This document shows positions 1 through 64,000 of a DNA stretch of 64,000 bases, in pieces. The notes under the pieces were generated by a model. The model had not been told where the DNA came from, did not search any database, and was given only the letters and a program-made list of their open reading frames with translations. Origin of the DNA: Rhodocytophaga aerolata (GTDB lineage Bacteria > Bacteroidota > Bacteroidia > Cytophagales > 172606-1); assembly GCF_030503435.1 (NCBI RefSeq), contig NZ_JAUKPO010000006.1:124001-188000 (forward strand), in the 5' to 3' direction. The translations under genes were made by a program, and so were the position numbers. Numbering within the stretch: the first letter of the stretch is position 1; each line of letters begins with the position of its first letter.

Positions 1-1310
1 TACTGTTCTACATTTTTTTGAATGATACCCACCGTACGGTTGGGTTTTTTGAAATACTTCTTTGCCACTTCTTGTATAGTGGCGGCGGTTACTTTGTTGT
101 ATTGGGCAGGAGCCTCATATAACTTCTTGTAGTCGCCAAAGAATATTTCATAGGTGCCTATGTTATTTGCCTTGCCATTAATGGTTTCCATTTCCTGGTA
201 AAACTCCATCAGTTTCTGGTTCTTGGCTTTCTGAATCTCATTTTCGGTCACGCCTTTTTCTGCTACTTCATCCAGAATAGTAAATATGGCCTGCTCCAGT
301 TCAGTGCTGGTGGTATCTTTACTGCTGACGGCATAGATGTAAAATAAATTCGGATCTATGCTTTGTGGGAAATAGGAGAATACTTCTGTAGCCAGTTGCT
401 TTTTGTCTACCAGTTCTTTGTATAACCGGGAAGAGTTACCACTGGATAAAATAGTATTCAGCAGTTCCAGGGCATAATAGTCGTCTGATTGGGTTTGTGG
501 TACATGGTAGGCCACTAGTACATTAGGTGTAGTTACGTCTTTTTGCACAAATACCCGCTTTTCTCCGTTCTGTGGAGGTTCTTCAGTATGCACTGGCCGG
601 GGAGGGGCTTGTGCCGGTATAGGTTCAAAATACTTTTTAGCCAGGGCCAGTACATTGTCTGTTTGCACATCGCCTACGATTACAGCTACACAGTTGTTGG
701 GGGCATAGTAGGTCTTAAAGTATTGCTGCAAATCGGCTTTCGACCAGTTTTTTATATCCGACTCATAGCCAATTACCGACCAGCGGTAAGGGTGGGCCAT
801 AAACGCAGAAGCCTTTACCATTTCATGTACCAGGCGGAAGTTACTGTTTTCAAGTCCGGTACTGCGTTCAGAAAGCACTACTCCCCGTTCACTTTCAATC
901 ATTTTATCATCAAAATTCAAATCTTTAATGCGGTCGGCTTCCAGGTCGAACATGGTTTCCAGAGAACTGCTGGGAAACCAGTCGGTGTACACGGTTACAT
1001 TTTCGGTAGTGTAGGCATTGTTGCTGCCGCCTTTGGCTTCCATCGTCTGGTCGAACATCTTCGGGCCATATTTTTTAGCTCCATTAAACATCATGTGTTC
1101 AAAAAAGTGAGATAGCCCGGTAATTCCCGGATACTCATTGCGGGAGCCTACTTTCCAAAACAAGTACATATTGGCATTGGGTATGGAATGGTCTTCCAAT
1201 ACCATAATTTTCATCTGATTGTTGAGTGTAAAGGTTTTTACATCTGCTGCTTTGGGTTGCGCCAGCAGGCGGGTGCCTATCAGCATCAGCAGAACAAGGG
1301 TTATTCTCAT
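1..1310 (-). CDS. M16 (insulinase-family) zinc metallopeptidase, partial
   Basis: The reading frame is open from an ATG at 1310 to the window edge, so about 436 residues of the N-terminal part are visible and the C-terminus is missing. It begins with a signal peptide (MRITLVLLMLIGTRLLAQ), so the enzyme is exported. The inverted zinc motif HxxEH is present as HFFEH near residue 67, followed by the downstream acidic ligand region (ESERGVVLSERS). The later part matches the M16 C-terminal lobe (VPQTQSDDYYALELLNTIL). Family members degrade peptides in the periplasm and often occur as pairs of M16 genes; a partner would lie outside this window. The upstream gene is divergent. Family assignment is firm; the substrate is unknown. 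Confidence 0.9.
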   Translation of the reverse strand, partial: MRITLVLLMLIGTRLLAQPKAADVKTFTLNNQMKIMVLEDHSIPNANMYLFWKVGSRNEYPGITGLSHFFEHMMFNGAKKYGPKMFDQTMEAKGGSNNAYTTENVTVYTDWFPSSSLETMFDLEADRIKDLNFDDKMIESERGVVLSERSTGLENSNFRLVHEMVKASAFMAHPYRWSVIGYESDIKNWSKADLQQYFKTYYAPNNCVAVIVGDVQTDNVLALAKKYFEPIPAQAPPRPVHTEEPPQNGEKRVFVQKDVTTPNVLVAYHVPQTQSDDYYALELLNTILSSGNSSRLYKELVDKKQLATEVFSYFPQSIDPNLFYIYAVSSKDTTSTELEQAIFTILDEVAEKGVTENEIQKAKNQKLMEFYQEMETINGKANNIGTYEIFFGDYKKLYEAPAQYNKVTAATIQEVAKKYFKKPNRTVGIIQKNVEQ

Positions 1311-1455
1311 AAATAAGGCAAGGGATGAGGTAAGAAGTAAATTTATCAGATAAAGGGCAGATGTGCTAATGAATGGTACTTTTTTCATGCCTGCCAATGA
1401 ATTTCACAGTATGGTAATATTGAACTGTTAATTTTACTCCCTATCTTCCAATACT

Positions 1456-2760
1456 ATGCAGCCAACTCAGACTCCGGCCCACCCCAAGGCGAAACATTCG
1501 TTTACCTACTGGCAAACCTCCACTATTATAGGATTATTTGTCGGCTACAGTGGCTATTATATCTGCCGTACCAACTTAGCCGTAGCCACGCCGCTGATTA
1601 TCACTGAATTTTCCGGACAAGGCATGAATAAAGAAGTAATGGGGCAGATTGCCTCACTAGGGGTGGTTTTCTATGCATTGGGCAAAGTAGTAAATGGCAT
1701 ATTAGGCGATTTTATCGGCGGAAAAAAGGTTTTCATTATTGGCATGGTAGGTTCGGTAGTAGCTACTATTGCTTTTGGCCTGGGTACTGGCCTGGCTATT
1801 TTCTTTGCTGCCTGGGCCATAAACCGCCTGGTGCAATCGATGGGCTGGGGCGGACTGGTAAAAACCACCGCCAACTGGGTAGCTTATCAAGCGTATGGCC
1901 GGATGATGGCTTTGCTGAGCTTGAGCTTTCTGTTTGGAGATATTGTAGCCAAGCTACTTTTGGGGCAGCTAATAAAAATGGACATTGGCTGGCGGGAGCT
2001 ATTTTTTGTAGCGGCTGCCCTGTTGACAGGTATTGCCTGTGTGAGTTTTTTTCTGGTGAAAAACCGCCCAGAAAGTGTAGGCTATCAAAGTCCGGCAGTT
2101 AACCCGGATAATCTGTTTACAACCGATGAGCATACCGAAAAGCCACAAAGTATGAAAGAACTACTTCTGCCTTATTTTAAAAGTCTGCCTTTTCTGCTGA
2201 TGCTGGTGATGTCTTTCGGACTTACAGCTATTCGGGAGGCATTTAATTTCTGGATTCCTACATATCTGTTTGAAAGTACAGGTTTCTCCGAAGGAGAAGC
2301 TTCTCAGTTTAGTGCGGCCTTTCCGGTATTTGGGATGGTTTCTATTCTGGGTGCAGGTTATTTGTCAGATACTTTGCTAAAAGGGAAAAGAGGAATATTA
2401 ATTGGGGTAGCATGTATCCCAATTGCTGGAGTGTTGTGTCTCATGGGACTTGGATTGAAAGACGAAGTGATTCCACTGATACTTATTTCCCTTGTTGGCT
2501 TGTTAGTACTCGGCCCGTATTCTTTTTTGGCAGGAGCCATGTCCCTGGATATGGGAGGCCGCAAAGGAGCCGCCACCGCTTCCGGGTTGATGGATGCCGT
2601 GGGCTATGTAGGAGGTACGTTGGCGGTATGGCTTACCGGTAGGCTGGCGGAAAGAAGCGGCTGGAACAGCGCCTTTATTGTACTGGCGGCTATAGCTGCG
2701 TTTACGGCCGTTGCTGCTTTCGTGTATTACCTGACGCAGGAAAAGAAGAAGAACATGTGA
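1456..2760 (+). CDS. Organophosphate:phosphate antiporter (GlpT/UhpT-type MFS)
   Basis: A 434-residue inner-membrane protein with about 12 hydrophobic segments and a charged central loop near residues 205-235. The first helix carries the OPA-family signature (GYSGYYICRTNLAVATP), with the conserved arginine that binds phosphate in GlpT. Family members exchange glycerol-3-phosphate or hexose phosphates for inorganic phosphate. No UhpABC-like regulator or glpQ-type gene lies beside it, so the substrate cannot be read from context. It is divergent from the M16 peptidase gene, with 145 bp between their starts. The ATG start directly precedes a soluble N-terminus of about 15 residues that ends at the first helix. 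Confidence 0.87.
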   Translation: MQPTQTPAHPKAKHSFTYWQTSTIIGLFVGYSGYYICRTNLAVATPLIITEFSGQGMNKEVMGQIASLGVVFYALGKVVNGILGDFIGGKKVFIIGMVGSVVATIAFGLGTGLAIFFAAWAINRLVQSMGWGGLVKTTANWVAYQAYGRMMALLSLSFLFGDIVAKLLLGQLIKMDIGWRELFFVAAALLTGIACVSFFLVKNRPESVGYQSPAVNPDNLFTTDEHTEKPQSMKELLLPYFKSLPFLLMLVMSFGLTAIREAFNFWIPTYLFESTGFSEGEASQFSAAFPVFGMVSILGAGYLSDTLLKGKRGILIGVACIPIAGVLCLMGLGLKDEVIPLILISLVGLLVLGPYSFLAGAMSLDMGGRKGAATASGLMDAVGYVGGTLAVWLTGRLAERSGWNSAFIVLAAIAAFTAVAAFVYYLTQEKKKNM

Positions 2761-2880
2761 AAATGTGGAAATGTGGTTATTTGCCAATTTAGTAATGGTT
2801 TGCTGATGTAATAAACCTTAGCAAAAGAGAGAATGCCAGTGTGGCAATTCTTCTACCTTGCCGGTCAAAGACTTACTTTT

Positions 2881-5376
2881 ATGAAGCATTTGTACCAGCT
2901 ACTTTATCTCATTATTGCTATTTTGATTTCCTGCGAATCAGCTACGGCTCAAACGTATATACCAGATCCTGCATTTCAATCACCCACCTTCCGGAATCCT
3001 GGCGGAAATATCAATACGATTGCTACACAGCCAGACGGAAAAATTCTGATAGGGGGAAGCATGCACTATGTAAATGGTGTGCTACATGGTGGCATAGCCC
3101 GTCTCCATCCGGATGGCAGTGTAGATAATTCTTTTAGACCTCCAGTTGGTCAACCAAGTGAAATATCCGCCATTAAGATCTTATCTACCGGAAAAATACT
3201 AATAAACGGTTCTATTTCTCTGCCTGGTGAAGGTACTAAAACCAGGCTGATGGGTCTACATGCAGATGGAAGTGTAGATGCAGCATTTAAACGTATAGAA
3301 GGACAAGTGAATTTACTTGCCGTTCAAGCAGATGATAAAATGCTAGTTAGTATGCCTGTTACGCAAGGAGACTTTACCAGTCCTTCCAAACTTGTGCGCC
3401 TCTATCCGGATGGTAGCATAGATGCTACCTTTACTGCCGATGAAAAAATTACCAACAGGATTATTTATACGATAGAAGTACAGGCAGATGGAAAAATTAT
3501 AGTGGCTGGTGAACCTGCTTTAGTAAATGGCCTTAGCAGTCATACACTCTTCAGGCTTTTACCGGATGGAAGTTTAGATCCTGCTTTTTCGTTCGGAGAA
3601 GTAAGTCAGAAGCCGGTGCTGTTTACTGTCTTGCTGCAAAACGATGGCAAAATGCTGGTAGGCGGCTTTAGCGACTCTCCTATTCCATACAAGACGTATA
3701 TCAGGCGTTTAAATTCCGATGGTAGTATAGATACAAGCTTTCAGCCTGCTACCCTTCCGGCCAATGGCATGGTACTGTCTCTAGGCAAACAGCCGGACGG
3801 AAAACTACTCGCAGGCGGATGGTTTTATACACCCAATCCGAATGCAGTTCCCTATGGATCGTATCATTTTGCTACGAATCTCAGTCCGGCATACCGGCTA
3901 GAGGCAGATGGTAGTCTGGATAATAGTTTTACAGTAGATTCAAAGGTAATAAATTTTGCAGGTAAGGCTCTGAAGATTTTGCCAGATGGCAGAATACTCG
4001 CAGGTAATTCAACTGGCTTTGTAAGTTTTACTGGAGTCAATAGTTCATTAATTAATGCCATTCTTTGCCTGAATACTAACGGAAGCCTGAATGAATCGTT
4101 TCTTGGTGAAGTAGAAGTAGATGGGGTAATTTATCAAACAATCCCACAACCTGGTGGAAAAATTCTGGCGGCAGGTCTTTTTAAGAGAGTAGGAAACAAA
4201 AAACGCGAAGGACTGGTACAAATTAATATAGATGGTTCCGTAGATGATGCCTTTGTACCAAGTTCTGACATGCCTCCGATAGGGTATAGCATACCTATAG
4301 TTGTGAAGCAGCCTGATGGTAAAGTCTTAGTGGGAGGCATCTACAACGATAATGGAGGTGTATACAAACGTTTGTACCGGCTGAACCCAGAGGGGTCTAT
4401 GGATTATACATTTGATGCAGGGAATAATGCTCTGAACAGGATGAATGTGCGCCACATGGTAGTTATGCCTGACAATAAGATTGTAGTTGGAGGAGGTAGC
4501 CTGGAACATAGTATTTTTAAGATTGCACGTTTGCATCCGGATGGCGGTGAAGATGTTGCTTTCAAAAAAGAAACCGGCTTTGGTGATGGATTTATATATG
4601 CCATGGTATTGCAAGCAGATGGGAAAATACTGGTAGCCAGTGGATATCAAGGAGACAGATGGTCTACACGTTATTTTGACCGTATTAGCTCTGATGGATC
4701 TTTAGATAAAACTTTCAAAGCAGCTTCTTTAGTAGTGGACTCACTGGTTATGATAACTTCAGTGATAGTTCAGGCAGACAAAAAGATAGTAATTTCAGGA
4801 ACAGATGCCTCCTATCAAGCACGTATTATCCGGTTGAACGAAGATGGCAGCATAGATGCTTCTTATAGGATGAGTAATTTTGAAAGAAGCTATTATTCAA
4901 CTATGTTACAGCCGGACGGAAAAATTATTGTGTATGGATATTCTTTTGCTACACAACAATCTAAAATTATCCGTCTGGCTACAGATGGCTTTTTGGATAA
5001 TACTTTGGAAATTGGCAATGTTGCAGGTTTTATTTCAACGCTCAGCTTGCTGCCGGATAATAAGATTATGTATAGCAAACCGGGTGCTTTAGTAAGGTTA
5101 GTGCAAGAGCAAACCGTCTTGGGTGTAGAAGAATATCACCAGCTAATCAAAGTATATCCTAATCCTTCTCCAGGTATATTCACTGTAACGTTGCCGGACG
5201 AATTCAGGGAGGCAACACTTCAAGTAGTAAATCAGCAAGGCCAGAAGATGCCGGTGAAGTATGTCCGCACGCAGAATAGTATATTTGTAGAAGCTGGTAA
5301 ACTTCCGGCAGGTATCTATTTAGTACATTTGTTTAATGGGAAGACTAAAATAAGCCGGAAAATCATAATAAATTAA
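2881..5376 (+). CDS. Delta-60 repeat protein with T9SS sorting domain
   Basis: I chose the ATG at 2881 because it opens a clean signal peptide (MKHLYQLLYLIIAILISC then ATAQ); an in-frame ATG at 2833 would bury it. The 831-residue product is built almost wholly of delta-60 repeats: alternating QPDGKILxGG and LxxDGSxDxxF units, at least ten of them, predicted to fold as a beta-propeller-like surface protein. The last 80 residues form a type A T9SS sorting domain (VYPNPSPGIFTV ... LPAGIYLVHLF ... RKIIIN), so it should be exported through the outer membrane and then anchored or released. No catalytic domain is seen. The role is unknown, with adhesion or surface display as a guess. Confidence 0.88.
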   Translation: MKHLYQLLYLIIAILISCESATAQTYIPDPAFQSPTFRNPGGNINTIATQPDGKILIGGSMHYVNGVLHGGIARLHPDGSVDNSFRPPVGQPSEISAIKILSTGKILINGSISLPGEGTKTRLMGLHADGSVDAAFKRIEGQVNLLAVQADDKMLVSMPVTQGDFTSPSKLVRLYPDGSIDATFTADEKITNRIIYTIEVQADGKIIVAGEPALVNGLSSHTLFRLLPDGSLDPAFSFGEVSQKPVLFTVLLQNDGKMLVGGFSDSPIPYKTYIRRLNSDGSIDTSFQPATLPANGMVLSLGKQPDGKLLAGGWFYTPNPNAVPYGSYHFATNLSPAYRLEADGSLDNSFTVDSKVINFAGKALKILPDGRILAGNSTGFVSFTGVNSSLINAILCLNTNGSLNESFLGEVEVDGVIYQTIPQPGGKILAAGLFKRVGNKKREGLVQINIDGSVDDAFVPSSDMPPIGYSIPIVVKQPDGKVLVGGIYNDNGGVYKRLYRLNPEGSMDYTFDAGNNALNRMNVRHMVVMPDNKIVVGGGSLEHSIFKIARLHPDGGEDVAFKKETGFGDGFIYAMVLQADGKILVASGYQGDRWSTRYFDRISSDGSLDKTFKAASLVVDSLVMITSVIVQADKKIVISGTDASYQARIIRLNEDGSIDASYRMSNFERSYYSTMLQPDGKIIVYGYSFATQQSKIIRLATDGFLDNTLEIGNVAGFISTLSLLPDNKIMYSKPGALVRLVQEQTVLGVEEYHQLIKVYPNPSPGIFTVTLPDEFREATLQVVNQQGQKMPVKYVRTQNSIFVEAGKLPAGIYLVHLFNGKTKISRKIIIN

Positions 5377-5413
5377 TATACCAGTAGTAAAGAGGTAGTA
5401 TAACTTTTCCACC

Positions 5414-6277
5414 ATGGCCTGGACCAATTACCATAGCCACTGCCATTATTGCGATGGCAAGTATGCACCTGAAAAATATGTTGAAAGTGCCTTGGAACAA
5501 GGTCTGGCAGCCTATGGTTTTTCTTCCCATGCACCATTGCCTTTCGAAACTACCTGGGCGATGAAGCCAGAAAATCTTCCGGCGTATGTGGCAGAAATAC
5601 GCGCACTTCAGGCAAAATACCAGGGTCAGATTCAGCTCTATTGCGGAATGGAAGTAGATTATATCCCTGGGAGAATTGGCCCAAAAAGTAAAGCCATTCT
5701 GGAAGCAAAATTAGATTATACAGTAGGTTCCGTACATTTTGTAGAAGCCTTTCCGGAAGGCAAAGGGTGGGAAATAGATGGTTCTCATCAGGTTTTTTTA
5801 GATGGCCTGCACCAGATATTTAAGGGAGACATACAGAAAGCTGTAAGCCGCTACTTTGAACTAACCAGGCAAATGGTAGCACAGGAGTGTCCGGATGTGA
5901 TCGGGCATATAGATAAAATTAAAATTCAAGATGAAGGAGGAAAACTGTTCTCGCAGCAGTCAGCCTGGTATCAGCAGCAAATGAAGCAAACCTTGCAACT
6001 GATTGCCGATACAGGTGCTATTATTGAAGTGAACACCAGAGGAATTTATAAGAAGAAAACTACAGAAACGTATCCGGCCAGGTGGGTGCTGGAAGAAATG
6101 CACACATTGGATATTCCGGTTACGATCAACTCCGATGCCCATCATCCAGAAGAGATAACCTTATACTTTTCAAATACCGCTCAACTATTGCAGGCCATAG
6201 GCTTCCGGCAGGTACATATTTTGTACAATGGAGCATGGCAGGCCGTAGAGTTTGATGAGAAGGGAGTGAAAGTTTGA
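5414..6277 (+). CDS. hisK: PHP-family histidinol-phosphatase (HisK type)
   Basis: A 287-residue cytosolic enzyme of the PHP phosphoesterase superfamily. Metal-binding motifs are visible: HSHCHYCDG near residue 8, GFSSHAPLP near 36, the acidic GMEVDYIPG near 78, GSVHFVE near 105, VIGHIDKIK near 160 and TINSDAHHPEE near 238. This order matches HisK, which removes phosphate from histidinol phosphate in histidine synthesis. No other his gene is nearby, so a related sugar- or nucleotide-phosphatase role cannot be excluded. It lies 37 bp after the delta-60 gene but is functionally unrelated to it. The length is normal for the family. Confidence 0.85.
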   Translation: MAWTNYHSHCHYCDGKYAPEKYVESALEQGLAAYGFSSHAPLPFETTWAMKPENLPAYVAEIRALQAKYQGQIQLYCGMEVDYIPGRIGPKSKAILEAKLDYTVGSVHFVEAFPEGKGWEIDGSHQVFLDGLHQIFKGDIQKAVSRYFELTRQMVAQECPDVIGHIDKIKIQDEGGKLFSQQSAWYQQQMKQTLQLIADTGAIIEVNTRGIYKKKTTETYPARWVLEEMHTLDIPVTINSDAHHPEEITLYFSNTAQLLQAIGFRQVHILYNGAWQAVEFDEKGVKV

Positions 6278-6302
6278 TGGATACGATTAATTGTCATTCG
6301 AC

Positions 6303-7118
6303 TTACGTAGTGTTTTCTAAAAGCCATTGCAACTGCTCCAGCAAAGTATGTATAACAGGACTTTTTTCCATTTTTGTTAATAAGTAGGCTGTCATAAAAC
6401 CCATGACCATAATCATTCCGGAGAGGTCATGTACTTTTTCAAAAGCTTCCGGAATCATGGTGTCGGCTAACATGACTAGTATAGCTCCTGCAGCTACCGC
6501 GGTAGTAGCCGCTATTACATCGGGCGGAAAATAACTGAAAACAGAATAGCCCAATAAAGAGGCAAGACCTGAAGCTGCTGCTATTGATCCCCACAAAGTG
6601 AAAATATACCCGGCCGAACGTTTGGCTTTTTTCATACCTACCGCACTGGATAAACCTTCCGGAATGTTAGAAAGAAATATAGCAATGACAGTGACCACAC
6701 TTACGTTGCCTCCGGAAATCATGCTGATGCCGATGACAATAGATTCCGGAATGCCATCTACCAGGGCACCAATAGCCAGAGCCATCCCACTGCCGCTGGC
6801 TTCCTGCTCAGAGGGCTGTAGCTCATTAGACCGTTTCCGGTGTTTAGCACCTCTCAACGAAAGCAGCCAGTTAGCTCCGGTATAAATAGCAGCACCTGAG
6901 AAAAAACCAATAGCTGTTGCATCGAAACCACCTTGCTCATAGGCTTCTTCTACTAGCTCAAACGAAAGCGCAGAGATTAACACACCACTTCCAAAAGCCA
7001 TAATCCCTGCTGCCACCCGGTCTGGTATCCGGATAAAATAGCCAGCGGCTGCCCCCAATAATAGAGCGGAGCCAGCCAATAGTCCCCACAAACTAGCTTG
7101 TGCCCACAACGGAATCAT
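6303..7118 (-). CDS. ZIP-family metal cation transporter
   Basis: A 271-residue membrane protein with about eight hydrophobic helices. The two ZIP signature helices are visible: GALVDGIPESIVIGI near residue 120 and SNIPEGLSSAVG near 158. In the first, the usual metal-binding His of the HNxPEG motif is replaced by Asp (DGIPES), and the second has Ser-Asn-Ile before PEG. This is the pattern of the ZIP subgroup often called zinc permease, but the changed ligands mean the metal is uncertain. A charged loop near residues 90-105 (KHRKRSNELQPSEQEAS) lies between helices. It converges on the histidinol-phosphatase gene, leaving 25 bp. Confidence 0.82.
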   Translation of the reverse strand: MIPLWAQASLWGLLAGSALLLGAAAGYFIRIPDRVAAGIMAFGSGVLISALSFELVEEAYEQGGFDATAIGFFSGAAIYTGANWLLSLRGAKHRKRSNELQPSEQEASGSGMALAIGALVDGIPESIVIGISMISGGNVSVVTVIAIFLSNIPEGLSSAVGMKKAKRSAGYIFTLWGSIAAASGLASLLGYSVFSYFPPDVIAATTAVAAGAILVMLADTMIPEAFEKVHDLSGMIMVMGFMTAYLLTKMEKSPVIHTLLEQLQWLLENTT

Positions 7119-7528
7119 AGGAATCGCTTAGGTTAAGATGTATAGAATGTACATGTATACGGAGTACCTAAAGAAGCAGCCATTAGAGTTTACAACACCT
7201 ATAGTATTTGATAGGCCATCCTATAAGCAACCTGGTATTTGTACGGAAGGCAGAGGTACGGGAGGAAAGAAAAAGCAGTTACTGGGCTTTTCATACTGGC
7301 ATTTTGCTCCACAACCGCTTACTGCTGCTGATTGGCTGATTCAAAGGCAGATATCCTTTTATTGGCCGGACATTACTCATTTACCTTACATAAACTTAAC
7401 AAAAAAGCTAACTACTGATAACATGAGTGCGGCAGCCAGGTTTTTTATATAATTTATTCTTAATACGCCACTAATTTTCTGATAATATCCTCCCTCTAAT
7501 TTCGCCCCTGATTCAACTTACCTTACCT
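7119..7528. other. Intergenic region before the TonB receptor gene
   Basis: This 410-base gap separates two divergent genes. A 104-codon open frame at 7138-7452 has no recognisable domain and no convincing start, so I treat it as chance. Near the receptor gene there is a weak -7-like element (TAATTTCG at 7497-7504), which fits Bacteroidota TAnnTTTG with one mismatch. Nothing else was seen. Confidence 0.4.
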
Positions 7529-10500
7529 ATGTTAAAAAACTACCTTATTATTCTATTCGTGGCCCTTGTCGGTTATTTCTCTTCAGCTCGGCTAATGGCT
7601 CAAACTACGCAGGCCTCTATTACAGGTATTATTACCGATGAGGAACAAGCACCTTTGCCTGGTGCCAACATTATTGTTAGGAACGAATCTACCGGCTTTA
7701 CTACCGGAACAACCACCAACAGCAAAGGCGAATTTATATTCAAGCAACTTCCCTTAGGAAGCCCTTATTCGGTGACGGTTTCATTCATTGGGTATGTTAA
7801 TGAGAAACGGACTGGCTATGCCCTAAATCAGGGAGATGTGCTACGGGTAGACCTGCAAATGAAGACTTCGGAACAAGCACTGGAGGCGGTGGAAGTAAAT
7901 GCTTCTGCATTACAAAACCAGGTAAATAATTTTGGCGCAGCTACTTCAGTTACTGCCAGAGATATTGCCAAGCTCCCGGTAAACGGGCGGAACTTTACCA
8001 CCCTTATTGATTTATCTCCGTTAAGTAGAGGAGGCAACATTGCCGGACAGTTAGCCTCTTCCACCAACTTTACTATTGATGGGATGACAGCCAAGAACCC
8101 AACTTCTGGTGGTCCTACTAACCGGAATGGAGGTCCGTATGCTATATCTATGGAAGCTGTGCGGGAATTCAATGTAGTAACCAACCAGTACGACGTAACC
8201 TATGGGCGGAGTGGCGGCGGTACCATTAGCACAGTCACCAAATCTGGAACCAATACCTTTACCGGGAGTGCTTTCACCTATGCCCGGGCCAACTGGCTAT
8301 CCAGCCCATATGACATCCGCGGAAACAGACGGGATGTAGATTTTTCTACGTATCAGTATGGCTTTTCCCTAGGTGGTCCAATAGTAAAAGATAAGGTTCA
8401 CTTCTTCTTGGTCTGGGATCATCAGGCAGATGCCCGGCCGCTGCAAATTGCTGATATTCAGTCGCCCGCAGATGAACGGCGTCTCAATGTCACTCAGGCT
8501 TCACTAGACCGTTATGTACAAATTGCCAGGGATAAATACGGAGTAGCTAACTCACCTCAATTCGGTTCTTTCGATAAAAAACGGGGCACCGATGCCATTT
8601 TCGGCCGGGTAGACTGGCAGCTGAATGACAAAAATTTGCTTACCATCCGTAACAACTTTGTATACGATATGAACAACCTGGGTTTGGACGATAATAGCAA
8701 TATTAACCTGTTTGAGGTGTACGGAGATGTAAAATCCATTGATAACAGTTTGATGGCTACGCTAAGGAGTACAATCAGTCCTAAAGTAACCAATGAATTT
8801 AAACTGCAGCACCTGTATACGTTGGAAGAGGCTTCTCCAAGTTCGCAATTACCTGCCCAGAATATTCCCCGGGCTATTGTAGAACGGGTAGCTTCTGTGG
8901 TAGACGAGAAAGATGTGTTTACCACCATTCAGCTGGGAGGTCAACGGTATTCGCCGGAGCAGTTTTATAATAATGTATTTCAAGCTGTTAATAACGTATA
9001 CTACAACACCAACCGGATCAATTTCACCTTTGGTGCAGATTTAATGTATACCCATATGAATTCCTTGTATGGCAGTGAAATGAATGGCCGTTTCTTCTTC
9101 ACTGGCCTGGATAATTTTGATAACCTGAAGCCTTACCGCTATGCCCGGGAAATAGCCTTATCGGCTGATAACAGCGTAAACCAGAACATCCTCAACACAG
9201 CTTTATATGCCCAAATGCAAACCAGCTTAGCCAGAGGATTAGATATGTTACTGGGCCTCCGGGGAGATTATTCCATTTACATGAACAAACCAAACTTTAA
9301 TCCAACAGTGTTTGAGGACTTAGGTTTGCGTACCGATAATGGCCTGGCTACTTTCCAGCTACAGCCACGCGTGCAGTTTACCTGGGATGTAAATGAGCAG
9401 CAACGGAATTTTGTTCGCTTCGGCGCAGGTATCTTCGGCTCAGACATTAACAACTATGCCATGATTAACAACATGGTGTTTGATGGAACAAAAGTGCTTT
9501 CGGTAGACCTGCAAGGTGCTAATGTGCCAGTTCCTAATTTTGTAGCATACCGTCAGAACCCTTCTTCTGCACCTGGCACCGAACTATTTAACCTCCCTGG
9601 GGTAAACCGCCTGGCCACCATTAATATGAATGGGGCAGATGCTAAAGTGCCAGTGATTTACAAAGCCAACATGTCGTACAACCGCATTTTCAGCGACCGT
9701 TTCCGGATGGGAGTGAGTTTGTTTGCCAGCCTTGGCCGTAATAACTATATGTATGTAGACCGCAATATGGCAGACGAACCTTACTTCACTCTAGCCAACG
9801 AAGGTAACCGGGGGGTGTATGTACCGGCAAGCAGCATTAATCCTACTAATGGAGCCACTAACTGGATGATGGGACGCAAAACAGAACGGGTAGGCCGGGT
9901 GCTGGAACTGAACAGCGAAGGCAAAGTAAATCATTTTGCGGCGGTGGTAGATGGTACATTCCGCTACTTTAAAGATGGCGAAGTTACGGTTAGCTATACC
10001 TGGAATGATATTAAAGATAATACTTCGTATAACGGAAACGTAGCCAATACCGCCACACTCGCCTTAATGGTGAAAGATGATCCCAGAGACCTTAGCCGCA
10101 TGACCTATTCCGACAACCAGTTCAGGAACAAAGTGGTTTTTTATGGCAGTTTACCTACGTTTTATGGCGTAAGTGTGGGTGTCCGGTATTCTGGTATTGG
10201 CGGAACCCGCTACTCGCTGGCCGTAGGTGGAAACGTGAATGGAGATTTTGTTAATTCCAATGACCTTGCCTATGTTTTTGACCCGAATAATCCTGAGGTG
10301 CTGGAGAAGTATAGAACAGGTATTACCACTATCTTAAATAACCCAGATGCTGACGAAAGCCTGAAAGAATACATTCGCACGAACCTGGGAGAAGTAGCTC
10401 AACGAAACGGAGGCGTGAATGGATTTTATGGTGTCTGGGATTTACGGGTCGGTAAAAAATTCAAAACTTTCCGCTCACAGAGCATCGAACTCTCAGCCGA

Positions 10501-10696
10501 TCTTTTTAATGTGGCAAACCTGTTAAATAGAAACTGGGGAACAACCAAAGTACTGGGCAAGCAGAATATTTATTCCCTAAGAAGTTTTGATGTTGCTTCT
10601 CAAACGTACAATTACGATGTAAATCCAAATGCGGGGGTAATTACACCATCAGGCAATCCTTACCAGATTCAACTAGGGATACGGTATAGTTTTTAA
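7529..10696 (+). CDS. Oar-like TonB-dependent outer membrane receptor
   Basis: A 1055-residue outer-membrane protein. It has a signal peptide (residues 1-25, ending MAQ), then a carboxypeptidase-regulatory-like beta-sandwich (TGIITDEEQAPLPGANI, residues 30-110), a plug domain with the Oar-like motif NGRNFTTLIDLSP near residue 152, and a long beta-barrel ending in the aromatic residue of IRYSF. This matches the Oar-like TonB-dependent transporters common in Bacteroidota rather than SusC, and no SusD partner follows. It probably takes up or exports a large substrate using TonB energy; the ligand is unknown. It is a single-gene unit, with a strong terminator 24 bp after the stop. Confidence 0.88.
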   Translation: MLKNYLIILFVALVGYFSSARLMAQTTQASITGIITDEEQAPLPGANIIVRNESTGFTTGTTTNSKGEFIFKQLPLGSPYSVTVSFIGYVNEKRTGYALNQGDVLRVDLQMKTSEQALEAVEVNASALQNQVNNFGAATSVTARDIAKLPVNGRNFTTLIDLSPLSRGGNIAGQLASSTNFTIDGMTAKNPTSGGPTNRNGGPYAISMEAVREFNVVTNQYDVTYGRSGGGTISTVTKSGTNTFTGSAFTYARANWLSSPYDIRGNRRDVDFSTYQYGFSLGGPIVKDKVHFFLVWDHQADARPLQIADIQSPADERRLNVTQASLDRYVQIARDKYGVANSPQFGSFDKKRGTDAIFGRVDWQLNDKNLLTIRNNFVYDMNNLGLDDNSNINLFEVYGDVKSIDNSLMATLRSTISPKVTNEFKLQHLYTLEEASPSSQLPAQNIPRAIVERVASVVDEKDVFTTIQLGGQRYSPEQFYNNVFQAVNNVYYNTNRINFTFGADLMYTHMNSLYGSEMNGRFFFTGLDNFDNLKPYRYAREIALSADNSVNQNILNTALYAQMQTSLARGLDMLLGLRGDYSIYMNKPNFNPTVFEDLGLRTDNGLATFQLQPRVQFTWDVNEQQRNFVRFGAGIFGSDINNYAMINNMVFDGTKVLSVDLQGANVPVPNFVAYRQNPSSAPGTELFNLPGVNRLATINMNGADAKVPVIYKANMSYNRIFSDRFRMGVSLFASLGRNNYMYVDRNMADEPYFTLANEGNRGVYVPASSINPTNGATNWMMGRKTERVGRVLELNSEGKVNHFAAVVDGTFRYFKDGEVTVSYTWNDIKDNTSYNGNVANTATLALMVKDDPRDLSRMTYSDNQFRNKVVFYGSLPTFYGVSVGVRYSGIGGTRYSLAVGGNVNGDFVNSNDLAYVFDPNNPEVLEKYRTGITTILNNPDADESLKEYIRTNLGEVAQRNGGVNGFYGVWDLRVGKKFKTFRSQSIELSADLFNVANLLNRNWGTTKVLGKQNIYSLRSFDVASQTYNYDVNPNAGVITPSGNPYQIQLGIRYSF

Positions 10697-10719
10697 AGAA
10701 TACTAGTAGCTGATTTTAA

Positions 10720-10757
10720 CTAAGCATACCCGATTCGTCAGGTGTGCTTAGTTTTTT
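10720..10757 (+). terminator. Rho-independent terminator of the TonB receptor gene
   Basis: An 11-bp stem (CTAAGCATACC with GGTGTGCTTAG, one G-T wobble) is followed by six T residues, 23 bp after the receptor stop codon. Confidence 0.85.
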
Positions 10758-10985
10758 ATTCAAATTGTCCTGTTTTGCATAGCAGATTATTTTTCTGCCT
10801 TCGAGAATTACCTGAACTGATTAATACCCTACAAAGAAGCCTGGTTTACCTTACCAACTGTTAGATAAAGTGGAGAGCAACGCTTAGTAGCTTCGTTAGT
10901 TTTATGCTGAATGTCTACCGTTTGTCTTAGCTCAGTACTGGACGGGTGTATGATTTTCTATAATTGAAGCTATGCAGTTAATGAC

Positions 10986-11921
10986 TTATTCCTCGGGTAC
11001 TGCTTCGGCGACAACTTGCTTGGCGGGTTTAGCCAGAGTAATAATAACGACCGACAGAATAATAACAGCAGAGGCAAGCAGCATAGGCACCGTAATATTT
11101 TCACCACCCAATGACCAGCCTAAAAACAAAGCAACTACCGGATTTACATAGGCATAGGTAGAAGCCAGACTAGGAGATACCACCCCCAACAACCAACTAT
11201 AGGCAGTAAACCCTACCAAAGATCCAAACAAGGTAAGATACACCAATGCCAGGCCTGATTTTGTGGAAACTTCATCAAACTCCAGTACCTGCCATTCGCC
11301 TTTTACAGTTCCGGCTAAAACGAGCATTACCCCACCGGTCAGCATTTGCAGGGAGATAGAAAGCATAGGCGACTCAGGTACCCTGGCACGCGTAGCATAC
11401 ATAGAGCCAATAGCCCAAGCAATGGCACTGGCAATTACCATCACCACCCCTATAGGATTGGCAACGCCCGTACTTTTACTTGACCCGAAACTTACCAGCA
11501 ATACAATGCCAATAAAGCCTACGATTAATCCAATAGCCTCTTTTCCTGTCGGTCTGCCTTTGCCAAACATCGTCCAGGCCACTAGTACCAGCCAGAAGGG
11601 CTCGGTGGCTACCAATATAGCTGCCAGGCTAGATGGCAAAAACTGCAACGACCAGGCCATGCCACCATTTCCGATCAGAAGCAGAAACAACCCAGTTACA
11701 GCCGCCGATTTCCAGTGAACAAGTTTGGGAGGCATAGCTCCTTTAGAACGGGCATATATATACAGAATAGTACCAGATACCAGAAAGCGGACACTGGCCA
11801 TTAGCAGAGGGGGAATGGTTTCGCTGGCGAAGCGGACACCCAGATAGGTAGAACCCCAGATAAAATATACTGCAGCAAAAGCAATAAGAAGTTTTAAGGT
11901 AGATGGTCTGGCGGTTTGCAT
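10986..11921 (-). CDS. EamA-family (DMT) transporter
   Basis: A 311-residue inner-membrane protein with about ten hydrophobic helices arranged as two EamA repeats. The first repeat opens with AVYFIWGSTYLGVRFA and the second with VVMVIASAIAWAIGSMYATRA, both typical of drug/metabolite exporters such as RhaT- or YdcZ-like permeases. The late motif YVNPVVALFLGW is the conserved EamA helix near the end. Members export amino acids, metabolites or drugs; no neighbour shows which. The gene is alone, transcribed toward the TonB receptor terminator, with 229 bp of featureless sequence between. Confidence 0.85.
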   Translation of the reverse strand: MQTARPSTLKLLIAFAAVYFIWGSTYLGVRFASETIPPLLMASVRFLVSGTILYIYARSKGAMPPKLVHWKSAAVTGLFLLLIGNGGMAWSLQFLPSSLAAILVATEPFWLVLVAWTMFGKGRPTGKEAIGLIVGFIGIVLLVSFGSSKSTGVANPIGVVMVIASAIAWAIGSMYATRARVPESPMLSISLQMLTGGVMLVLAGTVKGEWQVLEFDEVSTKSGLALVYLTLFGSLVGFTAYSWLLGVVSPSLASTYAYVNPVVALFLGWSLGGENITVPMLLASAVIILSVVIITLAKPAKQVVAEAVPEE

Positions 11922-12049
11922 AGGCGTAAAAATCGTTTGTTGGCCCTGTGCAAACGTATGGAAAGTTGTGAACTTAGTATATGTATTCCTTTAATGATCC
12001 TACTAATTCTTTTTTAAGAGCAATATTTTAACGTGTTCATTACTAACGG

Positions 12050-12076
12050 AAAAAGGTGCCTGTACAGACACCTTTT
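12050..12076 (-). terminator. Terminator of the DUF4097 operon
   Basis: An 8-bp stem (AAAAGGTG with CACCTTTT) encloses a second short palindrome (CTGTACAG). Read on the minus strand it ends in a run of T residues, 23 bp after the stop codon at 12099. Confidence 0.8.
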
Positions 12077-12098
12077 CAGGATAACCCAACGCAACAAG

Positions 12099-12926
12099 TT
12101 AATTAGTTTTCCGGATGTAGATATTGCCATGCATATTTTTGAAAAGCATTTCCGGGCCGCCACCATTTATTTTTCCATATACCCATTCGTCTATGCTTAC
12201 CCGGTAAGTGCCGGAGCTGCTTTTCTGTTCTACTTTTGGTTTGGAATTATCTACCGCCATATCGAAATCCGTGAAGATGTCGCCCCGGTCTGATTTTATT
12301 TTGGTATTGAATTTTGCATTGCCGGGGAAAGATATATCTACATTACCATTTAAGGTGGTAAAGGCCATAGGCGTATTAGGGGTAACTTCCCGGAAGGTAA
12401 CAGTGATATCGCCATTAACGGTATTGGCTACTACAGACCCCGATACATTCGTCAGGGTAATCTTCCCGTTGACATTGCTTATTTCCATAGCACCATTTAC
12501 GCCTTCTACCTGGATATTGCCCTGATTTATGGCTTCTAACTCTAGTGAAAAGTTTTTAGGTACGCGTACCACCAGGTCAATTTTTCTCCTCCAGGAATCT
12601 GTATCAATGTCTACTTCATTATTATTCTCCTCTACTTCCAGAGAAAAGGCATTATTGCTGATCCGCTTCATGCCATTGGCGGTCGTTCCTGTATTTTCAT
12701 CGTCACTTTTACGGGTTACAGCTGATGCTTCTACCATTACTTCTTTGCCATCGTAACCAGTCACTTTGATAGAACCATTGGTGAGGCCTACCTTTAGCTT
12801 ACCAGGCTTTCCAGGACTGGATAATGGTACAGTAATCTGTTCTTTGGCATCTCCTTGTGCAAAGGCAGGCATGTTTACATAAAGGCTCAACAGCAGGCAT
12901 ACAAGTATTATATGAATATTTTTCAT
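12099..12926 (-). CDS. DUF4097-family secreted protein, copy 2
   Basis: A 275-residue protein with a signal peptide (MKNIHIILVCLLLSL ... AFAQ). The body is a DUF4097 beta-helix-like repeat: stacked short units with the pattern GxIxVxGxxG or NGxIxxxNVxG (residues 50-60 and 135-200 clearest). Such proteins are probably periplasmic or surface-exposed; no enzymatic residues are seen. It sits 49 bp after the related gene at 12976-13836 and is the last gene of a likely transcript beginning with the ECF sigma gene at 15529. This suggests it is a target or sensor in the same response. Exact function is unknown. Confidence 0.8.
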   Translation of the reverse strand: MKNIHIILVCLLLSLYVNMPAFAQGDAKEQITVPLSSPGKPGKLKVGLTNGSIKVTGYDGKEVMVEASAVTRKSDDENTGTTANGMKRISNNAFSLEVEENNNEVDIDTDSWRRKIDLVVRVPKNFSLELEAINQGNIQVEGVNGAMEISNVNGKITLTNVSGSVVANTVNGDITVTFREVTPNTPMAFTTLNGNVDISFPGNAKFNTKIKSDRGDIFTDFDMAVDNSKPKVEQKSSSGTYRVSIDEWVYGKINGGGPEMLFKNMHGNIYIRKTN

Positions 12927-12975
12927 TAGTCTGTTTTTAGTTAATCGTCATTAAATTGTTTAGAAGAGCTATTTA

Positions 12976-13836
12976 TTATTTGGCTTTTTTTACAGTAATG
13001 TCTCCGTTAAACACTTCAAAGTTGTGTTCGGGTCCGCCTTTGCCAATGCGTACACCAGAATTGCCTTCCAGTTTATAGGTAGTTCCTCTGGCCTTTCCGT
13101 CACTGGTCTTCTCCACTTTTACTGGCAGGTTTTCGGCAATGGCAAAGTCAGTATAGGCTTCTCCATTCGTCGTTTTAAACTTCAGATCGGCCGATAGGCT
13201 TTCCGGATAACTAACTTCAATATCGCCGTTGAGTGTTTTATAGTTGGAACTTTTGGGCGGCGTGGTAACGTACGTGGCTTTAATATCGCCATTAATGGTG
13301 TGGGCTTTGGTTTCGCCGGTAATCTGCTGGAGGGTAATAGAACCATTAATGTTGCTGGCTTGTATCCGGCCTTTGGTATTGGCAACCGTTATATTTCCTT
13401 TGTTTACTGTAAAAACGGCCAGTGTAGTCTGTTGGGGCACTTTTACTTTATAATTAAATACATAATTATAGTCCTGGTTCCAGTCGTTGTTGAAATCGTA
13501 GCGGATGCGGCCATCGCGGCGGCGGTACACATAGGGGTTATCAATGTACAGCGTTATACTGTCGCCGGATTGTTGAATGCCGAGCTTTACTTCTTTACGG
13601 GCTTTTTCCAGGTCTTCCTGCGTGTTGGCTTTCAGAGTTTTTTCAATTTCTACGAGTATTTTGTTTCCATTATACCCTTCCACAGCAATGCTGCCATTAA
13701 TATTTTCTATATACAGTACATTGCTATTGCTTGGGTTGGGAAAGGTAAATTCCTTTACAATGTTCTCTTTGTCTTCCTGGGCAACAGCCAGCTGCCGGAA
13801 GAAGGCTAACAGCAAGCAGATTAGTTTCATTTTCAT
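12976..13836 (-). CDS. DUF4097-family secreted protein, copy 1
   Basis: I chose the ATG at 13836, which opens the signal peptide MKMKLICLLLAFF ... AVAQ; an in-frame TTG at 13857 would add seven residues without reason, and a second ATG lies at 13830. The 286-residue product carries the DUF4097 repeat pattern (ENINGSIAVEGYNGN near residue 45, then NINGSITLQQITG and TLNGDIEVSYP). A Tyr/Arg/Asp-rich insertion lies near residues 100-130 (RRRDGRIRYDFNNDWN). It is paralogous to the next gene, 49 bp downstream. It follows the anti-sigma gene after an unusual 271-bp structured gap, so it may share the sigma operon or have its own promoter. Confidence 0.8.
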   Translation of the reverse strand: MKMKLICLLLAFFRQLAVAQEDKENIVKEFTFPNPSNSNVLYIENINGSIAVEGYNGNKILVEIEKTLKANTQEDLEKARKEVKLGIQQSGDSITLYIDNPYVYRRRDGRIRYDFNNDWNQDYNYVFNYKVKVPQQTTLAVFTVNKGNITVANTKGRIQASNINGSITLQQITGETKAHTINGDIKATYVTTPPKSSNYKTLNGDIEVSYPESLSADLKFKTTNGEAYTDFAIAENLPVKVEKTSDGKARGTTYKLEGNSGVRIGKGGPEHNFEVFNGDITVKKAK

Positions 13837-13857
13837 GGATGATAAGTTTTGTAACAA

Positions 13858-14107
13858 ATACTAATAGTAGTTTTGAATTAGGTAGTAAACATTGAGTGTA
13901 GAGCACGTCGAAAGCTTTTGCCCGCATGGCCGGGCGGGCCTCGCCTTTGCAACACCGCTACATAGAATCCGCACAAACCGGCTCCCTATACCAAAGATTC
14001 TATAAGGCGTCTTTTGCAAATCGAAGATTCAGCGAAGCTAAAGGCTGTTATTATACACTACGCATTCTAGTGTGTACTTTATCTGTTTATAAAGTCAGTA
14101 CATCCGC
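13858..14107. other. Structured GC-rich spacer between anti-sigma and DUF4097 genes
   Basis: This spacer interrupts an otherwise compact operon. It contains a GC-rich hairpin at 13920-13939 (GCCCGC, 8-base loop, GCGGGC) and a perfect 8-bp inverted repeat (ATAGAATC at 13962-13969 with GATTCTAT at 13996-14003). No coding frame is convincing. It could be a mobile palindromic unit, an RNA structure that attenuates the downstream genes, or debris of an old insertion. Confidence 0.45.
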
Positions 14108-14929
14108 CTACATCAATACGTTTACACTATTTTCAATTTTAGCTTTTACGGCTACGTCTATGTCTTTTTTCTTCAGTAGCTCTTTGAAAGCATTCACCGA
14201 ATTTTTCTCTTGTAGAGCTACCATTACATCGGCCAGGGCAATTTGTACCAAGGGCGAATCCTGTTGCGTAATAGATTGAATAAGCCCTTCCCGTACCTCT
14301 GGATGATTGGCTAGTTTATGCAAGGCTTCAACCGTAACCAGCCGTACATTTACATTGGGGTCATTATTCAGCGTCTGCAATAACGCATTAATTACTTTGT
14401 CGTCTACCTGGTCCAGTTCGTTGGTATAGGTTACGGCTTTTAGCCGGTCGGTAGCGGCTGGCTGCTGAAGCATAGTCAGCAACATTGCTTCCCGCATCTG
14501 CTGTACTTCACTGGCCAGCTGGCTGATTTGCTGCGAATCGCCGCTGGTGCGGGTATGAAATAAATATCCTCCGCCCCAGCCAATAATCAGCAGTAGCAAG
14601 CCCATGGCCAGCTGTAAGGTATAGGATGGTTGCCAGTGGGCTTGCAGGTATTCTTTTAAGCCCATATACCAACCCTGGCGGCTATGCCCTGTAGCTTGTT
14701 TGTACTCATTGAGCATCTGATCAAAATGGGTACGCATCAGCTGCATATCCGGCTCCGGAACCGGTAGGCTTGCCAGTTGCCCATGCATTTGCTGCATCTG
14801 TACCAGTTCATGCTTACAAGCTGTACATCCGGCTACGTGTGTATCCAGGTTCAACTGATCGGCAAGGTTTGTCGCTCCATCTAAGGAGAGAATCATCAAT
14901 TGCGTGGCTTTTTCACAGGTAATAGACAT
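14108..14929 (-). CDS. Anti-sigma factor with zinc-finger and HEAT repeats
   Basis: A 273-residue single-pass membrane protein. The N-terminal cytosolic part has a zf-HC2-like anti-sigma zinc finger, with the H-x3-C-x2-C pattern in HVAGCTACKHE near residues 31-40. One transmembrane helix follows (LQLAMGLLLLIIGWGGGYLF, about residues 105-125). The extracytoplasmic part contains HEAT-like helical repeats (NVRLVTVEALHKLANHPEV ... LVQIALADVMVALQEK). It lies 15 bp after the ECF sigma gene, the usual order of sigma and its inhibitor. By family analogy it holds the sigma factor at the membrane until an envelope signal arrives. The HEAT domain probably binds a protein partner. Confidence 0.85.
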   Translation of the reverse strand: MSITCEKATQLMILSLDGATNLADQLNLDTHVAGCTACKHELVQMQQMHGQLASLPVPEPDMQLMRTHFDQMLNEYKQATGHSRQGWYMGLKEYLQAHWQPSYTLQLAMGLLLLIIGWGGGYLFHTRTSGDSQQISQLASEVQQMREAMLLTMLQQPAATDRLKAVTYTNELDQVDDKVINALLQTLNNDPNVNVRLVTVEALHKLANHPEVREGLIQSITQQDSPLVQIALADVMVALQEKNSVNAFKELLKKKDIDVAVKAKIENSVNVLM

Positions 14930-14944
14930 ACGTTTAGTTAATTA

Positions 14945-15529
14945 CTACTCACTTTTAAATTTGGGCGCATATTTCCGCTCCTGGCTTATTTTCAGAAAAA
15001 TTTCCCGGAGTTCGTTAAAAGCCCGGTGTACTTTTACTTTTACATTGCCTTCTGTACAGTTCAGGATTTGCGCAATCTCCTGATACTTGAGTTCCTGGTA
15101 ACGGCTGAGTACCAGTACTTCCCGTTTTTCAAAAGACAATTGTTCCAGGGCTTGTTGCAGCAGCTCCAGTTCCTGTTCTTTACTTAATTGATCTTCCCGG
15201 TTGCTATCGCCTGCAATGCGGCTTTCCCACAGATCCAGGCTTCTGGAAAAACTAAAGCGCTTGTTTTTCTTAAAATGGTCGGCGCTTACATTGCGGGCCA
15301 GGTGATACATCCAGGTAATAAATTTTCCGTCAGCCGTAAAGGTATGCTTGTATTTAAGCATGCGGAAAAATACATTCTGTACCAAATCCTGGCTTGTTTC
15401 CTTATCACTGGTCATCCGGTAGAAAAAGCCGAATAATGCCTTGGAATAGCGTTCAAACAGGACGCCCAGCTTGTCTGCCTGACCAGCTTTTACCGCGAGC
15501 ATTAGTTCGTTATCCGATAGTGAATTCAA
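14945..15529 (-). CDS. ECF-type RNA polymerase sigma factor
   Basis: A 194-residue sigma-70 family protein of ECF size. Region 2 is visible at residues 10-85 (FERYSKALFGFFYRMTSD, then DLVQNVFFRMLKYK and WMYHLARNVSADHFKK). Region 4 follows at about 125-180 with the helix-turn-helix YQELKYQEIAQILNCTEGN. There is no region 3. It heads a minus-strand locus with its anti-sigma factor (15-bp gap) and two DUF4097 genes. ECF systems usually autoregulate, so a promoter for this operon should lie in the 349-bp region upstream; I could not define its motif from sequence alone. Confidence 0.92.
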   Translation of the reverse strand: MNSLSDNELMLAVKAGQADKLGVLFERYSKALFGFFYRMTSDKETSQDLVQNVFFRMLKYKHTFTADGKFITWMYHLARNVSADHFKKNKRFSFSRSLDLWESRIAGDSNREDQLSKEQELELLQQALEQLSFEKREVLVLSRYQELKYQEIAQILNCTEGNVKVKVHRAFNELREIFLKISQERKYAPKFKSE

Positions 15530-15878
15530 GCCTGGGGTTCTGTTTTGTTATTTGAAAGGGGAAACCGCGCATTTCACGAATGGTTACAGAAATAGTATAA
15601 CTTTTTTTCCGTATGGATCAACATGTCATATTCGGCTGTTCTGCACCTTGTGCCACCTGCCTGCTATACCCTTGGTAATTTACTCAGGAAATATCAGTAA
15701 CTTAGATTTGGCAAGAATAATACAGGATGTAGTTGAGATGAATACCGAGTCCTGAACAAAGAGTTGTGCATCTAGCAGGATGGTTTCGTTTTTCAATATT
15801 CCTTGTTCTATTGTTCGCTATTCCATACCTGGTATTTATTAGTACTAATAACCCCTAAACCTGTTACCTGCTAATATT
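15530..15878. other. Divergent intergenic region, sigma operon and kefF
   Basis: A 349-base gap between divergently transcribed genes, so it should hold promoters for both. A 67-codon open frame at 15552-15755 has no recognisable similarity and is treated as chance. I saw no clear operator, hairpin or repeat. Confidence 0.4.
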
Positions 15879-16475
15879 ATGCAGAATGTTTTAATTCTAT
15901 TTGCTCATCCGGCTCTGGAAAAATCCAGAGTACATGCCAGACTGATTAATGGTCTAGACGATATGCCCAACATAACCTTTCATGACCTGTACCAGCGGTA
16001 TCCCGACTTTTACATTGATGTGGCGTATGAACAGGAACTGCTGCTATCGCACGACATTATTATTTTGCAGCATCCCTTTTATTGGTACAGTGCACCTGCT
16101 TTAGTAAAACAATGGATTGATCTGGTACTGGAACATGGCTGGGCCTACGGAAGAACGGGCAATGCTTTACGAGGCAAAGTCATGCTCAATGCCATTACGG
16201 CCGGTGGGGTACGCGATGCCTATGGAAACAACGGATATAACCGATTTAGTGTACGCGACTTTCTGCTGCCTTTTGCCCAGACTGCACACCTCTGTCATAT
16301 GCATTACTGGCCGCCGTTTGTTATTCATGGTACACACCGGTTAAGTCCTGAGCAAGTAGCAGAAGAAGTAGCCAATTACCATGAGTTATTGCAGTGGCTG
16401 ATAGAAGGAAAAATTACCAGCGAACATATTGCTGCCACACATTATCTGAATGAAATCTTGGTTTATCAAAAATAG
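15879..16475 (+). CDS. kefF: KefF-like NAD(P)H oxidoreductase
   Basis: A 198-residue flavodoxin-fold protein of the NQO/KefF/MdaB family. The FMN-binding start is visible (VLILFAHPALEKSRVHARL, residues 4-22), followed by the family motifs QHPFYWYSAPALVKQWIDLV near residue 66, and GKVMLNAITAGG near 103. In E. coli KefF is a quinone reductase that also binds and activates the KefC potassium efflux channel. Here the gene ends 3 bp before a KefC-like antiporter gene, which strongly supports the same ancillary role. Length is close to KefF. Assignment to KefF rather than a free quinone reductase rests mainly on this coupling. Confidence 0.85.
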   Translation: MQNVLILFAHPALEKSRVHARLINGLDDMPNITFHDLYQRYPDFYIDVAYEQELLLSHDIIILQHPFYWYSAPALVKQWIDLVLEHGWAYGRTGNALRGKVMLNAITAGGVRDAYGNNGYNRFSVRDFLLPFAQTAHLCHMHYWPPFVIHGTHRLSPEQVAEEVANYHELLQWLIEGKITSEHIAATHYLNEILVYQK

Positions 16476-16478
16476 AAT

Positions 16479-18434
16479 ATGGAAGGTACGTTCTTTTATC
16501 AGGCATTAGTTTATCTGGCGGTTGCTGTATTGTTTGTGCCAATTGCTAAAAAATTAGGCTTAGGCTCCGTATTGGGCTATTTATTAGCAGGTATTCTGAT
16601 TGGACCGTTTGTACTCAATCTGGTGGGAGAGGAGGGAAGCGATATTATGCACTTTGCAGAATTTGGCGTAGTAATGATGCTGTTTCTGGTAGGGCTGGAG
16701 CTGGAACCAGAACTGCTGTGGCGTTTGCGGGCACCTATTGTAGGCATGGGCGGCTTACAAGTAACCTTAACTGCTTTCATTTGCACAGGCATTGGCGTAG
16801 CGGTAGGCTTACCCTGGAAACAAGCACTGGCTATAGGGCTAATACTGGCAATGTCTTCCACAGCTATTGTGCTGCAATCCATGACAGAAAAAGGGCAAAT
16901 GAAGAGTGCTGCCGGGCAAAGTGCTTTTTCCGTATTGCTGTTTCAGGATATTGCTGTTATTCCTATTCTAGCCTTGATGCCCCTGCTTGCCCCAGCTACT
17001 GCCGCTTCAACCGCCGAACATGATGCTACGTGGGTAGCCAACCTGCCAGCCTGGGCTCATACTCTAGCCGTTCTAGGTTCAGTAGCCCTGGTAATAGTAG
17101 CCGGCAGATATTTAATTAGCCCTTTATTAAGAATGATTGCTGCCACCCAGCTACGCGAAATGTTTACCGCTACAGCTTTATTATTGGTAGTAAGTATAAC
17201 AGTGCTGATGATTCAGGTAGGCTTAAGTCCGGCGCTGGGAACATTTCTGGCAGGAGTTGTTCTGGCCAACAGCGAGTATAAGCATGAACTGGAAAGTGAT
17301 ATTGAACCGTTCAAAGGCTTACTGTTAGGCTTGTTTTTTATTGCGGTAGGCGCATCCATTGATTTTGGGCTTATCGTCTCAGAACCCACCCTAATTATTC
17401 AACTGGTGGTAGTTGTAATGGTAGTAAAAGGATTAGTTTTATTTGGCCTGGGGAAAGCATTTAAACTGGCTACGGCGCAGAATCTATTGTTTGGCGTGGC
17501 TCTGTCCCAGGTAGGGGAATTTGCTTTTGTGCTTTTTTCATTTACTGGTCAGCAGGGTATTCTGGATGAACGGACGATCAGTTTATTAATGGCAGTAGTA
17601 GCAATTACCATGGGCCTTACCCCTCTGGTGATGCTGGTAAATGAAAAGTATATTATGCCCAGGGTTTGCTCCTGGCGGGCAGAGGATGAAAAACAGCCAG
17701 ATACCATCGATGAAAAAAATCCGGTAATCATCGCCGGATTCGACCGGTTTGGCAATATTACTGGGAGATTCTTAAAAGCATTTGGAGTAGGAACTACCGT
17801 GTTGGATAATGACTCAGATAGAGTAGACTTGCTGCGAAAAGTAGGACTGAAAGTATATTATGGCGATGCTTCGAGGCATGAATTACTACATGCTGCCGGA
17901 GCGGCAGAGGCCAAGATGATTATTATTGCTTTGGATTCTCCGGAAAAGTGCCTGGAACTGGTAGAAACGGTAAAAAAACACTTCCCACATCTGCATATTC
18001 TGGTACGGGCTAACGACCGCACCGACGCCTACGATCTGATGGACGCTGGGGTGCCCCATATTTACCGGGAAACTCTGGACACTTCTCTCCGGATGGGCAC
18101 GGATGCATTAAAATTACTTGGTTTCCGCGCATACTCTGTACAACGGGCAGCTCAGTTGTTTCTCCGGCACGACGAACAGGCATTGAAAGGCCTCGCCGCA
18201 GTACGGGATGACCGCAAGCAATACATAAACGTAGCCCGCGAACGCATTGAAGAACTGGAGCAAACCATTTTATCTGACTTAAACGGAAAAATGCTAGAAT
18301 ATGAGACTGGCTGGGATGCCGAAAGCCTGCGGGAAGAAGTAAGAAGTTCGGCTTTCCCTCCCGCTATTGTCTTAGATGGCGATGATGAAAAGGCAGAAGT
18401 AGATAGTAATAGTAATCATGAGAAGGCCAAGTAA
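16479..18434 (+). CDS. kefC: KefC-like CPA2 cation:proton antiporter
   Basis: A 651-residue protein with about twelve N-terminal membrane helices (residues 5-385) of the CPA2 Na+/H+ exchanger fold. The central membrane motif QSAFSVLLFQDIAVIPILAL, with the exchange aspartate, lies near residue 155. It is followed by a cytosolic TrkA-N (RCK) Rossmann domain at about residues 415-530, with the nucleotide-binding GFDRFGNITGRFL. A charged C-terminal tail follows. Kef systems are potassium efflux antiporters held shut by glutathione and opened by electrophile adducts. It begins 3 bp after the KefF-like gene, so they are co-translated. The ligand here may differ because many Bacteroidota lack glutathione. 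Confidence 0.9.
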   Translation: MEGTFFYQALVYLAVAVLFVPIAKKLGLGSVLGYLLAGILIGPFVLNLVGEEGSDIMHFAEFGVVMMLFLVGLELEPELLWRLRAPIVGMGGLQVTLTAFICTGIGVAVGLPWKQALAIGLILAMSSTAIVLQSMTEKGQMKSAAGQSAFSVLLFQDIAVIPILALMPLLAPATAASTAEHDATWVANLPAWAHTLAVLGSVALVIVAGRYLISPLLRMIAATQLREMFTATALLLVVSITVLMIQVGLSPALGTFLAGVVLANSEYKHELESDIEPFKGLLLGLFFIAVGASIDFGLIVSEPTLIIQLVVVVMVVKGLVLFGLGKAFKLATAQNLLFGVALSQVGEFAFVLFSFTGQQGILDERTISLLMAVVAITMGLTPLVMLVNEKYIMPRVCSWRAEDEKQPDTIDEKNPVIIAGFDRFGNITGRFLKAFGVGTTVLDNDSDRVDLLRKVGLKVYYGDASRHELLHAAGAAEAKMIIIALDSPEKCLELVETVKKHFPHLHILVRANDRTDAYDLMDAGVPHIYRETLDTSLRMGTDALKLLGFRAYSVQRAAQLFLRHDEQALKGLAAVRDDRKQYINVARERIEELEQTILSDLNGKMLEYETGWDAESLREEVRSSAFPPAIVLDGDDEKAEVDSNSNHEKAK

Positions 18435-18743
18435 AAGATAAAGATTTAAATAATGGCGGTTAGCTAATCTTTGATCTGGGCAGTTTCACATATCTCTTTC
18501 TAATAAGCCTGTATTTCATGCAAACTGATATCCGGATAGTATATAGCTGTGTTTTATCCGGACATACTCTTCCTACATGGCACAACTCTCAATATATGAG
18601 TAAAGGTGTTTTCCTCTGAAATTTTATACGGGATTACTGGTATGGCTGCCAACAATTCTTAGGATTTTTCCAGCTTTTATTATTATTTTATTTACCTTTA
18701 ACTGCGTTTTTAGGTATTTTTATTGCTCAGCTTCTTCTGCTAT
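18435..18743. other. Intergenic region upstream of the first Gfo/Idh/MocA gene
   Basis: A 309-base gap. It contains an 8-bp inverted repeat (TCCGGATA at 18531-18538 with TATCCGGA at 18555-18562, 16-base loop), not followed by a T run, so it is a possible operator or weak hairpin rather than a clear terminator. No coding frame is seen. Confidence 0.35.
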
Positions 18744-20072
18744 ATGCCCACACATTCCCGCCGCCGCTTTCTAAGTCAGTCTTCGCAACTACTGGCAGGA
18801 GCCAGTCTAGCTTCATTGCCTGCCACCAGCACATTGGCTGCTTCTTATGCTGTTGCTGCCAATGAAAAAATTAAGGTAGCTTTAATAGGTTGCCGTAATA
18901 TGGGGTGGGCTAACCTGAATTCTATGCTAAAAATGCCGGAAGTAGAATGTGTGGCTCTATGTGATGTAGACGATACCGTGTTGAATGAAAGAGCAGCTGA
19001 GCTGGAAAAGAAAATAGGCAAAAAGGCCAAACTATACAAAGATTTCCGGAAGTTGCTCGAAAATAAAGAGATACAAGCCGTAATCATTGGTACGCCAGAT
19101 CACTGGCATTGCCTCCAGACAATCTATGCCTGCGAAGCCGGGAAGGATGTGTATGTAGAAAAACCCCTAGCCAACTCCATTGAGGAATGTCTCTTGATGG
19201 TAGCAGCCGCCCGCAAATATAACCGGGTAGTACAGGTAGGCCAGTGGCAACGGAGTGCTCCCCATTTTAATGAAGCTATGCAACATGCTACCTCTGGTAA
19301 AATCGGCAAAATACGTACTGTAAAAACCTGGGCGTATATGGGCTACGGCAAAACCTCTCCCGTACTACCAGACGAACCGGTGCCAGCGGGGGTAGATTAC
19401 AAAATGTGGCTTGGCCCGGCACCCGAGCGGCCATTCAATAGAAACCGCTTTCATGGCAGTTTTCGATACTTTTGGGATTATGCCGGCGGCCTGATGACCG
19501 ACTGGGGCGTGCATATGATTGATATGGGATTGAAAGGAATGAAGGTAACTACGCCTAAATCGGTACAAGCTATGGGCGGCAAACTAGGTTTTCCCGACCA
19601 TGCCGATGAAACACCCGATACTTTGCAGGCGGTATATGAATTTGATGGGTTTACCCTTTTGTGGGAGCAAGCCAAAGGCATTGCCCGCGGCCCTTACGAC
19701 CGCGAACATGGCGTAGCTTTCATCGGAAATTTAGGTACAGTAGTAGTTGACAGAGGAAAATGGGAAGTGTTCCCGGAGGTAGAAAATGGCGCTTACCTAA
19801 CAGAAATGGTTCCTGTCCGGAATAACACGATGAATAACCTGGATCAGCATACGAAGAACTTTGTGGAGTGTATCAAAAGCCGCCAGAAACCCAATGGAGA
19901 TATAGAGTTTGGCGCACATGCGGCTATTAATGCGCAGTTAGGCAATATGGCGTACCGCTTAGGTAGAAAGATATTCTGGGATAGTAGCAAAAACAGCATA
20001 GTCGATGACTCAAAAGCCATGGAAATGGCCAAAGCTACCTACCACAATGGATGGAATCTGCCAAAGGTGTAG
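18744..20072 (+). CDS. Tat-exported Gfo/Idh/MocA oxidoreductase, copy 1
   Basis: I chose the ATG at 18744; a TTG 21 bp earlier adds nothing recognisable. The 442-residue product opens with a twin-arginine signal (HSRRRFLSQSSQ ... ASLA), so it is folded with its cofactor before export. The Rossmann fold follows (KVALIGCRNMGWANL), and the family catalytic EKP motif is present as VYVEKPLANSIEE near residue 138. Members oxidise or reduce sugars and inositols with tightly bound NAD(P). It is closely similar to the gene at 20526 along its whole length. With the DUF1080 hydrolase at 21917 it suggests a periplasmic 3-keto-glycoside route. Confidence 0.88.
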   Translation: MPTHSRRRFLSQSSQLLAGASLASLPATSTLAASYAVAANEKIKVALIGCRNMGWANLNSMLKMPEVECVALCDVDDTVLNERAAELEKKIGKKAKLYKDFRKLLENKEIQAVIIGTPDHWHCLQTIYACEAGKDVYVEKPLANSIEECLLMVAAARKYNRVVQVGQWQRSAPHFNEAMQHATSGKIGKIRTVKTWAYMGYGKTSPVLPDEPVPAGVDYKMWLGPAPERPFNRNRFHGSFRYFWDYAGGLMTDWGVHMIDMGLKGMKVTTPKSVQAMGGKLGFPDHADETPDTLQAVYEFDGFTLLWEQAKGIARGPYDREHGVAFIGNLGTVVVDRGKWEVFPEVENGAYLTEMVPVRNNTMNNLDQHTKNFVECIKSRQKPNGDIEFGAHAAINAQLGNMAYRLGRKIFWDSSKNSIVDDSKAMEMAKATYHNGWNLPKV

Positions 20073-20100
20073 AGAAAAGGTTAATCGATGAACGCTGATT

Positions 20101-20421
20101 ATGAAAGCAAGTTTATTTTCGAGACAAGTTAAGTTAGGTGTTTTTAGTTTAAATCTAATTGATGAAAGCATGGGGATAGTGGGTGGAACGATTTACCCAA
20201 CTGAAGAATATTTTAAGAATTATCAGCAAATTTTCAGGAAACATTTGGAGAAGCCCAATTTCGATAAAATAAGTAAACTTCAGTTAAAAGTAGTTACGCA
20301 GGATGGAGAAGAATTAAAACCAATGGGTGGAATTGTAGTCACAGATATTAAAAAATATGCGGATCATATAACTGTAGAAGTTTGCGGTGTAGATTCAATG
20401 GTCATGAAAAAAATACGATAA
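20101..20421 (+). CDS. Orphan 106-residue protein inside the oxidoreductase cluster
   Basis: I do not recognise this 106-residue protein with confidence. It has no signal peptide or membrane helix, and a mixed alpha/beta composition. Recognisable features are an ESMGIVGGTIYPTEEYF segment near residue 22 and a KPMGGIVVTDIKKYADH segment near 73. It lies 28 bp after one Gfo/Idh/MocA gene and 104 bp before the next, on the same strand. Its base composition is visibly richer in A and T than its two neighbours, and its function does not fit the pathway, so it looks inserted. The stop and start are clean, so it is probably a real, recently acquired gene. Confidence 0.6.
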   Translation: MKASLFSRQVKLGVFSLNLIDESMGIVGGTIYPTEEYFKNYQQIFRKHLEKPNFDKISKLQLKVVTQDGEELKPMGGIVVTDIKKYADHITVEVCGVDSMVMKKIR

Positions 20422-20525
20422 TTATTGAGTTTTTATTTGCAAGGAGTATAGTTAAACACCAATGCTGACTGTCAAGAAATAATTCTCATATTCCCAAATT
20501 TGCCTTTTAACATAACCCTACCATT

Positions 20526-21863
20526 ATGACAATCTATTCCAGAAGAGATTTTTTAGCCAACTCTTCCAAATTGATGGCCGGAGCAAGCTTGGCTTCTATC
20601 CCCTTAGCTGAGGCCGCTGCTGCTCCTAAAAAAGTAGCAGCTAACGATAAAGTATCCGTTGCCCTTATCGGCTGCAAAGGCATGGGCTGGAGCAACCTTA
20701 CTTCCCACTTGAAGCTACCCGATGTAGAGGTAATTGGCTTATGCGATGTAGACAGCAATGTACTGAACGAACGGGCTGCGGAATTAGAACAAAAAACCGG
20801 CAAAAAAGCGAAGTTGTACAAAGACTACCGCAAATTGCTCGAAAACAAAGACGTAGACGCGGTTATTATTGGAACGCCAGACCATTGGCACTGCCTTACC
20901 ATGGTAAATGCCTGTGAAGCCGGAAAAGATGTATATGTAGAAAAGCCCTTAGCGAATTCTATTGAGGAATGCCAGGTAATGATGGCGGCTGCCAAGAAAT
21001 ACAACCGGGTGGTGCAAGTAGGCCAGTGGCAGCGCAGCGGCCCCCATTGGCAAAAAGCCATTGATTATGTGCAGTCAGGCAAACTTGGCAAAATAAGGCT
21101 GGTAAAATCCTGGGCCTATATGGGATGGATGAAAGAGATAAAAAAAGTGCCGGATAGCCCGGTTCCAGCTGGAGTAGATTACGATATGTGGTTAGGCCCG
21201 GCTACCAAACGGCCATTCAATCCGAACCGGTTTCATTTTAACTTCCGCTGGTACTGGGATTATGCCGGTGGCCTCATGACCGACTGGGGGGTACACCTGA
21301 TAGATATGGTACTGTATGGCATGAAAGCCGGTGGCCCCAAATCTGTGGTATCGATGGGCGGTAAATATGCGTATCCGGATGGTGCCATGGAAACACCTGA
21401 TACCCAGCAGGCCATTTATGAGTTTGACGATTTTTCGATGATCTGGGAACATGCCGTAGGCATCAATGGTGGGCCATATAACCGGGATCATGGGGTGGCT
21501 TTTATCGGGAATCTGGGAACCCTGGTAGTAGACCGCAGCAAATGGGAAATTATTCCGGAGGTGGAAAATGGCGAGTATAAAACCCCTGCTATTCCGGTAC
21601 AAGCCAGAGGTGGCAATGATGGCGGATTAGATAATCATACCAAAAATTTTATAGAATGCATTAAGAGCCGCCAGAAACCCAACTGCGATGTATGGACAGC
21701 TGCCAATACAGCCATCAATGCACATCTGGGCAATATTGCTTTTAAATCGGGGCGTAAAGTATACTGGGATGCCCAGAATATGGCCTTCAAAAATGACAAT
21801 GAAGCCAATCAACTGGTAAAAGCGAATTACCAGAATGGCTGGAAACTTCCGAATATCACGTAA
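20526..21863 (+). CDS. Tat-exported Gfo/Idh/MocA oxidoreductase, copy 2
   Basis: A 445-residue paralogue of the gene at 18744. The Tat signal is at the very start (YSRRDFLANSSKLMAGASLA), the Rossmann motif is VSVALIGCKGMGW near residue 45, and the EKP motif is VYVEKPLANSIEE near 137. The C-terminal domain shares long stretches with copy 1 (FRWYWDYAGGLMTDWGVH). The pair probably acts in the periplasm on different sugars or anomers, or in the two redox directions. The DUF1080 hydrolase gene begins 53 bp downstream, consistent with an operon. The substrate is not readable from sequence. Confidence 0.9.
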   Translation: MTIYSRRDFLANSSKLMAGASLASIPLAEAAAAPKKVAANDKVSVALIGCKGMGWSNLTSHLKLPDVEVIGLCDVDSNVLNERAAELEQKTGKKAKLYKDYRKLLENKDVDAVIIGTPDHWHCLTMVNACEAGKDVYVEKPLANSIEECQVMMAAAKKYNRVVQVGQWQRSGPHWQKAIDYVQSGKLGKIRLVKSWAYMGWMKEIKKVPDSPVPAGVDYDMWLGPATKRPFNPNRFHFNFRWYWDYAGGLMTDWGVHLIDMVLYGMKAGGPKSVVSMGGKYAYPDGAMETPDTQQAIYEFDDFSMIWEHAVGINGGPYNRDHGVAFIGNLGTLVVDRSKWEIIPEVENGEYKTPAIPVQARGGNDGGLDNHTKNFIECIKSRQKPNCDVWTAANTAINAHLGNIAFKSGRKVYWDAQNMAFKNDNEANQLVKANYQNGWKLPNIT

Positions 21864-21916
21864 TTTTTATTTTTTTACACTTTCTAAACCTTTATCATTA
21901 AATTTTTTAAGTAAAC

Positions 21917-22711
21917 ATGCAAAACTCATTTGTAAAGAAAATCATTCTTTCTGCCCTATTATCAGGCGTATTTTTTTATGGGTATGCACAGGAGCAGCCA
22001 GGAAAAGTACCGGAACCTATGCCTATGAAACCCCAGATGACCGAGTTCTGGGAGCCCGAACCGAAAGTAGTAACACCTGGTGCTGTACCTAGCAATCTAG
22101 TAGTGCCTCCTCCTTCCGATGCTATTGTGTTATTTGACGGAAAAGACTTGTCTAAATGGAAAGGGAAAGACGGAGAAGCCAAATGGCGGGTGAGTGATGG
22201 CGTTTTTACCGTAAACAAAGGAACCGGCGACATTGAAACTAAACAGACTTTTGAAGATTATCAGCTGCACATCGAATGGCGCATTCCGGCAGATATACAG
22301 GGCGAAAGTCAGGCCAGAGGCAACAGTGGCATATTTATGCAAGGGATTTATGAGCTACAAGTACTGGATTCATATAATAACCGCACCTATTCTAACGGGC
22401 AGGCAGGCAGTATCTACAAACAAACCCGGCCTCTGGTAAATGCCATGCGTAAGCCAGGTGAGTGGCAGGTATACGATGTTATCTACACAGCTCCTCGTTT
22501 TAAGGAAGATGGTTCGTTGTTTTCTCCGGCTTATATCACGGTTATGCATAATGGTGTGCTGATTCAGAACCACTTTGAAATTAAAGGAGATACACCCTAT
22601 ATCGGCTTACCCAAATACACCAAGCACGGCAAAGGTCCTATTAAATTACAGGATCATGGCGACCCCAGCAAACCCATTAGTTTCCGCAACATCTGGTTAC
22701 GGGAATTGTAA
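21917..22711 (+). CDS. DUF1080 3-keto-glycoside hydrolase-like protein
   Basis: A 264-residue secreted protein. It has a signal peptide (residues 1-24, ending GYAQ) and then a proline-rich linker. The DUF1080 concanavalin-like domain starts near residue 70 (AIVLFDGKDLSKWKGKDG) and holds the family motifs EWRIPADIQGESQARGNSG and QVLDSYNNRTY. DUF1080 is annotated as a 3-keto-disaccharide hydrolase; characterised members cleave glycosides already oxidised at C3. Its position directly after two Gfo/Idh/MocA oxidoreductases supports such a pathway. The operon ends with a strong terminator 19 bp after the stop. Confidence 0.85.
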   Translation: MQNSFVKKIILSALLSGVFFYGYAQEQPGKVPEPMPMKPQMTEFWEPEPKVVTPGAVPSNLVVPPPSDAIVLFDGKDLSKWKGKDGEAKWRVSDGVFTVNKGTGDIETKQTFEDYQLHIEWRIPADIQGESQARGNSGIFMQGIYELQVLDSYNNRTYSNGQAGSIYKQTRPLVNAMRKPGEWQVYDVIYTAPRFKEDGSLFSPAYITVMHNGVLIQNHFEIKGDTPYIGLPKYTKHGKGPIKLQDHGDPSKPISFRNIWLREL

Positions 22712-22730
22712 TAAGGTATTGCCATAATAT

Positions 22731-22762
22731 AAAAAGCGTAGTCACCTTTGGCTACGCTTTTT
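22731..22762. terminator. Bidirectional terminator between DUF1080 and AztD-like genes
   Basis: A perfect 11-bp stem (AAAAAGCGTAG with CTACGCTTTTT) lies between two convergent genes, with T runs in both directions. Confidence 0.88.
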
Positions 22763-22787
22763 GTTGTAAAAAAATGCATGTATTCTT

Positions 22788-23987
22788 CTAATCGTCACTT
22801 TCTTCGCTTACATCTGCACCCACAAGGCTAATTCTACCTGGGCGGCCGGGTATGGCAAATCTTCTAAAATCTGAAAGGTTGTCTTTGTTCAGCATAACTA
22901 CCTCTGCCCCCTCCGGATTTGTTACATATACATATTGTTTACTAGCGGTAAGGGCCGGAATTTTATTATCTGCCGGAAATACCAAAGGCAGCTTTCTTTC
23001 AGCTTTTTTTGCGCCTGATGTTCCATCGAATACCATACAGGTGCCATCATTCTGCAATACCAGTATGTCTTTGCCTTCATGGTCGAAACGGGCAGCCACT
23101 ATATTCTCTGACTCTATTACCGGAGAAATGAGGTTATTCCCGGGAGAAATCAGGTATACACCATATTTGCTGATATAGCCGATAAATTGGTTAGCCGCTT
23201 TTCCATAATAAATGGTACCAATCCATTTGTCGCCAAAGCTAGCCGGATAGGGAATTAATCGTTGGCTACCATTATCGTTTACTTCGAGCAGGCCATTTAC
23301 TGAACCAAACAAGGCTAACGTACCATTGCTGCCTTCGCCATGTATACCGCCAGTAGCTAGTGGAGAGGCATACACTACACTGCCATTGCTATCTACAATC
23401 TTTACACGTTCGGGTAACGAACCGGCTACCGAATTATCTTTCTCTGTAACGGCAAAAGTGCCATTGGTAAAACGGACCGCTGCCCCATGGTGAGGCTTAT
23501 CTACGACAATATGCGCAGTTTTTTCAGCTGTATGTAGCTCTTCTTCGGAGGTAAGGCTTAACGAACCATCGCCATCATTGAATATAGTAATGGTATTGCC
23601 CGACGCATACATATGGGTAGGCCGTGGGGCATCAGCAGTGGTTTTAGCCCACTTAGGGGTGCCCTTCATATGTGCATGTTCTCCATGGCCTTCTATTCCT
23701 GAGTCAAAAAACTGCACATGGTTATTGGCTGTGTTCAAAACAACGGCAAAGCGCCCGCTGGCAGTCGGGTAGAGGGTGTTAGCTGCAAACTGGCTGCTAA
23801 AGGTCTGGGTTTCGTTTTTATGCGGACTAATAAAAGATAAGCTGTTGTTATCAAAATCTGCGACAAGCAAACGGACAAATTGGTTTTCATTCTTGGCTTT
23901 TGCACCCGGAGAATCGTCTTGCTGACATGCCGAAAATACGATAAGCACTAGTAGCAGTGAAATGGAAAGTAATTTTTTGGGTTTCAT
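22788..23987 (-). CDS. AztD-like beta-propeller lipoprotein, probable zinc chaperone
   Basis: I chose the ATG at 23987 because it opens a lipoprotein signal (KLLSISLLLVLIVFSACQQ, Cys near residue 21). The 399-residue product has repeated WD/YVTN-like blades. It also has His-rich motifs in a recognisable order: GIEGHGEHAHMKG near residue 98, RPTHM near 122, FNDGDGSL near 137, PHHGAAVRF near 165 and IHGEGSNG near 215. This order resembles AztD, the periplasmic zinc metallochaperone that serves AztABC zinc importers. No AztABC gene is in the window. Two 7-1-7 palindromes upstream look like Fur-family operators. Zinc function is inferred from motifs and regulation. Confidence 0.6.
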   Translation of the reverse strand: MKPKKLLSISLLLVLIVFSACQQDDSPGAKAKNENQFVRLLVADFDNNSLSFISPHKNETQTFSSQFAANTLYPTASGRFAVVLNTANNHVQFFDSGIEGHGEHAHMKGTPKWAKTTADAPRPTHMYASGNTITIFNDGDGSLSLTSEEELHTAEKTAHIVVDKPHHGAAVRFTNGTFAVTEKDNSVAGSLPERVKIVDSNGSVVYASPLATGGIHGEGSNGTLALFGSVNGLLEVNDNGSQRLIPYPASFGDKWIGTIYYGKAANQFIGYISKYGVYLISPGNNLISPVIESENIVAARFDHEGKDILVLQNDGTCMVFDGTSGAKKAERKLPLVFPADNKIPALTASKQYVYVTNPEGAEVVMLNKDNLSDFRRFAIPGRPGRISLVGADVSEESDD

Positions 23988-24003
23988 AAGGTAATTTTTA
24001 TAT

Positions 24004-24020
24004 TTGCAACAATGATGCAA
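24004..24020. promoter_or_regulatory. Fur-family-like palindrome, imperfect copy
   Basis: An 8-1-8 inverted repeat (TTGCAACA, A, TGATGCAA) with one mismatch, centred 25 bp upstream of the lipoprotein start codon. It has the same design as the perfect copy at 24031-24047. Confidence 0.6.
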
Positions 24021-24030
24021 GTAGTAAATA

Positions 24031-24047
24031 ATGCAACAATGTTGCAA
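24031..24047. promoter_or_regulatory. Fur-family-like palindrome, perfect 7-1-7 core
   Basis: The core TGCAACA, A, TGTTGCA at 24032-24046 is a perfect 7-1-7 inverted repeat, the architecture of Fur/Zur boxes. Its centre is 27 bp from the centre of the first copy, and both lie just upstream of the AztD-like gene, where a repressor would block transcription. Zur is the likely regulator by function; the motif is not proved. Confidence 0.6.
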
Positions 24048-24172
24048 ATAAAAAGTAATTTTTTTTAGAGGTGTTGGTGCTGGAGGTAGCTGATACTTTT
24101 CCTAGTTTTACCGTGTTTTTACGTATAGCAATTCATCAGAAAAAGTTAGCGATCACCGATACTAGATAATAT

Positions 24173-24790
24173 ATGACAAACAAATGGCTCGCATATGCCC
24201 AGCGGATTCAGGCAATAGCCCAGGCTGGCTTAACCTATGCCCAGAATGACTACGATGTGGAACGGTACCAGGAACTGCGGGATATGAGTGTGGCAATGAT
24301 GGCAGACCTATCTGGGGAACCAGTGGCGTTAATAGAAAAATTATTTGCGGGTGAAACCGGCTACCAGACTCCCAAAGTAGATATCCGGGGAGTAGTGTTT
24401 AAAGACAATCAAATACTAATGGTGCGGGAGAAAATAGATGGATGCTGGTCGTTGCCTGGAGGCTGGGCAGATATTGGCTATTCGGCTAAAGAAGTAGTAG
24501 TGAAAGAAGTACGCGAAGAGGCCGGTATCGAAGTAAAACCTGTGCGCTTGCTGGCGGTATGGGATAAAAAGCATCATCCGCACCCAGCCTCCCCATATTA
24601 TACCTACAAACTATTTATCCGCTGCGAAATTGTCAGGGGCGAGATAGCCAAAGGAATGGAAACCCTGGATGTCCGCTTTTTCGGCCGGGATGAACTTCCA
24701 CAACTGTCGGTGGAGCGCAATACCCATTCGCAAATTCAGACCATGTTCGAGTTTTTGGACAAGCCAGAGAAAGAAGTACTATTTGATTGA
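24173..24790 (+). CDS. Nudix hydrolase with N-terminal helical domain
   Basis: A 205-residue cytosolic protein. Residues 1-60 match the small N-terminal domain found in a Nudix subgroup of ADP-ribose pyrophosphatase type (YAQRIQAIAQAGLTYAQND). The Nudix domain begins near residue 66 (VDIRGVVFKDNQILMVREK). The Nudix box is slightly degenerate: GGWADIGYSAKE has Tyr where the first Glu is normal, and KEVREEAGI has Lys for Arg, but the metal-binding EVxEE glutamates remain. It should hydrolyse a nucleoside diphosphate linked to X. Its stop codon abuts that of the convergent HD/CoaD gene with no spacer. Confidence 0.85.
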   Translation: MTNKWLAYAQRIQAIAQAGLTYAQNDYDVERYQELRDMSVAMMADLSGEPVALIEKLFAGETGYQTPKVDIRGVVFKDNQILMVREKIDGCWSLPGGWADIGYSAKEVVVKEVREEAGIEVKPVRLLAVWDKKHHPHPASPYYTYKLFIRCEIVRGEIAKGMETLDVRFFGRDELPQLSVERNTHSQIQTMFEFLDKPEKEVLFD

Positions 24791-25807
24791 TTAGGTAGGC
24801 AAGTATTTACTTCCCAGGCCTTTTTCTATCTTTTCCAGGTTTCGGATGGCCGACGAGCTAATGTGTTCAAACTGCATATCGCAGCGGATAAAAACCACTT
24901 TAATTCCTGGTTTCATATCTTCCATAAAGCGTTGCTGGTTCACTTCATAACTGAGATCATCGCCATTCCGCAAGCCTCTTACCAATACCATCTGTGCATG
25001 TTCTTCTTTGGAAGAAATATACTCTGTGAGTAAGCCGCCAAACTGCTCAATCTGGCGGTATTTCAGCACAGCCAGTTTTTTCAGGGAAGAAGCAGCCGTT
25101 TCCTTTTCCGGATTAATCCCTTGCGCCACAATCACCTTATCAAAAATACGTTCGGCTTTCTCCAGTATATTTAGGTGGCCGTTATGAAACGGGTTAAAGG
25201 AGCCGGCGTAAATCCCGATTTGCGGTCTGTGAAAAGTAAGGTAATGGATTAAATTCTGCAAATTCTCTTTGTTTTCCGGATATTGTTTTGCAAAATGCTC
25301 CAGTAAGGCAATTCTGCCCATTTTATATAAGCTATAATCGACAAACTGGTATTCTTTAGCAATCCCCTTTTCCCAGGCTAGCATCTCCTTAAAATCAGAT
25401 TTGGTGACAATGGCCATATCCAGTTCACAGAAAATCCTGGAGAGTTCACTGGTAGGCTGATGGGTTTTGGTATCCAGAATAGCTTGTATAATACCTGCCG
25501 AGTGATCTGTCTCCTGAGTAGCCTGCTGGAATAAGGCGGCGGATTTTTCTTCATTATCGGCAGCAGTTGCATCGTATATGGCATCATGAAAGAAAGCTAC
25601 CATCAGCAAATTTTCTTTCAGGGTAGTAGAAATTTGCCCTTGCCTGGCCAGGCTCTCTATTTCATTCAGCAAATACTGCAGATGCAACTCATTGTGGTAA
25701 TACCGGTGTGGTTCACGCCAGCGGTTGAGTATTTCCTGCATAGCCGTAAGGTTCATGCCAAACTGGGCAAACAAGGAATAATAGCTTGTATAGTCAACAG
25801 CGTTCAT
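24791..25807 (-). CDS. coaD: HD phosphohydrolase fused to phosphopantetheine adenylyltransferase
   Basis: A 338-residue fusion. Residues 1-190 are an HD-superfamily metal-dependent domain of the COG4339 type: WREPHRYYHNELHL near residue 30, the HD doublet in VAFFHDAIYD near 70, and CELDMAIV near 126. Residues 193-338 are a nucleotidyltransferase domain matching CoaD, which makes dephospho-CoA from phosphopantetheine. It has GSFNPFHNGHLNIL with the (S/T)xxGH motif, VLVRGLRNGDDLSYEVNQQ near 275 and ISSSAIR near 318. Normal CoaD is about 160 residues and stands alone. The HD half could remove or salvage a related nucleotide. It converges with the Nudix gene. Confidence 0.82.
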   Translation of the reverse strand: MNAVDYTSYYSLFAQFGMNLTAMQEILNRWREPHRYYHNELHLQYLLNEIESLARQGQISTTLKENLLMVAFFHDAIYDATAADNEEKSAALFQQATQETDHSAGIIQAILDTKTHQPTSELSRIFCELDMAIVTKSDFKEMLAWEKGIAKEYQFVDYSLYKMGRIALLEHFAKQYPENKENLQNLIHYLTFHRPQIGIYAGSFNPFHNGHLNILEKAERIFDKVIVAQGINPEKETAASSLKKLAVLKYRQIEQFGGLLTEYISSKEEHAQMVLVRGLRNGDDLSYEVNQQRFMEDMKPGIKVVFIRCDMQFEHISSSAIRNLEKIEKGLGSKYLPT

Positions 25808-26128
25808 AAAGCGAGTATACAGAAAAGCACAGGCATTACAAAAAGCGGATGGCAGCAGTTACTTAAATTTTTTTAGAATGCCTGCTTGCGAACAAAAATG
25901 AAAAAGCCAGTGTTGAACAAAAACCATTCATACGCAAAAAGTACTGCTGATGGGGAGGTATTTGCTAATTGTTTAACTTTAATTTAAAAACATTAAACAA
26001 ATTTCCTGCGGCATCTGTTATGAATGCAGTATAGCAAATTGGGTAGGTAAGCTACCTATCGGTAATTTTAATTGACAAAGTAAAGACAGTCTATACTATT
26101 TTAAATTTTTGTAGAACAAACCTATTGC
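25808..26128. other. AT-rich divergent intergenic region
   Basis: A 321-base gap between the divergent HD/CoaD and PTPS genes, so it should contain both promoters. It is notably AT-rich with several A and T runs. I saw no coding frame, hairpin or clear operator. Confidence 0.4.
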
Positions 26129-26539
26129 ATGAACGTAGCTGTATTCCGGAAAGAACATTTTAATGCCGCCCACCGCTTACATAATCCTAACTGGTCTGAT
26201 GAGAAGAATCAACGGGTATTTGGCAAGTGCAACAATCCCAACTACCATGGGCACAACTATGAGCTTATTGTGCGGGTAACAGGCGAGCCCGACCCGGTAA
26301 CTGGCTATGTAATTGATATGAAAGTGTTAAGTGATTTGATTAAAGAACATGTATTACTCAAATTCGATCATAAAAATTTAAACTTAGACACCCATGAATT
26401 TAAAGAACTCAACCCGACAGCAGAAAACATATCAATCGTTATTTGGAATATTCTGAGGAGCAAAATAGACACAAAGTACGCGTTAAAAATTACACTTTAT
26501 GAGACAGAAAGAAACTTCGTTGAATACCCCGCTGATTAA
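26129..26539 (+). CDS. 6-pyruvoyl-tetrahydropterin synthase family protein
   Basis: A 136-residue zinc enzyme of the PTPS/QueD family. It has the zinc-binding histidines (FNAAHRLHN, residues 10-18, and HGHNYEL near 50), the catalytic Cys within FGKCNNPNYHGHNY, and the late ENISIVIWN and ETERNF elements including the substrate-binding Glu. The FGKCNNPN stretch is closer to animal-type PTPS than to QueD. PTPS converts dihydroneopterin triphosphate to 6-pyruvoyl-tetrahydropterin. It overlaps folE, whose product supplies that substrate, which favours a tetrahydropterin role over queuosine. A QueD role cannot be excluded from sequence alone. Confidence 0.85.
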   Translation: MNVAVFRKEHFNAAHRLHNPNWSDEKNQRVFGKCNNPNYHGHNYELIVRVTGEPDPVTGYVIDMKVLSDLIKEHVLLKFDHKNLNLDTHEFKELNPTAENISIVIWNILRSKIDTKYALKITLYETERNFVEYPAD

Positions 26540-27209
26540 AGAAATTACTGATCTGAGCCACCTGACAATAGACGAAGTTGGCGATGAACATATAAGTACT
26601 TCATCCGACACACCTTTAAGAGAAGATGCTTTTGAGATGGACGATGAGCTGAAGATGGAACTGATAGAAAAGCATTTCCGTGAAATTATGCACATCCTGG
26701 GACTTGACCTGACAGATGACAGCTTAAAGGGTACACCCCGCCGGGTTGCCAAAATGTATATTCAGGAGATTTTCAGTGGGCTTAATCCGGCTAATAAACC
26801 TAAAGTGGCTCTTTTCGAAAATAAATACAAGTACAATGAAATGCTGGTAGAGAAAGATATTACCTTTTTCTCCAACTGCGAACACCATTTTGTGCCCATA
26901 TTTGGCAAAGCACACATAGCCTATATTTCCAGTGGCAAAGTAATAGGCTTATCTAAACTGAACCGGGTCGTGCAGTATTTTGCCAAACGTCCGCAGGTGC
27001 AGGAACGCATGACCATGCAAATTGCTACGGAGCTAAAAGAGATGCTGCAAACCGAAGATGTTGCCGTGCTGATAGATGCCAAGCATATGTGTGTTTCTTC
27101 ACGTGGGGTAAGCGATGTAAATAGTTCCACGGTTACTGCCTACTATGGCGGCAAATTTTCCGAAGAGCAGACGAAAAATGAGTTTTTGGCGTATGTTCAA
27201 TTAAAGTAA
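26499..27209 (+). CDS. folE: GTP cyclohydrolase I
   Basis: A 236-residue enzyme that opens GTP to give dihydroneopterin triphosphate, the first step of folate and tetrahydropterin synthesis. Catalytic and zinc motifs are clear: FFSNCEHHFVPIFGKAHIAY near residue 126, GLSKLNRVVQYFAKRPQVQE near 149, and AKHMCVSSRGV near 195. An acidic N-terminal extension of about 46 residues precedes the usual fold. The ATG at 26499 overlaps the PTPS gene by 41 bp; a second in-frame ATG at 26637 would remove both the overlap and the extension, so the true start is open. It ends at a strong terminator. Confidence 0.93.
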   Translation: MRQKETSLNTPLIKEITDLSHLTIDEVGDEHISTSSDTPLREDAFEMDDELKMELIEKHFREIMHILGLDLTDDSLKGTPRRVAKMYIQEIFSGLNPANKPKVALFENKYKYNEMLVEKDITFFSNCEHHFVPIFGKAHIAYISSGKVIGLSKLNRVVQYFAKRPQVQERMTMQIATELKEMLQTEDVAVLIDAKHMCVSSRGVSDVNSSTVTAYYGGKFSEEQTKNEFLAYVQLK

Positions 27210-27238
27210 TACCTACGAGTCCTATATAAATACATGCA

Positions 27239-27277
27239 CCCACAAGGCGAATTTCAAAACCTTGTGGGTTTGTTTTT
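27239..27277 (+). terminator. Rho-independent terminator of the PTPS-folE operon
   Basis: A perfect 9-bp stem (CCCACAAGG with CCTTGTGGG) is followed by TTTGTTTTT, 29 bp after the folE stop. Confidence 0.88.
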
Positions 27278-27307
27278 GTTAGATAGACAGCATATGACTA
27301 TTTATTC

Positions 27308-28027
27308 ATGACGACGTTTACAGACAAAACTATTTTAGTGGTAGGTGGCAGTTCCGGTATTGGCCTGGCTGTAGTAAAACAATTAGCTAAAGAAGGTGCT
27401 ACACTTATTACGGCCTCCCGCCACCAGTCAGCGGAATTGCAAACGTTACAAATACCCCATATTCCGGTTGATGTAACTGGCGATATACAAGCATTGTCTG
27501 ACCTGCCCGATGTGCTGCATGGATTGGTTTATTGCCCGGGTACTATAAATCTGAAACCCTTTGCCCGGCTAACCGAGCAAGACTTTATGCATGACTGGCA
27601 GGTAAATGTATTGGGTGCCATACGTGTGTTGCAGCAGGCAATAAAATCCTTAAAAAAAGCTCAGGGAGCCAGTGTGGTGCTGTACAGCACTGTAGCCGCC
27701 AGCGTAGGCATGAACTTTCATGCATCCGTGGCTACAGCAAAAAGTGCCGTAGAGGGCCTGGCACTTTCGCTGGCTGCTGAATATGCCTCCTCCCATATAC
27801 GGTTCAATGTCATAGCTCCTTCACTTACCGATACGCCGCTTGCCGGAAATCTTTTGTCTTCTCCTGAAAAACGGGAAGCAGCCAATAAACGGCATCCGTT
27901 AAACAGGGTAGGTACACCGGAAGAAATAGCAGCTATTACCACGTTTTTATTATCCGGCCAAGCAGCCTGGATGTCGGGTCAGATAATTGGCGTAGATGGT
28001 GGCATGTCTACCTTGCGAGTCGTATAG
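27308..28027 (+). CDS. SDR-family oxidoreductase with altered active site
   Basis: A 239-residue short-chain dehydrogenase/reductase. The nucleotide-binding motif is GGSSGIGLAV near residue 13, the NNAG-like position reads VYCPGTI near 76, and the late GGMSTL C-terminus is typical. The active-site motif is unusual: the YxxxK tyrosine is replaced by Val (VATAK near residue 143), though the lysine and the preceding serine (YSTVAAS) remain. So it may be a divergent reductase or use another acid. It lies after PTPS-folE but beyond a terminator, so a pterin reductase role is only a guess. The ATG start gives a normal SDR length. Confidence 0.8.
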   Translation: MTTFTDKTILVVGGSSGIGLAVVKQLAKEGATLITASRHQSAELQTLQIPHIPVDVTGDIQALSDLPDVLHGLVYCPGTINLKPFARLTEQDFMHDWQVNVLGAIRVLQQAIKSLKKAQGASVVLYSTVAASVGMNFHASVATAKSAVEGLALSLAAEYASSHIRFNVIAPSLTDTPLAGNLLSSPEKREAANKRHPLNRVGTPEEIAAITTFLLSGQAAWMSGQIIGVDGGMSTLRVV

Positions 28028-28253
28028 GTTCTGTAACTAGCCTACTGATTAGTAAAATACAAAAAATATAGCTTAATTTTTCAATGAAGCGATCAGATTA
28101 TTAAAATCTGACAATAGCTATTGCGCAGCTAAATAAATTTTAGTAATTTGTTTAGCTTTTATGGTAGATCTGCGGTTGTCTGGAAACCGTCATTTTTTAA
28201 GACTGCTTACTTTTTGTATCGCCTGTAAATTTAACCTCTAACCTTAATTTATT

Positions 28254-28694
28254 ATGGCAAGCTCTTCTGTTATTCTTACTCACCAGCTGGAGGAACGTTA
28301 TGCAAGTAAACATGCAACTCTTTCCTGCCATGCTGAGTTACAGGTGCTTTTATGCACGGCTACTGCTGCTTATATTCCAATGGCAGAATTTATGGATTTG
28401 TTTGAAAAAGCAGGTGAACTTATCGCCAGTAACAACCTAACCAAATGCATCTACGATGAACGAAAGCTGGTAGCATTTCACATGCCTTCTATGGAATGGT
28501 TTTATCTGGTATGGATGGAACGGATGTACAAAAAAGGCCTTTCCACGTACCGCAGACTTTTGCCAGACGATAAATATTTCGAGCAGCAGATGAACCGGGG
28601 CAAAAAAAAGTTACTACAAGAAAATCCCTGGTTTACGTTTGATAACTATGACATTGTGTACTGCAGAACGCTTGAAGAGGCGTTAAGCCGGTAA
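28254..28694 (+). CDS. Conserved-looking hypothetical protein, 146 residues
   Basis: I do not recognise a named family. The 146-residue product is cytosolic, with no signal peptide or membrane helix. It has a central predicted helix-rich part (AYIPMAEFMDLFEKAGELI near residue 40), then an aromatic-rich segment (MPSMEWFYLVWMERMYKKG near 82) and a basic stretch (MNRGKKKLLQENPWF). The general layout of a short sensor or STAS-like domain is possible but not shown. Codon use matches its neighbours. It is followed by a stem-loop shared with the convergent paralogue gene at 28873. Confidence 0.6.
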   Translation: MASSSVILTHQLEERYASKHATLSCHAELQVLLCTATAAYIPMAEFMDLFEKAGELIASNNLTKCIYDERKLVAFHMPSMEWFYLVWMERMYKKGLSTYRRLLPDDKYFEQQMNRGKKKLLQENPWFTFDNYDIVYCRTLEEALSR

Positions 28695-28785
28695 ATCTAC
28701 AGGTGTATTAACAAAAAAGAAGTTACTCAGTAAGCCTCAGTTTTGTGGATGTTGGGTTCAGGCTAAGTAGAGAAGATTTAACTAA

Positions 28786-28820
28786 ACGAGCACCGCCGGA
28801 AGAAATCCACGGTGCTCGTT
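28786..28820. terminator. Hairpin between convergent genes
   Basis: A perfect stem (AACGAGCACCG with CGGTGCTCGTT) separated by 14 bases lies between convergent genes ending at 28694 and 28873. The T run is weak on the minus strand. Confidence 0.6.
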
Positions 28821-28872
28821 AGATATAAACGAAAGAAACTATTTTGGTAAACTCAAGGAAGTGTAGCTATGA

Positions 28873-29304
28873 TTACTCCACTAGGGCAAAGCGTTTTTGC
28901 TCGGTTTCCAAGGTAAGTGTTCTGCTGTAGGTATCTTTGCGGCTTCCCACTTTTATCGTATATTCTCCATCGTTTAGTTTAGACATATCGAATGTACCAT
29001 GATAGATCGCCTCTTTGCCTATTAATTTTTTGTAGGTCAACTCTCCGTTCTCATTGTACACATAAATGGTAATATAGTTTTTCTCTGGATTAACAAAGTG
29101 AACTTTCATACTCACTGAGTTTTCTACCGGGTGAACAAAGGCCTGAAACTCATCAGCAGCTTTGGTGATAGAAGGTGCATTATCCTGGGCAGTAACGGAT
29201 TGAGCAGATACAGCTGGAGCTACAGCTACAGCCGCTACTAAGGCCACAGCAGCAAAGGCTTTACGGAAACTATTTCCGGCGATGCCAAAAAAGATTGTTT
29301 TCAT
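28873..29304 (-). CDS. Small secreted protein, paralogue A
   Basis: I chose the ATG at 29304; the frame continues upstream but the signal peptide starts here (SFRKAFAAVALVAAVAVAPA ... VSAQ). The 143-residue product has a short exported domain of about 110 residues with beta-rich character (VSMKVHFVNPEKNYITIYVY ... DGEYTIKVGSRKDTYSRTL), resembling a single Ig-like or T9SS C-terminal-like sandwich, but without the usual YPNP motif. The function is unknown. It is a tandem paralogue of the gene at 29802, with a 189-bp stretch nearly identical at DNA level and a diverged C-terminal third. Confidence 0.75.
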   Translation of the reverse strand: MKTIFFGIAGNSFRKAFAAVALVAAVAVAPAVSAQSVTAQDNAPSITKAADEFQAFVHPVENSVSMKVHFVNPEKNYITIYVYNENGELTYKKLIGKEAIYHGTFDMSKLNDGEYTIKVGSRKDTYSRTLTLETEQKRFALVE

Positions 29305-29533
29305 AATTGTATATAGTTTGTTAAGTGGTTGTTTTTTAGATACTTGTATTATACTATAAGTAAATATTATACCACTTTTTATACAATTGAGTGTTTTGCA
29401 ACTAAAAGAACCCCGGAAATAAATGAAAGGAAGATAGAATAGATAAGCGGTAGTTTCCGGATAGCCATTATCCACACGGTACATAAATAAGCAATCTGGA
29501 TTTGAGGAAAATAGGGAATAAGTGTCCGGTAAC

Positions 29534-29559
29534 GAACAAGTAGTGTACACTAGTGAACA
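29534..29559. promoter_or_regulatory. Conserved palindromic element upstream of paralogue A
   Basis: GAACA repeats flank a perfect 12-bp palindrome (TAGTGTACACTA at 29541-29552). A near copy lies at 30466-30492, upstream of paralogue B at almost the same distance (about 230 bp) from the start codon. Confidence 0.5.
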
Positions 29560-29661
29560 GCTAATTATGTATGAGACAAAATCAGTTGCTCAATTATTTA
29601 TCAGAGAATGCAGTCGGCTAACAATCGGGTAGTTTCTATTTAACAAAGCCTGGTAAACCAG

Positions 29662-29710
29662 GATAATAAAAAAGCGCATGTATTGCCAGAAATCTGCAAA
29701 CATGCGCTTT
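29662..29710 (-). terminator. Terminator of paralogue B
   Basis: A perfect 11-bp stem (AAAGCGCATGT with ACATGCGCTTT, 18-base loop) is followed on the minus strand by TTTTTATT. It lies about 90 bp after the stop at 29802. Confidence 0.75.
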
Positions 29711-29801
29711 AAAATATATATAAGTAAGGAGTAGAAGAGTTTGAACCTGCACTACCTTATTGAATAGATCTGGACAAATTCCGGCCTCTATCAATTAGTA
29801 A

Positions 29802-30233
29802 TTAGCGGGCAGAAGCAAAACGTTCTTGCTGCGTCTGAATAGAAAGATTACGGGAATAAGTTTCTTTCTTGTTACCAACTTTCACGGTATATACACCATC
29901 CGACAGATTAGACAAATCGAACTTACCATGGAATATAGCATCTTTTCCTAGAAACTTCTGGTATACAATGTCGTTGTCTTGGTTATAAATGGTGACGATA
30001 ATATTTTCTTTCTCTGGATTAACAAAGTGAACTTTCATACTCACTGAGTTTTCTACCGGGTGAACAAAGGCCTGAAACTCATCAGCAGCTTTGGTGATAG
30101 AAGGTGCATTATCCTGGGCGGTAACGGATTGAGCAGATACAGCTGGCGCTACAGCTACAGCCGCTACTAAGGCCACAGCAGCAAAAGCTTTACGGAAATT
30201 ATTGGCAGATATGCTAGAAAATAAAGTGTTCAT
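29802..30233 (-). CDS. Small secreted protein, paralogue B
   Basis: A 143-residue exported protein, same length as paralogue A. The signal peptide (NFRKAFAAVALVAAVAVAPA) and the following 60 residues up to FVNPEK are the same except for a few residues near the start. The C-terminal part diverges (NIIVTIYNQDNDIVYQKFLG ... TYSRNLSIQTQQERFASAR). The fold is probably a small beta-sandwich exposed in the periplasm or outside. No enzyme motif is seen. It has its own terminator and long upstream region, so the two copies are probably separately transcribed. Confidence 0.75.
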   Translation of the reverse strand: MNTLFSSISANNFRKAFAAVALVAAVAVAPAVSAQSVTAQDNAPSITKAADEFQAFVHPVENSVSMKVHFVNPEKENIIVTIYNQDNDIVYQKFLGKDAIFHGKFDLSNLSDGVYTVKVGNKKETYSRNLSIQTQQERFASAR

Positions 30234-30465
30234 GATTTTGTTGTTATACGTTAAGTTGTTGATTATTAATTTTTTGTTGTTTTACTACTTGTAAATTTTA
30301 TACCATTTGATGCAGATAAGACCATCAAGTAACCAAAAGCTTACAGGAAATAAATGAATGGTAAGGACAAAGGATAAATGGTTGTTTTCTGGCTTTAAAG
30401 CCAATTGCTCAGGAAAGCAGTTGTTGAGTAACCTGCTCTGATACACCCCGCTAGTGTTCGTTTAT

Positions 30466-30492
30466 GAACAGATAGGTGTACACTACCGAACA
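30466..30492. promoter_or_regulatory. Conserved palindromic element upstream of paralogue B
   Basis: GAACA repeats flank GTGTACAC at 30476-30483, followed by TACCGAACA. A further 7-bp inverted repeat (GTGTTCG at 30454-30460 with CGAACAC at 30487-30493) encloses it. It matches the element upstream of paralogue A with a one-base length difference. Confidence 0.5.
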
Positions 30493-30665
30493 CCTGATGA
30501 GGCAGAAGTAATAGATTGAGCTGAAAAAATAGTGTGAATCCAGCGGATTACAAAAATGAAGAAATTATTGGCGGCATCTGCGTTGATTTAACGTGTCGGA
30601 ATGAACAAAAGCACTTTTTGGTATGTTGCTCTCCTAAGCAAATAGTATTATTTACAGATATTGGG

Positions 30666-30673
30666 TAGTTTTG
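30666..30673 (+). promoter_or_regulatory. Candidate -7 promoter element of the thioredoxin gene
   Basis: TAGTTTTG fits the Bacteroidota TAnnTTTG -7 consensus and lies 46 bp before the thioredoxin start. I found no clear -33 TTG at the usual spacing. Confidence 0.35.
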
Positions 30674-30718
30674 CATTTCATAAAATGATCCATACATACC
30701 TTACTTAAATTGACTAAT

Positions 30719-31036
30719 ATGGCTGTACAAAAAGTTACGGATGCTGAGTTTACTGAGCAACTTGCAAATCATCCAAAAGTTGTTGTAAAATACTATGCAG
30801 ACTGGTGCGGAAGCTGCCGTTTATTTGCACCTAAGTTTAACCGGCTTTCCAGCGACAGCAGGTTCACAGATATTACCTTTCTGGACGTAAATGCGGAGAC
30901 AAGTCCGGTAGCCAGAAAGACTGCCGGCGTAACAAATCTGCCGTATTTTGCTGTATTCCAGAATGGCCAGTTAGTAGAGGCCGTGGCTACCAGCAAAGAA
31001 GATGCGTTGGTAGAACTGATTAATAAATTGAATTAA
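30719..31036 (+). CDS. Thioredoxin-family protein (WCGSC)
   Basis: I chose the ATG at 30719; a TTG nine bases earlier is in frame. The 105-residue protein is cytosolic with a thioredoxin fold: the redox motif is YADWCGSCRLFAPKF near residue 26, the cis-proline segment is TNLPYFAVF near 75. The active site CGSC differs from the CGPC of classical thioredoxin, including the gene at 53974. It probably reduces disulfides of a particular partner, such as a peroxiredoxin. A small conserved gene follows 92 bp downstream, suggesting a two-gene unit. Confidence 0.88.
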   Translation: MAVQKVTDAEFTEQLANHPKVVVKYYADWCGSCRLFAPKFNRLSSDSRFTDITFLDVNAETSPVARKTAGVTNLPYFAVFQNGQLVEAVATSKEDALVELINKLN

Positions 31037-31128
31037 TACTGATAACTCATAAACTAACTATTGCAGAAAGTACAGGTTTTGTTGCTATCTGCGCAGTTTA
31101 GTTTCATTGCCCAATTAATACTAGAGAT

Positions 31129-31371
31129 ATGAAGATCCCTGTTATAAAAAAATTAGTTGAAAGTTGTACCATTGAAGAATTGCAGGCTGCTGAGCAAGCT
31201 ATTTTAGAAGAACAGCCTTTGCCCATTGAAATAGAAGGTAGTGATGAAGGCGAACAGTTAACACATGCCATTGCTGCCATCTGGATTCTGGAACGTATGC
31301 AAGAAGCCAATCTGGATTTTAAAACAGCGCTGCGGGAATACACCCAAAAAGTAAGAGAATCTATCAATTAA
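31129..31371 (+). CDS. Small acidic helical protein (DUF6952-like)
   Basis: An 80-residue cytosolic protein, mostly helical and acidic (VESCTIEELQAAEQAILEE near residue 10, IAAIWILERMQE near 48). It resembles the short Bacteroidota family labelled DUF6952, which is found beside thioredoxin and peroxiredoxin genes; here it follows a thioredoxin gene on the same strand. One Cys (residue 13) is present, not a redox pair. Function is unknown; a redox accessory role is inferred only from context. Confidence 0.72.
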   Translation: MKIPVIKKLVESCTIEELQAAEQAILEEQPLPIEIEGSDEGEQLTHAIAAIWILERMQEANLDFKTALREYTQKVRESIN

Positions 31372-31465
31372 TAATTAAGACTAGCAGATGAATGGTTTGT
31401 GCCTATATAAAATTTAATTGCAGCTCATTTATCATTCTTCTATAGTCATTCATCATTATCAAGTT

Positions 31466-32578
31466 ATGAGCAAAAAAGGACGAATTCTGGTAGCCATGAG
31501 TGGGGGCATAGATAGTTCTTTGGCGGCGGTTATGCTGCACGAACAAGGCTATGAAGTAATTGGCATGACCATGAAAACATGGGATTATGCCACCGCCGGC
31601 GGCTCCAGAAAGGAGACTGGTTGCTGTAGCCTGGATTCTATTAACGATGCCCGGAATGTGGCGGTGAGCCTTGGCTTTCCGCATTATATACTGGATATAC
31701 GCGAAGAGTTTGGCGACTATGTAATTAACCATTTTACAGGCGAGTACCTGGAAGGCCGTACGCCTAATCCATGTGTGCTATGCAATACCCATATCAAATG
31801 GGATGCGTTGCTGCGCCGTGCTGACAAACTAGGCTGCGAGTATATTGCCACTGGCCACTATGCCAATATCCGTGAAGAAAATGGCCGGTATGTAATCTCC
31901 AAAGGTCTGGATGAGAACAAAGACCAGTCCTATGCCTTATGGGGTATTTCACAACAGAGCCTGAGCAGGACTATATTTCCGCTGGGTGGCCTGCGCAAAA
32001 CCGAGATACGGGAAATGGCCATGGAAAGAGGCTTCTTTGATCTGGTAAATAAATCAGAGTCATACGAAATATGCTTTGTGCCTGATAATGATTATCGGGG
32101 TTTCCTGAAGAGACGGGTAGAAGGGTTGGAAAAACAAGTAGCTGGCGGCGAATTTGTACTGGAAGATGGTACCATTGTAGGCAAACATGAAGGCTATCCT
32201 TTCTATACCATCGGGCAACGGAAAGGCTTAGGTATAGCCTTGGGGTATCCAGTATTTGTTACCGAAATACAGAAAGAAAAAAACCGGGTGGTTTTAGGCC
32301 AATATAAAGACTTAAGCCGCGATGGTATGTGGGTGAGCAAATTGAATATGGTTAAATATGCTGATCTGCTAGGTAAACCCACCCAAACGGTTACTAAAGT
32401 ACGGTATAAAGATGCCGGCACGCCTGCTTTAATTGAACAAGTAGGTGATAAAATGAAAGTGCTGTTCCATGAAGGAGTAAATGGCATTGCACCAGGCCAG
32501 GCCGCTGTTTTCTATGAAGGCTCCGATGTAATTGGGGGTGGCTGGATTACCGCCAGCTTCCGGCAAGATGCTGACTAA
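31466..32578 (+). CDS. mnmA: tRNA-specific 2-thiouridylase MnmA
   Basis: I chose the ATG at 31466, which directly precedes the family start (MSKKGRILVAMSGGIDSS); the frame is open upstream from a TTG. The 370-residue enzyme adds sulfur to U34 of tRNAs for Lys, Glu and Gln. The PP-loop SGGIDSS binds ATP. The two catalytic cysteines are visible: NPCVLCN near residue 94 and YEICFVPD near 194. GRYVISKGLDENKDQSYALWG is the conserved tRNA-handling region. The transcript ends at a terminator 20 bp after the stop. Assignment is firm. Confidence 0.95.
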   Translation: MSKKGRILVAMSGGIDSSLAAVMLHEQGYEVIGMTMKTWDYATAGGSRKETGCCSLDSINDARNVAVSLGFPHYILDIREEFGDYVINHFTGEYLEGRTPNPCVLCNTHIKWDALLRRADKLGCEYIATGHYANIREENGRYVISKGLDENKDQSYALWGISQQSLSRTIFPLGGLRKTEIREMAMERGFFDLVNKSESYEICFVPDNDYRGFLKRRVEGLEKQVAGGEFVLEDGTIVGKHEGYPFYTIGQRKGLGIALGYPVFVTEIQKEKNRVVLGQYKDLSRDGMWVSKLNMVKYADLLGKPTQTVTKVRYKDAGTPALIEQVGDKMKVLFHEGVNGIAPGQAAVFYEGSDVIGGGWITASFRQDAD

Positions 32579-32599
32579 TGCCAGATAAGTAGTTGATAA

Positions 32600-32635
32600 A
32601 AAACCTCACATGTATTTCACACTTGTGAGGTTTTA
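32600..32635 (+). terminator. Rho-independent terminator of mnmA
   Basis: A perfect 11-bp stem (AAAACCTCACA with TGTGAGGTTTT) is followed by a short T run. Confidence 0.82.
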
Positions 32636-32708
32636 TGCCAAATCATAAAAATAAATTTCCCGCGTATGCCCATATTGTAGATTCAACTAGTATATTATTC
32701 AGTATCTT

Positions 32709-33413
32709 ATGGTTAAATACGGGGCATTTGTATTATTTTATCTCAGTATTGTATGGATTGTATCTTCTTGCAGTAGCAGTACCGTAGAGCCTGATGCTGC
32801 CAGGCTAGGATATACGTATTTTCCGTTAGAAGAAAAAAGCTTTGCTATATATGAGGTGGAAGAAACTATATATAGTTTAACATCTACTCCTGTTACCAGA
32901 AATTATCAGATAAAAGAAGTAATAGCCGAGCAGTTTAGAGACCTGAGCAATGAAGAAGCTTTTAAGGTAATGCGTTATAGCCGGCAAAACACCACCGCTG
33001 ACTGGGAACTCGATTCTGTGTGGGTGGCCAAGCGGACAGCCAACCGGGCTATTCGTACAGAAAACAACCGGTCGTTTGTAAAGCTGATTTTTCCGGTGGA
33101 AGAGAGCCAGAAATGGAACGGAAATGTGCTGAACGAGTTAGGGGCAGACGAATATGAGTTTAGTCAGGTGGCTAAACCTTTTACCATTGCCAATCAGCCC
33201 TATACTTCTACGGCCACAGTCATGCAGGTAAATGATTCCAGCGCTTGTAATATGAAACGGGTATATGAAGTATATGCACAAGATATTGGCCTGATTTATA
33301 AAGAAAAAATATTGGTAGATTACCGGCAAACCAATAACATTTGTGAGGGGCTGGGCGACATACAAGCCGGTGTTCAATTATATCAGAAGTTATTAAACTA
33401 TGGAAAAGAGTAA
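32709..33413 (+). CDS. Hypothetical lipoprotein before the T9SS subtilase
   Basis: A 234-residue protein with a lipoprotein signal (FYLSIVWIVSSCSSS, Cys near residue 21), so it is probably anchored in the outer membrane. The mature part is beta-rich with a repeated pattern of aromatic and charged residues; I do not recognise a domain. A pair of late cysteines (SSACNMKR and NNICEGLG) may form a disulfide. Its stop codon overlaps the start of the S8 peptidase gene by 14 bp, so the two are translationally coupled and may work together, for instance as a maturation or binding partner. That is inference. Confidence 0.7.
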   Translation: MVKYGAFVLFYLSIVWIVSSCSSSTVEPDAARLGYTYFPLEEKSFAIYEVEETIYSLTSTPVTRNYQIKEVIAEQFRDLSNEEAFKVMRYSRQNTTADWELDSVWVAKRTANRAIRTENNRSFVKLIFPVEESQKWNGNVLNELGADEYEFSQVAKPFTIANQPYTSTATVMQVNDSSACNMKRVYEVYAQDIGLIYKEKILVDYRQTNNICEGLGDIQAGVQLYQKLLNYGKE

Positions 33414-35070
33414 AAAGGTATGTTGGCTGATTATTTTACTAAGCTTACTTTTCTCTCCGGTATGGGCACAAAAGTCTAAGTATTTTATTGAGTTTACTGA
33501 CAAAGCCAATTCACCCTTTTCTCTTTCCGATCCTAGTGCCTTTCTTTCTCAAAAATCTATAGACCGCCGGCTAAAACAAGCAATTGACATTACCCTACGC
33601 GACTTGCCTGTAAATCCGGGGTATGTACAGACCGTGCAGCAACTAGGCGCTACCGTATGGTATACCTCCAGATGGATGAATGCTGCCCTCATAGAGGCTG
33701 ATTCAGCCCAGTTGGCACAGATTAACACATTGAATTTTGTAAAAAAACAAGACGCAGCCAACTGGCCACCAGTAAGTGGAGCCCGGCTCAGTCAGCAACG
33801 GCATAATTCCATACCCAAACCTTCTTCCGCCCGAATAAATACTACAAAAGAAAATCAAGCCAGTCCGCTGGATTACGGTTTTTCAGCCACCCAGGTAACT
33901 ATGATAGGAGCTGATAAAATGCATGAGCAAGGGTTTACCGGGCAAGGGATGCGGATAGCTATATTTGATTCCGGCTTTAAAAATGCTAATAGCCTTCCGG
34001 CTTTTACGCATCTGTTTATAAACAACCGCGTGCTGGCTACCTACGATTTTGTAAGCAAGGAAGAAAGTGTGTTTGAAGACGATGAACATGGCTTACGGGT
34101 GTTTTCAGCGATGGGGGCGTATGTACCTGGCGAAATCATTGGTACTGCTTACGAGGCCGACTACCTGCTTTTCCGTACCGAAGATGCTTCATCTGAGTTC
34201 CGGATCGAAGAAATTAACTGGCTGATGGCGGCAGAATATGCAGATAGTGCCGGTGTAGATGTGATTAACTCGTCGTTAGGGTATAACTATTTTTCTAACC
34301 CACGTATGAATTACAGCCAGGCAGACATGGATGGAAATACAGCGCTAATTACCCGTGCTGCCGATATAGCTGCTGCTACGGGTATGTTGGTGGTTGTGAG
34401 TGCAGGCAACGAAGGGAATGACCCCTGGCAAACTATTGCTGCGCCAGCCGATGCCGATTCTGTGCTCTCAGTAGGCGCCGTAGACCGGGACGGCCTATAT
34501 GCATCTTTCAGTTCACGCGGACCATCAGCCGATGGGCGTGTTAAACCTGACCTGGCTGCTCAGGGACGAGGCACCGCCTTAAGTGCTGCTTCCGGGAGCA
34601 CGGTATCTTCGAATGGTACTTCCTACTCCTCTCCGGTACTGGCCGGGATGGTAGCTGGCTTTTGGCAGGCGTATCCGCAGCTAACGAATATGGAAGTAAT
34701 CAGCTACTTAAAAAAATCGGCAAGCCAGGCTACCAAACCTGATTCTCTGTTAGGATATGGCATACCTGATTTTTCCAAAGCAGCTGCCTTGGCAGAGAAT
34801 GACATAAAGCATGCCCAGGAGATTTGCCGTATTTGGCCTAACCCTGCTTCTGATAACAGCCTCACCTTGTGGATTAATCCCCGGTTTAAAAATGAGGCGG
34901 TTAGTATTCAATTTTTCGATGCAAGTGGTAAACTGATAGACAAACAAACCATAGCCAAGGCATCTGTAGAAAATACGCTTCGACTGAATAAGCTATATAC
35001 GCGGGGTACCTATGTTGCCAGGGTAACTTCTCCAGGTATTAAATGGACTGGTAAAGTTGTGAAATTGTAG
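33400..35070 (+). CDS. S8 subtilisin-like serine peptidase with T9SS sorting domain
   Basis: A 556-residue secreted protease. A signal peptide (LIILLSLLFSPVWAQ) is followed by a propeptide. The catalytic triad is visible: Asp in AIFDSGFKN near residue 191, His in DDEHGLRVFSAMGA near 227, and Ser in GTSYSSPVLAGMVAGF near 408. The oxyanion asparagine lies in VVSAGNEGND. A T9SS sorting domain ends the protein (IWPNPASDNSL ... YVARVTSPGIKWTGKVVKL), so it is exported through T9SS. The start overlaps the lipoprotein gene. Substrates are unknown, and protein turnover outside the cell is likely. Confidence 0.93.
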   Translation: MEKSKKVCWLIILLSLLFSPVWAQKSKYFIEFTDKANSPFSLSDPSAFLSQKSIDRRLKQAIDITLRDLPVNPGYVQTVQQLGATVWYTSRWMNAALIEADSAQLAQINTLNFVKKQDAANWPPVSGARLSQQRHNSIPKPSSARINTTKENQASPLDYGFSATQVTMIGADKMHEQGFTGQGMRIAIFDSGFKNANSLPAFTHLFINNRVLATYDFVSKEESVFEDDEHGLRVFSAMGAYVPGEIIGTAYEADYLLFRTEDASSEFRIEEINWLMAAEYADSAGVDVINSSLGYNYFSNPRMNYSQADMDGNTALITRAADIAAATGMLVVVSAGNEGNDPWQTIAAPADADSVLSVGAVDRDGLYASFSSRGPSADGRVKPDLAAQGRGTALSAASGSTVSSNGTSYSSPVLAGMVAGFWQAYPQLTNMEVISYLKKSASQATKPDSLLGYGIPDFSKAAALAENDIKHAQEICRIWPNPASDNSLTLWINPRFKNEAVSIQFFDASGKLIDKQTIAKASVENTLRLNKLYTRGTYVARVTSPGIKWTGKVVKL

Positions 35071-35090
35071 CTTGCACCAACCAGTTTCCA

Positions 35091-35732
35091 TTATTTCTTC
35101 CAGCTTGCCGGATCTTTGCGCCACTCTTCCAGCGAAGCAATATCTGCTGACGTAATGTAGCCTTGGTTGACAGCTTCATCCAGCAAACTGCTGTAATTAC
35201 TCAGGCAAGACAGTTTTACATGGGCGGCTTCAAAATTATGCTTGGCCGTATCAAACCCATACGTGAAAATTGCCACCATTCCTAATACCTCAAAGCCTGC
35301 CTCCCGAAGAGCTTCCGCTACTTTTAGAGAGCTGCCGCCAGTAGAAATAAGATCTTCTACAATCACTACTTTTTGCCCAACAGTTACTTTTCCTTCTATC
35401 ATATTGGTCATGCCATGCTCTTTGGGCTTAGACCGTACATAGACAAATGGCAGATTTAGGCTGTCTGCTACCAGGGCTCCCTGAGGAATACCGGCTGTGG
35501 CTACCCCTGCTATAGCTTCTGCTTGTGGGTATACTTCCTGAATTAGGTGTACTAACGATTGTTTAATGAATGTACGGGCCTCCGGATACGATAACGTTAC
35601 CCGGTTATCGCAATAAATAGGCGATTTCCAACCGGAACTCCAGGTGAATGGAGAATCGGGTCTCAACTGAACGGCCCCGGCTTGTAGCAAAATAGCTGCT
35701 ATCTGTCTGGCGGTATTGGTGGTGGTATGCAT
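35091..35732 (-). CDS. pyrE: Orotate phosphoribosyltransferase
   Basis: A 213-residue enzyme of pyrimidine synthesis joining orotate and PRPP to make OMP. The PRPP-binding motif VVIVEDLISTGGSS is near residue 120, with the flexible catalytic loop (RSKPKEHGMTNMIEG) near 100. The N-terminal SPFTWSSGWKSPIYCDNR is typical of the orotate-binding side. The length is normal. It is divergent from the Nudix gene at 35898 and converges on the S8 peptidase gene. A Nudix next to pyrE is common in Bacteroidota, though the link is unclear. Confidence 0.95.
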   Translation of the reverse strand: MHTTTNTARQIAAILLQAGAVQLRPDSPFTWSSGWKSPIYCDNRVTLSYPEARTFIKQSLVHLIQEVYPQAEAIAGVATAGIPQGALVADSLNLPFVYVRSKPKEHGMTNMIEGKVTVGQKVVIVEDLISTGGSSLKVAEALREAGFEVLGMVAIFTYGFDTAKHNFEAAHVKLSCLSNYSSLLDEAVNQGYITSADIASLEEWRKDPASWKK

Positions 35733-35897
35733 GCAGCGAAATTAATTAATTATCGTATAAATCAGAAAACTTATCCGGAGGCAGAAGTGCAGGAAATTTA
35801 CTTTGCACCGGCTAAGCATTTGTAATAGAACAAATAATTGCATTTTTTTGCAAAGACTGATAAACCAAACTTCATATTTCAGGTAAAGCCCATCTAC

Positions 35898-36611
35898 ATG
35901 AATCTTTTTATAAATGATAAGCCTGTAAAGTTCATTCAAACAGATAAGTACCTGGATTTAGCGAACCAGTATTCGTCTGTAGTAGATGGCAAACTGACCG
36001 CTGTAAAAGCACCCCTGTTAAAAGGACATGTATTGGTGGTAGAACCTACGGTTGTGCTGCTGTACAAAATTTTTACATTAATGCGTGTAAAAAAGCTCAA
36101 AAAGCTCCAGTCCATAACGTTTGCAACGGCCAATAAAAAGGAATTAGTAAGGGCAGTAAAAAAACATTTTAAAATAATAAAGGCGGCGGGCGGCATTGTT
36201 AGTAAAGACGACCGCATATTGTTAATGTACCGGCTAAAAAAATGGGATCTGCCTAAAGGCAAGCTAGATAAAGATGAAAAATCTAAAATTGGAGCCGTAC
36301 GCGAGGTAGAAGAAGAGTGCAATGTAAAAGTGAAGCTGGAGCATAAAGTATGTTCTACCTGGCATACATATATGCAGAATGGCAACCGTATTATGAAAAA
36401 AACGAAATGGTATGCCATGACTTGTCTGGATGATTCAGCCATGAAACCACAGCTAGAAGAAGATATAGAGCAATTAATTTGGGTAGATCCGGAGCAGGCT
36501 AAAATATTATTAGCTAACTCCTACCATTCTATTAACTATGTAGTTGATAAATATTTTCAACAGCAAAAGGCTTTGCAGGAAGGAAACAATAATCAGGTAG
36601 GATGGCTTTAA
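35898..36611 (+). CDS. Nudix hydrolase
   Basis: I chose the ATG at 35898; the upstream extension begins at a non-ATG codon without conserved features. The 237-residue protein has about 95 residues N-terminal to the Nudix domain and of unknown fold (MNLFINDKPVKFIQTDKY). The Nudix domain starts near residue 95 (AAGGIVSKDDRILLMYRL). The box is nearly complete: GKLDKDEKSKIGAVREVEEE has the REVxEE metal-binding core, with Asn replacing the final Gly. The substrate is unknown. It is divergent from pyrE, and a DUF3822 gene converges on it. Confidence 0.85.
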   Translation: MNLFINDKPVKFIQTDKYLDLANQYSSVVDGKLTAVKAPLLKGHVLVVEPTVVLLYKIFTLMRVKKLKKLQSITFATANKKELVRAVKKHFKIIKAAGGIVSKDDRILLMYRLKKWDLPKGKLDKDEKSKIGAVREVEEECNVKVKLEHKVCSTWHTYMQNGNRIMKKTKWYAMTCLDDSAMKPQLEEDIEQLIWVDPEQAKILLANSYHSINYVVDKYFQQQKALQEGNNNQVGWL

Positions 36612-36652
36612 CTGCGGAACTTCAACAGTTCTTATTTTTATCAGCTAAGCAG

Positions 36653-37546
36653 CTATTTACATAAGTGAATATTATATATGCTGAAATAGCGGTGGTCCAG
36701 CACTTCATCAAACTTATAGCCGAACTCTAAATGTTTGGGCTTGGCTCCGAAGTTTACATTCCGGATGTATTTGTACAAGGTGTTGAATATGGCTGAATCA
36801 TGGCTGATACCCCCATACAGAATTACCTTACAGGTTTCCGGATTTAATTTCAGTTCCTGCATCACCAGCATTGTATAATAAACAAAATCCTGTACACTGG
36901 TATAATAATAGGTGTTACAAAACTCCAGTTGCTGCCCGTCTACCAAGGCAATGGTCAAATACGATTCTTCTATCAGGATGGATAACGCCTGGGAGGGTTT
37001 TGCTAAAGATGCATTATTATACTTTAAGCCCTCAATAAAGGCACTTGTATGATGAACCAGCTGAATATGCTTATTTAGATAAACTGCTTTAAACCATTCT
37101 ATTGATTTCCGCTGGGCAGCAAACACATTCACCATACCTGAGCTGGTATGTTTGTAATACTGCACATCCATAGGCTCCGAAGTGGTATCAGCGGCAAGCT
37201 GTAGGTAATCAGCAGCTTGTTCTGGCTTAAATACGGCTTCCGGAATAAGCGTAAAATGCTGATTCTGGAAAGATAAAAAAATGTTTTGCCAGAAGCCTGC
37301 CTGCAACACCATATGGTCGTCGAAAATCAGGTTGAGCTGGTCGAGCAATTGTTCGGTAAAAAGGATAGAGGAAAAGCTATAATCTTCCAGCCAGAGGCAT
37401 TTGTTAACACGGGTGTCTAGTATGCAAAATCGGAAACTTTTGTTTCCGATTTGCATAGAAAGAGTATACTCAGGTATAGAATCGACGTTGAATTCGTCGT
37501 CCTTTACACTTTGAATCTGTTTAAATTTTACGCCTGTTGTGCTCAA
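36653..37546 (-). CDS. DUF3822 actin-like-fold protein
   Basis: A 297-residue cytosolic protein matching DUF3822, a Bacteroidota family with a PilM/actin-like fold. Visible features are the early TLSMQIGNKSFRFCILDT strand pair near residue 28, a central ALSILIEESYLTIALVDG near 188, and VILYGGISHDSAIFNTLY near 240 resembling the phosphate-2/adenosine motifs of actin ATPases. Function is unknown. It follows a membrane-anchored gene at 37561 with 14 bp between, so they are co-transcribed. Related genomes place it near pyrE and Nudix genes, as here. Confidence 0.8.
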   Translation of the reverse strand: MSTTGVKFKQIQSVKDDEFNVDSIPEYTLSMQIGNKSFRFCILDTRVNKCLWLEDYSFSSILFTEQLLDQLNLIFDDHMVLQAGFWQNIFLSFQNQHFTLIPEAVFKPEQAADYLQLAADTTSEPMDVQYYKHTSSGMVNVFAAQRKSIEWFKAVYLNKHIQLVHHTSAFIEGLKYNNASLAKPSQALSILIEESYLTIALVDGQQLEFCNTYYYTSVQDFVYYTMLVMQELKLNPETCKVILYGGISHDSAIFNTLYKYIRNVNFGAKPKHLEFGYKFDEVLDHRYFSIYNIHLCK

Positions 37547-37560
37547 ATTAGCTAAAATAA

Positions 37561-38145
37561 TTATTCCCAGTTACCAGCTGTACTTGCTTCTTCTCTAGAA
37601 CCTACTTTTAACGCATTTTCATTATTATTTCTTCTTCGTTGGGGGTTAACTGGCGCTGGGTCTCTGAACTCAAACACATCTACCTCCAGGTTATTCCGTT
37701 TTACCCGGCCACCATATATCTCAAATTTTTTACCACCACTACCCGGGATTACAGAAATAGAATTAGGGTCGAAATCCGGGTAACGGCTGGCAGGGAATAA
37801 CGAGTCTTTTACAGGTACAGTACCTAAGGTATCAAACTTTACTTTTGTATATTCTATGCCACGTGAATCTACGCTGTCGATGGTTTCTGTGCGCTGTATG
37901 TTTAGAAAGCGGTCATTTTTAATAAAATTGGTTAGTTCATCCCAGCTACCGGCATATTTACCATGTACCGAATAGAAGCCAAGCTGTAAATTTCTCAGCA
38001 TTTTTAGTTTGTCAATCACGCGGGCTTCTATTGATGCAATTCTTCTTTGTTCCATGATAGGTCCCCGGATGCCATCATATATTTTGTAGGCTAAAAAAAG
38101 AATGGGGATTAAAAGTACATAAGTAAAAATCTTTGTCTTGGTCAT
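37561..38145 (-). CDS. Membrane-anchored hypothetical protein
   Basis: I chose the ATG at 38145 (MTKTKIFTYVLLIPILFLAY), which opens directly on the membrane anchor; the frame upstream lacks features. The 194-residue protein has one N-terminal helix, then a helical neck (RRIASIEARVIDKLKMLRNL) and an extracytoplasmic domain with the segment GFYSVHGKYAGSWDELTNFI. That layout resembles pilin-like or pseudopilin-like proteins. The C-terminus is rich in Asn, Arg and Glu. It lies 14 bp before the DUF3822 gene, whose PilM-like fold would suit such a partner. Function unknown. Confidence 0.72.
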   Translation of the reverse strand: MTKTKIFTYVLLIPILFLAYKIYDGIRGPIMEQRRIASIEARVIDKLKMLRNLQLGFYSVHGKYAGSWDELTNFIKNDRFLNIQRTETIDSVDSRGIEYTKVKFDTLGTVPVKDSLFPASRYPDFDPNSISVIPGSGGKKFEIYGGRVKRNNLEVDVFEFRDPAPVNPQRRRNNNENALKVGSREEASTAGNWE

Positions 38146-38301
38146 CGTAGTGTAGGTTTTGCAAGTATAAAATTTAGTATGCAATATAAAGAATTTTCTG
38201 TTTTTACGGAAAAAGCAATACTATAAATAGAAAAATTTCAATAAATCAGAAATAGCCAAGCTTTTCGGTCCGGCAATAAGTCTTAATATGCCGGGTAAGA
38301 A

Positions 38302-38793
38302 TTATGCATTTTTTGTGAGAAAGTTACCCTTTAACTGGTAAATATCAGCCAGCGTGCTACAGTAGCTAAACAAATTATGCACTTCCGCAGGCAGATAATT
38401 TCGAATTTCCTGTATAGTCATAAACTTTACTTCTCTGATAATCTGCTGTTTCAGTTCTGGGTCGGTTCCGGTAGCTATATGCCCGCCGGTGCGCCTTACC
38501 AGAAAAAACAATTCTACCGCCTGCAACGCCTGGCTGCTGTACTCATTCACACATAAAAAATCTAGTACATCAATTTCCAGCCCGGTTTCTTCCCTGAATT
38601 CTCTTTGCAGGCTTTCCGCTGCCGATTCGCCAAACTGAATGCCTCCACCTGGAGGGCACCAAAACAGATTTGATTTATTTAATCCACGGTGATTTACCAG
38701 AAGTATGCTGTCCTTTTCAATCAGGATGCCGCACACCCGTACCCGCACTCTGTTGCCAAATGCCTGTACTACTTCCGGATGAATATCTTGCAT
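38302..38793 (-). CDS. Nudix hydrolase (MutT-like)
   Basis: I chose the ATG at 38793 (MQDIHPEVVQAFGNR); the frame upstream has no support. The 163-residue protein has a complete Nudix box, GGGIQFGESAAESLQREFREETGL near residue 50, and a preceding RVRVRVCGILIEKDSILLV strand. Members hydrolyse oxidised or sugar-linked nucleotides. The sequence lacks an obvious subfamily-specific motif, so the substrate is open. It is divergent from the helicase gene at 39004. Confidence 0.85.
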   Translation of the reverse strand: MQDIHPEVVQAFGNRVRVRVCGILIEKDSILLVNHRGLNKSNLFWCPPGGGIQFGESAAESLQREFREETGLEIDVLDFLCVNEYSSQALQAVELFFLVRRTGGHIATGTDPELKQQIIREVKFMTIQEIRNYLPAEVHNLFSYCSTLADIYQLKGNFLTKNA

Positions 38794-39003
38794 AGTATTT
38801 ATTTTTGAACAAATAAAGTAAGTATATACACCGGCCAAATTAGTAAATTACTTATCCATTATAAGAGCGGCATCCATATATTTTACCGGTGCAGCACTAC
38901 AATCAGAAGGTAATTATGAGTAAATTTGCTTTGCGCAAGCCTACATCCTAGCTGCACACACGTACGCTATACACTTCAGATTGTTGCCAGTATCAGACGC
39001 ATT

Positions 39004-40422
39004 ATGAAAGTATCTCCGGCCCAGCTATTGGCCAAAAAGTTTCCCTTTACTCCTACACAAGGCCAGGCCGATCTGTTCAGGTTGCTGGAATATTTCATAC
39101 TGGAAAAAGAAAAATACCGGCAGGTATTTCTGCTGAAAGGCTTTGCCGGTACTGGAAAAACAACCGTTGTAAGCACCCTGATAGAGGTAGTTCGCAAGTT
39201 CGGCTACAAATATGTGATGCTGGCACCCACCGGCCGGGCCGCTAAAGTAATGACCAATTACTCTAAGCAAAAAGCCTCTACTATCCATAAAAAAGTCTAC
39301 TGGCAAAAGGCAGATCCGTATACTGGCAATCTGGTATTTGAACGGCAGAAAAATTACCACACTAATACCATTTTTGTGGTGGATGAAGCCTCCATGATTT
39401 CTGATGAAACAGATTTTATTGGCGGGAATGGTCTGTTAGCCGACCTGATAGACTATGTGTTTGAAGATGAAAGCAACAAATTAATGCTGATTGGCGATGC
39501 GGCTCAGCTACCACCAGTAGGCCGTATTCTGAGCCCAGCACTGGATAGTGAGTATTTAAAGCTCAATTTCGATGTAAGTGTATTAGAGAAAGAGCTGGAA
39601 GAGGTAATGCGGCAAGACGAGCAATCGGGTATTCTGATCAACGCCACTGCCTTGCGGAATGTATTGCTGCAAAACTCTACGGATGTTAAACTGCATACCA
39701 AATATTTTCCTGACATTTACCGGATGACCAGTGAAAAACTGGAAGATGGCCTCCGGTATGCCTACAACAAATATGGTACGGAAAACACCATTATCATTTG
39801 CCGGTCAAACAAAGCTGCTACCCAGTACAACCAGTACATCCGCCGGACTATCCATTTTACGGAGAATGAGATTGATGTAGGAGATATATTAATGGTGGTG
39901 CGTAACAATTACACTACCTTAGATGAAGGAGCCCCGGCAGGCTTTCTGGCCAATGGTGATTTTGTGGAAATTATGCGGGTGCGGAGTACAGAAAATATGT
40001 ATGGCTTCCGGTTTGCTAATCTGCAACTCCGGCTGATCGATTATCCGGAACAACCAGAATTTGAAGCAAAAATCTTATTAGATACCTTACATTCTTACGC
40101 ACCGGCTTTAAACCAGGAAGATAATAAAAAGCTTTACGACAATGTAGTGACGGATTATGCCTATATCCGTTCTAAAAAAGAGCGGAACGAAGTGATAAAA
40201 AAAGATCCCTATCTGAATGCGCTGCAAGTAAAGTTCGCTTATGCGCTTACCTGCCATAAATCGCAGGGTGGGCAGTGGAATGCCGTGTTCGTAGATCAGG
40301 GATTTCTGACGCAGGAAGGAGTGAATGCCGACTTTTTGCGCTGGCTCTATACAGCCATGACGAGAGCAACCAATGAATTATTTTTGATGAATTTTGACCC
40401 GCAATTCTTTATTATTTCGTAA
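39004..40422 (+). CDS. RecD/Dda-like superfamily I helicase
   Basis: I chose the ATG at 39004; the frame upstream is open but featureless. The 472-residue ATPase has the P-loop LKGFAGTGKTTVVSTL near residue 45, motif Ia LAPTGRAAKVM, motif II VVDEASMISD near 125, motif III LIGDAAQLPPVG near 163, and a C-terminal UvrD-like motif VI region (YALTCHKSQGGQWNAVFVD ... LYTAMTRAT). It is a compact RecD/Dda-type helicase without RecB or RecC partners. It probably acts in DNA repair or replication restart. Domain order and spacing are normal. Confidence 0.9.
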   Translation: MKVSPAQLLAKKFPFTPTQGQADLFRLLEYFILEKEKYRQVFLLKGFAGTGKTTVVSTLIEVVRKFGYKYVMLAPTGRAAKVMTNYSKQKASTIHKKVYWQKADPYTGNLVFERQKNYHTNTIFVVDEASMISDETDFIGGNGLLADLIDYVFEDESNKLMLIGDAAQLPPVGRILSPALDSEYLKLNFDVSVLEKELEEVMRQDEQSGILINATALRNVLLQNSTDVKLHTKYFPDIYRMTSEKLEDGLRYAYNKYGTENTIIICRSNKAATQYNQYIRRTIHFTENEIDVGDILMVVRNNYTTLDEGAPAGFLANGDFVEIMRVRSTENMYGFRFANLQLRLIDYPEQPEFEAKILLDTLHSYAPALNQEDNKKLYDNVVTDYAYIRSKKERNEVIKKDPYLNALQVKFAYALTCHKSQGGQWNAVFVDQGFLTQEGVNADFLRWLYTAMTRATNELFLMNFDPQFFIIS

Positions 40423-40513
40423 ATAACCTTACGAAAGGAAATATTTCAAAATTTCTTACGTTCTGGTGGCAAGGTTCTTGCAAAATCTGTTTTCAGCAAC
40501 GTATACCTATTTA

Positions 40514-40521
40514 TATATTTG
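40514..40521 (+). promoter_or_regulatory. Candidate -7 promoter element of the DUF1573 gene
   Basis: TATATTTG matches the Bacteroidota TAnnTTTG -7 consensus and lies 25 bp before the ATG at 40546, a plausible promoter position. The -33 element is not clear. Confidence 0.4.
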
Positions 40522-40545
40522 TATTAATTATTAAAACTAACAATT

Positions 40546-40977
40546 ATGAAAAAATTTGCACTCTTTGTATGTAGTTTGTTTTTTGCCTTTGCCGCCTTGG
40601 CTCAGAATCAACCTGCTACACAAGCCAAAGCCTCCGCAGCTAAAATTGCCTTTGAAGAAAAAACACATGACTTCGGCGATATTAAGCAAGGCGACAAAGT
40701 AGATTACACCTTTAAATTTAAAAATACTGGTACAGAGCCTGTAGTAATCTCCAATGTACAGACTACCTGCGGATGTACAGCTACTAACTGGACTAAAGAA
40801 CCCATTGCTCCAGGCAAAACCGGCGAAGTTTCGGCTACATTCAATAGTGCCGGTAAAATGGGTCAGCAAAACAAAGTAATTTCTGTGTATTACAATGGCG
40901 GTATGGAAACAGTGTCTATTGTGACAAATGTGCTTCCTGCTAAATCTGATGCATCAGCCAAGCAGAGCCAGAAATAA
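40546..40977 (+). CDS. DUF1573 secreted protein
   Basis: A 143-residue exported protein with a signal peptide (ALFVCSLFFAFAALAQ). The DUF1573 domain is an Ig-like/MSP-type beta-sandwich: FEEKTHDFGDIKQGDKVDY near residue 43 and NVQTTCGCTATNWTKEPIAP near 76, with the conserved CGC pair. The C-terminus is rich in Lys, Ser and Gln. Family members are abundant periplasmic proteins of unknown function in Bacteroidota. It is a one-gene unit with a -7-like element upstream and a terminator downstream. Confidence 0.88.
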   Translation: MKKFALFVCSLFFAFAALAQNQPATQAKASAAKIAFEEKTHDFGDIKQGDKVDYTFKFKNTGTEPVVISNVQTTCGCTATNWTKEPIAPGKTGEVSATFNSAGKMGQQNKVISVYYNGGMETVSIVTNVLPAKSDASAKQSQK

Positions 40978-40998
40978 CATTAACTTATGCAAGTATCT

Positions 40999-41025
40999 AA
41001 AAGCCCTTCCAACGAAGGGCTTTTT
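40999..41025 (+). terminator. Rho-independent terminator of the DUF1573 gene
   Basis: A perfect 11-bp stem (AAAAGCCCTTC with GAAGGGCTTTT) and a CAAC tetraloop lie 22 bp after the stop, with a T run. Confidence 0.9.
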
Positions 41026-41142
41026 GCTTATAGGCAGATTCACCAGAGGCAGGTATTACGTATGGTATATTTACCAGGCAACGTTGCTAAGAACAAGTAA
41101 CTTTTGTATATTCTTCCGTAGAATAGCCTATTCCAGATTAGT

Positions 41143-41802
41143 ATGAGAGATATGTTAAGTGTAGAATTGAAATATAAGCTGTTACAGGTTATTCAGCAGT
41201 ATTATCCTGTAGGCCTTCCATATTTAAATGCAAAATACCCCGGATATCAGGAGTTACGCAGTATTCTGGAAAGTAAAATAAATACCTTGATTAAAGAAGA
41301 AAAACTTGAACCCTGGGCAAGTCTGGTTGAACGCCTACAGATAGTTTTTCCTCAGAAGCCAGTGTACGATCATGCATATATTCAGTATCCAAGTGTATGG
41401 CTTTGTGTAGAGCTGGGCTCTCAGGAGGATTCTTTCCTGAAAAGGACTACCAATCTGCATGTATATATATCTTTGTTAGCACCCTATTATACCATTTCTC
41501 TGGAAGAATACATTGTACCAGTAACGTATAATGAAAATTTAGCTCCCTCTCTTGTATCCTATTATAAAACGTATCAAACTGCCTCCATTATTGAAAAACA
41601 ACAGTATTTTGATAAAGTCCTGGAGGCCATCAAGGTATATTATGCGGCTTATACCTACCTGGATTTTCATGCCATACATTTCCTGAAAATAACTGGGGCT
41701 ATTCCGCATGGGGAAGATGAAGAAACGATGCATGTAACCTATCCTGCCTGCGATTTCCTGTTTGGTTCCGGCTCAAAATCAGGCACCCTACATTGGGTTT
41801 AA
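41143..41802 (+). CDS. Hypothetical cytosolic protein, 219 residues
   Basis: I do not recognise a family. The 219-residue protein has no signal peptide or membrane helix. It is helix-rich with many Tyr residues (VIQQYYPVGLPYLNAKYPGY near residue 17, AIKVYYAAYTYLDFHAIHFL near 165). Codon use is slightly AT-richer than neighbours. It lies between a terminator and the AraC gene, transcribed the same way, and so has its own promoter. No functional inference is possible. Confidence 0.6.
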   Translation: MRDMLSVELKYKLLQVIQQYYPVGLPYLNAKYPGYQELRSILESKINTLIKEEKLEPWASLVERLQIVFPQKPVYDHAYIQYPSVWLCVELGSQEDSFLKRTTNLHVYISLLAPYYTISLEEYIVPVTYNENLAPSLVSYYKTYQTASIIEKQQYFDKVLEAIKVYYAAYTYLDFHAIHFLKITGAIPHGEDEETMHVTYPACDFLFGSGSKSGTLHWV

Positions 41803-41913
41803 CAACCAGGTGAGCCAAAGAGGGAACAGGTTTACCTTTACTAACGCTAAATTTGGTTGAAGGCAATAAATTGTTAATATTCGCAGCAAGCATTCATTTA
41901 TTTGCCTTTTGCG

Positions 41914-42783
41914 GTGGCCAAGAAAGTTCCTGTACTCCAGATAAATAATTTCCAGCAAGTAGCAGCCATTCTTCCAAATGTATATGTGCAACGCATGGAG
42001 GAGCACCTGGCCCAGTATCAATTCATCAAAACCCCTCACCGCCACGATTTCTATTGTATCTTTTTATTCACACAAGGCACTGGCACGCATATTATTGATT
42101 TTAAAACATATGAAGTAACGCCGGGAAGTGTGTTTTTTATGTCACCGGCGCAAATGCATACCTTTCAGCTGTCGGCAGATACAGATGGATATGTGGTTTT
42201 TTTTACTCCCGAATTGTACCTACTGGAAAATACCCGCCATACATTGGCGCATTTCCCCTTTTTTCATTATACAGCTTCTCCCTGCATGGTTCTGAATGGG
42301 AATATCCGGACAGCCGTTACAGAAATTGTTATCCGCATCTATCAGGAATACAGGGGGAATGAACCGCACAAACAAGCCATTATTAGCTCTTATCTGAATA
42401 TTCTGTTAATCAAATTAAGCAATCAATATAGCCAGGTCAATCATCCGTCGTTATCGTCTCATCTGCTTCACCAAATCCGGCAGTTAGAATCACTTATTGA
42501 AAAGCATTACCTGGCGCATAAACCAGCCGGCGAATATGCAGAGCTAATGAACATATCTCAGAAGCAATTAAACACCATCTGCCAGACAGCTTTATCTAAG
42601 CCGTTGAGTACCATTTTGCAGGAGCGAATTATTTTGGAAGCCAAACGGCTGCTGGTACATACCCACCTGACCATTGCACAGATTTCTGCACAACTCAATT
42701 TTACAGATAATTCCTACTTTACCCGTTTCTTTAAAAAAAATGCCGGGCTTACCCCTGAGCAATTCCGGCAGCAGTTCCAATAA
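41914..42783 (+). CDS. AraC-family transcriptional regulator
   Basis: I favour a GTG start at 41914 (reading MAKKVPVLQINNF) because these residues match the usual start of this AraC subgroup; a TTG at 41902 and an ATG at 41995 are alternatives. The 289-residue product has an N-terminal cupin-like sensing domain (KTPHRHDFYCIFLFTQGTG near residue 41) and a C-terminal pair of helix-turn-helix motifs (AGEYAELMNISQKQLNTICQ, and LTIAQISAQLNFTDNSYFTR followed by FRQQFQ). Such regulators respond to small ligands and often control a neighbouring exporter or catabolic gene; no clear target is beside it. Confidence 0.88.
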   Translation: MAKKVPVLQINNFQQVAAILPNVYVQRMEEHLAQYQFIKTPHRHDFYCIFLFTQGTGTHIIDFKTYEVTPGSVFFMSPAQMHTFQLSADTDGYVVFFTPELYLLENTRHTLAHFPFFHYTASPCMVLNGNIRTAVTEIVIRIYQEYRGNEPHKQAIISSYLNILLIKLSNQYSQVNHPSLSSHLLHQIRQLESLIEKHYLAHKPAGEYAELMNISQKQLNTICQTALSKPLSTILQERIILEAKRLLVHTHLTIAQISAQLNFTDNSYFTRFFKKNAGLTPEQFRQQFQ

Positions 42784-42862
42784 GTACCATCAATACCGCT
42801 TTTTGTTCTATCAATCCTGCTTTTTATACGTTATTTTTGTTATCGTATTAAAGTAATTTAAC

Positions 42863-43261
42863 ATGATAGGCAAGGGAAGTAAAATATATAGTGTCGTACA
42901 AGGGGTTTGTCCCCGGTGCCAGGAAGGGAAAGTATTTACCTATGCTCCTTTCAAATCTATTGAATTTACCCAGATGAATGAACAATGTGCCCGATGTGGC
43001 CAGGCTTTTGAACCTGAACCTGACTTTTATCAAGGTGCCATGTATGTCAGTTATGGGTTATCGAGTGCGTTGTTCTTATCGGTAGGCGTACTGATGTTAT
43101 TCTTTCTGAACCTGGGATATGTAGTCACTTTCAGCGTTATGGGCGTAATAGCTATTTTATCGCTGCCCATTATTTTCCGCGTATCCCGCCTGATCTGGTT
43201 GAATTTCTTTGTGAGCTACAGACCTTCAACCATAAAGCAGCCTCAGCCAGGAAATAATTAG
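42863..43261 (+). CDS. DUF983 zinc-ribbon membrane protein
   Basis: A 132-residue inner-membrane protein of family DUF983. The N-terminal zinc-ribbon has two Cys pairs (VCPRCQEGKVF near residue 15 and QCARCGQAFEPEPDFYQGAM near 40), followed by two membrane helices and a short tail. Function is unknown; the family is widespread in Bacteroidota and alphaproteobacteria. It follows the AraC gene by 79 bp. No further functional link is visible. Confidence 0.85.
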   Translation: MIGKGSKIYSVVQGVCPRCQEGKVFTYAPFKSIEFTQMNEQCARCGQAFEPEPDFYQGAMYVSYGLSSALFLSVGVLMLFFLNLGYVVTFSVMGVIAILSLPIIFRVSRLIWLNFFVSYRPSTIKQPQPGNN

Positions 43262-43436
43262 CCAGCAATGTTCGCTAACGTAGAATAGGTTTTACTACAT
43301 CCCTGTTTTTCTCGTCTCCACTTAACTGTGTTACAGCCCTCTTATGTAAAAGGTAGTGTGCATATGCTTCAGATTTAGCATATTAGCTATACTCAGGCAC
43401 TTTGCTATCTGGAGCTACACCTATATTACACAGGAG

Positions 43437-44498
43437 ATGAAAAATCAATTGTACTGGCTATGTCAGCTTTTTGGATGGACATATCATTTTTCAATTGATA
43501 GTATGCGGTACGTCAGCCTGTTTGGCATGAGTACTGGCTTAGTAGCCAATGCTTTCATAAACATACTCTTATGTATAGGCATCACCCATTCCTATCACCT
43601 GCTGATTGAAAAACTCGCCTGGCTGGATTTGCCATTGCAAAAGCTTATCCCCCGCATTATTGCTGCCGTAACACTTATGTCCACTATGCTGGCTTTGCTC
43701 AATATTCCTATTGATTATTATACCATTCCGGCGATGCGCCAGGTGTGGACAAATTTAAGTGGAATTGCTATTGTATTTATTATTACCAACTGGGGTAAAC
43801 ATTTCTTACTTTGGGCACTTATCTACCATGTATACCAATACTCTGACCGGTCTAGGAAAAGTGAGGTGGAAAAAATTAAATTGTTGGCCTCCGTGAAAGA
43901 TTTTGAATCTAAAATGTTGCGAGCCTAGTTGAATCCTCATTTTATGTTCAATGCCATGAATAGCATACGGGCATTGATTATTGAGAATCCTGAAAAGTCA
44001 CAAACATCTATTACCAAACTATCTAATTTACTGCGCAGCACCCTGCTTGCCGATAAGCATACAACTGTAGCCCTGGAGGAAGAATTAAAAACAGTACAAG
44101 ATTATCTGGCCTTAGAAAAAATCCGCTTTGAAGACAGGCTGCAAGTTGCTATAAAAATAGATCCTTCTACTTTATATGTCCAGGTGCCGCCCTTAATGGT
44201 ACAAACACTGGTAGAAAATGCAGTAAAACATGGAATTTCTAAATCTGTAAAGGGGGGCATTATTGCTATAGAGACAAAAAATGAATCTAGGTTTACCCAT
44301 ATCTTTATCCGGAACACAGGTATGTTACAACCCTCAAGTTCAGAAGGATTCGGGTTAGCCAACACTAGTCAACGGCTAGCCCTGCTTTTTGGTAAGCAAG
44401 CCAGTTTTGAGATTAAACAAGAGCTACCAGATGTTGTATGTGCAGAGTTAATTATACCAATGGAGTTTGCAGGAGAGTTAAAAAGTGTTCTAACATAG
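43437..44498 (+). pseudogene. LytS-type sensor kinase with amber codon at the H-box
   Basis: An ATG at 43437, preceded by AGGAG, opens a kinase of about 353 codons broken once by TAG at 43926-43928. The N-terminal half has four predicted membrane helices. The second half is the LytS-type kinase: LNPHFMFNAMNSI (phosphorylated His), then VPPLMVQTLVENAVKHGIS, the ATP-binding N box, and EGFGLANTSQRLALLFG. The expected sequence is A-Q-L-N-P-H-F; here the codon at Gln is TAG, one C-to-T change from CAG. Everything after the stop is intact. TAG ends many other genes here (for example kefF), so it is a real stop. It is probably a recent pseudogene, unless suppressed or mis-sequenced. Confidence 0.82.
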
Positions 44499-44695
44499 AA
44501 AGATAGTATTAACCATCAGCTTTTTTCCAATATAATCTTATAGGAGTCGTGTATTTTGATTTACCATTTAAATGAGTTAATAACTATTACTGTAAAATCT
44601 ATTTAAAATTAAATGAAGGAAAGTATCTTATTTAAGATAAACTGTATAAATTATTCTATTTCTATGTATTTGTTTGGAAGCTTATATCTTACGAG

Positions 44696-45163
44696 ATGAA
44701 GAAGATTTACTTTTATTGGATATTCCAGATTATTGGATGGACAGGCTGTTGTTTATTTGAACTCCTAGCTTATTATAATTCCTTTGGTTTCCAAATTGGA
44801 TTGCTTGTTAATGCCTTTGCCACTTTATCATTGGGAATAGCTATTACTCACTTCTACCGATTACTCATCAAAAAACTCTCCTGGCTTGATTTACCTCTTC
44901 AAAAGCTTTTTCCTCGAATAATTGGCTCTGTTGCTCTCATGGCAAACGTGATGACATTGGTTGGTCTTCCCATTGACTATTATACAGTTCCTGCTATGCA
45001 GGAGGTAATCGTAAATTTGAACTTGATGCTTGTTTTTCTCTTTGTTATTACTTGGGGAAAATATTTACTTCTCTGGGCACTTTTTTACCATTTGTTTCAA
45101 TATTATCAACGATCCAATACCATTCGACTGATTCACATCGCAAATCAACTACCTAATAAATAG
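44696..45163 (+). pseudogene. Truncated LytS-type kinase paralogue (membrane half only)
   Basis: A 155-residue protein paralogous to the N-terminal membrane half of the gene at 43437. Shared landmarks are KLSWLDLPLQKLFPRI against KLAWLDLPLQKLIPRI, GLPIDYYTVPAM against NIPIDYYTIPAM, and WGKYLLLWALFYH against WGKHFLLWALIYH. It stops 20 residues after the last helix (QRSNTIRLIHIANQ), before the coiled linker and H-box. There is no kinase domain downstream, only 58 bp to the next gene. Sequence is strikingly AT-rich. It is most simply a gene truncated by deletion; a stand-alone membrane sensor is a less likely alternative. Confidence 0.65.
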
Positions 45164-45175
45164 CAGACCAAAATG

Positions 45176-45198
45176 TACTTTACTTATTAAGTAAAGTA
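45176..45198. repeat. Perfect AT-rich inverted repeat
   Basis: An 11-1-11 perfect inverted repeat (TACTTTACTTA, T, TAAGTAAAGTA) lies in the 58-bp gap between the truncated kinase and the convergent DUF423 gene. It lacks a flanking T run, so it may be a terminator-like hairpin or a trace of the deletion that removed the kinase domain. Confidence 0.65.
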
Positions 45199-45221
45199 GC
45201 TAATTTCAAATAAATACAAAA

Positions 45222-45596
45222 TTACAACTGCCTAGTAATTCCCATAGCTAGCAGCACCCAGCCAGCAATCATAAGGACACCACCAATGGGTGTAATGGCA
45301 CCCAGCCATTTGATGCCAGTCATACACAATATATACAAGCTACCAGAGAATATAATAGTGCCTGCCAGCATCAGGTTTCCGGAGTAATGGAGTAGTTTGG
45401 AGTCGAGTCTGAAGAGAAGTAAGCCAATAAGTAACAAAGCCAGCGCATGGTAAAACTGGTAACGTACGGCTGTTTCAAATGTGTCGGTACGGCTGGTAGA
45501 TTCCAGCATTGCTTTTAAAGCATGGGCTCCGAAAGCACCAATAGCCACTCCCAAGCCACCCAGAATGGCCCCACTTAACAGAAATAATTTTTGCAT
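45222..45596 (-). CDS. DUF423 membrane protein
   Basis: I chose the ATG at 45596 (MQKLFLLSGAILGGLGVAIG), since the frame upstream overlaps the divergent gene. The 124-residue protein has four membrane helices. The family features are visible: the first-helix Gly-rich stretch, GAFGAHALKAMLES near residue 20, and YHALALLLIG near 47. DUF423 is annotated only as a small membrane protein (YgdD-like); function is unknown. Its start is 49 bp from the divergent phosphatase gene. Confidence 0.85.
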   Translation of the reverse strand: MQKLFLLSGAILGGLGVAIGAFGAHALKAMLESTSRTDTFETAVRYQFYHALALLLIGLLLFRLDSKLLHYSGNLMLAGTIIFSGSLYILCMTGIKWLGAITPIGGVLMIAGWVLLAMGITRQL

Positions 45597-45645
45597 AGAT
45601 TGAAATTTTATATTCTTTTGCCGGAAACAAAAATAGCAAGACCCC

Positions 45646-46161
45646 ATGAATAAATGTGTATTTCTGGACCGCGATGGTGTACTAAATGAAGAAATAGGTG
45701 GCTATGTATATGAACTCGATCAATTAATAATTCCCGAAGGCATGCCAGAGGCTTTGCAACTGTTGAAAAAAGCAGGGTATTTATTAGTGGTGATAACAAA
45801 CCAGGCAGGTATTGCCAAAGGATTATATACAGAAAAAGAAGTAATGCAATGCCATCAGAAAATTCAGGAGGCTTGCGGAAATGTTCTGGACGCTATATAT
45901 TATTGCCCGTATCATCCCAGTTACGATTCCGAATCCATCGCCCGTAAGCCGGATTCTTTGATGCTGGAAAAAGCCATTGCCAGATTTAACATAGATGTTG
46001 CCCAGTCGTGGCTGGTAGGAGACAGGGAACGGGACATAGAGGCCGCACAGAAGGTAGCCGTAAGAGGAATATTTGTTACCGATGGAAAAGAAAAATGCCC
46101 GGCAGCTGTGTACCAGGCAAAAAATTTATATGAAGCAGCAAGTATTCTGTTGAAAGCATAA
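45646..46161 (+). CDS. gmhB: GmhB-like HAD phosphatase with incomplete zinc loop
   Basis: A 171-residue HAD-family enzyme resembling D-glycero-D-manno-heptose-1,7-bisphosphate 7-phosphatase (or the HisB N-terminal phosphatase). Motif I is FLDRDGVLNEE near residue 6, motif II VITNQAGIAKG near 49, motif III Lys in ARKPDSLML near 105, and motif IV VGDRERDIEAAQ near 124. The zinc loop is incomplete: the CPYHP half is present but the later CxC before RKP is missing (SYDSESIARKP). So it may bind zinc poorly or have a different sugar-phosphate substrate. It ends in a terminator overlapping the stop. Confidence 0.78.
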   Translation: MNKCVFLDRDGVLNEEIGGYVYELDQLIIPEGMPEALQLLKKAGYLLVVITNQAGIAKGLYTEKEVMQCHQKIQEACGNVLDAIYYCPYHPSYDSESIARKPDSLMLEKAIARFNIDVAQSWLVGDRERDIEAAQKVAVRGIFVTDGKEKCPAAVYQAKNLYEAASILLKA

Positions 46162-46189
46162 AAAAAGCAAGATTATATCTTGCTTTTTT
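46161..46189. terminator. Bidirectional terminator overlapping two stop codons
   Basis: A 12-bp stem (AAAAAAGCAAGA with TCTTGCTTTTTT) and a 5-base loop. The plus-strand gene stop (46159-46161) touches it, and the TAA of the minus-strand lipoprotein gene (46173-46175) lies in its loop. Confidence 0.88.
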
Positions 46190-46328
46190 GTTCGGTTGTA
46201 TGCTTTGCCATCACCTGGTCTGTCTTGTCAGCTGTATCAGCTTTCGAGTAAACCGGGCACGTATAGTTTCTGCCACAAGAAGCAAGTGCCACCGTGGCCA
46301 CTACTGCTAGAATGTAAAGCTTTTTCAT
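46173..46328 (-). CDS. Small 51-residue lipoprotein
   Basis: An open frame of 51 codons not usually called because of its size. It starts with a clear lipoprotein signal (KKLYILAVVATVALASCGRN, lipobox LASC with Cys at residue 18). The mature part of 34 residues begins CGRNYTCPVYSKADTADK and contains a second Cys (residue 24). Small lipoproteins with a CPxY motif occur widely in Bacteroidota, function unknown. The stop codon lies in the loop of a terminator, so transcription ends immediately. Codon pattern and signal peptide make it credible. Confidence 0.68.
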   Translation of the reverse strand: MKKLYILAVVATVALASCGRNYTCPVYSKADTADKTDQVMAKHTTEQKSKI

Positions 46329-46575
46329 AGAGATATTAGTTAGCCTATTCATGTGAATATTGTTTTGTTATTAATGGCCACAGGGAATGGCTTTAAATAC
46401 CATCTCCTGAATACAAATTTTCAAGGGCCATTTCATAAGCATATCTAAAATTAGTAAAAAAAACGGTGCGTCCTACTGTACTTATTTTACTACAACATAA
46501 TGCACCGGAAAATAGTGTAATATTTGCTTAAGATATGCTTCAATAACTATTCCCCCTGCATTTCCTCTCTAAATA

Positions 46576-48018
46576 TTATTGCCGGTAGCCTAGTATCTTC
46601 AACATAGATTCACTGTCTTGCTCGGGGGCAAACAAGCGAGTAGTAATCTTCCCATTAGCATCCCGGTCTATAATTACGTGTTTTGGCGCAGGGATCAGGC
46701 AGTGTTGTATACCTCCATAGCCACCCAGCGATTCCTGGTAAGCACCCGTGTGGAAAAAGCCGATATAGAGTTTTTCATTCTCTTCTATCACAGGTAAGAA
46801 TACTTCTGATGTATGTGCCTCTGAATTGTAGTAGTCCATACTATCGCAGGTAAGGCCGCCCAGGTTCACTTTATGATACGGATTATCCCAGTTGTTAACC
46901 GCCAGCATAATATACTTCTGATTCATCCCCCAGGAGTCTGGCAGATGCGTAATAAAGGACCCGTCAATCATATACCAAAGCTCTTTATCATTCTGTAGCT
47001 TCTCATCCAGGATAGAATAGATGGTAGCTCCACTCTCACCAACCGTATAGCTGCCAAACTCAGTAAAGATATGCGGCACCGGTACCAGATTTTTCTCACA
47101 GATCCACTGAATATTTTCAATCACCTGCTCTACCATGTACTGGTAATCATACTCAAACGTCAGGGAAGTTTTAATTGGGAAACCGCCACCAATATCAATG
47201 GTATCTAGTTCAGGGCAGATTTTCTTCAATTCACAGTATTTGTATACAAAGCGGCTTAGCTCACTCCAGTAGTATGCACTATCTTTCATGCCAGTGTTAA
47301 TAAAGAAGTGAAGCATTTTAAGCTTATACTTGGGGTTATTGGCAATACGTGTTTTGTATAACTCAATTACATCATTATAGCGGATACCCAAGCGTGAGGT
47401 ATAAAACTCAAAGTTAGGTTCCTCGTCCGCAGCAATCCGTATACCGATTTGCATATCGGTATTTACCAGCTTATCATACGCATCCAGTTCCCGCAAATTA
47501 TCCAGAATAGGCACACAGTTATGAAATCCGTCGTTCAATAACTCGCTGATATAGCTGGTGTATAGCTCCCGTTTGTAACCGTTGCAAATTACATAGGTGT
47601 CTTTATTTATTTTCTCTCGTTTATACAATTCCTTAACAATGGCAATATCGTAGGAAGAAGAAGTTTCCAGATGTATATTGTTCTTTAAAGCTTCCTCCAG
47701 CACAAACTGAAAATGGGAAGACTTGGTACAATAACAATACGTATAACTGCCTTTGTAGCGGAATTTCTTAATAGCATCGTTAAAAATCTGTTTGGCATAT
47801 TGAATATGTTCGCTGATTTTTGGCAGATACGTAAGCTTCAGAGGTGTCCCATACTCTTTAATAATGTCCATCAAGGGTACTTCATTAAAGTGTAATTCGT
47901 TGTTTACTACGCGGAACTCTTCTGTGGGGAAATCGAAAGTTTGATCAATCAAGTCAACGTAACTCTGCATGGGAGGTCTCGCTGGCTTTTTGTTTTTGAT
48001 AACAGATTCGTGTCTCAA
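46576..48018 (-). CDS. speA: Arginine decarboxylase (SpeA-like, PLP-dependent)
   Basis: A 480-residue fold-III PLP decarboxylase. The PLP-binding lysine lies in YCYCTKSSHF near residue 98. The phosphate-binding DIGGGFPIKTS is near 270, and late catalytic segments are GLTCDSMDYYNS near 385 and GAYQESLGGYGG near 428. It converts arginine to agmatine, feeding polyamine synthesis. It is shorter than biosynthetic SpeA of E. coli and matches the Bacteroidota arginine decarboxylase type. It is divergent from argS, with 309 bp between, and arginine deiminase plus CtlX lie 7 kb away. A related diaminopimelate-type specificity is less likely. Confidence 0.85.
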   Translation of the reverse strand: MRHESVIKNKKPARPPMQSYVDLIDQTFDFPTEEFRVVNNELHFNEVPLMDIIKEYGTPLKLTYLPKISEHIQYAKQIFNDAIKKFRYKGSYTYCYCTKSSHFQFVLEEALKNNIHLETSSSYDIAIVKELYKREKINKDTYVICNGYKRELYTSYISELLNDGFHNCVPILDNLRELDAYDKLVNTDMQIGIRIAADEEPNFEFYTSRLGIRYNDVIELYKTRIANNPKYKLKMLHFFINTGMKDSAYYWSELSRFVYKYCELKKICPELDTIDIGGGFPIKTSLTFEYDYQYMVEQVIENIQWICEKNLVPVPHIFTEFGSYTVGESGATIYSILDEKLQNDKELWYMIDGSFITHLPDSWGMNQKYIMLAVNNWDNPYHKVNLGGLTCDSMDYYNSEAHTSEVFLPVIEENEKLYIGFFHTGAYQESLGGYGGIQHCLIPAPKHVIIDRDANGKITTRLFAPEQDSESMLKILGYRQ

Positions 48019-48327
48019 TTCTATAACGATTAACTATTTTAAGGATGCGAAAATGGGATAAATTTACAATCTTTGCAAAGCAGAACTTATAAAAATTCAT
48101 ATGTACTATGCTGCCGGGCCCATTGTATGTAAAGAATAGTTTGTTCGCTAAACCTTCTCACCAACAGGTAGTTTATATACCGGTGCGCTTGTAATGACTT
48201 ATATTTTAATAATTTCGTTTTTGAAACATACCTTTGTAGGTGATTGTTCCCTATGTTGAGTTAATTTTTTGTAAAATATACCTACAGGACTTAAGTAAAA
48301 ACATATTCCTGTACAACCAATTCTATA
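48019..48327. other. Divergent promoter region, speA and argS
   Basis: A 309-base gap between divergent genes. A -7-like element (TACCTTTG, 48229-48236) points to argS; the speA promoter is not evident. No ORF, hairpin or repeated operator is seen. An arginine-responsive operator would be expected but I could not identify one. Confidence 0.4.
48229..48236 (+). promoter_or_regulatory. Candidate -7 promoter element of argS
   Basis: TACCTTTG is an exact match to the Bacteroidota TAnnTTTG -7 consensus, 91 bp before the argS ATG. No matching -33 TTG was found at the expected spacing. Confidence 0.4.
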
Positions 48328-50106
48328 ATGAACATTGAATCGTCGTTACAACAAACCATTGGACAAGCCTTTAAAGAATTATTTGGTGCAGAACTGCCTC
48401 TACAAGACATAAACCTGCAGGCAACCCGCAAGGATTTTGAAGGGTCTCACACCTTCGTTACGTTTCCCTTTGCCAAGCTTTCTAAGAAAAATCCTCAGGA
48501 AACAGCCCGCCTTATTGGCGAGTATTTGCAGCAGCATACACAGCTGGTAAGTGCCTTTAATGTAGTGCAAGGTTTTCTGAATCTGACTATTGCCGACAGT
48601 GCTTGGCTACAGGTATTTGCGGATATAGTAACACAAGCAGATTTTGGTTTCTATGCTTCTAACGGGCAGAAAGTAATGGTCGAATACTCTTCGCCTAATA
48701 CCAATAAACCTCTGCACCTGGGGCATCTGCGGAATAATTTCCTGGGCTATTCGGTAGCTGAAATTTTAAAAGCCAATGGCTATGATGTAATCAAAACCAA
48801 TCTGGTAAACGACCGGGGCATCCACATCTGTAAATCTATGCTTGCCTACCAGAAATTTGGCAATGGTGAAACCCCTGAAACTTCTGGCATGAAAGGCGAC
48901 CACCTGATCGGAAAATACTATGTGCTGTTTGATAAAGCCTATAAGCAGGAGATAGATGCGCTGAAAGCACAAGGTATGGCTGAAGAGGAAGCGAAGAAAA
49001 CTGCCCCATTGATGCAGGAAGCACAGCAGATGCTGGTAAAGTGGGAGGAAGGCGACAAAGAAACTGTAGAGTTGTGGCAAAGACTCAATACCTGGGTGTA
49101 TACAGGTTTTGCCCAGACGTATACCCGCATGGGTGTGGATTTCGACAAAATGTATTACGAATCCAATGTATACCTGCTGGGCAAAGATATTGTAGAAGAA
49201 GGCTTAGCCAAAGGAGTGTTTTTCAAAAAAGAGAATGGTTCTGTCTGGATAGATCTTTCGGCCGAAGGGTTAGATGAGAAACTGGTGCTCCGGGCAGATG
49301 GCACCTCTGTATACATCACCCAGGATTTAGGTACAGCCGACATCAAATACAAAGATTTTGGCATGGAAAAATCTATTTATGTAGTGGGCAACGAGCAGGA
49401 TTATCATTTTAATGTGTTGTTTACCATTCTTAAAAAACTAGGCAAACCCTATGCGGATGGCTTGTATCACCTATCGTATGGCATGGTAGATCTGCCTACC
49501 GGCCGCATGAAATCCCGCGAAGGTACCGTAGTAGATGCCGACGACTTAATGGAAGAAATGGTGCAAACAGCCACAGCCCGCAGCCAGGAGTTGGGTAAAA
49601 TAGAAGAGTTTAGCGAAGAAGGTGCCAGAGTTTTATATGAAATGCTGGGAATAGGCGCTCTAAAATATTTTCTGCTAAAAGTAGACCCTAAAAAGCGGAT
49701 GCTCTTTAACCCGGATGAAGCCATAGAACTGCATGGACATACAGCCACTTTTATACAATATACACATGCCCGAATTTCTACTATCCTGCGCAAAGCTGAC
49801 CTGATGGATGTGAAACGGGAGGTTAATATACAAAAATTACAACCGGCTGAAAAAGATGTAATTGCCCTGCTGGCTACATTCCCCGACAGGGTAAAAGAAG
49901 CTGGGAGAGATTATGCGCCGTCAGTAATATCCCAATATGCCTATGACCTGGCTAAGGAATATAACCGCTTTTTTGCAGAAGTTTCTATCTTCAATGCAGA
50001 CACTGCCGAAGAAACAGCTTTCCGGGTAGTATTATCTGAACAAGTTGGTAAAACAATCCGCAAGGCAATGAGTTTACTAGGCATCAGTGTACCAGAACGA
50101 ATGTAG
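48328..50106 (+). CDS. argS: Arginyl-tRNA synthetase
   Basis: A 592-residue class I synthetase that charges tRNA-Arg. The HIGH motif is SPNTNKPLHLGHLRNN near residue 117, the KMSKS-like region is GRMKSREGTVVDADDLM near 392, and the C-terminal tRNA anticodon-binding domain starts near 465 (GHTATFIQYTHARISTILRK). The N-terminal additional domain is typical. It is a single transcript starting in the divergent promoter region with speA. Assignment is firm. Confidence 0.96.
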   Translation: MNIESSLQQTIGQAFKELFGAELPLQDINLQATRKDFEGSHTFVTFPFAKLSKKNPQETARLIGEYLQQHTQLVSAFNVVQGFLNLTIADSAWLQVFADIVTQADFGFYASNGQKVMVEYSSPNTNKPLHLGHLRNNFLGYSVAEILKANGYDVIKTNLVNDRGIHICKSMLAYQKFGNGETPETSGMKGDHLIGKYYVLFDKAYKQEIDALKAQGMAEEEAKKTAPLMQEAQQMLVKWEEGDKETVELWQRLNTWVYTGFAQTYTRMGVDFDKMYYESNVYLLGKDIVEEGLAKGVFFKKENGSVWIDLSAEGLDEKLVLRADGTSVYITQDLGTADIKYKDFGMEKSIYVVGNEQDYHFNVLFTILKKLGKPYADGLYHLSYGMVDLPTGRMKSREGTVVDADDLMEEMVQTATARSQELGKIEEFSEEGARVLYEMLGIGALKYFLLKVDPKKRMLFNPDEAIELHGHTATFIQYTHARISTILRKADLMDVKREVNIQKLQPAEKDVIALLATFPDRVKEAGRDYAPSVISQYAYDLAKEYNRFFAEVSIFNADTAEETAFRVVLSEQVGKTIRKAMSLLGISVPERM

Positions 50107-50203
50107 CAGATATGCTGAAACTTTCGTAAATTAGGCATGGTTATGTGCTAGTACATAACCGTCTATACTAAACAGAGCAAATAAACCCTAAACTCCATAT
50201 ACT

Positions 50204-50764
50204 ATGAAACTCTTTTCGTTCACTTTTTTATTGCTCACTTTTTTTGCTGCCCTTTATACCCAGGCCACTATGGACGACAACAAACCTAAGAAAAACCTCT
50301 ATAGCTTTAAAATGACCTCTATTGACGGAGAAGAAGTAGATCTCTCTCAATACAAAGGCAAAAAGGTATTACTGGTAAACGTGGCCTCTAAATGCGGCTT
50401 TACACCACAATACGGCGAATTGCAGGAACTGCACGATAAGTATGGCGATAAAGTAGTGATTTTAGGTTTTCCGGCAAACAATTTTAATAGCCAGGAACCT
50501 GGAACCAATGCCGAGATTGCCGAATTCTGCCAGAAAAACTATGGGGTGAAATTCCAGATGTTCGAAAAAATATCCGTTACCGGCCAGGATCAACATCCAT
50601 TATACCAGTGGTTATCTAAAAAAGAAATGAATGGCTGGAATGATCAGGCACCTAAGTGGAATTTCACTAAATACCTAGTTAACGAAAAAGGCGAACTGGT
50701 AAAAATGTTCGACTCTAAAGTGAAACCTATGAGTCAGGAAGTGATTGATGCCATTAATAGCTAA
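50204..50764 (+). CDS. Secreted glutathione peroxidase-like thiol peroxidase
   Basis: A 186-residue protein with a signal peptide (FTFLLLTFFAALYTQA), so it acts outside the cytoplasm. The catalytic Cys lies in VASKCGFTPQYGEL near residue 65, followed by the conserved GFPANNFNSQEPG near 88 and WNFTKYLV near 148. The family reduces peroxides; in bacteria the reductant is often thioredoxin rather than glutathione. It lies 98 bp after argS and ends in a strong GNRA-loop terminator. Confidence 0.88.
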   Translation: MKLFSFTFLLLTFFAALYTQATMDDNKPKKNLYSFKMTSIDGEEVDLSQYKGKKVLLVNVASKCGFTPQYGELQELHDKYGDKVVILGFPANNFNSQEPGTNAEIAEFCQKNYGVKFQMFEKISVTGQDQHPLYQWLSKKEMNGWNDQAPKWNFTKYLVNEKGELVKMFDSKVKPMSQEVIDAINS

Positions 50765-50788
50765 TTGAATTGTAATGAGTTAACATAG

Positions 50789-50815
50789 AGACGCGGGAAA
50801 CCGCGTCTTTTTTAT
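50789..50815 (+). terminator. Terminator of the glutathione peroxidase gene
   Basis: A perfect 8-bp GC-rich stem (AGACGCGG with CCGCGTCT) and a GAAA tetraloop are followed by six T residues. Confidence 0.92.
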
Positions 50816-50826
50816 ATATTTTTTGT

Positions 50827-51732
50827 ATGAATCTGCAAGCCTGGCTTTCAGCTATCCGCTTACGTACACTTCCGCTAGCCCTCGCCAGTATAGGCATGGG
50901 AAGTTTTCTGGCTGCTTCATTGGGGCTGTTTAGCTTAAAAATTTTTATACTGTGTTCGCTTACTACGATACTGCTGCAAATACTTTCCAATATTGCCAAT
51001 GATTACGGCGATTCGGTGCATGGAGCAGACAGTGTGGAGAGAGAAGGACCTAAACGTGCGGTACAATCCGGGCTAATTTCCGCCCGGCAAATGCTACAGG
51101 CAATTATTCTTCTGGCCCTACTTTCGTTTGGTACGGGTATTTATCTTTTATATGAAGCGCTGCACGATGCTTCCAGGCAAACCATTTTATTCTTTCTGGG
51201 CTTAGGGGTTTTATCTATTCTGGCAGCTATTACCTATACCGCTGGCAAGAAGCCATATGGCTACATAGGTCTGGGCGATATATCGGTATTTGTTTTTTTT
51301 GGCTGGGTAGGTGTACTCGGTACGTTCTATTTACATACCAAAGGATTTTACTGGCCAAATCTGCTACCGGCTACCAGTTGCGGACTCTTTGCCGTAGCTG
51401 TTCTAAATATTAACAATATCCGGGATATAGAATCAGACAGGAAGGCCGGCAAACGCTCTATTCCGGTGAGAGTCGGAAAAGAAAAAGCCGTATTGTATCA
51501 CTGGGTGTTGTTGGCTTTGGGTGTTGCCGCGGCGGTATGGTATGTGTTACTCACCTATACCAGTATTTTTCAGTTCCTGTTCCTGCTGATTGTGCCATTG
51601 CTATGGAAAAATGCCAGAGGCGTGTGGCAAAAGCACAAAGCGGCTGAACTGGACCCCTATCTGAAACAAATGGCCTTAACCACCTTATTTTTTATTCTTA
51701 CTTTTGGCATTGGCCAACTGATTCATTGGTAA
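50827..51732 (+). CDS. menA: 1,4-dihydroxy-2-naphthoate octaprenyltransferase
   Basis: A 301-residue inner-membrane prenyltransferase with about eight to nine helices. The two metal-binding Asp-rich motifs are NDYGDSVHGADSVEREGPK near residue 60 and NNIRDIESDRKAGKRS near 198. It joins a polyprenyl chain to DHNA in menaquinone synthesis, the main respiratory quinone of Bacteroidota. No other men genes are adjacent. Its stop overlaps the start of a 37-residue membrane peptide gene by one base (TAATG), suggesting co-translation. Confidence 0.92.
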   Translation: MNLQAWLSAIRLRTLPLALASIGMGSFLAASLGLFSLKIFILCSLTTILLQILSNIANDYGDSVHGADSVEREGPKRAVQSGLISARQMLQAIILLALLSFGTGIYLLYEALHDASRQTILFFLGLGVLSILAAITYTAGKKPYGYIGLGDISVFVFFGWVGVLGTFYLHTKGFYWPNLLPATSCGLFAVAVLNINNIRDIESDRKAGKRSIPVRVGKEKAVLYHWVLLALGVAAAVWYVLLTYTSIFQFLFLLIVPLLWKNARGVWQKHKAAELDPYLKQMALTTLFFILTFGIGQLIHW

Positions 51733-51845
51733 TGAACCTATTAAAAAAGTATTTCCATAAATACCGCCCATACATTCAGGTAGATATGCTCTCTTACCTG
51801 GTTATTCTGCTGATCATCGGTATATTTTTTATTTTCTTTGCCTAA
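51732..51845 (+). CDS. 37-residue membrane peptide coupled to menA
   Basis: A short frame of 37 codons that shares one base with the menA stop (TAATG at 51730-51734), the classic layout of translational coupling. The product has a basic N-terminus (MNLLKKYFHKYRPYIQVDM) then one hydrophobic helix (YLVILLIIGIFFIFFA), a likely single-pass inner-membrane peptide with the basic part inside. It is too small for confident family assignment. It may support MenA or another membrane enzyme, or be a chance frame; coupling and composition favour a real gene. Confidence 0.55.
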   Translation: MNLLKKYFHKYRPYIQVDMLSYLVILLIIGIFFIFFA

Positions 51846-51961
51846 GCCTACACAAGACACAGACCATAATCTGTTAAATTAAGTCTATCATTTGGTTTTA
51901 GGAAAGTAATTTAAGAACTTCCTCCCTCCAAATCTGCCGTATTTAACTCTACTATACAGTT

Positions 51962-52819
51962 ATGAAAAAAATATTAGTGCCTACAGACTTTTCAGAACAA
52001 GCTGATAATGCCTTACAAATAGCTGCGGCCATTGCTGCTAAAAATGGAGCCGAAATTCATCTGTTACACGTATTGGATGTTTCGCTGGGAGGAGGCTTTG
52101 GGTTCAATACCATGGGTGAACCTACTTCTACAAGTATGATGGATCAGGTGTATATTGTGCAATTGATAGGTATTACTAAGAAACGGCTGGAAGATGTAGC
52201 ACAAAACCTGAAGGTAGCATCGAATGTTAATGTTTCGGCTGTTGTGCAGACTGGACATATTTACGGAAGCATTAGTGTATATGCCGAGGAAGAAAAATTC
52301 GACTTAATTGTGATGGGAACCAAAGGAGCCAGTGGACTGAAAGAGTTATTAGTTGGTTCTAACACAGAAAGAGTGGTACGCAATGCTACTTGCCCAGTAC
52401 TTAGCGTAAAAAATATCTTGCCGGAATTTACAGTCAATAAAATAGTATTTGCTTCCAATTTTGAGAGTGATCAGCTGGCAGCGGTTGGCCAACTGAAAAC
52501 CATGCAAGAGTTATTCAATGCACATGTTCACCTGGTATATATCAACGTGCCTAATAATTTTGTAGGTACCCGGGTTATGCGGGCAAAAGCAAATGAGTTT
52601 GTGCAACGCTATCAGCTAAGTAAGTATGACTTTACAGTGTATGATGACAATTCGGAAGAAGAGGGCATTATCCATTTTGCTGAAGAAGTAGGGGCCGATA
52701 TTATTGCCGTTGCTACCCACGGACGTACAGGCCTGGGGCATCTGCTCAGTGGCAGCATCGCCGAAGATATTGTTAATCATGCCAACCGGCCAGTACTGAC
52801 GTTCAACTTAAAATCGTGA
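51962..52819 (+). CDS. Tandem-domain universal stress protein
   Basis: A 285-residue cytosolic protein with two UspA domains. The first (residues 1-147) opens KKILVPTDFSEQADNALQIA and ends with the nucleotide-binding GTKGASGLKELLVGSNTERV. The second (about 150-285) ends with THGRTGLGHLLSGSIAEDIV. Both retain the GxxGxxG-like ATP-binding pattern. Family members bind ATP and help survival in stationary phase or stress; partners are unknown. It is a one-gene unit between menA and the lipid kinase gene. Confidence 0.88.
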   Translation: MKKILVPTDFSEQADNALQIAAAIAAKNGAEIHLLHVLDVSLGGGFGFNTMGEPTSTSMMDQVYIVQLIGITKKRLEDVAQNLKVASNVNVSAVVQTGHIYGSISVYAEEEKFDLIVMGTKGASGLKELLVGSNTERVVRNATCPVLSVKNILPEFTVNKIVFASNFESDQLAAVGQLKTMQELFNAHVHLVYINVPNNFVGTRVMRAKANEFVQRYQLSKYDFTVYDDNSEEEGIIHFAEEVGADIIAVATHGRTGLGHLLSGSIAEDIVNHANRPVLTFNLKS

Positions 52820-52933
52820 GTAGTGCTGTTTTAGCCTTGTATGTTTGTAGCCGTCGCCTCTTAGGTATACGGCTTTCTCTTTAATAGATATAGTATACAT
52901 GTTTTTACATATAACAGTCTAATTTTCTTTGAC

Positions 52934-53824
52934 TTGCAGGATATTCAGCATAAAAAAAGGGTACTGTTTGTTGTAAATCCCAAGTCGGGTACCCGCTCCA
53001 AAAAAAACATTAGCCAGTTGATAAAAGATAATGTACCATTGGAGTATTTCGATTATCAAATAAGCTTTACCAAAGCTAGGGCACATGCCACCGAACTCGC
53101 AGCCCAGGCAGCAGCCAGTGGCGTAGAATATATTATGGCAGTGGGGGGAGATGGCACCATGAATGAAGTGGCCCGGAGCCTGCTATATACGGAAAGTACC
53201 CTAGGTATTATACCCATCGGAAGCGGTAACGGACTGGCCCGTGACTTAACTATTCCTCTGGATTTAATGAATGCTATCCGCTTGCTGGTGGAAGGCAGAA
53301 CAACCACTATAGATTCCTGCACCATGAACGGCCTGCCTTTTTTCTGCACAGCAGGTGTGGGCTTCGATGCGCATGTCGGGCATTTGTTTGCTCAGCAAAA
53401 AACCAGGGGATTTCAAACCTATGTTCAAACCACTTTATGGGAATATACCATGTATCAGCCAGAGTGGTATAAGCTTACTATTGGCAATGAGGTAGTTGAA
53501 AAACAGGCCTTTCTCGTGAGTTTTGCCAATGCTGCCCAGTATGGAAATAATGCCTACATTGCTCCCCAGGCGAGCATTGATGATGGACTGCTTGATATTT
53601 GTCTGATGCGCCCTTTTCCTACGGTGCAAGCCATGAATTTAGGTATTAAGCTGTTTAATAAAACGTTACATGCTTCTACGTACATGGAAACCTGGAAGGC
53701 GGCTGGAGCTACCCTAGAAAGAAAAGCACCAGGCCCTGTGCATGTAGATGGTGAACCCCACCAGCTGGGCGAAGTATTAACCGTAGCCATTAAGCCAGGA
53801 AGTTTAAAAGTATTAGTGCCCTGA
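52934..53824 (+). CDS. Diacylglycerol/lipid kinase family protein
   Basis: A 296-residue cytosolic protein of the DagK/YegS family. Kinase motifs are KRVLFVVNPKSGTRSKKN near residue 8, AVGGDGTMNEVARSLLYT near 70, and IPIGSGNGLARDL near 93. The C-terminal domain includes VDGEPHQLG. The only start giving the family N-terminus is TTG at 52934; no in-frame ATG lies before the catalytic GGDGT motif, and no strong Shine-Dalgarno is seen. This makes the start the least sure part. Substrates may be diacylglycerol or a sphingolipid, both present in Bacteroidota. Confidence 0.85.
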   Translation: MQDIQHKKRVLFVVNPKSGTRSKKNISQLIKDNVPLEYFDYQISFTKARAHATELAAQAAASGVEYIMAVGGDGTMNEVARSLLYTESTLGIIPIGSGNGLARDLTIPLDLMNAIRLLVEGRTTTIDSCTMNGLPFFCTAGVGFDAHVGHLFAQQKTRGFQTYVQTTLWEYTMYQPEWYKLTIGNEVVEKQAFLVSFANAAQYGNNAYIAPQASIDDGLLDICLMRPFPTVQAMNLGIKLFNKTLHASTYMETWKAAGATLERKAPGPVHVDGEPHQLGEVLTVAIKPGSLKVLVP

Positions 53825-53973
53825 ACTAAAAGCAGCTATAAATTAACCAGGAGTTTAAACAGACTATACCCCAGGGCTGGCAAATTTCCGTTATAGGAAA
53901 CTAGGTTTGTAGTATTATTTGTTATACAGGAGAAAATATAAACGAACATACATACTTTTTAAATATAACGAAC

Positions 53974-54267
53974 ATGGGCTTTAACGAACTGATTAATTCT
54001 GATACACCTGTACTTGTAGACTTTTATGCAAACTGGTGTGGTCCCTGTAAAATGATGTCACCAATGTTGGAAGAATTGAAGGATAAGATTGGCGAAAAGG
54101 CAAAAATTGTGAAAATTGATATAGATAAGAACCCGCAGGCCGCCGATAAATATGGGGTACGGAGTGTACCTACATTGATGGTGTTTAAACAAGGCAAACT
54201 GCTGTGGCGTCAATCCGGCGTAGTGCCTGTCCATCAGCTGGAAAGCATTATCGGGCAATATGCTTAA
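53974..54267 (+). CDS. trxA: Thioredoxin
   Basis: A 97-residue classical thioredoxin. The active site is FYANWCGPCKMMSPML near residue 18, the cis-proline segment is SVPTLMVFKQGK near 65. It is the standard cytosolic disulfide reductant, unlike the CGSC protein at 30719. It has the ATG start and its own long terminator downstream. It lies 149 bp after the lipid kinase gene. Confidence 0.93.
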   Translation: MGFNELINSDTPVLVDFYANWCGPCKMMSPMLEELKDKIGEKAKIVKIDIDKNPQAADKYGVRSVPTLMVFKQGKLLWRQSGVVPVHQLESIIGQYA

Positions 54268-54300
54268 GTGTATATAACCTAATGCCTGTTTACATGAAAT

Positions 54301-54343
54301 CTACCTATAGCTATTATATGGCTAATAGCTATGGGTAGGTTTT
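54301..54343 (+). terminator. Strong terminator of trxA
   Basis: A 16-bp stem with one G-T wobble (CTACCTATAGCTATTA with TAATAGCTATGGGTAG, 6-base loop) is followed by GTTTTAT, 33 bp after the trxA stop. Confidence 0.8.
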
Positions 54344-54445
54344 ATGGGTTATTTTTGAAGCAGGATTAACTACAAATAAATGCCCTCATTTTGCTATTCC
54401 AAAGAATGGATATAACTTACCATTTGTAATTATCCATTGTCCAAC

Positions 54446-54703
54446 ATGTTTAATTTCTTCAGAAAGAAAAAACAGACTGAAGAGGCAAAAACGCCTCCCC
54501 CTCAATTAGCAGATATTAACCAGTTTCCGCTACAAGAAGGAGATCTGGTAGAAGCCCTACGCTACGACCTGGGCAAATGCAAACTGATCCGGGCAGAAAA
54601 AGGCTATGTATATGAGTCATTAGCTACCGGACAACAAGTGAGCTGGCTCCGCATGGTAGATGCCATTACCCAGCTGCAAAAAGTGAAGAAAATCATGGAG
54701 TAA
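54446..54703 (+). CDS. Small hypothetical protein, 85 residues
   Basis: I chose the ATG at 54446 (MFNFFRKKKQTEEAKTPPP); a TTG nine bases earlier is in frame. The protein is cytosolic, with a basic start, a Pro-rich linker near residue 20 and a compact C-terminal part (LQEGDLVEALRYDLGKCKL ... WLRMVDAITQLQKVKKI). The latter resembles a small SH3-like or KOW-like beta-barrel but no family is certain. It has a normal codon pattern. It precedes the arginine deiminase gene by 108 bp, without evident functional link. Confidence 0.65.
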   Translation: MFNFFRKKKQTEEAKTPPPQLADINQFPLQEGDLVEALRYDLGKCKLIRAEKGYVYESLATGQQVSWLRMVDAITQLQKVKKIME

Positions 54704-54811
54704 GCATCTGGTGTTTCCTTAGTAATTGTCTTCTGTTAAATCGGTAAATATATCTACCATTTGTTTGGAAGCTATAGACTGCCATTGGGCAGAATAAATA
54801 ATTAAATCTTT

Positions 54812-56266
54812 ATGCAATCTGACAAAAAAACAGCTAATCAAGTACATGTAACATCAGAGGTAGGGACTTTACGCAAAGTAATGATTCATAGTCCGGATAG
54901 TGGATTGGGCAAAGTAGTACCCTCTAAAGCGCAGGATTGGCTCTTTGAAGACATTGTTCATCTGGACACGATGCGTAGAGGAGAATATGACTATTTCGTA
55001 AAGCTGCTTTTATACTTTCTGGATAGAGACAAGGTAAAAGGAAAACTAAAAGAAATAGATGCACTGGCCAACCAGCGAAACTTTTATAAACCGGAACATC
55101 CGGATTATTTTAATTCAAATAAGGTAATAGATCCACAGTATTTGCTGGCACATATTCTGGAAAATGAAAGTGTAAAGACTCGTTTGGTGGCTTCTGTATG
55201 TGCGGTAGAGCGGTGTTCCTATACCATTCATGAGCAATTGCTTACTTTGCCCCCAACAGAGCTTACCAAAACCCTTATTTCCGGAACTATGCCGGACAAG
55301 TCGATGATTTTTGCACCTATTCCTAATTTTATTTTTACCAGAGATATAGGCATTGTCATCAACGATCATATTCTGCTGAATAAACCGGCTAAAATTGCCC
55401 GTACCCGGGAGGCTTTATTAACGCAATATATCTTTTATAATCATCCGGTTTTTAAAGACTTACGCGATAAGATTATTGAAATACCCGAAAGTGAACATCA
55501 TTTCCTGTTGCCAGATGGCGAGAAAGATAGCAAGAGTGTAACCCTGGAAGGAGGCGATGTTATGATTGTGAGCCCAGATCATTTAGTTATTGGTTGCAGC
55601 GAACGGACTTCTCCGTATGCAGTAAACCAGGTGATCAAGATTCTTTTCGATAAAAATATAGTAAATAAGGTTTCTGTCGTGTGGATTCCCAAAAAACGGG
55701 ACTATATGCATATTGATACCATATTCACGCAAGTGAAAAAAGATGTGTGGGTGCTGCTGGGGTCACTTTCCAGGTATGGCGAAGAAATGGAAAAGCAAGA
55801 TCTGATGGAAAGCCTGATGGATACAAAGGTAAAAGACCGGCTTAAAATTATTCAGTTTATCAAAGGAAAAGAGGACAAACCTATTCATTTCGAATACCTC
55901 GAAGATCTGTTATCAGCTATCAGCGAAAATGATCTGAAATCAGGCAAACCTACCAGATTTGTGTATTCCGGAAATAACGAATTTCCTTTTGGTGCCCGCG
56001 AACAGTGGACCGATTCCTGCAATTTGCTGGCATTGAAAGAAGGCGTGGTAGTTGGCTACGACCGCAACGATAAAACGGCTGAAGCCTTCAAACAAACTGG
56101 TTTTACGGTTATAGGAGCCGCTGAACTGCTAGGCAAGTTTGAGAATGGAGAAACCTCGCCGGAAGAACTGGAGAATACACTTATTTTGTTACCCTCTGCT
56201 GAGCTTTCCCGCGCACGTGGTGGCTCTCATTGCATGAGTATGCCTTTGCTGCGCGAAAGCATATAA
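54812..56266 (+). CDS. Arginine deiminase family protein
   Basis: A 484-residue enzyme of the arginine deiminase fold (amidinotransferase superfamily), longer than classical ArcA of about 410 residues. Motifs visible are PIPNFIFTRDIG near residue 170, the catalytic LEGGDVMIVS near 250, YMHIDTIFTQV near 302, and the catalytic Cys in RGGSHCMSMPLLRESI at the C-terminus. Arginine deiminase gives citrulline and ammonia. It stands 50 bp before a CtlX-like gene, which suggests arginine breakdown through citrulline. A hairpin lies in the gap between the two. Confidence 0.88.
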   Translation: MQSDKKTANQVHVTSEVGTLRKVMIHSPDSGLGKVVPSKAQDWLFEDIVHLDTMRRGEYDYFVKLLLYFLDRDKVKGKLKEIDALANQRNFYKPEHPDYFNSNKVIDPQYLLAHILENESVKTRLVASVCAVERCSYTIHEQLLTLPPTELTKTLISGTMPDKSMIFAPIPNFIFTRDIGIVINDHILLNKPAKIARTREALLTQYIFYNHPVFKDLRDKIIEIPESEHHFLLPDGEKDSKSVTLEGGDVMIVSPDHLVIGCSERTSPYAVNQVIKILFDKNIVNKVSVVWIPKKRDYMHIDTIFTQVKKDVWVLLGSLSRYGEEMEKQDLMESLMDTKVKDRLKIIQFIKGKEDKPIHFEYLEDLLSAISENDLKSGKPTRFVYSGNNEFPFGAREQWTDSCNLLALKEGVVVGYDRNDKTAEAFKQTGFTVIGAAELLGKFENGETSPEELENTLILLPSAELSRARGGSHCMSMPLLRESI

Positions 56267-56281
56267 CTTTACACTATTTAT

Positions 56282-56299
56282 ATAGCCTGCTTAGGCTAT
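56282..56299 (+). promoter_or_regulatory. Hairpin in the deiminase-ctlX gap
   Basis: A perfect 7-bp stem (ATAGCCT with AGGCTAT, GCTT loop) starts 15 bp after the arginine deiminase stop and ends 17 bp before the ctlX ATG. The following sequence is T-rich (TATTTATATT), so it may act as a partial terminator, RNA processing site or translation modulator between the two genes. Confidence 0.5.
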
Positions 56300-56316
56300 T
56301 ATTTATATTCATCACG

Positions 56317-57237
56317 ATGCAAACAACTTCACATATATTAATGATTCGCCCGGTACGGTTTGCTTTTAATGAGCAAACAGCCGAAAGCAATGCATTTCAA
56401 AACCCGGAATCACCTAAAGCAGCGGCCACCGTGCAGGAAAAAGCACTTCTGGAATTCGACCGCATGGTAGAAGGCCTGCGCAACTTTGGCATAGATGTAA
56501 CGGTGGTAGAAGATACGCCAGAACCCCATACGCCTGATGCTATTTTTCCCAATAACTGGGTTTCTTTCCACCAGGATGGCAGCGTATGCTTATATCCCAT
56601 GTTTGCAGCTAACCGCAGGCTGGAACGGCGAGAAGAAATTATTGAAAGCTTGAAAAGAAAATTTAGAGTAGAACGGACACTTGATTTTTCAACATATGAG
56701 CGGAATAATTTGTTTCTGGAAGGCACCGGGAGCATGGTACTAGACCGGGTTAATAAAATTGCCTATGCCTGCCTTTCCCCGCGTACAAGTATAGAGGTAC
56801 TCCAGGACTTTGCTCAAAAATTAGGATATCGGCTGGTGAGTTTTACAGCTACGGACGAAAAAGGTAAGCAAATTTATCATACCAATGTACTTATGTCTAT
56901 TGCCGATAGATTCGCCGTTGTTTGCCTGGATACAATTGCCGATGCCAATGAACGTGAGCTGGTACTACAAAGTCTACAGGAAAGTGGCAAAGAAATAGTA
57001 GAAATTAGTATAGACCAAATGAAGCGTTTTGCCGGAAACATGTTGCAGTTGAAAAACAAACAAGGCGAAGCGGTTCTGGTAATGTCTACGCAGGCCTATA
57101 GATCATTAATGCCCGGACAGCTTAAGATACTGGAGAAATATAATCACATGTTTTATTCAGATTTGTCTACGATCGAAAGCAACGGAGGAGGCAGTGCCCG
57201 CTGCATGATTGCTGAAGTACACCTGCCAGCAAAATGA
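56317..57237 (+). CDS. ctlX: Citrulline utilization hydrolase (CtlX-like)
   Basis: I chose the ATG at 56317 (MQTTSHILMIRPVRFAFNEQ), giving 306 residues; the frame is open into the preceding gene. It belongs to the amidinotransferase superfamily and matches CtlX, which converts citrulline to ornithine in Francisella. Catalytic features are TPDAIFPNNWVSFHQDGS near residue 71, GTGSMVLDRVNK near 135, the His in YHTNVLMSIADRF near 190, and the catalytic Cys in NGGGSARCMIAEVHLP at the end. Together with the upstream arginine deiminase it can convert arginine to ornithine. A terminator follows. Confidence 0.82.
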   Translation: MQTTSHILMIRPVRFAFNEQTAESNAFQNPESPKAAATVQEKALLEFDRMVEGLRNFGIDVTVVEDTPEPHTPDAIFPNNWVSFHQDGSVCLYPMFAANRRLERREEIIESLKRKFRVERTLDFSTYERNNLFLEGTGSMVLDRVNKIAYACLSPRTSIEVLQDFAQKLGYRLVSFTATDEKGKQIYHTNVLMSIADRFAVVCLDTIADANERELVLQSLQESGKEIVEISIDQMKRFAGNMLQLKNKQGEAVLVMSTQAYRSLMPGQLKILEKYNHMFYSDLSTIESNGGGSARCMIAEVHLPAK

Positions 57238-57257
57238 CATCAGCCAAAAGTTATTAT

Positions 57258-57296
57258 ACTAAAAAGGAGCCAGCTAGCAGCTGGCTCCTTTTTAGT
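57258..57296. terminator. Bidirectional terminator after ctlX
   Basis: An 18-bp perfect stem (ACTAAAAAGGAGCCAGCT with its reverse complement, AGC loop), the strongest in the window, separates convergent genes. Confidence 0.95.
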
Positions 57297-57312
57297 AATT
57301 CTCTATCCGTAC

Positions 57313-58344
57313 TTATTTATTAGGCCACGAACCAAAAATGCTGCAGTGTGCTCCTAATGCACTGCCATCTAGCTGCCGCTGCACACCACTGTAGGAAGCA
57401 TTCATAACAGTGCGGGGAGCAAAATGAAGTTTACCATTAGCACTTGTTTCAAATATTTTTCCAAAGTGGCCCATTTCCAATGCATGTCCATTTTCGTGCA
57501 AAGCTACGGTTTGTACATCTATTGTATTACCTGCCCCCGTGTTAGACCATGCAAAGCCATCATTATACCAGACTTCTTTCAAAGCGGTGTCTACATATCC
57601 ATCTCTATCAGCGTCTAGCGGTTGGCCATTTTCATCTACGAAGGTAAGTGTCCAGCAAACAGCTAATACAAAGGGTGCGTCAGCTGGGCCAAATACGCCT
57701 TCAAATGCTTCAAAAGGAATAAAACCTGTGTTCACAATATCGGCAACAAAAGGGTTCGCAGGTGTTTTTTCCAGTTCATTTAAAAAAGCAAGCCCGTTAA
57801 AAGCACCTAAACTGGCAAATAGCTGCAGAACATAATTAGGATTTGTGGTCTCATTATCTGTTCTTTTTACAATAGGCAAATCAGAGCAGTTGGTAGAAGT
57901 ATTCCATGTGCTCATGGCCGCGTCTATTTCAGGGGCTGCATTAAAATCTGGGGCAGAGTTATACTTGTTGGCGGTTTGGTAAGTTTTGTCTACCAGATAC
58001 GTTATATTATTTCCATCGGCAAAGCGGTTCGGATCATTGGGCACCCACTGCGTTGTTAAGCGTTTCTGACGGTCGTTGGCATAAACAATTTGCCCGGCTT
58101 GTTTACCGTCCGGACTGGTGAGGTATTCTGCATACAACACCCGGATGCGCGATTTTTGTTTTGTTAAGGAAGAATTTATACTGGCTAGCGCCTGTGGTAG
58201 CTTATTAGTAGAGCTGGCACTAATTCTGGCATTGGCATCTGCCGGCGCAGGATGGTGTTCTTTTTCAATGGTACTTGTTTCTTTCTCACAAGAGAAACAA
58301 AAAAGCATGGCGAAAAGGCAGATAAAAGCTTGTTTCCGGTTCAT
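57313..58344 (-). CDS. Metzincin-like metalloprotease lipoprotein
   Basis: I chose the ATG at 58344, which opens a lipoprotein signal (RKQAFICLFAMLFCFSCEK, Cys near residue 19). The 343-residue product carries the zinc motif HExxHxxxxxH as LHENGHALEMGHFGKIF near residue 290, and a Met-turn (VMNASYSG) about 25 residues later. These are metzincin features (M10/M43-like). The N-terminal 150 residues have no recognised domain and contain DADRDGYVDTALKEV, a possible calcium site. It is probably anchored in the outer membrane and cleaves extracellular protein. Family rank is uncertain. Confidence 0.75.
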   Translation of the reverse strand: MNRKQAFICLFAMLFCFSCEKETSTIEKEHHPAPADANARISASSTNKLPQALASINSSLTKQKSRIRVLYAEYLTSPDGKQAGQIVYANDRQKRLTTQWVPNDPNRFADGNNITYLVDKTYQTANKYNSAPDFNAAPEIDAAMSTWNTSTNCSDLPIVKRTDNETTNPNYVLQLFASLGAFNGLAFLNELEKTPANPFVADIVNTGFIPFEAFEGVFGPADAPFVLAVCWTLTFVDENGQPLDADRDGYVDTALKEVWYNDGFAWSNTGAGNTIDVQTVALHENGHALEMGHFGKIFETSANGKLHFAPRTVMNASYSGVQRQLDGSALGAHCSIFGSWPNK

Positions 58345-58507
58345 AGGTATAAGGTTAAGTTGATAGAAGTAGGTATAACTTCCCGGAAAATATATAAAAT
58401 ATATTGAAAAAGAAACAATTTTTAGCACTTATATCTGCAGTTAGCCTTAGGAAGTCAGCATGTTCTACTCAGCAATTGAAGCACAAACAATGACTGGGAA
58501 AATACTG

Positions 58508-58537
58508 AAAAAAATAAAGCCGGATGTTCGTCCGGCT
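58508..58537 (-). terminator. Terminator of the cupin gene
   Basis: A 7-bp GC-rich stem (AGCCGGA with TCCGGCT, loop TGTTCG) followed on the minus strand by TTTATTTTTTT, just downstream of the stop at 58543. Confidence 0.85.
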
Positions 58538-58542
58538 TCTGG

Positions 58543-58893
58543 TTACTCATCTCTTCCGTATATCTGCGATGGCGGATAGGTGGCCTCAACAGCCGTAAAT
58601 GATTCGAGTATTTTGTAAGTATGCCGGGCTCCTTTGGGTACAACATACGAATTTCCTGGCTCCAGCACCACTACTTGTCCTTCGGTATGCAATTCTGCCC
58701 GTCCGCTGATTACATAGCCCACTGTTTCATAATCACGGCTTACTTCGGGCTTGGCTTCGTTAGGCTGTTCGTTCTCCCATAAGCGCATAGATATATTCTT
58801 GCCAGAGGCCAGATATTTTTCTCCATGTTCTCCTTTGGGTGAATGTGCTGAATCAATTTTAGTTACGGTGGTGTCTCCTTTAGCTTCTTTCAT
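58543..58893 (-). CDS. Cupin-domain protein
   Basis: A 116-residue single-domain cupin without signal peptide. Core motifs are SRDYETVGYVISGRAELHTEG near residue 52 and LEPGNSYVVPKGARHTYKI near 78, giving the two beta-sheets of the cupin barrel. The second motif keeps the metal-ligand His (ARHTY); in the first, the usual HxH ligands are not obvious (DYETVGYV), so metal binding is uncertain. Such small cupins may be sensors, isomerases or dioxygenase-like. The gene is alone with its own terminator. Confidence 0.82.
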   Translation of the reverse strand: MKEAKGDTTVTKIDSAHSPKGEHGEKYLASGKNISMRLWENEQPNEAKPEVSRDYETVGYVISGRAELHTEGQVVVLEPGNSYVVPKGARHTYKILESFTAVEATYPPSQIYGRDE

Positions 58894-59024
58894 AGTTAGC
58901 AGGTTTTAGGTTTATTTACTGGCTTTACGTAGATGTAGGAGATGTGTTACAATTTTACTTTATGTATTGGCCTGGCAACTACATCAGCTGTGATAAGTTG
59001 GCTTTAAAGCAGAATATAAATAAA

Positions 59025-59062
59025 AACAAAAAGCTAAGAGGTATTTCTGCCTCTTAGCTTTT
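59025..59062 (-). terminator. Terminator of the TPR gene
   Basis: A perfect 13-bp stem (AAAAGCTAAGAGG with CCTCTTAGCTTTT) read on the minus strand runs into TTTGTTTTTATTT, 23 bp after the TPR stop. Confidence 0.88.
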
Positions 59063-59084
59063 ATTATATTGAAAAATATAGTCC

Positions 59085-60488
59085 CTACTTTTCGTAGCGG
59101 TACTGGTCTATGATCTTATAGAGGGCTTTCTGCGTTTCCAGCTCCGGGAAGAATTCAAATAATACCGTGTGCAGATCAAAGTTCAGCACAAGGGCACTTT
59201 CCAGGTAATGAAAAGCTTCTTTGTACTTGCCGGAATGAATCAGATAGGCCGTAGCCCGGTAATAAAGCTCTGCTTCGTCTGGTAATTCTTCAATTCCTTC
59301 TTCAATCAGATCTATCGCTTTGGTATAATCGCCTTGTTCGTACAACACAAACGACCAGTTAAGCCAAACTTCCGGATTGCCAGGCTCCAGCTGGCTTGCC
59401 TGCTCATAGGCTTCCAGACTGGAAACAATATTGCCAATTTGTGCTTCTGCTTCAGCTAACGACAACCAGTACTCGTAATTTTCGGCATGTAAAGCTAATG
59501 CTTTTTTGAAATAATGAATTGCCTCATACCATTTGTCTTGTGTATGCAAGCAAGAGCCTATTCCATACCAGCCTTCATCCCACAAACTATCCAGTTTTAC
59601 GGCCTTCTTGTAATAAGAAATAGCCAGTTCAAACTGGTTCATGCGTTCGTAGGCGGCAGCCAGGCAGCACAATGTTTCCGGATTGGGTTCTTCATGTTCC
59701 AGCGTTTTTTTATAACAGGTAACAGCCTGCTGGTAATCTGTCAGATTCATGAAGGCATTTCCCATGTTAAAATGGGCAGAGGCAAAATCATCTTTAATCA
59801 GCACGGCATATTCATACGCTTTAATGGCATCTTCAAACCGTTCCAATTTGCTGTAAGCAATGCCAATGTTATACCACGCGTTGTGCGAATAGGGATCGTT
59901 ATCTATAAACTGCTGGTAATAAGAAAGGCTTTCTTCCAGAGCACCGGTCAAATCCAGGCAGTAGGCTAATTCGTATAAAGCATTTTCGTTGGTAAGGTTA
60001 TGGTTGATGGCATTTTTGTAATTTTCTATGGCCAGATCAAACTTTCCCCAGCTCTGATACGCCAGCCCTATATTATAGTATACATCGTCTTTTTCTTCCG
60101 ACCACATCAGTACATTCTCCAGCACTTCCACCGATTTTTCATATTCGCCGGTAAGCGAAAGAATGGTGCCCTTTAAGAATAATACTTCTGTGTCGTTGGG
60201 GTTGAATAAGGAAGCTCTTTCCAGCAATTCCAGGGCTTCTTCAAATTTTTGCGTGTTGGCCAGTAGCTGTGCTTTGTCCATCATCAGCTCGGTAGAATAG
60301 GGATATTGTTCAAGGGCAAAATTACAGGCGGTGAGGGCTTTACTGTATTTTCCTTCTTCCATGTACTGCCCGATAATTGTTTCATAGGTTTCTATGTCCA
60401 GAAAAACAGTTTCGCCGCTTTTGAGCATCTCCTCGAACTGCTGCACCGAATTCCGTCCTTCTTCTTTATCTTTAAATTCCTGTCCCAT
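59085..60488 (-). CDS. TPR-repeat scaffold protein
   Basis: A 467-residue cytosolic protein made of about 12 tetratricopeptide repeats, each near 34 residues (for instance YSKALTACNFALEQYPYST, YYNIGLAYQSWGKFDLAIEN, AWYNIGIAYSKLERFEDAIK, VWLNWSFVLYEQGDYTKAID). There is no signal peptide, membrane helix or enzymatic domain, so it is a protein-interaction scaffold. The partner is unknown; an epimerase gene is upstream on the same strand, 56 bp away, so the two may be co-transcribed. It starts at the ATG at 60488. Confidence 0.85.
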   Translation of the reverse strand: MGQEFKDKEEGRNSVQQFEEMLKSGETVFLDIETYETIIGQYMEEGKYSKALTACNFALEQYPYSTELMMDKAQLLANTQKFEEALELLERASLFNPNDTEVLFLKGTILSLTGEYEKSVEVLENVLMWSEEKDDVYYNIGLAYQSWGKFDLAIENYKNAINHNLTNENALYELAYCLDLTGALEESLSYYQQFIDNDPYSHNAWYNIGIAYSKLERFEDAIKAYEYAVLIKDDFASAHFNMGNAFMNLTDYQQAVTCYKKTLEHEEPNPETLCCLAAAYERMNQFELAISYYKKAVKLDSLWDEGWYGIGSCLHTQDKWYEAIHYFKKALALHAENYEYWLSLAEAEAQIGNIVSSLEAYEQASQLEPGNPEVWLNWSFVLYEQGDYTKAIDLIEEGIEELPDEAELYYRATAYLIHSGKYKEAFHYLESALVLNFDLHTVLFEFFPELETQKALYKIIDQYRYEK

Positions 60489-60544
60489 TCGTTATAAATT
60501 AAGGGTGTTACGCAATCTTCTGTCAGAAACAAAAAGATTACAGA

Positions 60545-61522
60545 TTATTTACTGTGTTGAATAAGCTCATTACACGTCCAGGCAATAGTTTCGTCTATTG
60601 GGTAGAACGAATAGTGAAGCGTTTGTTTTACCTTTTCATTCATATATATATAATTTTTTCTTGCTGCTTGTGCGGTTTCTCGTGTTATAAGTGGCTCTTT
60701 ACCAGTAATCAGGCTGCGTATATGTTCTATCCGCCAGGCTACAGAAGCCACTAAGGAATTTACCTGTAGGTAAGGCGGCTTTTTTCCAAAACGGGCAGCG
60801 ATCTGCTCAAAAAGCTCTTTAATTTTAATACTTCCTCCATTCAATATAAATCTTTCTAACGTAATTTCTGAACGAATCAGCTGAAAAATAATTTGGGCAA
60901 CATCCCGTACATCTACATAATTGACGGAACCGTCTGTGTAAAAGGCATGTCCGTCCCATACGTATTTAAAAAGTTTTGTGCTGCCCAGCTCCCAGTTACC
61001 CGGCCCCAGGATAATAGAGGGATTCACGATCACAGCCGGCAACCCTTCTGCCATTCCACGCCAAACTTCCAATTCAGCCAGGTATTTGGTTTGTGCATAA
61101 TACGAATTATACGGAGAATGCTCCCATTTAGCCTCTTCATTAATCAGGTGGTCGGTTTTCTTGCGGCCAAGGGCAGCTACAGAGCTAACATAGCATAATT
61201 TACTAACACCATTTGCCAGACAAACATTCACTATATTGGCAGTGCCTTCTACATTACTTTTATGCATATGTGCCCGGTCGGCCGGGTTAAACGAGATAAC
61301 TGCCGCAGCATGAATAACTTCTGTAGCTCCTTGTATGGCCTTGGCAAGCGAAGCCAGATCAAGTATATCTCCTTCTATCCATTCAATGTGTCCGGCTATG
61401 TCTTGTACCAGCGTTAAGTCGCTACTGGGTCGTTTAAGTGCCCGTACCTGATACCCCTCCTGTATAAGTTTTCGAGCTACAAAACTTCCTACTAAACCAT
61501 TACAGCCGGTAATAAATATCAT
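60545..61522 (-). CDS. NAD-dependent epimerase/dehydratase (extended SDR)
   Basis: A 325-residue Rossmann-fold protein of the extended SDR family. NAD-binding is clear in FITGCNGLVGSFVARKL near residue 4, and the catalytic Tyr and Lys in YYAQTKYLAELEVW near 141 (YxxxK). The SSVAALG motif near 113 and the PSIILGPG region near 173 are typical of dihydroflavonol reductase-like or sugar epimerase-like members. Substrate is unclear: sugar nucleotide or a hydroxy-ketone. It precedes the TPR gene on the same strand. The upstream region of 271 bp has no other gene. Confidence 0.85.
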   Translation of the reverse strand: MIFITGCNGLVGSFVARKLIQEGYQVRALKRPSSDLTLVQDIAGHIEWIEGDILDLASLAKAIQGATEVIHAAAVISFNPADRAHMHKSNVEGTANIVNVCLANGVSKLCYVSSVAALGRKKTDHLINEEAKWEHSPYNSYYAQTKYLAELEVWRGMAEGLPAVIVNPSIILGPGNWELGSTKLFKYVWDGHAFYTDGSVNYVDVRDVAQIIFQLIRSEITLERFILNGGSIKIKELFEQIAARFGKKPPYLQVNSLVASVAWRIEHIRSLITGKEPLITRETAQAARKNYIYMNEKVKQTLHYSFYPIDETIAWTCNELIQHSK

Positions 61523-61793
61523 ATAAAGTATCTGTCCTAATCTTTAGTGCCTGATTTTTAGCATTATGTAAGCAATACGCCTATTGGGCATCCAAGTTGG
61601 TTGTAAAGTTAAGCTATTTCAGCTACTTATTGTTACAAGACAGAGACAAGGCCAATTGAATAGAATGCAGGTTAGTAGGAAGGATAAAATTGAACTACTT
61701 TCAGAAAGATAGATGAAGTAAAACCAGTATAATTTGCAAAAGTGCTGGCAGTGTAGATATCTTCCATAAACTTTATAAACCTGTTGCCTTTCT

Positions 61794-62519
61794 ATGCCTG
61801 CAAAATTACCGTCTGCTTCTTCTCTTACGCCTTCCTATATTCGAATGAGCCAGGAGTTTTTATATGCGGTGCGTACCGGCAAACCCGCAGATAGCTACCT
61901 GTCTGCGTTCAAGATGGCCAACGAAACTTCATTGCTTCAACAGCTGGATGGAGATACTGCCAAAGTGGCTTTTTGGTTGAACGTGTACAATGCCTATGTG
62001 CAGGTTTTTCTGAAAAACAAACAAAGCTTATATACGAAAAGAAATCAGTTTTATGCTGCCAGGATGATAGAGTTTACTGGCTATAAAATCAGTCTGGACG
62101 ATATAGAACATGGAATTTTGCGGCGTTCTATGTTTAAGTGGAGCATGGGCTACATCCGGAATCCATTTCCTGCGGCTTTTGAAAAAAAGTACCGCGTAAC
62201 CCAGCCAGACTGCCGCATCCATTTTGCCCTCAATTGCGGAGCGGCCAGTTGTCCGCCCATTGCATTTTATAAGCCCGAAGATTTACCAGGCCAACTAGAT
62301 ATAGCAGCTGCAGCGTATTTATCCGGCGAATGTACATATGATGCGCTGCAGAACAAAGTGACGGTTCCCAGGATACTCTTATGGTTCCGGGGCGATTTTG
62401 GCGGATCTACTGGAATACGGCAGCTCTTGCAGAAGCATGAAATAATCCCGGCTGATTCTACACCAGCTATCCGCTACAAAGACTATAACTGGGATATGCA
62501 ACTGGATAAGTACTACTAG
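61794..62519 (+). CDS. DUF547 protein
   Basis: A 241-residue protein of family DUF547. The core motifs are VAFWLNVYNAYVQVFLKN near residue 59, then DIEHGILRR near 102 and CRIHFALNCGAASCPPIAFY near 138, with the two Cys of the ALNCGAxSCP motif, and a late YKDYNWDMQLDKYY. No signal peptide is evident with the ATG at 61794. Family function is unknown, although the conserved His/Cys suggests a catalytic or metal-binding role. It lies 97 bp before folC without a clear link. Confidence 0.85.
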   Translation: MPAKLPSASSLTPSYIRMSQEFLYAVRTGKPADSYLSAFKMANETSLLQQLDGDTAKVAFWLNVYNAYVQVFLKNKQSLYTKRNQFYAARMIEFTGYKISLDDIEHGILRRSMFKWSMGYIRNPFPAAFEKKYRVTQPDCRIHFALNCGAASCPPIAFYKPEDLPGQLDIAAAAYLSGECTYDALQNKVTVPRILLWFRGDFGGSTGIRQLLQKHEIIPADSTPAIRYKDYNWDMQLDKYY

Positions 62520-62615
62520 GCACTTATAGCCGGCGTATTCCAGATAGGTGATTTTTTCCTTGCGGCTTGTTTAGTAAGTTTACATATCAATGGAAGTAAC
62601 ATTTCCCTTACCCGG

Positions 62616-63908
62616 ATGGATTACCAAGAAACCTTAAGCTATTTATATAACCGGCTCCCTATGTTTCACCGCTTGGGGAAAAAAGCCTATAAAGCTGACT
62701 TACACAACACACTTGCTTTATGCAATCACCTGCAAAACCCGCAGAACCACTTTAAATCGATACACATAGCTGGCACAAATGGTAAAGGGAGCACCTCCCA
62801 TATGCTGGCGGCTATTTTACAATCGGCTGGCTATAAAACGGGCTTGTACACCTCACCCCATCTTAAGTCGTTCACCGAGCGCATTCGTAACAATGGACAG
62901 GAAATAAGTCAGGAAGCAGTAGTACGGTTTGTAGAAAAGAATAAAGAATTTATAGAACAGTTGCAGCCCTCATTTTTTGAAATGACTGTAGGAATGGCCT
63001 TTGATGAATTTGCCTCGCAGCAAGTAGACATAGCGGTAGTTGAAGTAGGGCTTGGCGGCCGGCTGGATTCCACGAATATTATTACCCCTCAGGTATCGGT
63101 TATAACTAACATCAGCTGGGATCATCAGGATATTCTGGGAGATACATTACCCCAGATTGCTTCAGAAAAGGCCGGTATTATTAAGCCTGGTATTCCAGTA
63201 GTTATTAGTGAATATCAACCGGAAGTAGCAGCCGTTTTTAAGGAAAAAGCTTTTTTACAACAAGCTCCTTTGTATTTTGCCAGCGAAACCTTTACTGTTG
63301 AACTAAAAGAATATACATCTGAAGGCATTATTGTCGATATATGGAAGGATAAAAGCCTGTATTTACCTAACCTGCTAAGTCAGCTTGCTGGGGAATATCA
63401 GCTAAAAAATCTGGCAGGGGTGTTGCAAACAGTAGAAGTACTCAAAGCACAAGGGTATGGTATAACTGAAGAGCATATACGGAAGGGGATAGGACAGGTA
63501 AGCACCTTAACTGGGCTAAAAGGAAGATGGCAGATTCTGGGCCGCAATCCTATGATTATCTGCGATACTGGGCATAATGAAGCAGGCATTAGGCAGGTTA
63601 TGGGCCATATCAGTAAGTTATCGTATAAGCAGCTCCATATTGTACTCGGGGTGGTAAACGACAAAGACTTAAGCCATGTGCTACCGCTTCTCCCTAAAAA
63701 TGCCCACTATTATTTTTGCCAGGCACAGATCCCCAGAGCCTTACCGGCAACGGCGTTACAAGCCCAGGCCGTAGATTTTGGTTTGCAGGGTGTGATTATA
63801 CCTTCGGTAGCCGAAGCAGTAAAAAGAGCGCGTAGCCAGGCTTCGCCAGATGACTTACTATTTATTGGTGGCAGTACCTTTGTGGTAGCAGAAATAGAAG
63901 AGTTATAA
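62616..63908 (+). CDS. folC: Folylpolyglutamate/dihydrofolate synthase
   Basis: A 430-residue Mur-ligase-fold enzyme that adds glutamate to (dihydro)folate. The ATP-binding loop is IAGTNGKGSTSHMLAAIL near residue 50, with SPHLKSFTERIRNNGQEIS near 79, EVGLGGRLDSTN near 143 and the central SWDHQDILGDTLPQIASEKAG near 168. Length and motif order are normal. It may combine both FolC reactions. It is followed 65 bp later by the start of a probable TrmB gene. Confidence 0.93.
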   Translation: MDYQETLSYLYNRLPMFHRLGKKAYKADLHNTLALCNHLQNPQNHFKSIHIAGTNGKGSTSHMLAAILQSAGYKTGLYTSPHLKSFTERIRNNGQEISQEAVVRFVEKNKEFIEQLQPSFFEMTVGMAFDEFASQQVDIAVVEVGLGGRLDSTNIITPQVSVITNISWDHQDILGDTLPQIASEKAGIIKPGIPVVISEYQPEVAAVFKEKAFLQQAPLYFASETFTVELKEYTSEGIIVDIWKDKSLYLPNLLSQLAGEYQLKNLAGVLQTVEVLKAQGYGITEEHIRKGIGQVSTLTGLKGRWQILGRNPMIICDTGHNEAGIRQVMGHISKLSYKQLHIVLGVVNDKDLSHVLPLLPKNAHYYFCQAQIPRALPATALQAQAVDFGLQGVIIPSVAEAVKRARSQASPDDLLFIGGSTFVVAEIEEL

Positions 63909-63973
63909 TAGTCCCTCGCATCATTTGTCAACTTAACCTTACCGGCCTATTGCCGTTAACACCATACAGAACA

Positions 63974-64000
63974 ATGGCTAGAAAAAAATTGATACGATTT
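63974..64000 (+). CDS. trmB: Probable tRNA (guanine-N7) methyltransferase TrmB, 5' end only
   Basis: Only nine codons are visible (MARKKLIRF) before the window ends. The sequence resembles the start of Bacteroidota TrmB, which typically begins with a short basic run, and the ATG follows an AT-rich leader after folC. This is a guess from nine residues and could be another gene; the rest must be read outside the window. Confidence 0.35.

Follow-up and report, generated by a model that had tools for sequence, protein, structure and literature searches.

Whether an in-frame amber codon in a sensor kinase gene of Rhodocytophaga aerolata marks a gene recently lost, a shortened protein still in use, or a kinase that is complete after all is the question raised by this locus. 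The gene lies in a stretch of 64,000 nucleotides, the whole of which is called the window here. Its frame (43437-44498, forward strand) opens with an ATG at 43437, closes with a TAG at 44496-44498 and contains another TAG, in the same frame, at 43926-43928. Upstream of this codon lie 163 codons (43437-43925) for four predicted membrane helices and a linker helix, and intact kinases have homologous sensor halves; downstream of it lie 189 codons and the terminal TAG (43929-44498), which make up the kinase half. No other in-frame stop occurs, which confirms the undamaged downstream frame of 189 codons described in the original prediction.

The downstream half matches the His_kinase family PF06580 (E 1.1e-22; 80.6 bits against a cut-off of 25.2) over positions 10-81 of the 81-position profile, and the most similar copy that the genome contains, the intact C191, matches over positions 2-81. 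The motifs LNPHF (the H-box), LVENAVKHG and GFGL are all kept, and presumably have their usual roles in the kinase half. The upstream half matched no Pfam family at E 0.001 and no NCBIfam family at E 0.1. The 5TMR-LYT input domain, which one report (PMC10653868) describes as typical of every LytS-type kinase, was found neither in the two sensors of the window (E 0.001) nor in an alignment of 20 sensor sequences (up to E 1). Therefore, the label of LytS-type kinase holds for the PF06580 half and is too specific for the protein as a whole. The AlphaFold model of the sensor half, built with 20 sequences (mean pLDDT 88.0), consists of four long helices, and its fold had no match among the solved structures of the PDB at E 0.001. 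Since the last helix of the model spans residues 109-162, the TAG would fall right at the helix end. The predicted separation of the membrane sensor from the kinase domain is supported.

All 34 intact relatives have Gln at the position of the TAG (encoded by CAA in 20 and by CAG in 14), a set composed of 25 sequences from 80 homologous loci and nine from further genomes, with the damaged copy of genome G002 (locus L138) left out. None of them carries the TAG, whose presence in all relatives had been named as a refutation of the original prediction, and the amber codon is where it had been predicted to be, at the conserved Gln before the H-box; an in-frame stop that is absent from intact relatives is one mark of a pseudogene made by nonsense mutation. 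A continuous frame over the H-box and the catalytic half was not found, the TAG taking the place of the residue before LNPHF. In 29 of the 31 other kinase matches of the same genome this position was examined, giving Gln in 27 and Lys in two. A looser motif scan, run over one strand of the 80 loci without regard to frame, found Q at 60 loci, H at seven, E at one, N at one and no motif at 11; since that scan ignores the gene frame, we relied on the 34-sequence set for the residue at the TAG. The exact position of the codon is statistically unremarkable by itself, as 108 of the 352 remaining codons of the frame are one substitution away from a stop and 15 (CAA, CAG or CGA) would become one by a single C-to-T change.

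A search of 390 genomes for a T[AG][AG] codon followed by the codons of LNPHF returned, among the matches listed, 74 places in 69 genomes; 65 were examined, and the other nine are all TGG and not stops. Only one of the 59 stop-type places listed heads a kinase frame, namely that of the window (200 bits). The next best scored 7 bits, is a second hit in the same genome, on C197, and opens only 19 codons. The Gln form of the pattern occurs in 254 of the 390 genomes. Among the places listed, the same in-frame stop was not found in relatives.

The genomic setting of the gene differs from that of its intact copy. C191 encodes 375 residues and is followed, 53 bases downstream, by a Response_reg+LytTR gene. 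A LytTR-type regulator within 1.5 kb downstream is the arrangement in 30 of the 35 relatives examined, C191 included; among the five relatives that have no regulator nearby, one offers only 584 bases of room. The C191 regulator has no match anywhere in the 64-kb window, so that no LytTR regulator adjoins the interrupted kinase. None of the 31 other kinase matches in the genome contains a stop. Elsewhere, G002 (L138, 6214-7358) has a kinase frame interrupted at several points next to a regulator that is intact, and the regulator of G004 (L136, 7530-8253) is split over two open reading frames; both may be assembly errors.

The gene also belongs to a block of about 4.2 kb (40978-45221) that comprises an open reading frame of 219 amino acids, an AraC-type regulator, a DUF983-like frame, the interrupted kinase and a sensor-only copy. 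The block is bounded by a DUF1573 gene (40546-40977, forward strand) and a DUF423 gene (45222-45647, reverse strand). The genomes searched include one further member of the genus, G001. In G001 the homologues of a helicase-like gene (38926-40422), of the DUF1573 gene and of the DUF423 gene adjoin one another, the last two being separated by 63 bases; therefore, the block is absent at that place. The AraC-type gene has a homologue elsewhere in G001 (54% identical) and one in G006 (61%). In 1-kb windows, the GC content of the block is 0.35-0.41, showing no sharp contrast, and a mobile element was considered and rejected, no repeats marking the block ends. The 219-residue frame (41143-41802) matched no Pfam family at E 0.001 and no NCBIfam family at E 0.1. 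As a separate observation, G001 has an open reading frame of 192 amino acids (L250, 2777-3355) between its DUF423 and HAD-type genes, which directly adjoin each other in the window.

The copy in the window has evolved fast. In the whole-protein tree its end branch measures 0.84, compared with 0.20 for C191 and 0.07 for G001, and in the kinase half 0.67, compared with 0.10 and 0.21, lengths that come from small alignments with long branches and from trees that flag the window rows as unsure; of the 37 rows, 16 entered the separate tree of the kinase half and 18 that of the sensor half. Nevertheless, 63 of the 65 kinase-half columns in which the other 34 rows all agree are kept, the two changes being R to K and Y to F, and the other rows checked show between zero and four such changes; in the sensor half, one of 14 columns invariant elsewhere is changed. 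Against C191, the kinase half has a dN of 0.237 and a dS of about 2.6, which is near saturation. The kept invariant residues and the low dN despite the long branch suggest that the copy diverged under constraint. The lack of an extra stop limits the length of any neutral phase to about d < 0.07 across the frame, and in a simulation that started from the present sequence, 0.05 of neutral drift cost 6.2 invariant sites on average. As no further stop has appeared and 63 of 65 invariant residues are retained, either the stop is young or the kinase half is still translated, and the clean, apparently recent nonsense mutation that had been proposed is consistent with these data.

Directly downstream of the interrupted kinase, a second copy of the sensor half encodes 155 residues (44696-45163, forward strand) within an open frame of 175 codons and has no kinase half. 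G001 has a sensor-only copy of its own (L133, 8252-8707, reverse strand), which immediately precedes the gene of its intact kinase and shares 72% identity with the sensor of that kinase; the sensor match extends past the stop of this copy. When the sensor alignment was used to scan 390 genomes of the order, with up to nine candidates scored per genome, matches were obtained in 229 genomes and, among the matches listed, open frames shorter than 323 amino acids were confined to the two window copies (192 and 175), the G001 copy (162) and the damaged G002 copy (277, with three stops). The sensor-only copies of the window and of G001 have probably lost their kinase halves separately, judging by sequence relationships. 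A common origin of both was considered and not supported, the G001 copy grouping with its own neighbor; this grouping has modest support (84 in the whole-protein tree, and in the half tree a place inside a 92/90 group that lacks finer resolution). The trees gave no resolution on a sister relation of the two window copies.

Taken together, we consider it likely, although with appreciable doubt, that a redundant orphan duplicate has recently acquired a nonsense mutation and would now yield only the sensor. The duplicate reading is based on the stop itself, the intact C191 with its regulator, the lack of that regulator in the window, the long branch and the kept kinase residues. It is supported by the absence of the block from G001 and by the loss of the kinase half in the neighboring copy. 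According to this hypothesis, a full-length sensor kinase would have been duplicated away from its LytTR partner gene, would have diverged quickly while still constrained, and would recently have had the Gln codon that precedes the H-box turned into a stop by one mutation. Translation would then stop at the TAG and yield a membrane protein of 163 residues devoid of kinase activity, and the downstream half, no longer translated, would only have begun to decay. Since the intact C191 kinase and its regulator would keep the pathway running, the loss may be tolerated. In this respect the original prediction is supported as to a recent nonsense mutation that splits sensor from kinase, and it missed the main point in calling the gene an otherwise preserved sensor: it is an orphan, long-branch duplicate adjoined by a kinase-less copy, with the intact paralogue and the LytTR regulator located elsewhere.

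Among the alternatives, the one that survives best, although we regard it as rather unlikely, is that the shortened protein is useful: by associating with the intact kinase, or by capturing the signal meant for it, kinase-less sensors of this genus would dampen or adjust its activity, and a third one would have arisen through the TAG. Sensor-only copies are found in both genomes of the genus that were searched and, among the matches listed from the 390 genomes, nowhere else except for the damaged G002 copy. The G001 pair of sensor-only and full-length copies has a dN of 0.187 and a dS of 0.93, that is, a dN/dS of about 0.20, and the sensor-only frame of the window has stayed open over 155 codons despite its deep divergence. 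These truncations are undated, however, so that the selection recorded could predate them, and the branch of the G001 sensor-only copy is about seven times that of its full-length neighbor (0.32 versus 0.044), which fits relaxed constraint. It is conceivable, at similarly low probability, that the genus repeatedly turns duplicates of one sensor kinase into kinase-less membrane sensors, acting as partners or decoys of a single intact kinase, and that the TAG is the newest step of this process, caught before the decay of the kinase half.

Somewhat less probable still is an intact gene whose TAG is due to a wrong base in the draft assembly. A single base decides the matter, in an assembly of 202 contigs and in the one genome of the species, and an open remaining frame with 63 of 65 invariant residues kept is what an intact gene would display. 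The absence of any other disruption in the frame nevertheless speaks against an error, and the 31 other kinase matches, all free of stops, argue against frequent errors across the assembly.

A nonsense mutation in a duplicate also has to be weighed against continued translation, since the good preservation of the kinase half may mean that it is still translated, by restart or by readthrough. Restart would make this a split gene whose kinase half begins at the TTG that immediately follows the TAG, 5' of the histidine codon, to work as a soluble kinase or together with the membrane half. Beyond the conserved kinase half and this start codon, kinases on two polypeptides do exist (PMC3591291). The nearest in-frame ATG downstream of the stop (43944), however, is already past the histidine of LNPHF, and the two halves are fused in all 34 relatives, with no such split, which makes this explanation very improbable.

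As for readthrough, 40 tRNA hits, all over the cut-off, were obtained from the 150 candidates scored out of 432, a set from which tRNA-Ile is missing, and none has a CTA anticodon. ARAGORN in default mode called 38 of these 40 loci; L178 was called, as a Glu tRNA, only when introns were allowed, and L179 was not called. The genome encodes release factor 1 (prfA; 503 bits, with a cut-off at 423), so that the loss of RF1 that would indicate recoding was not found. TAG ends 15 of the 60 non-overlapping open reading frames of at least 100 amino acids in the window, three of which come from this locus in a mechanically made list, and terminates two of 29 other kinase genes of the genome. Despite an intact downstream frame and a TAG placed at a Gln position, a full-length kinase produced through a suppressor tRNA or recoding, suggested originally as possible suppression, is therefore extremely unlikely: no CTA anticodon is seen in the incomplete tRNA set, RF1 is present, TAG serves as an ordinary terminator, and a kinase frame follows just one of the 59 stop-type places listed from the 390 genomes.

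Compared with known LytS/LytTR systems, such as BtsS/BtsR and YpdA/YpdB of E. coli, the window kinase shares the PF06580 half, and the intact C191 also shares the adjacent LytTR-type response regulator. The window copy differs in that no regulator lies beside it and its frame is interrupted, and the sensors described here have four predicted helices with no Pfam match in place of 5TMR-LYT, whereas BtsS has seven membrane helices (PMC10653868). The split kinases CheA3 and CheA4 of Rhodobacter sphaeroides divide ATP binding and phosphotransfer between two expressed proteins (PMC3591291), so that the functions of one kinase are carried by two polypeptides, as they would be here. In the present case, by contrast, the cut falls between sensor and kinase and is made by a nonsense codon, and the second half shows no sign of being translated.

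A lone nonsense mutation in a duplicate is ordinary, and the added interest of this locus comes from the kinase-less sensors of both genus members searched, which recur nowhere else among the matches listed bar the damaged G002 copy. They raise the testable question of whether sensor-only paralogues are regulators of the parent kinase or products of its decay. Pseudogenes produced by nonsense mutation in duplicated genes are a known kind, and the likeness lies in the single stop within an intact frame, the intact paralogue elsewhere and the fast-evolving orphan copy. The differences are that this stop appears very young, with hardly any decay of the downstream half, and that the neighboring copy, having lost its kinase half entirely, stops close to the same domain boundary.
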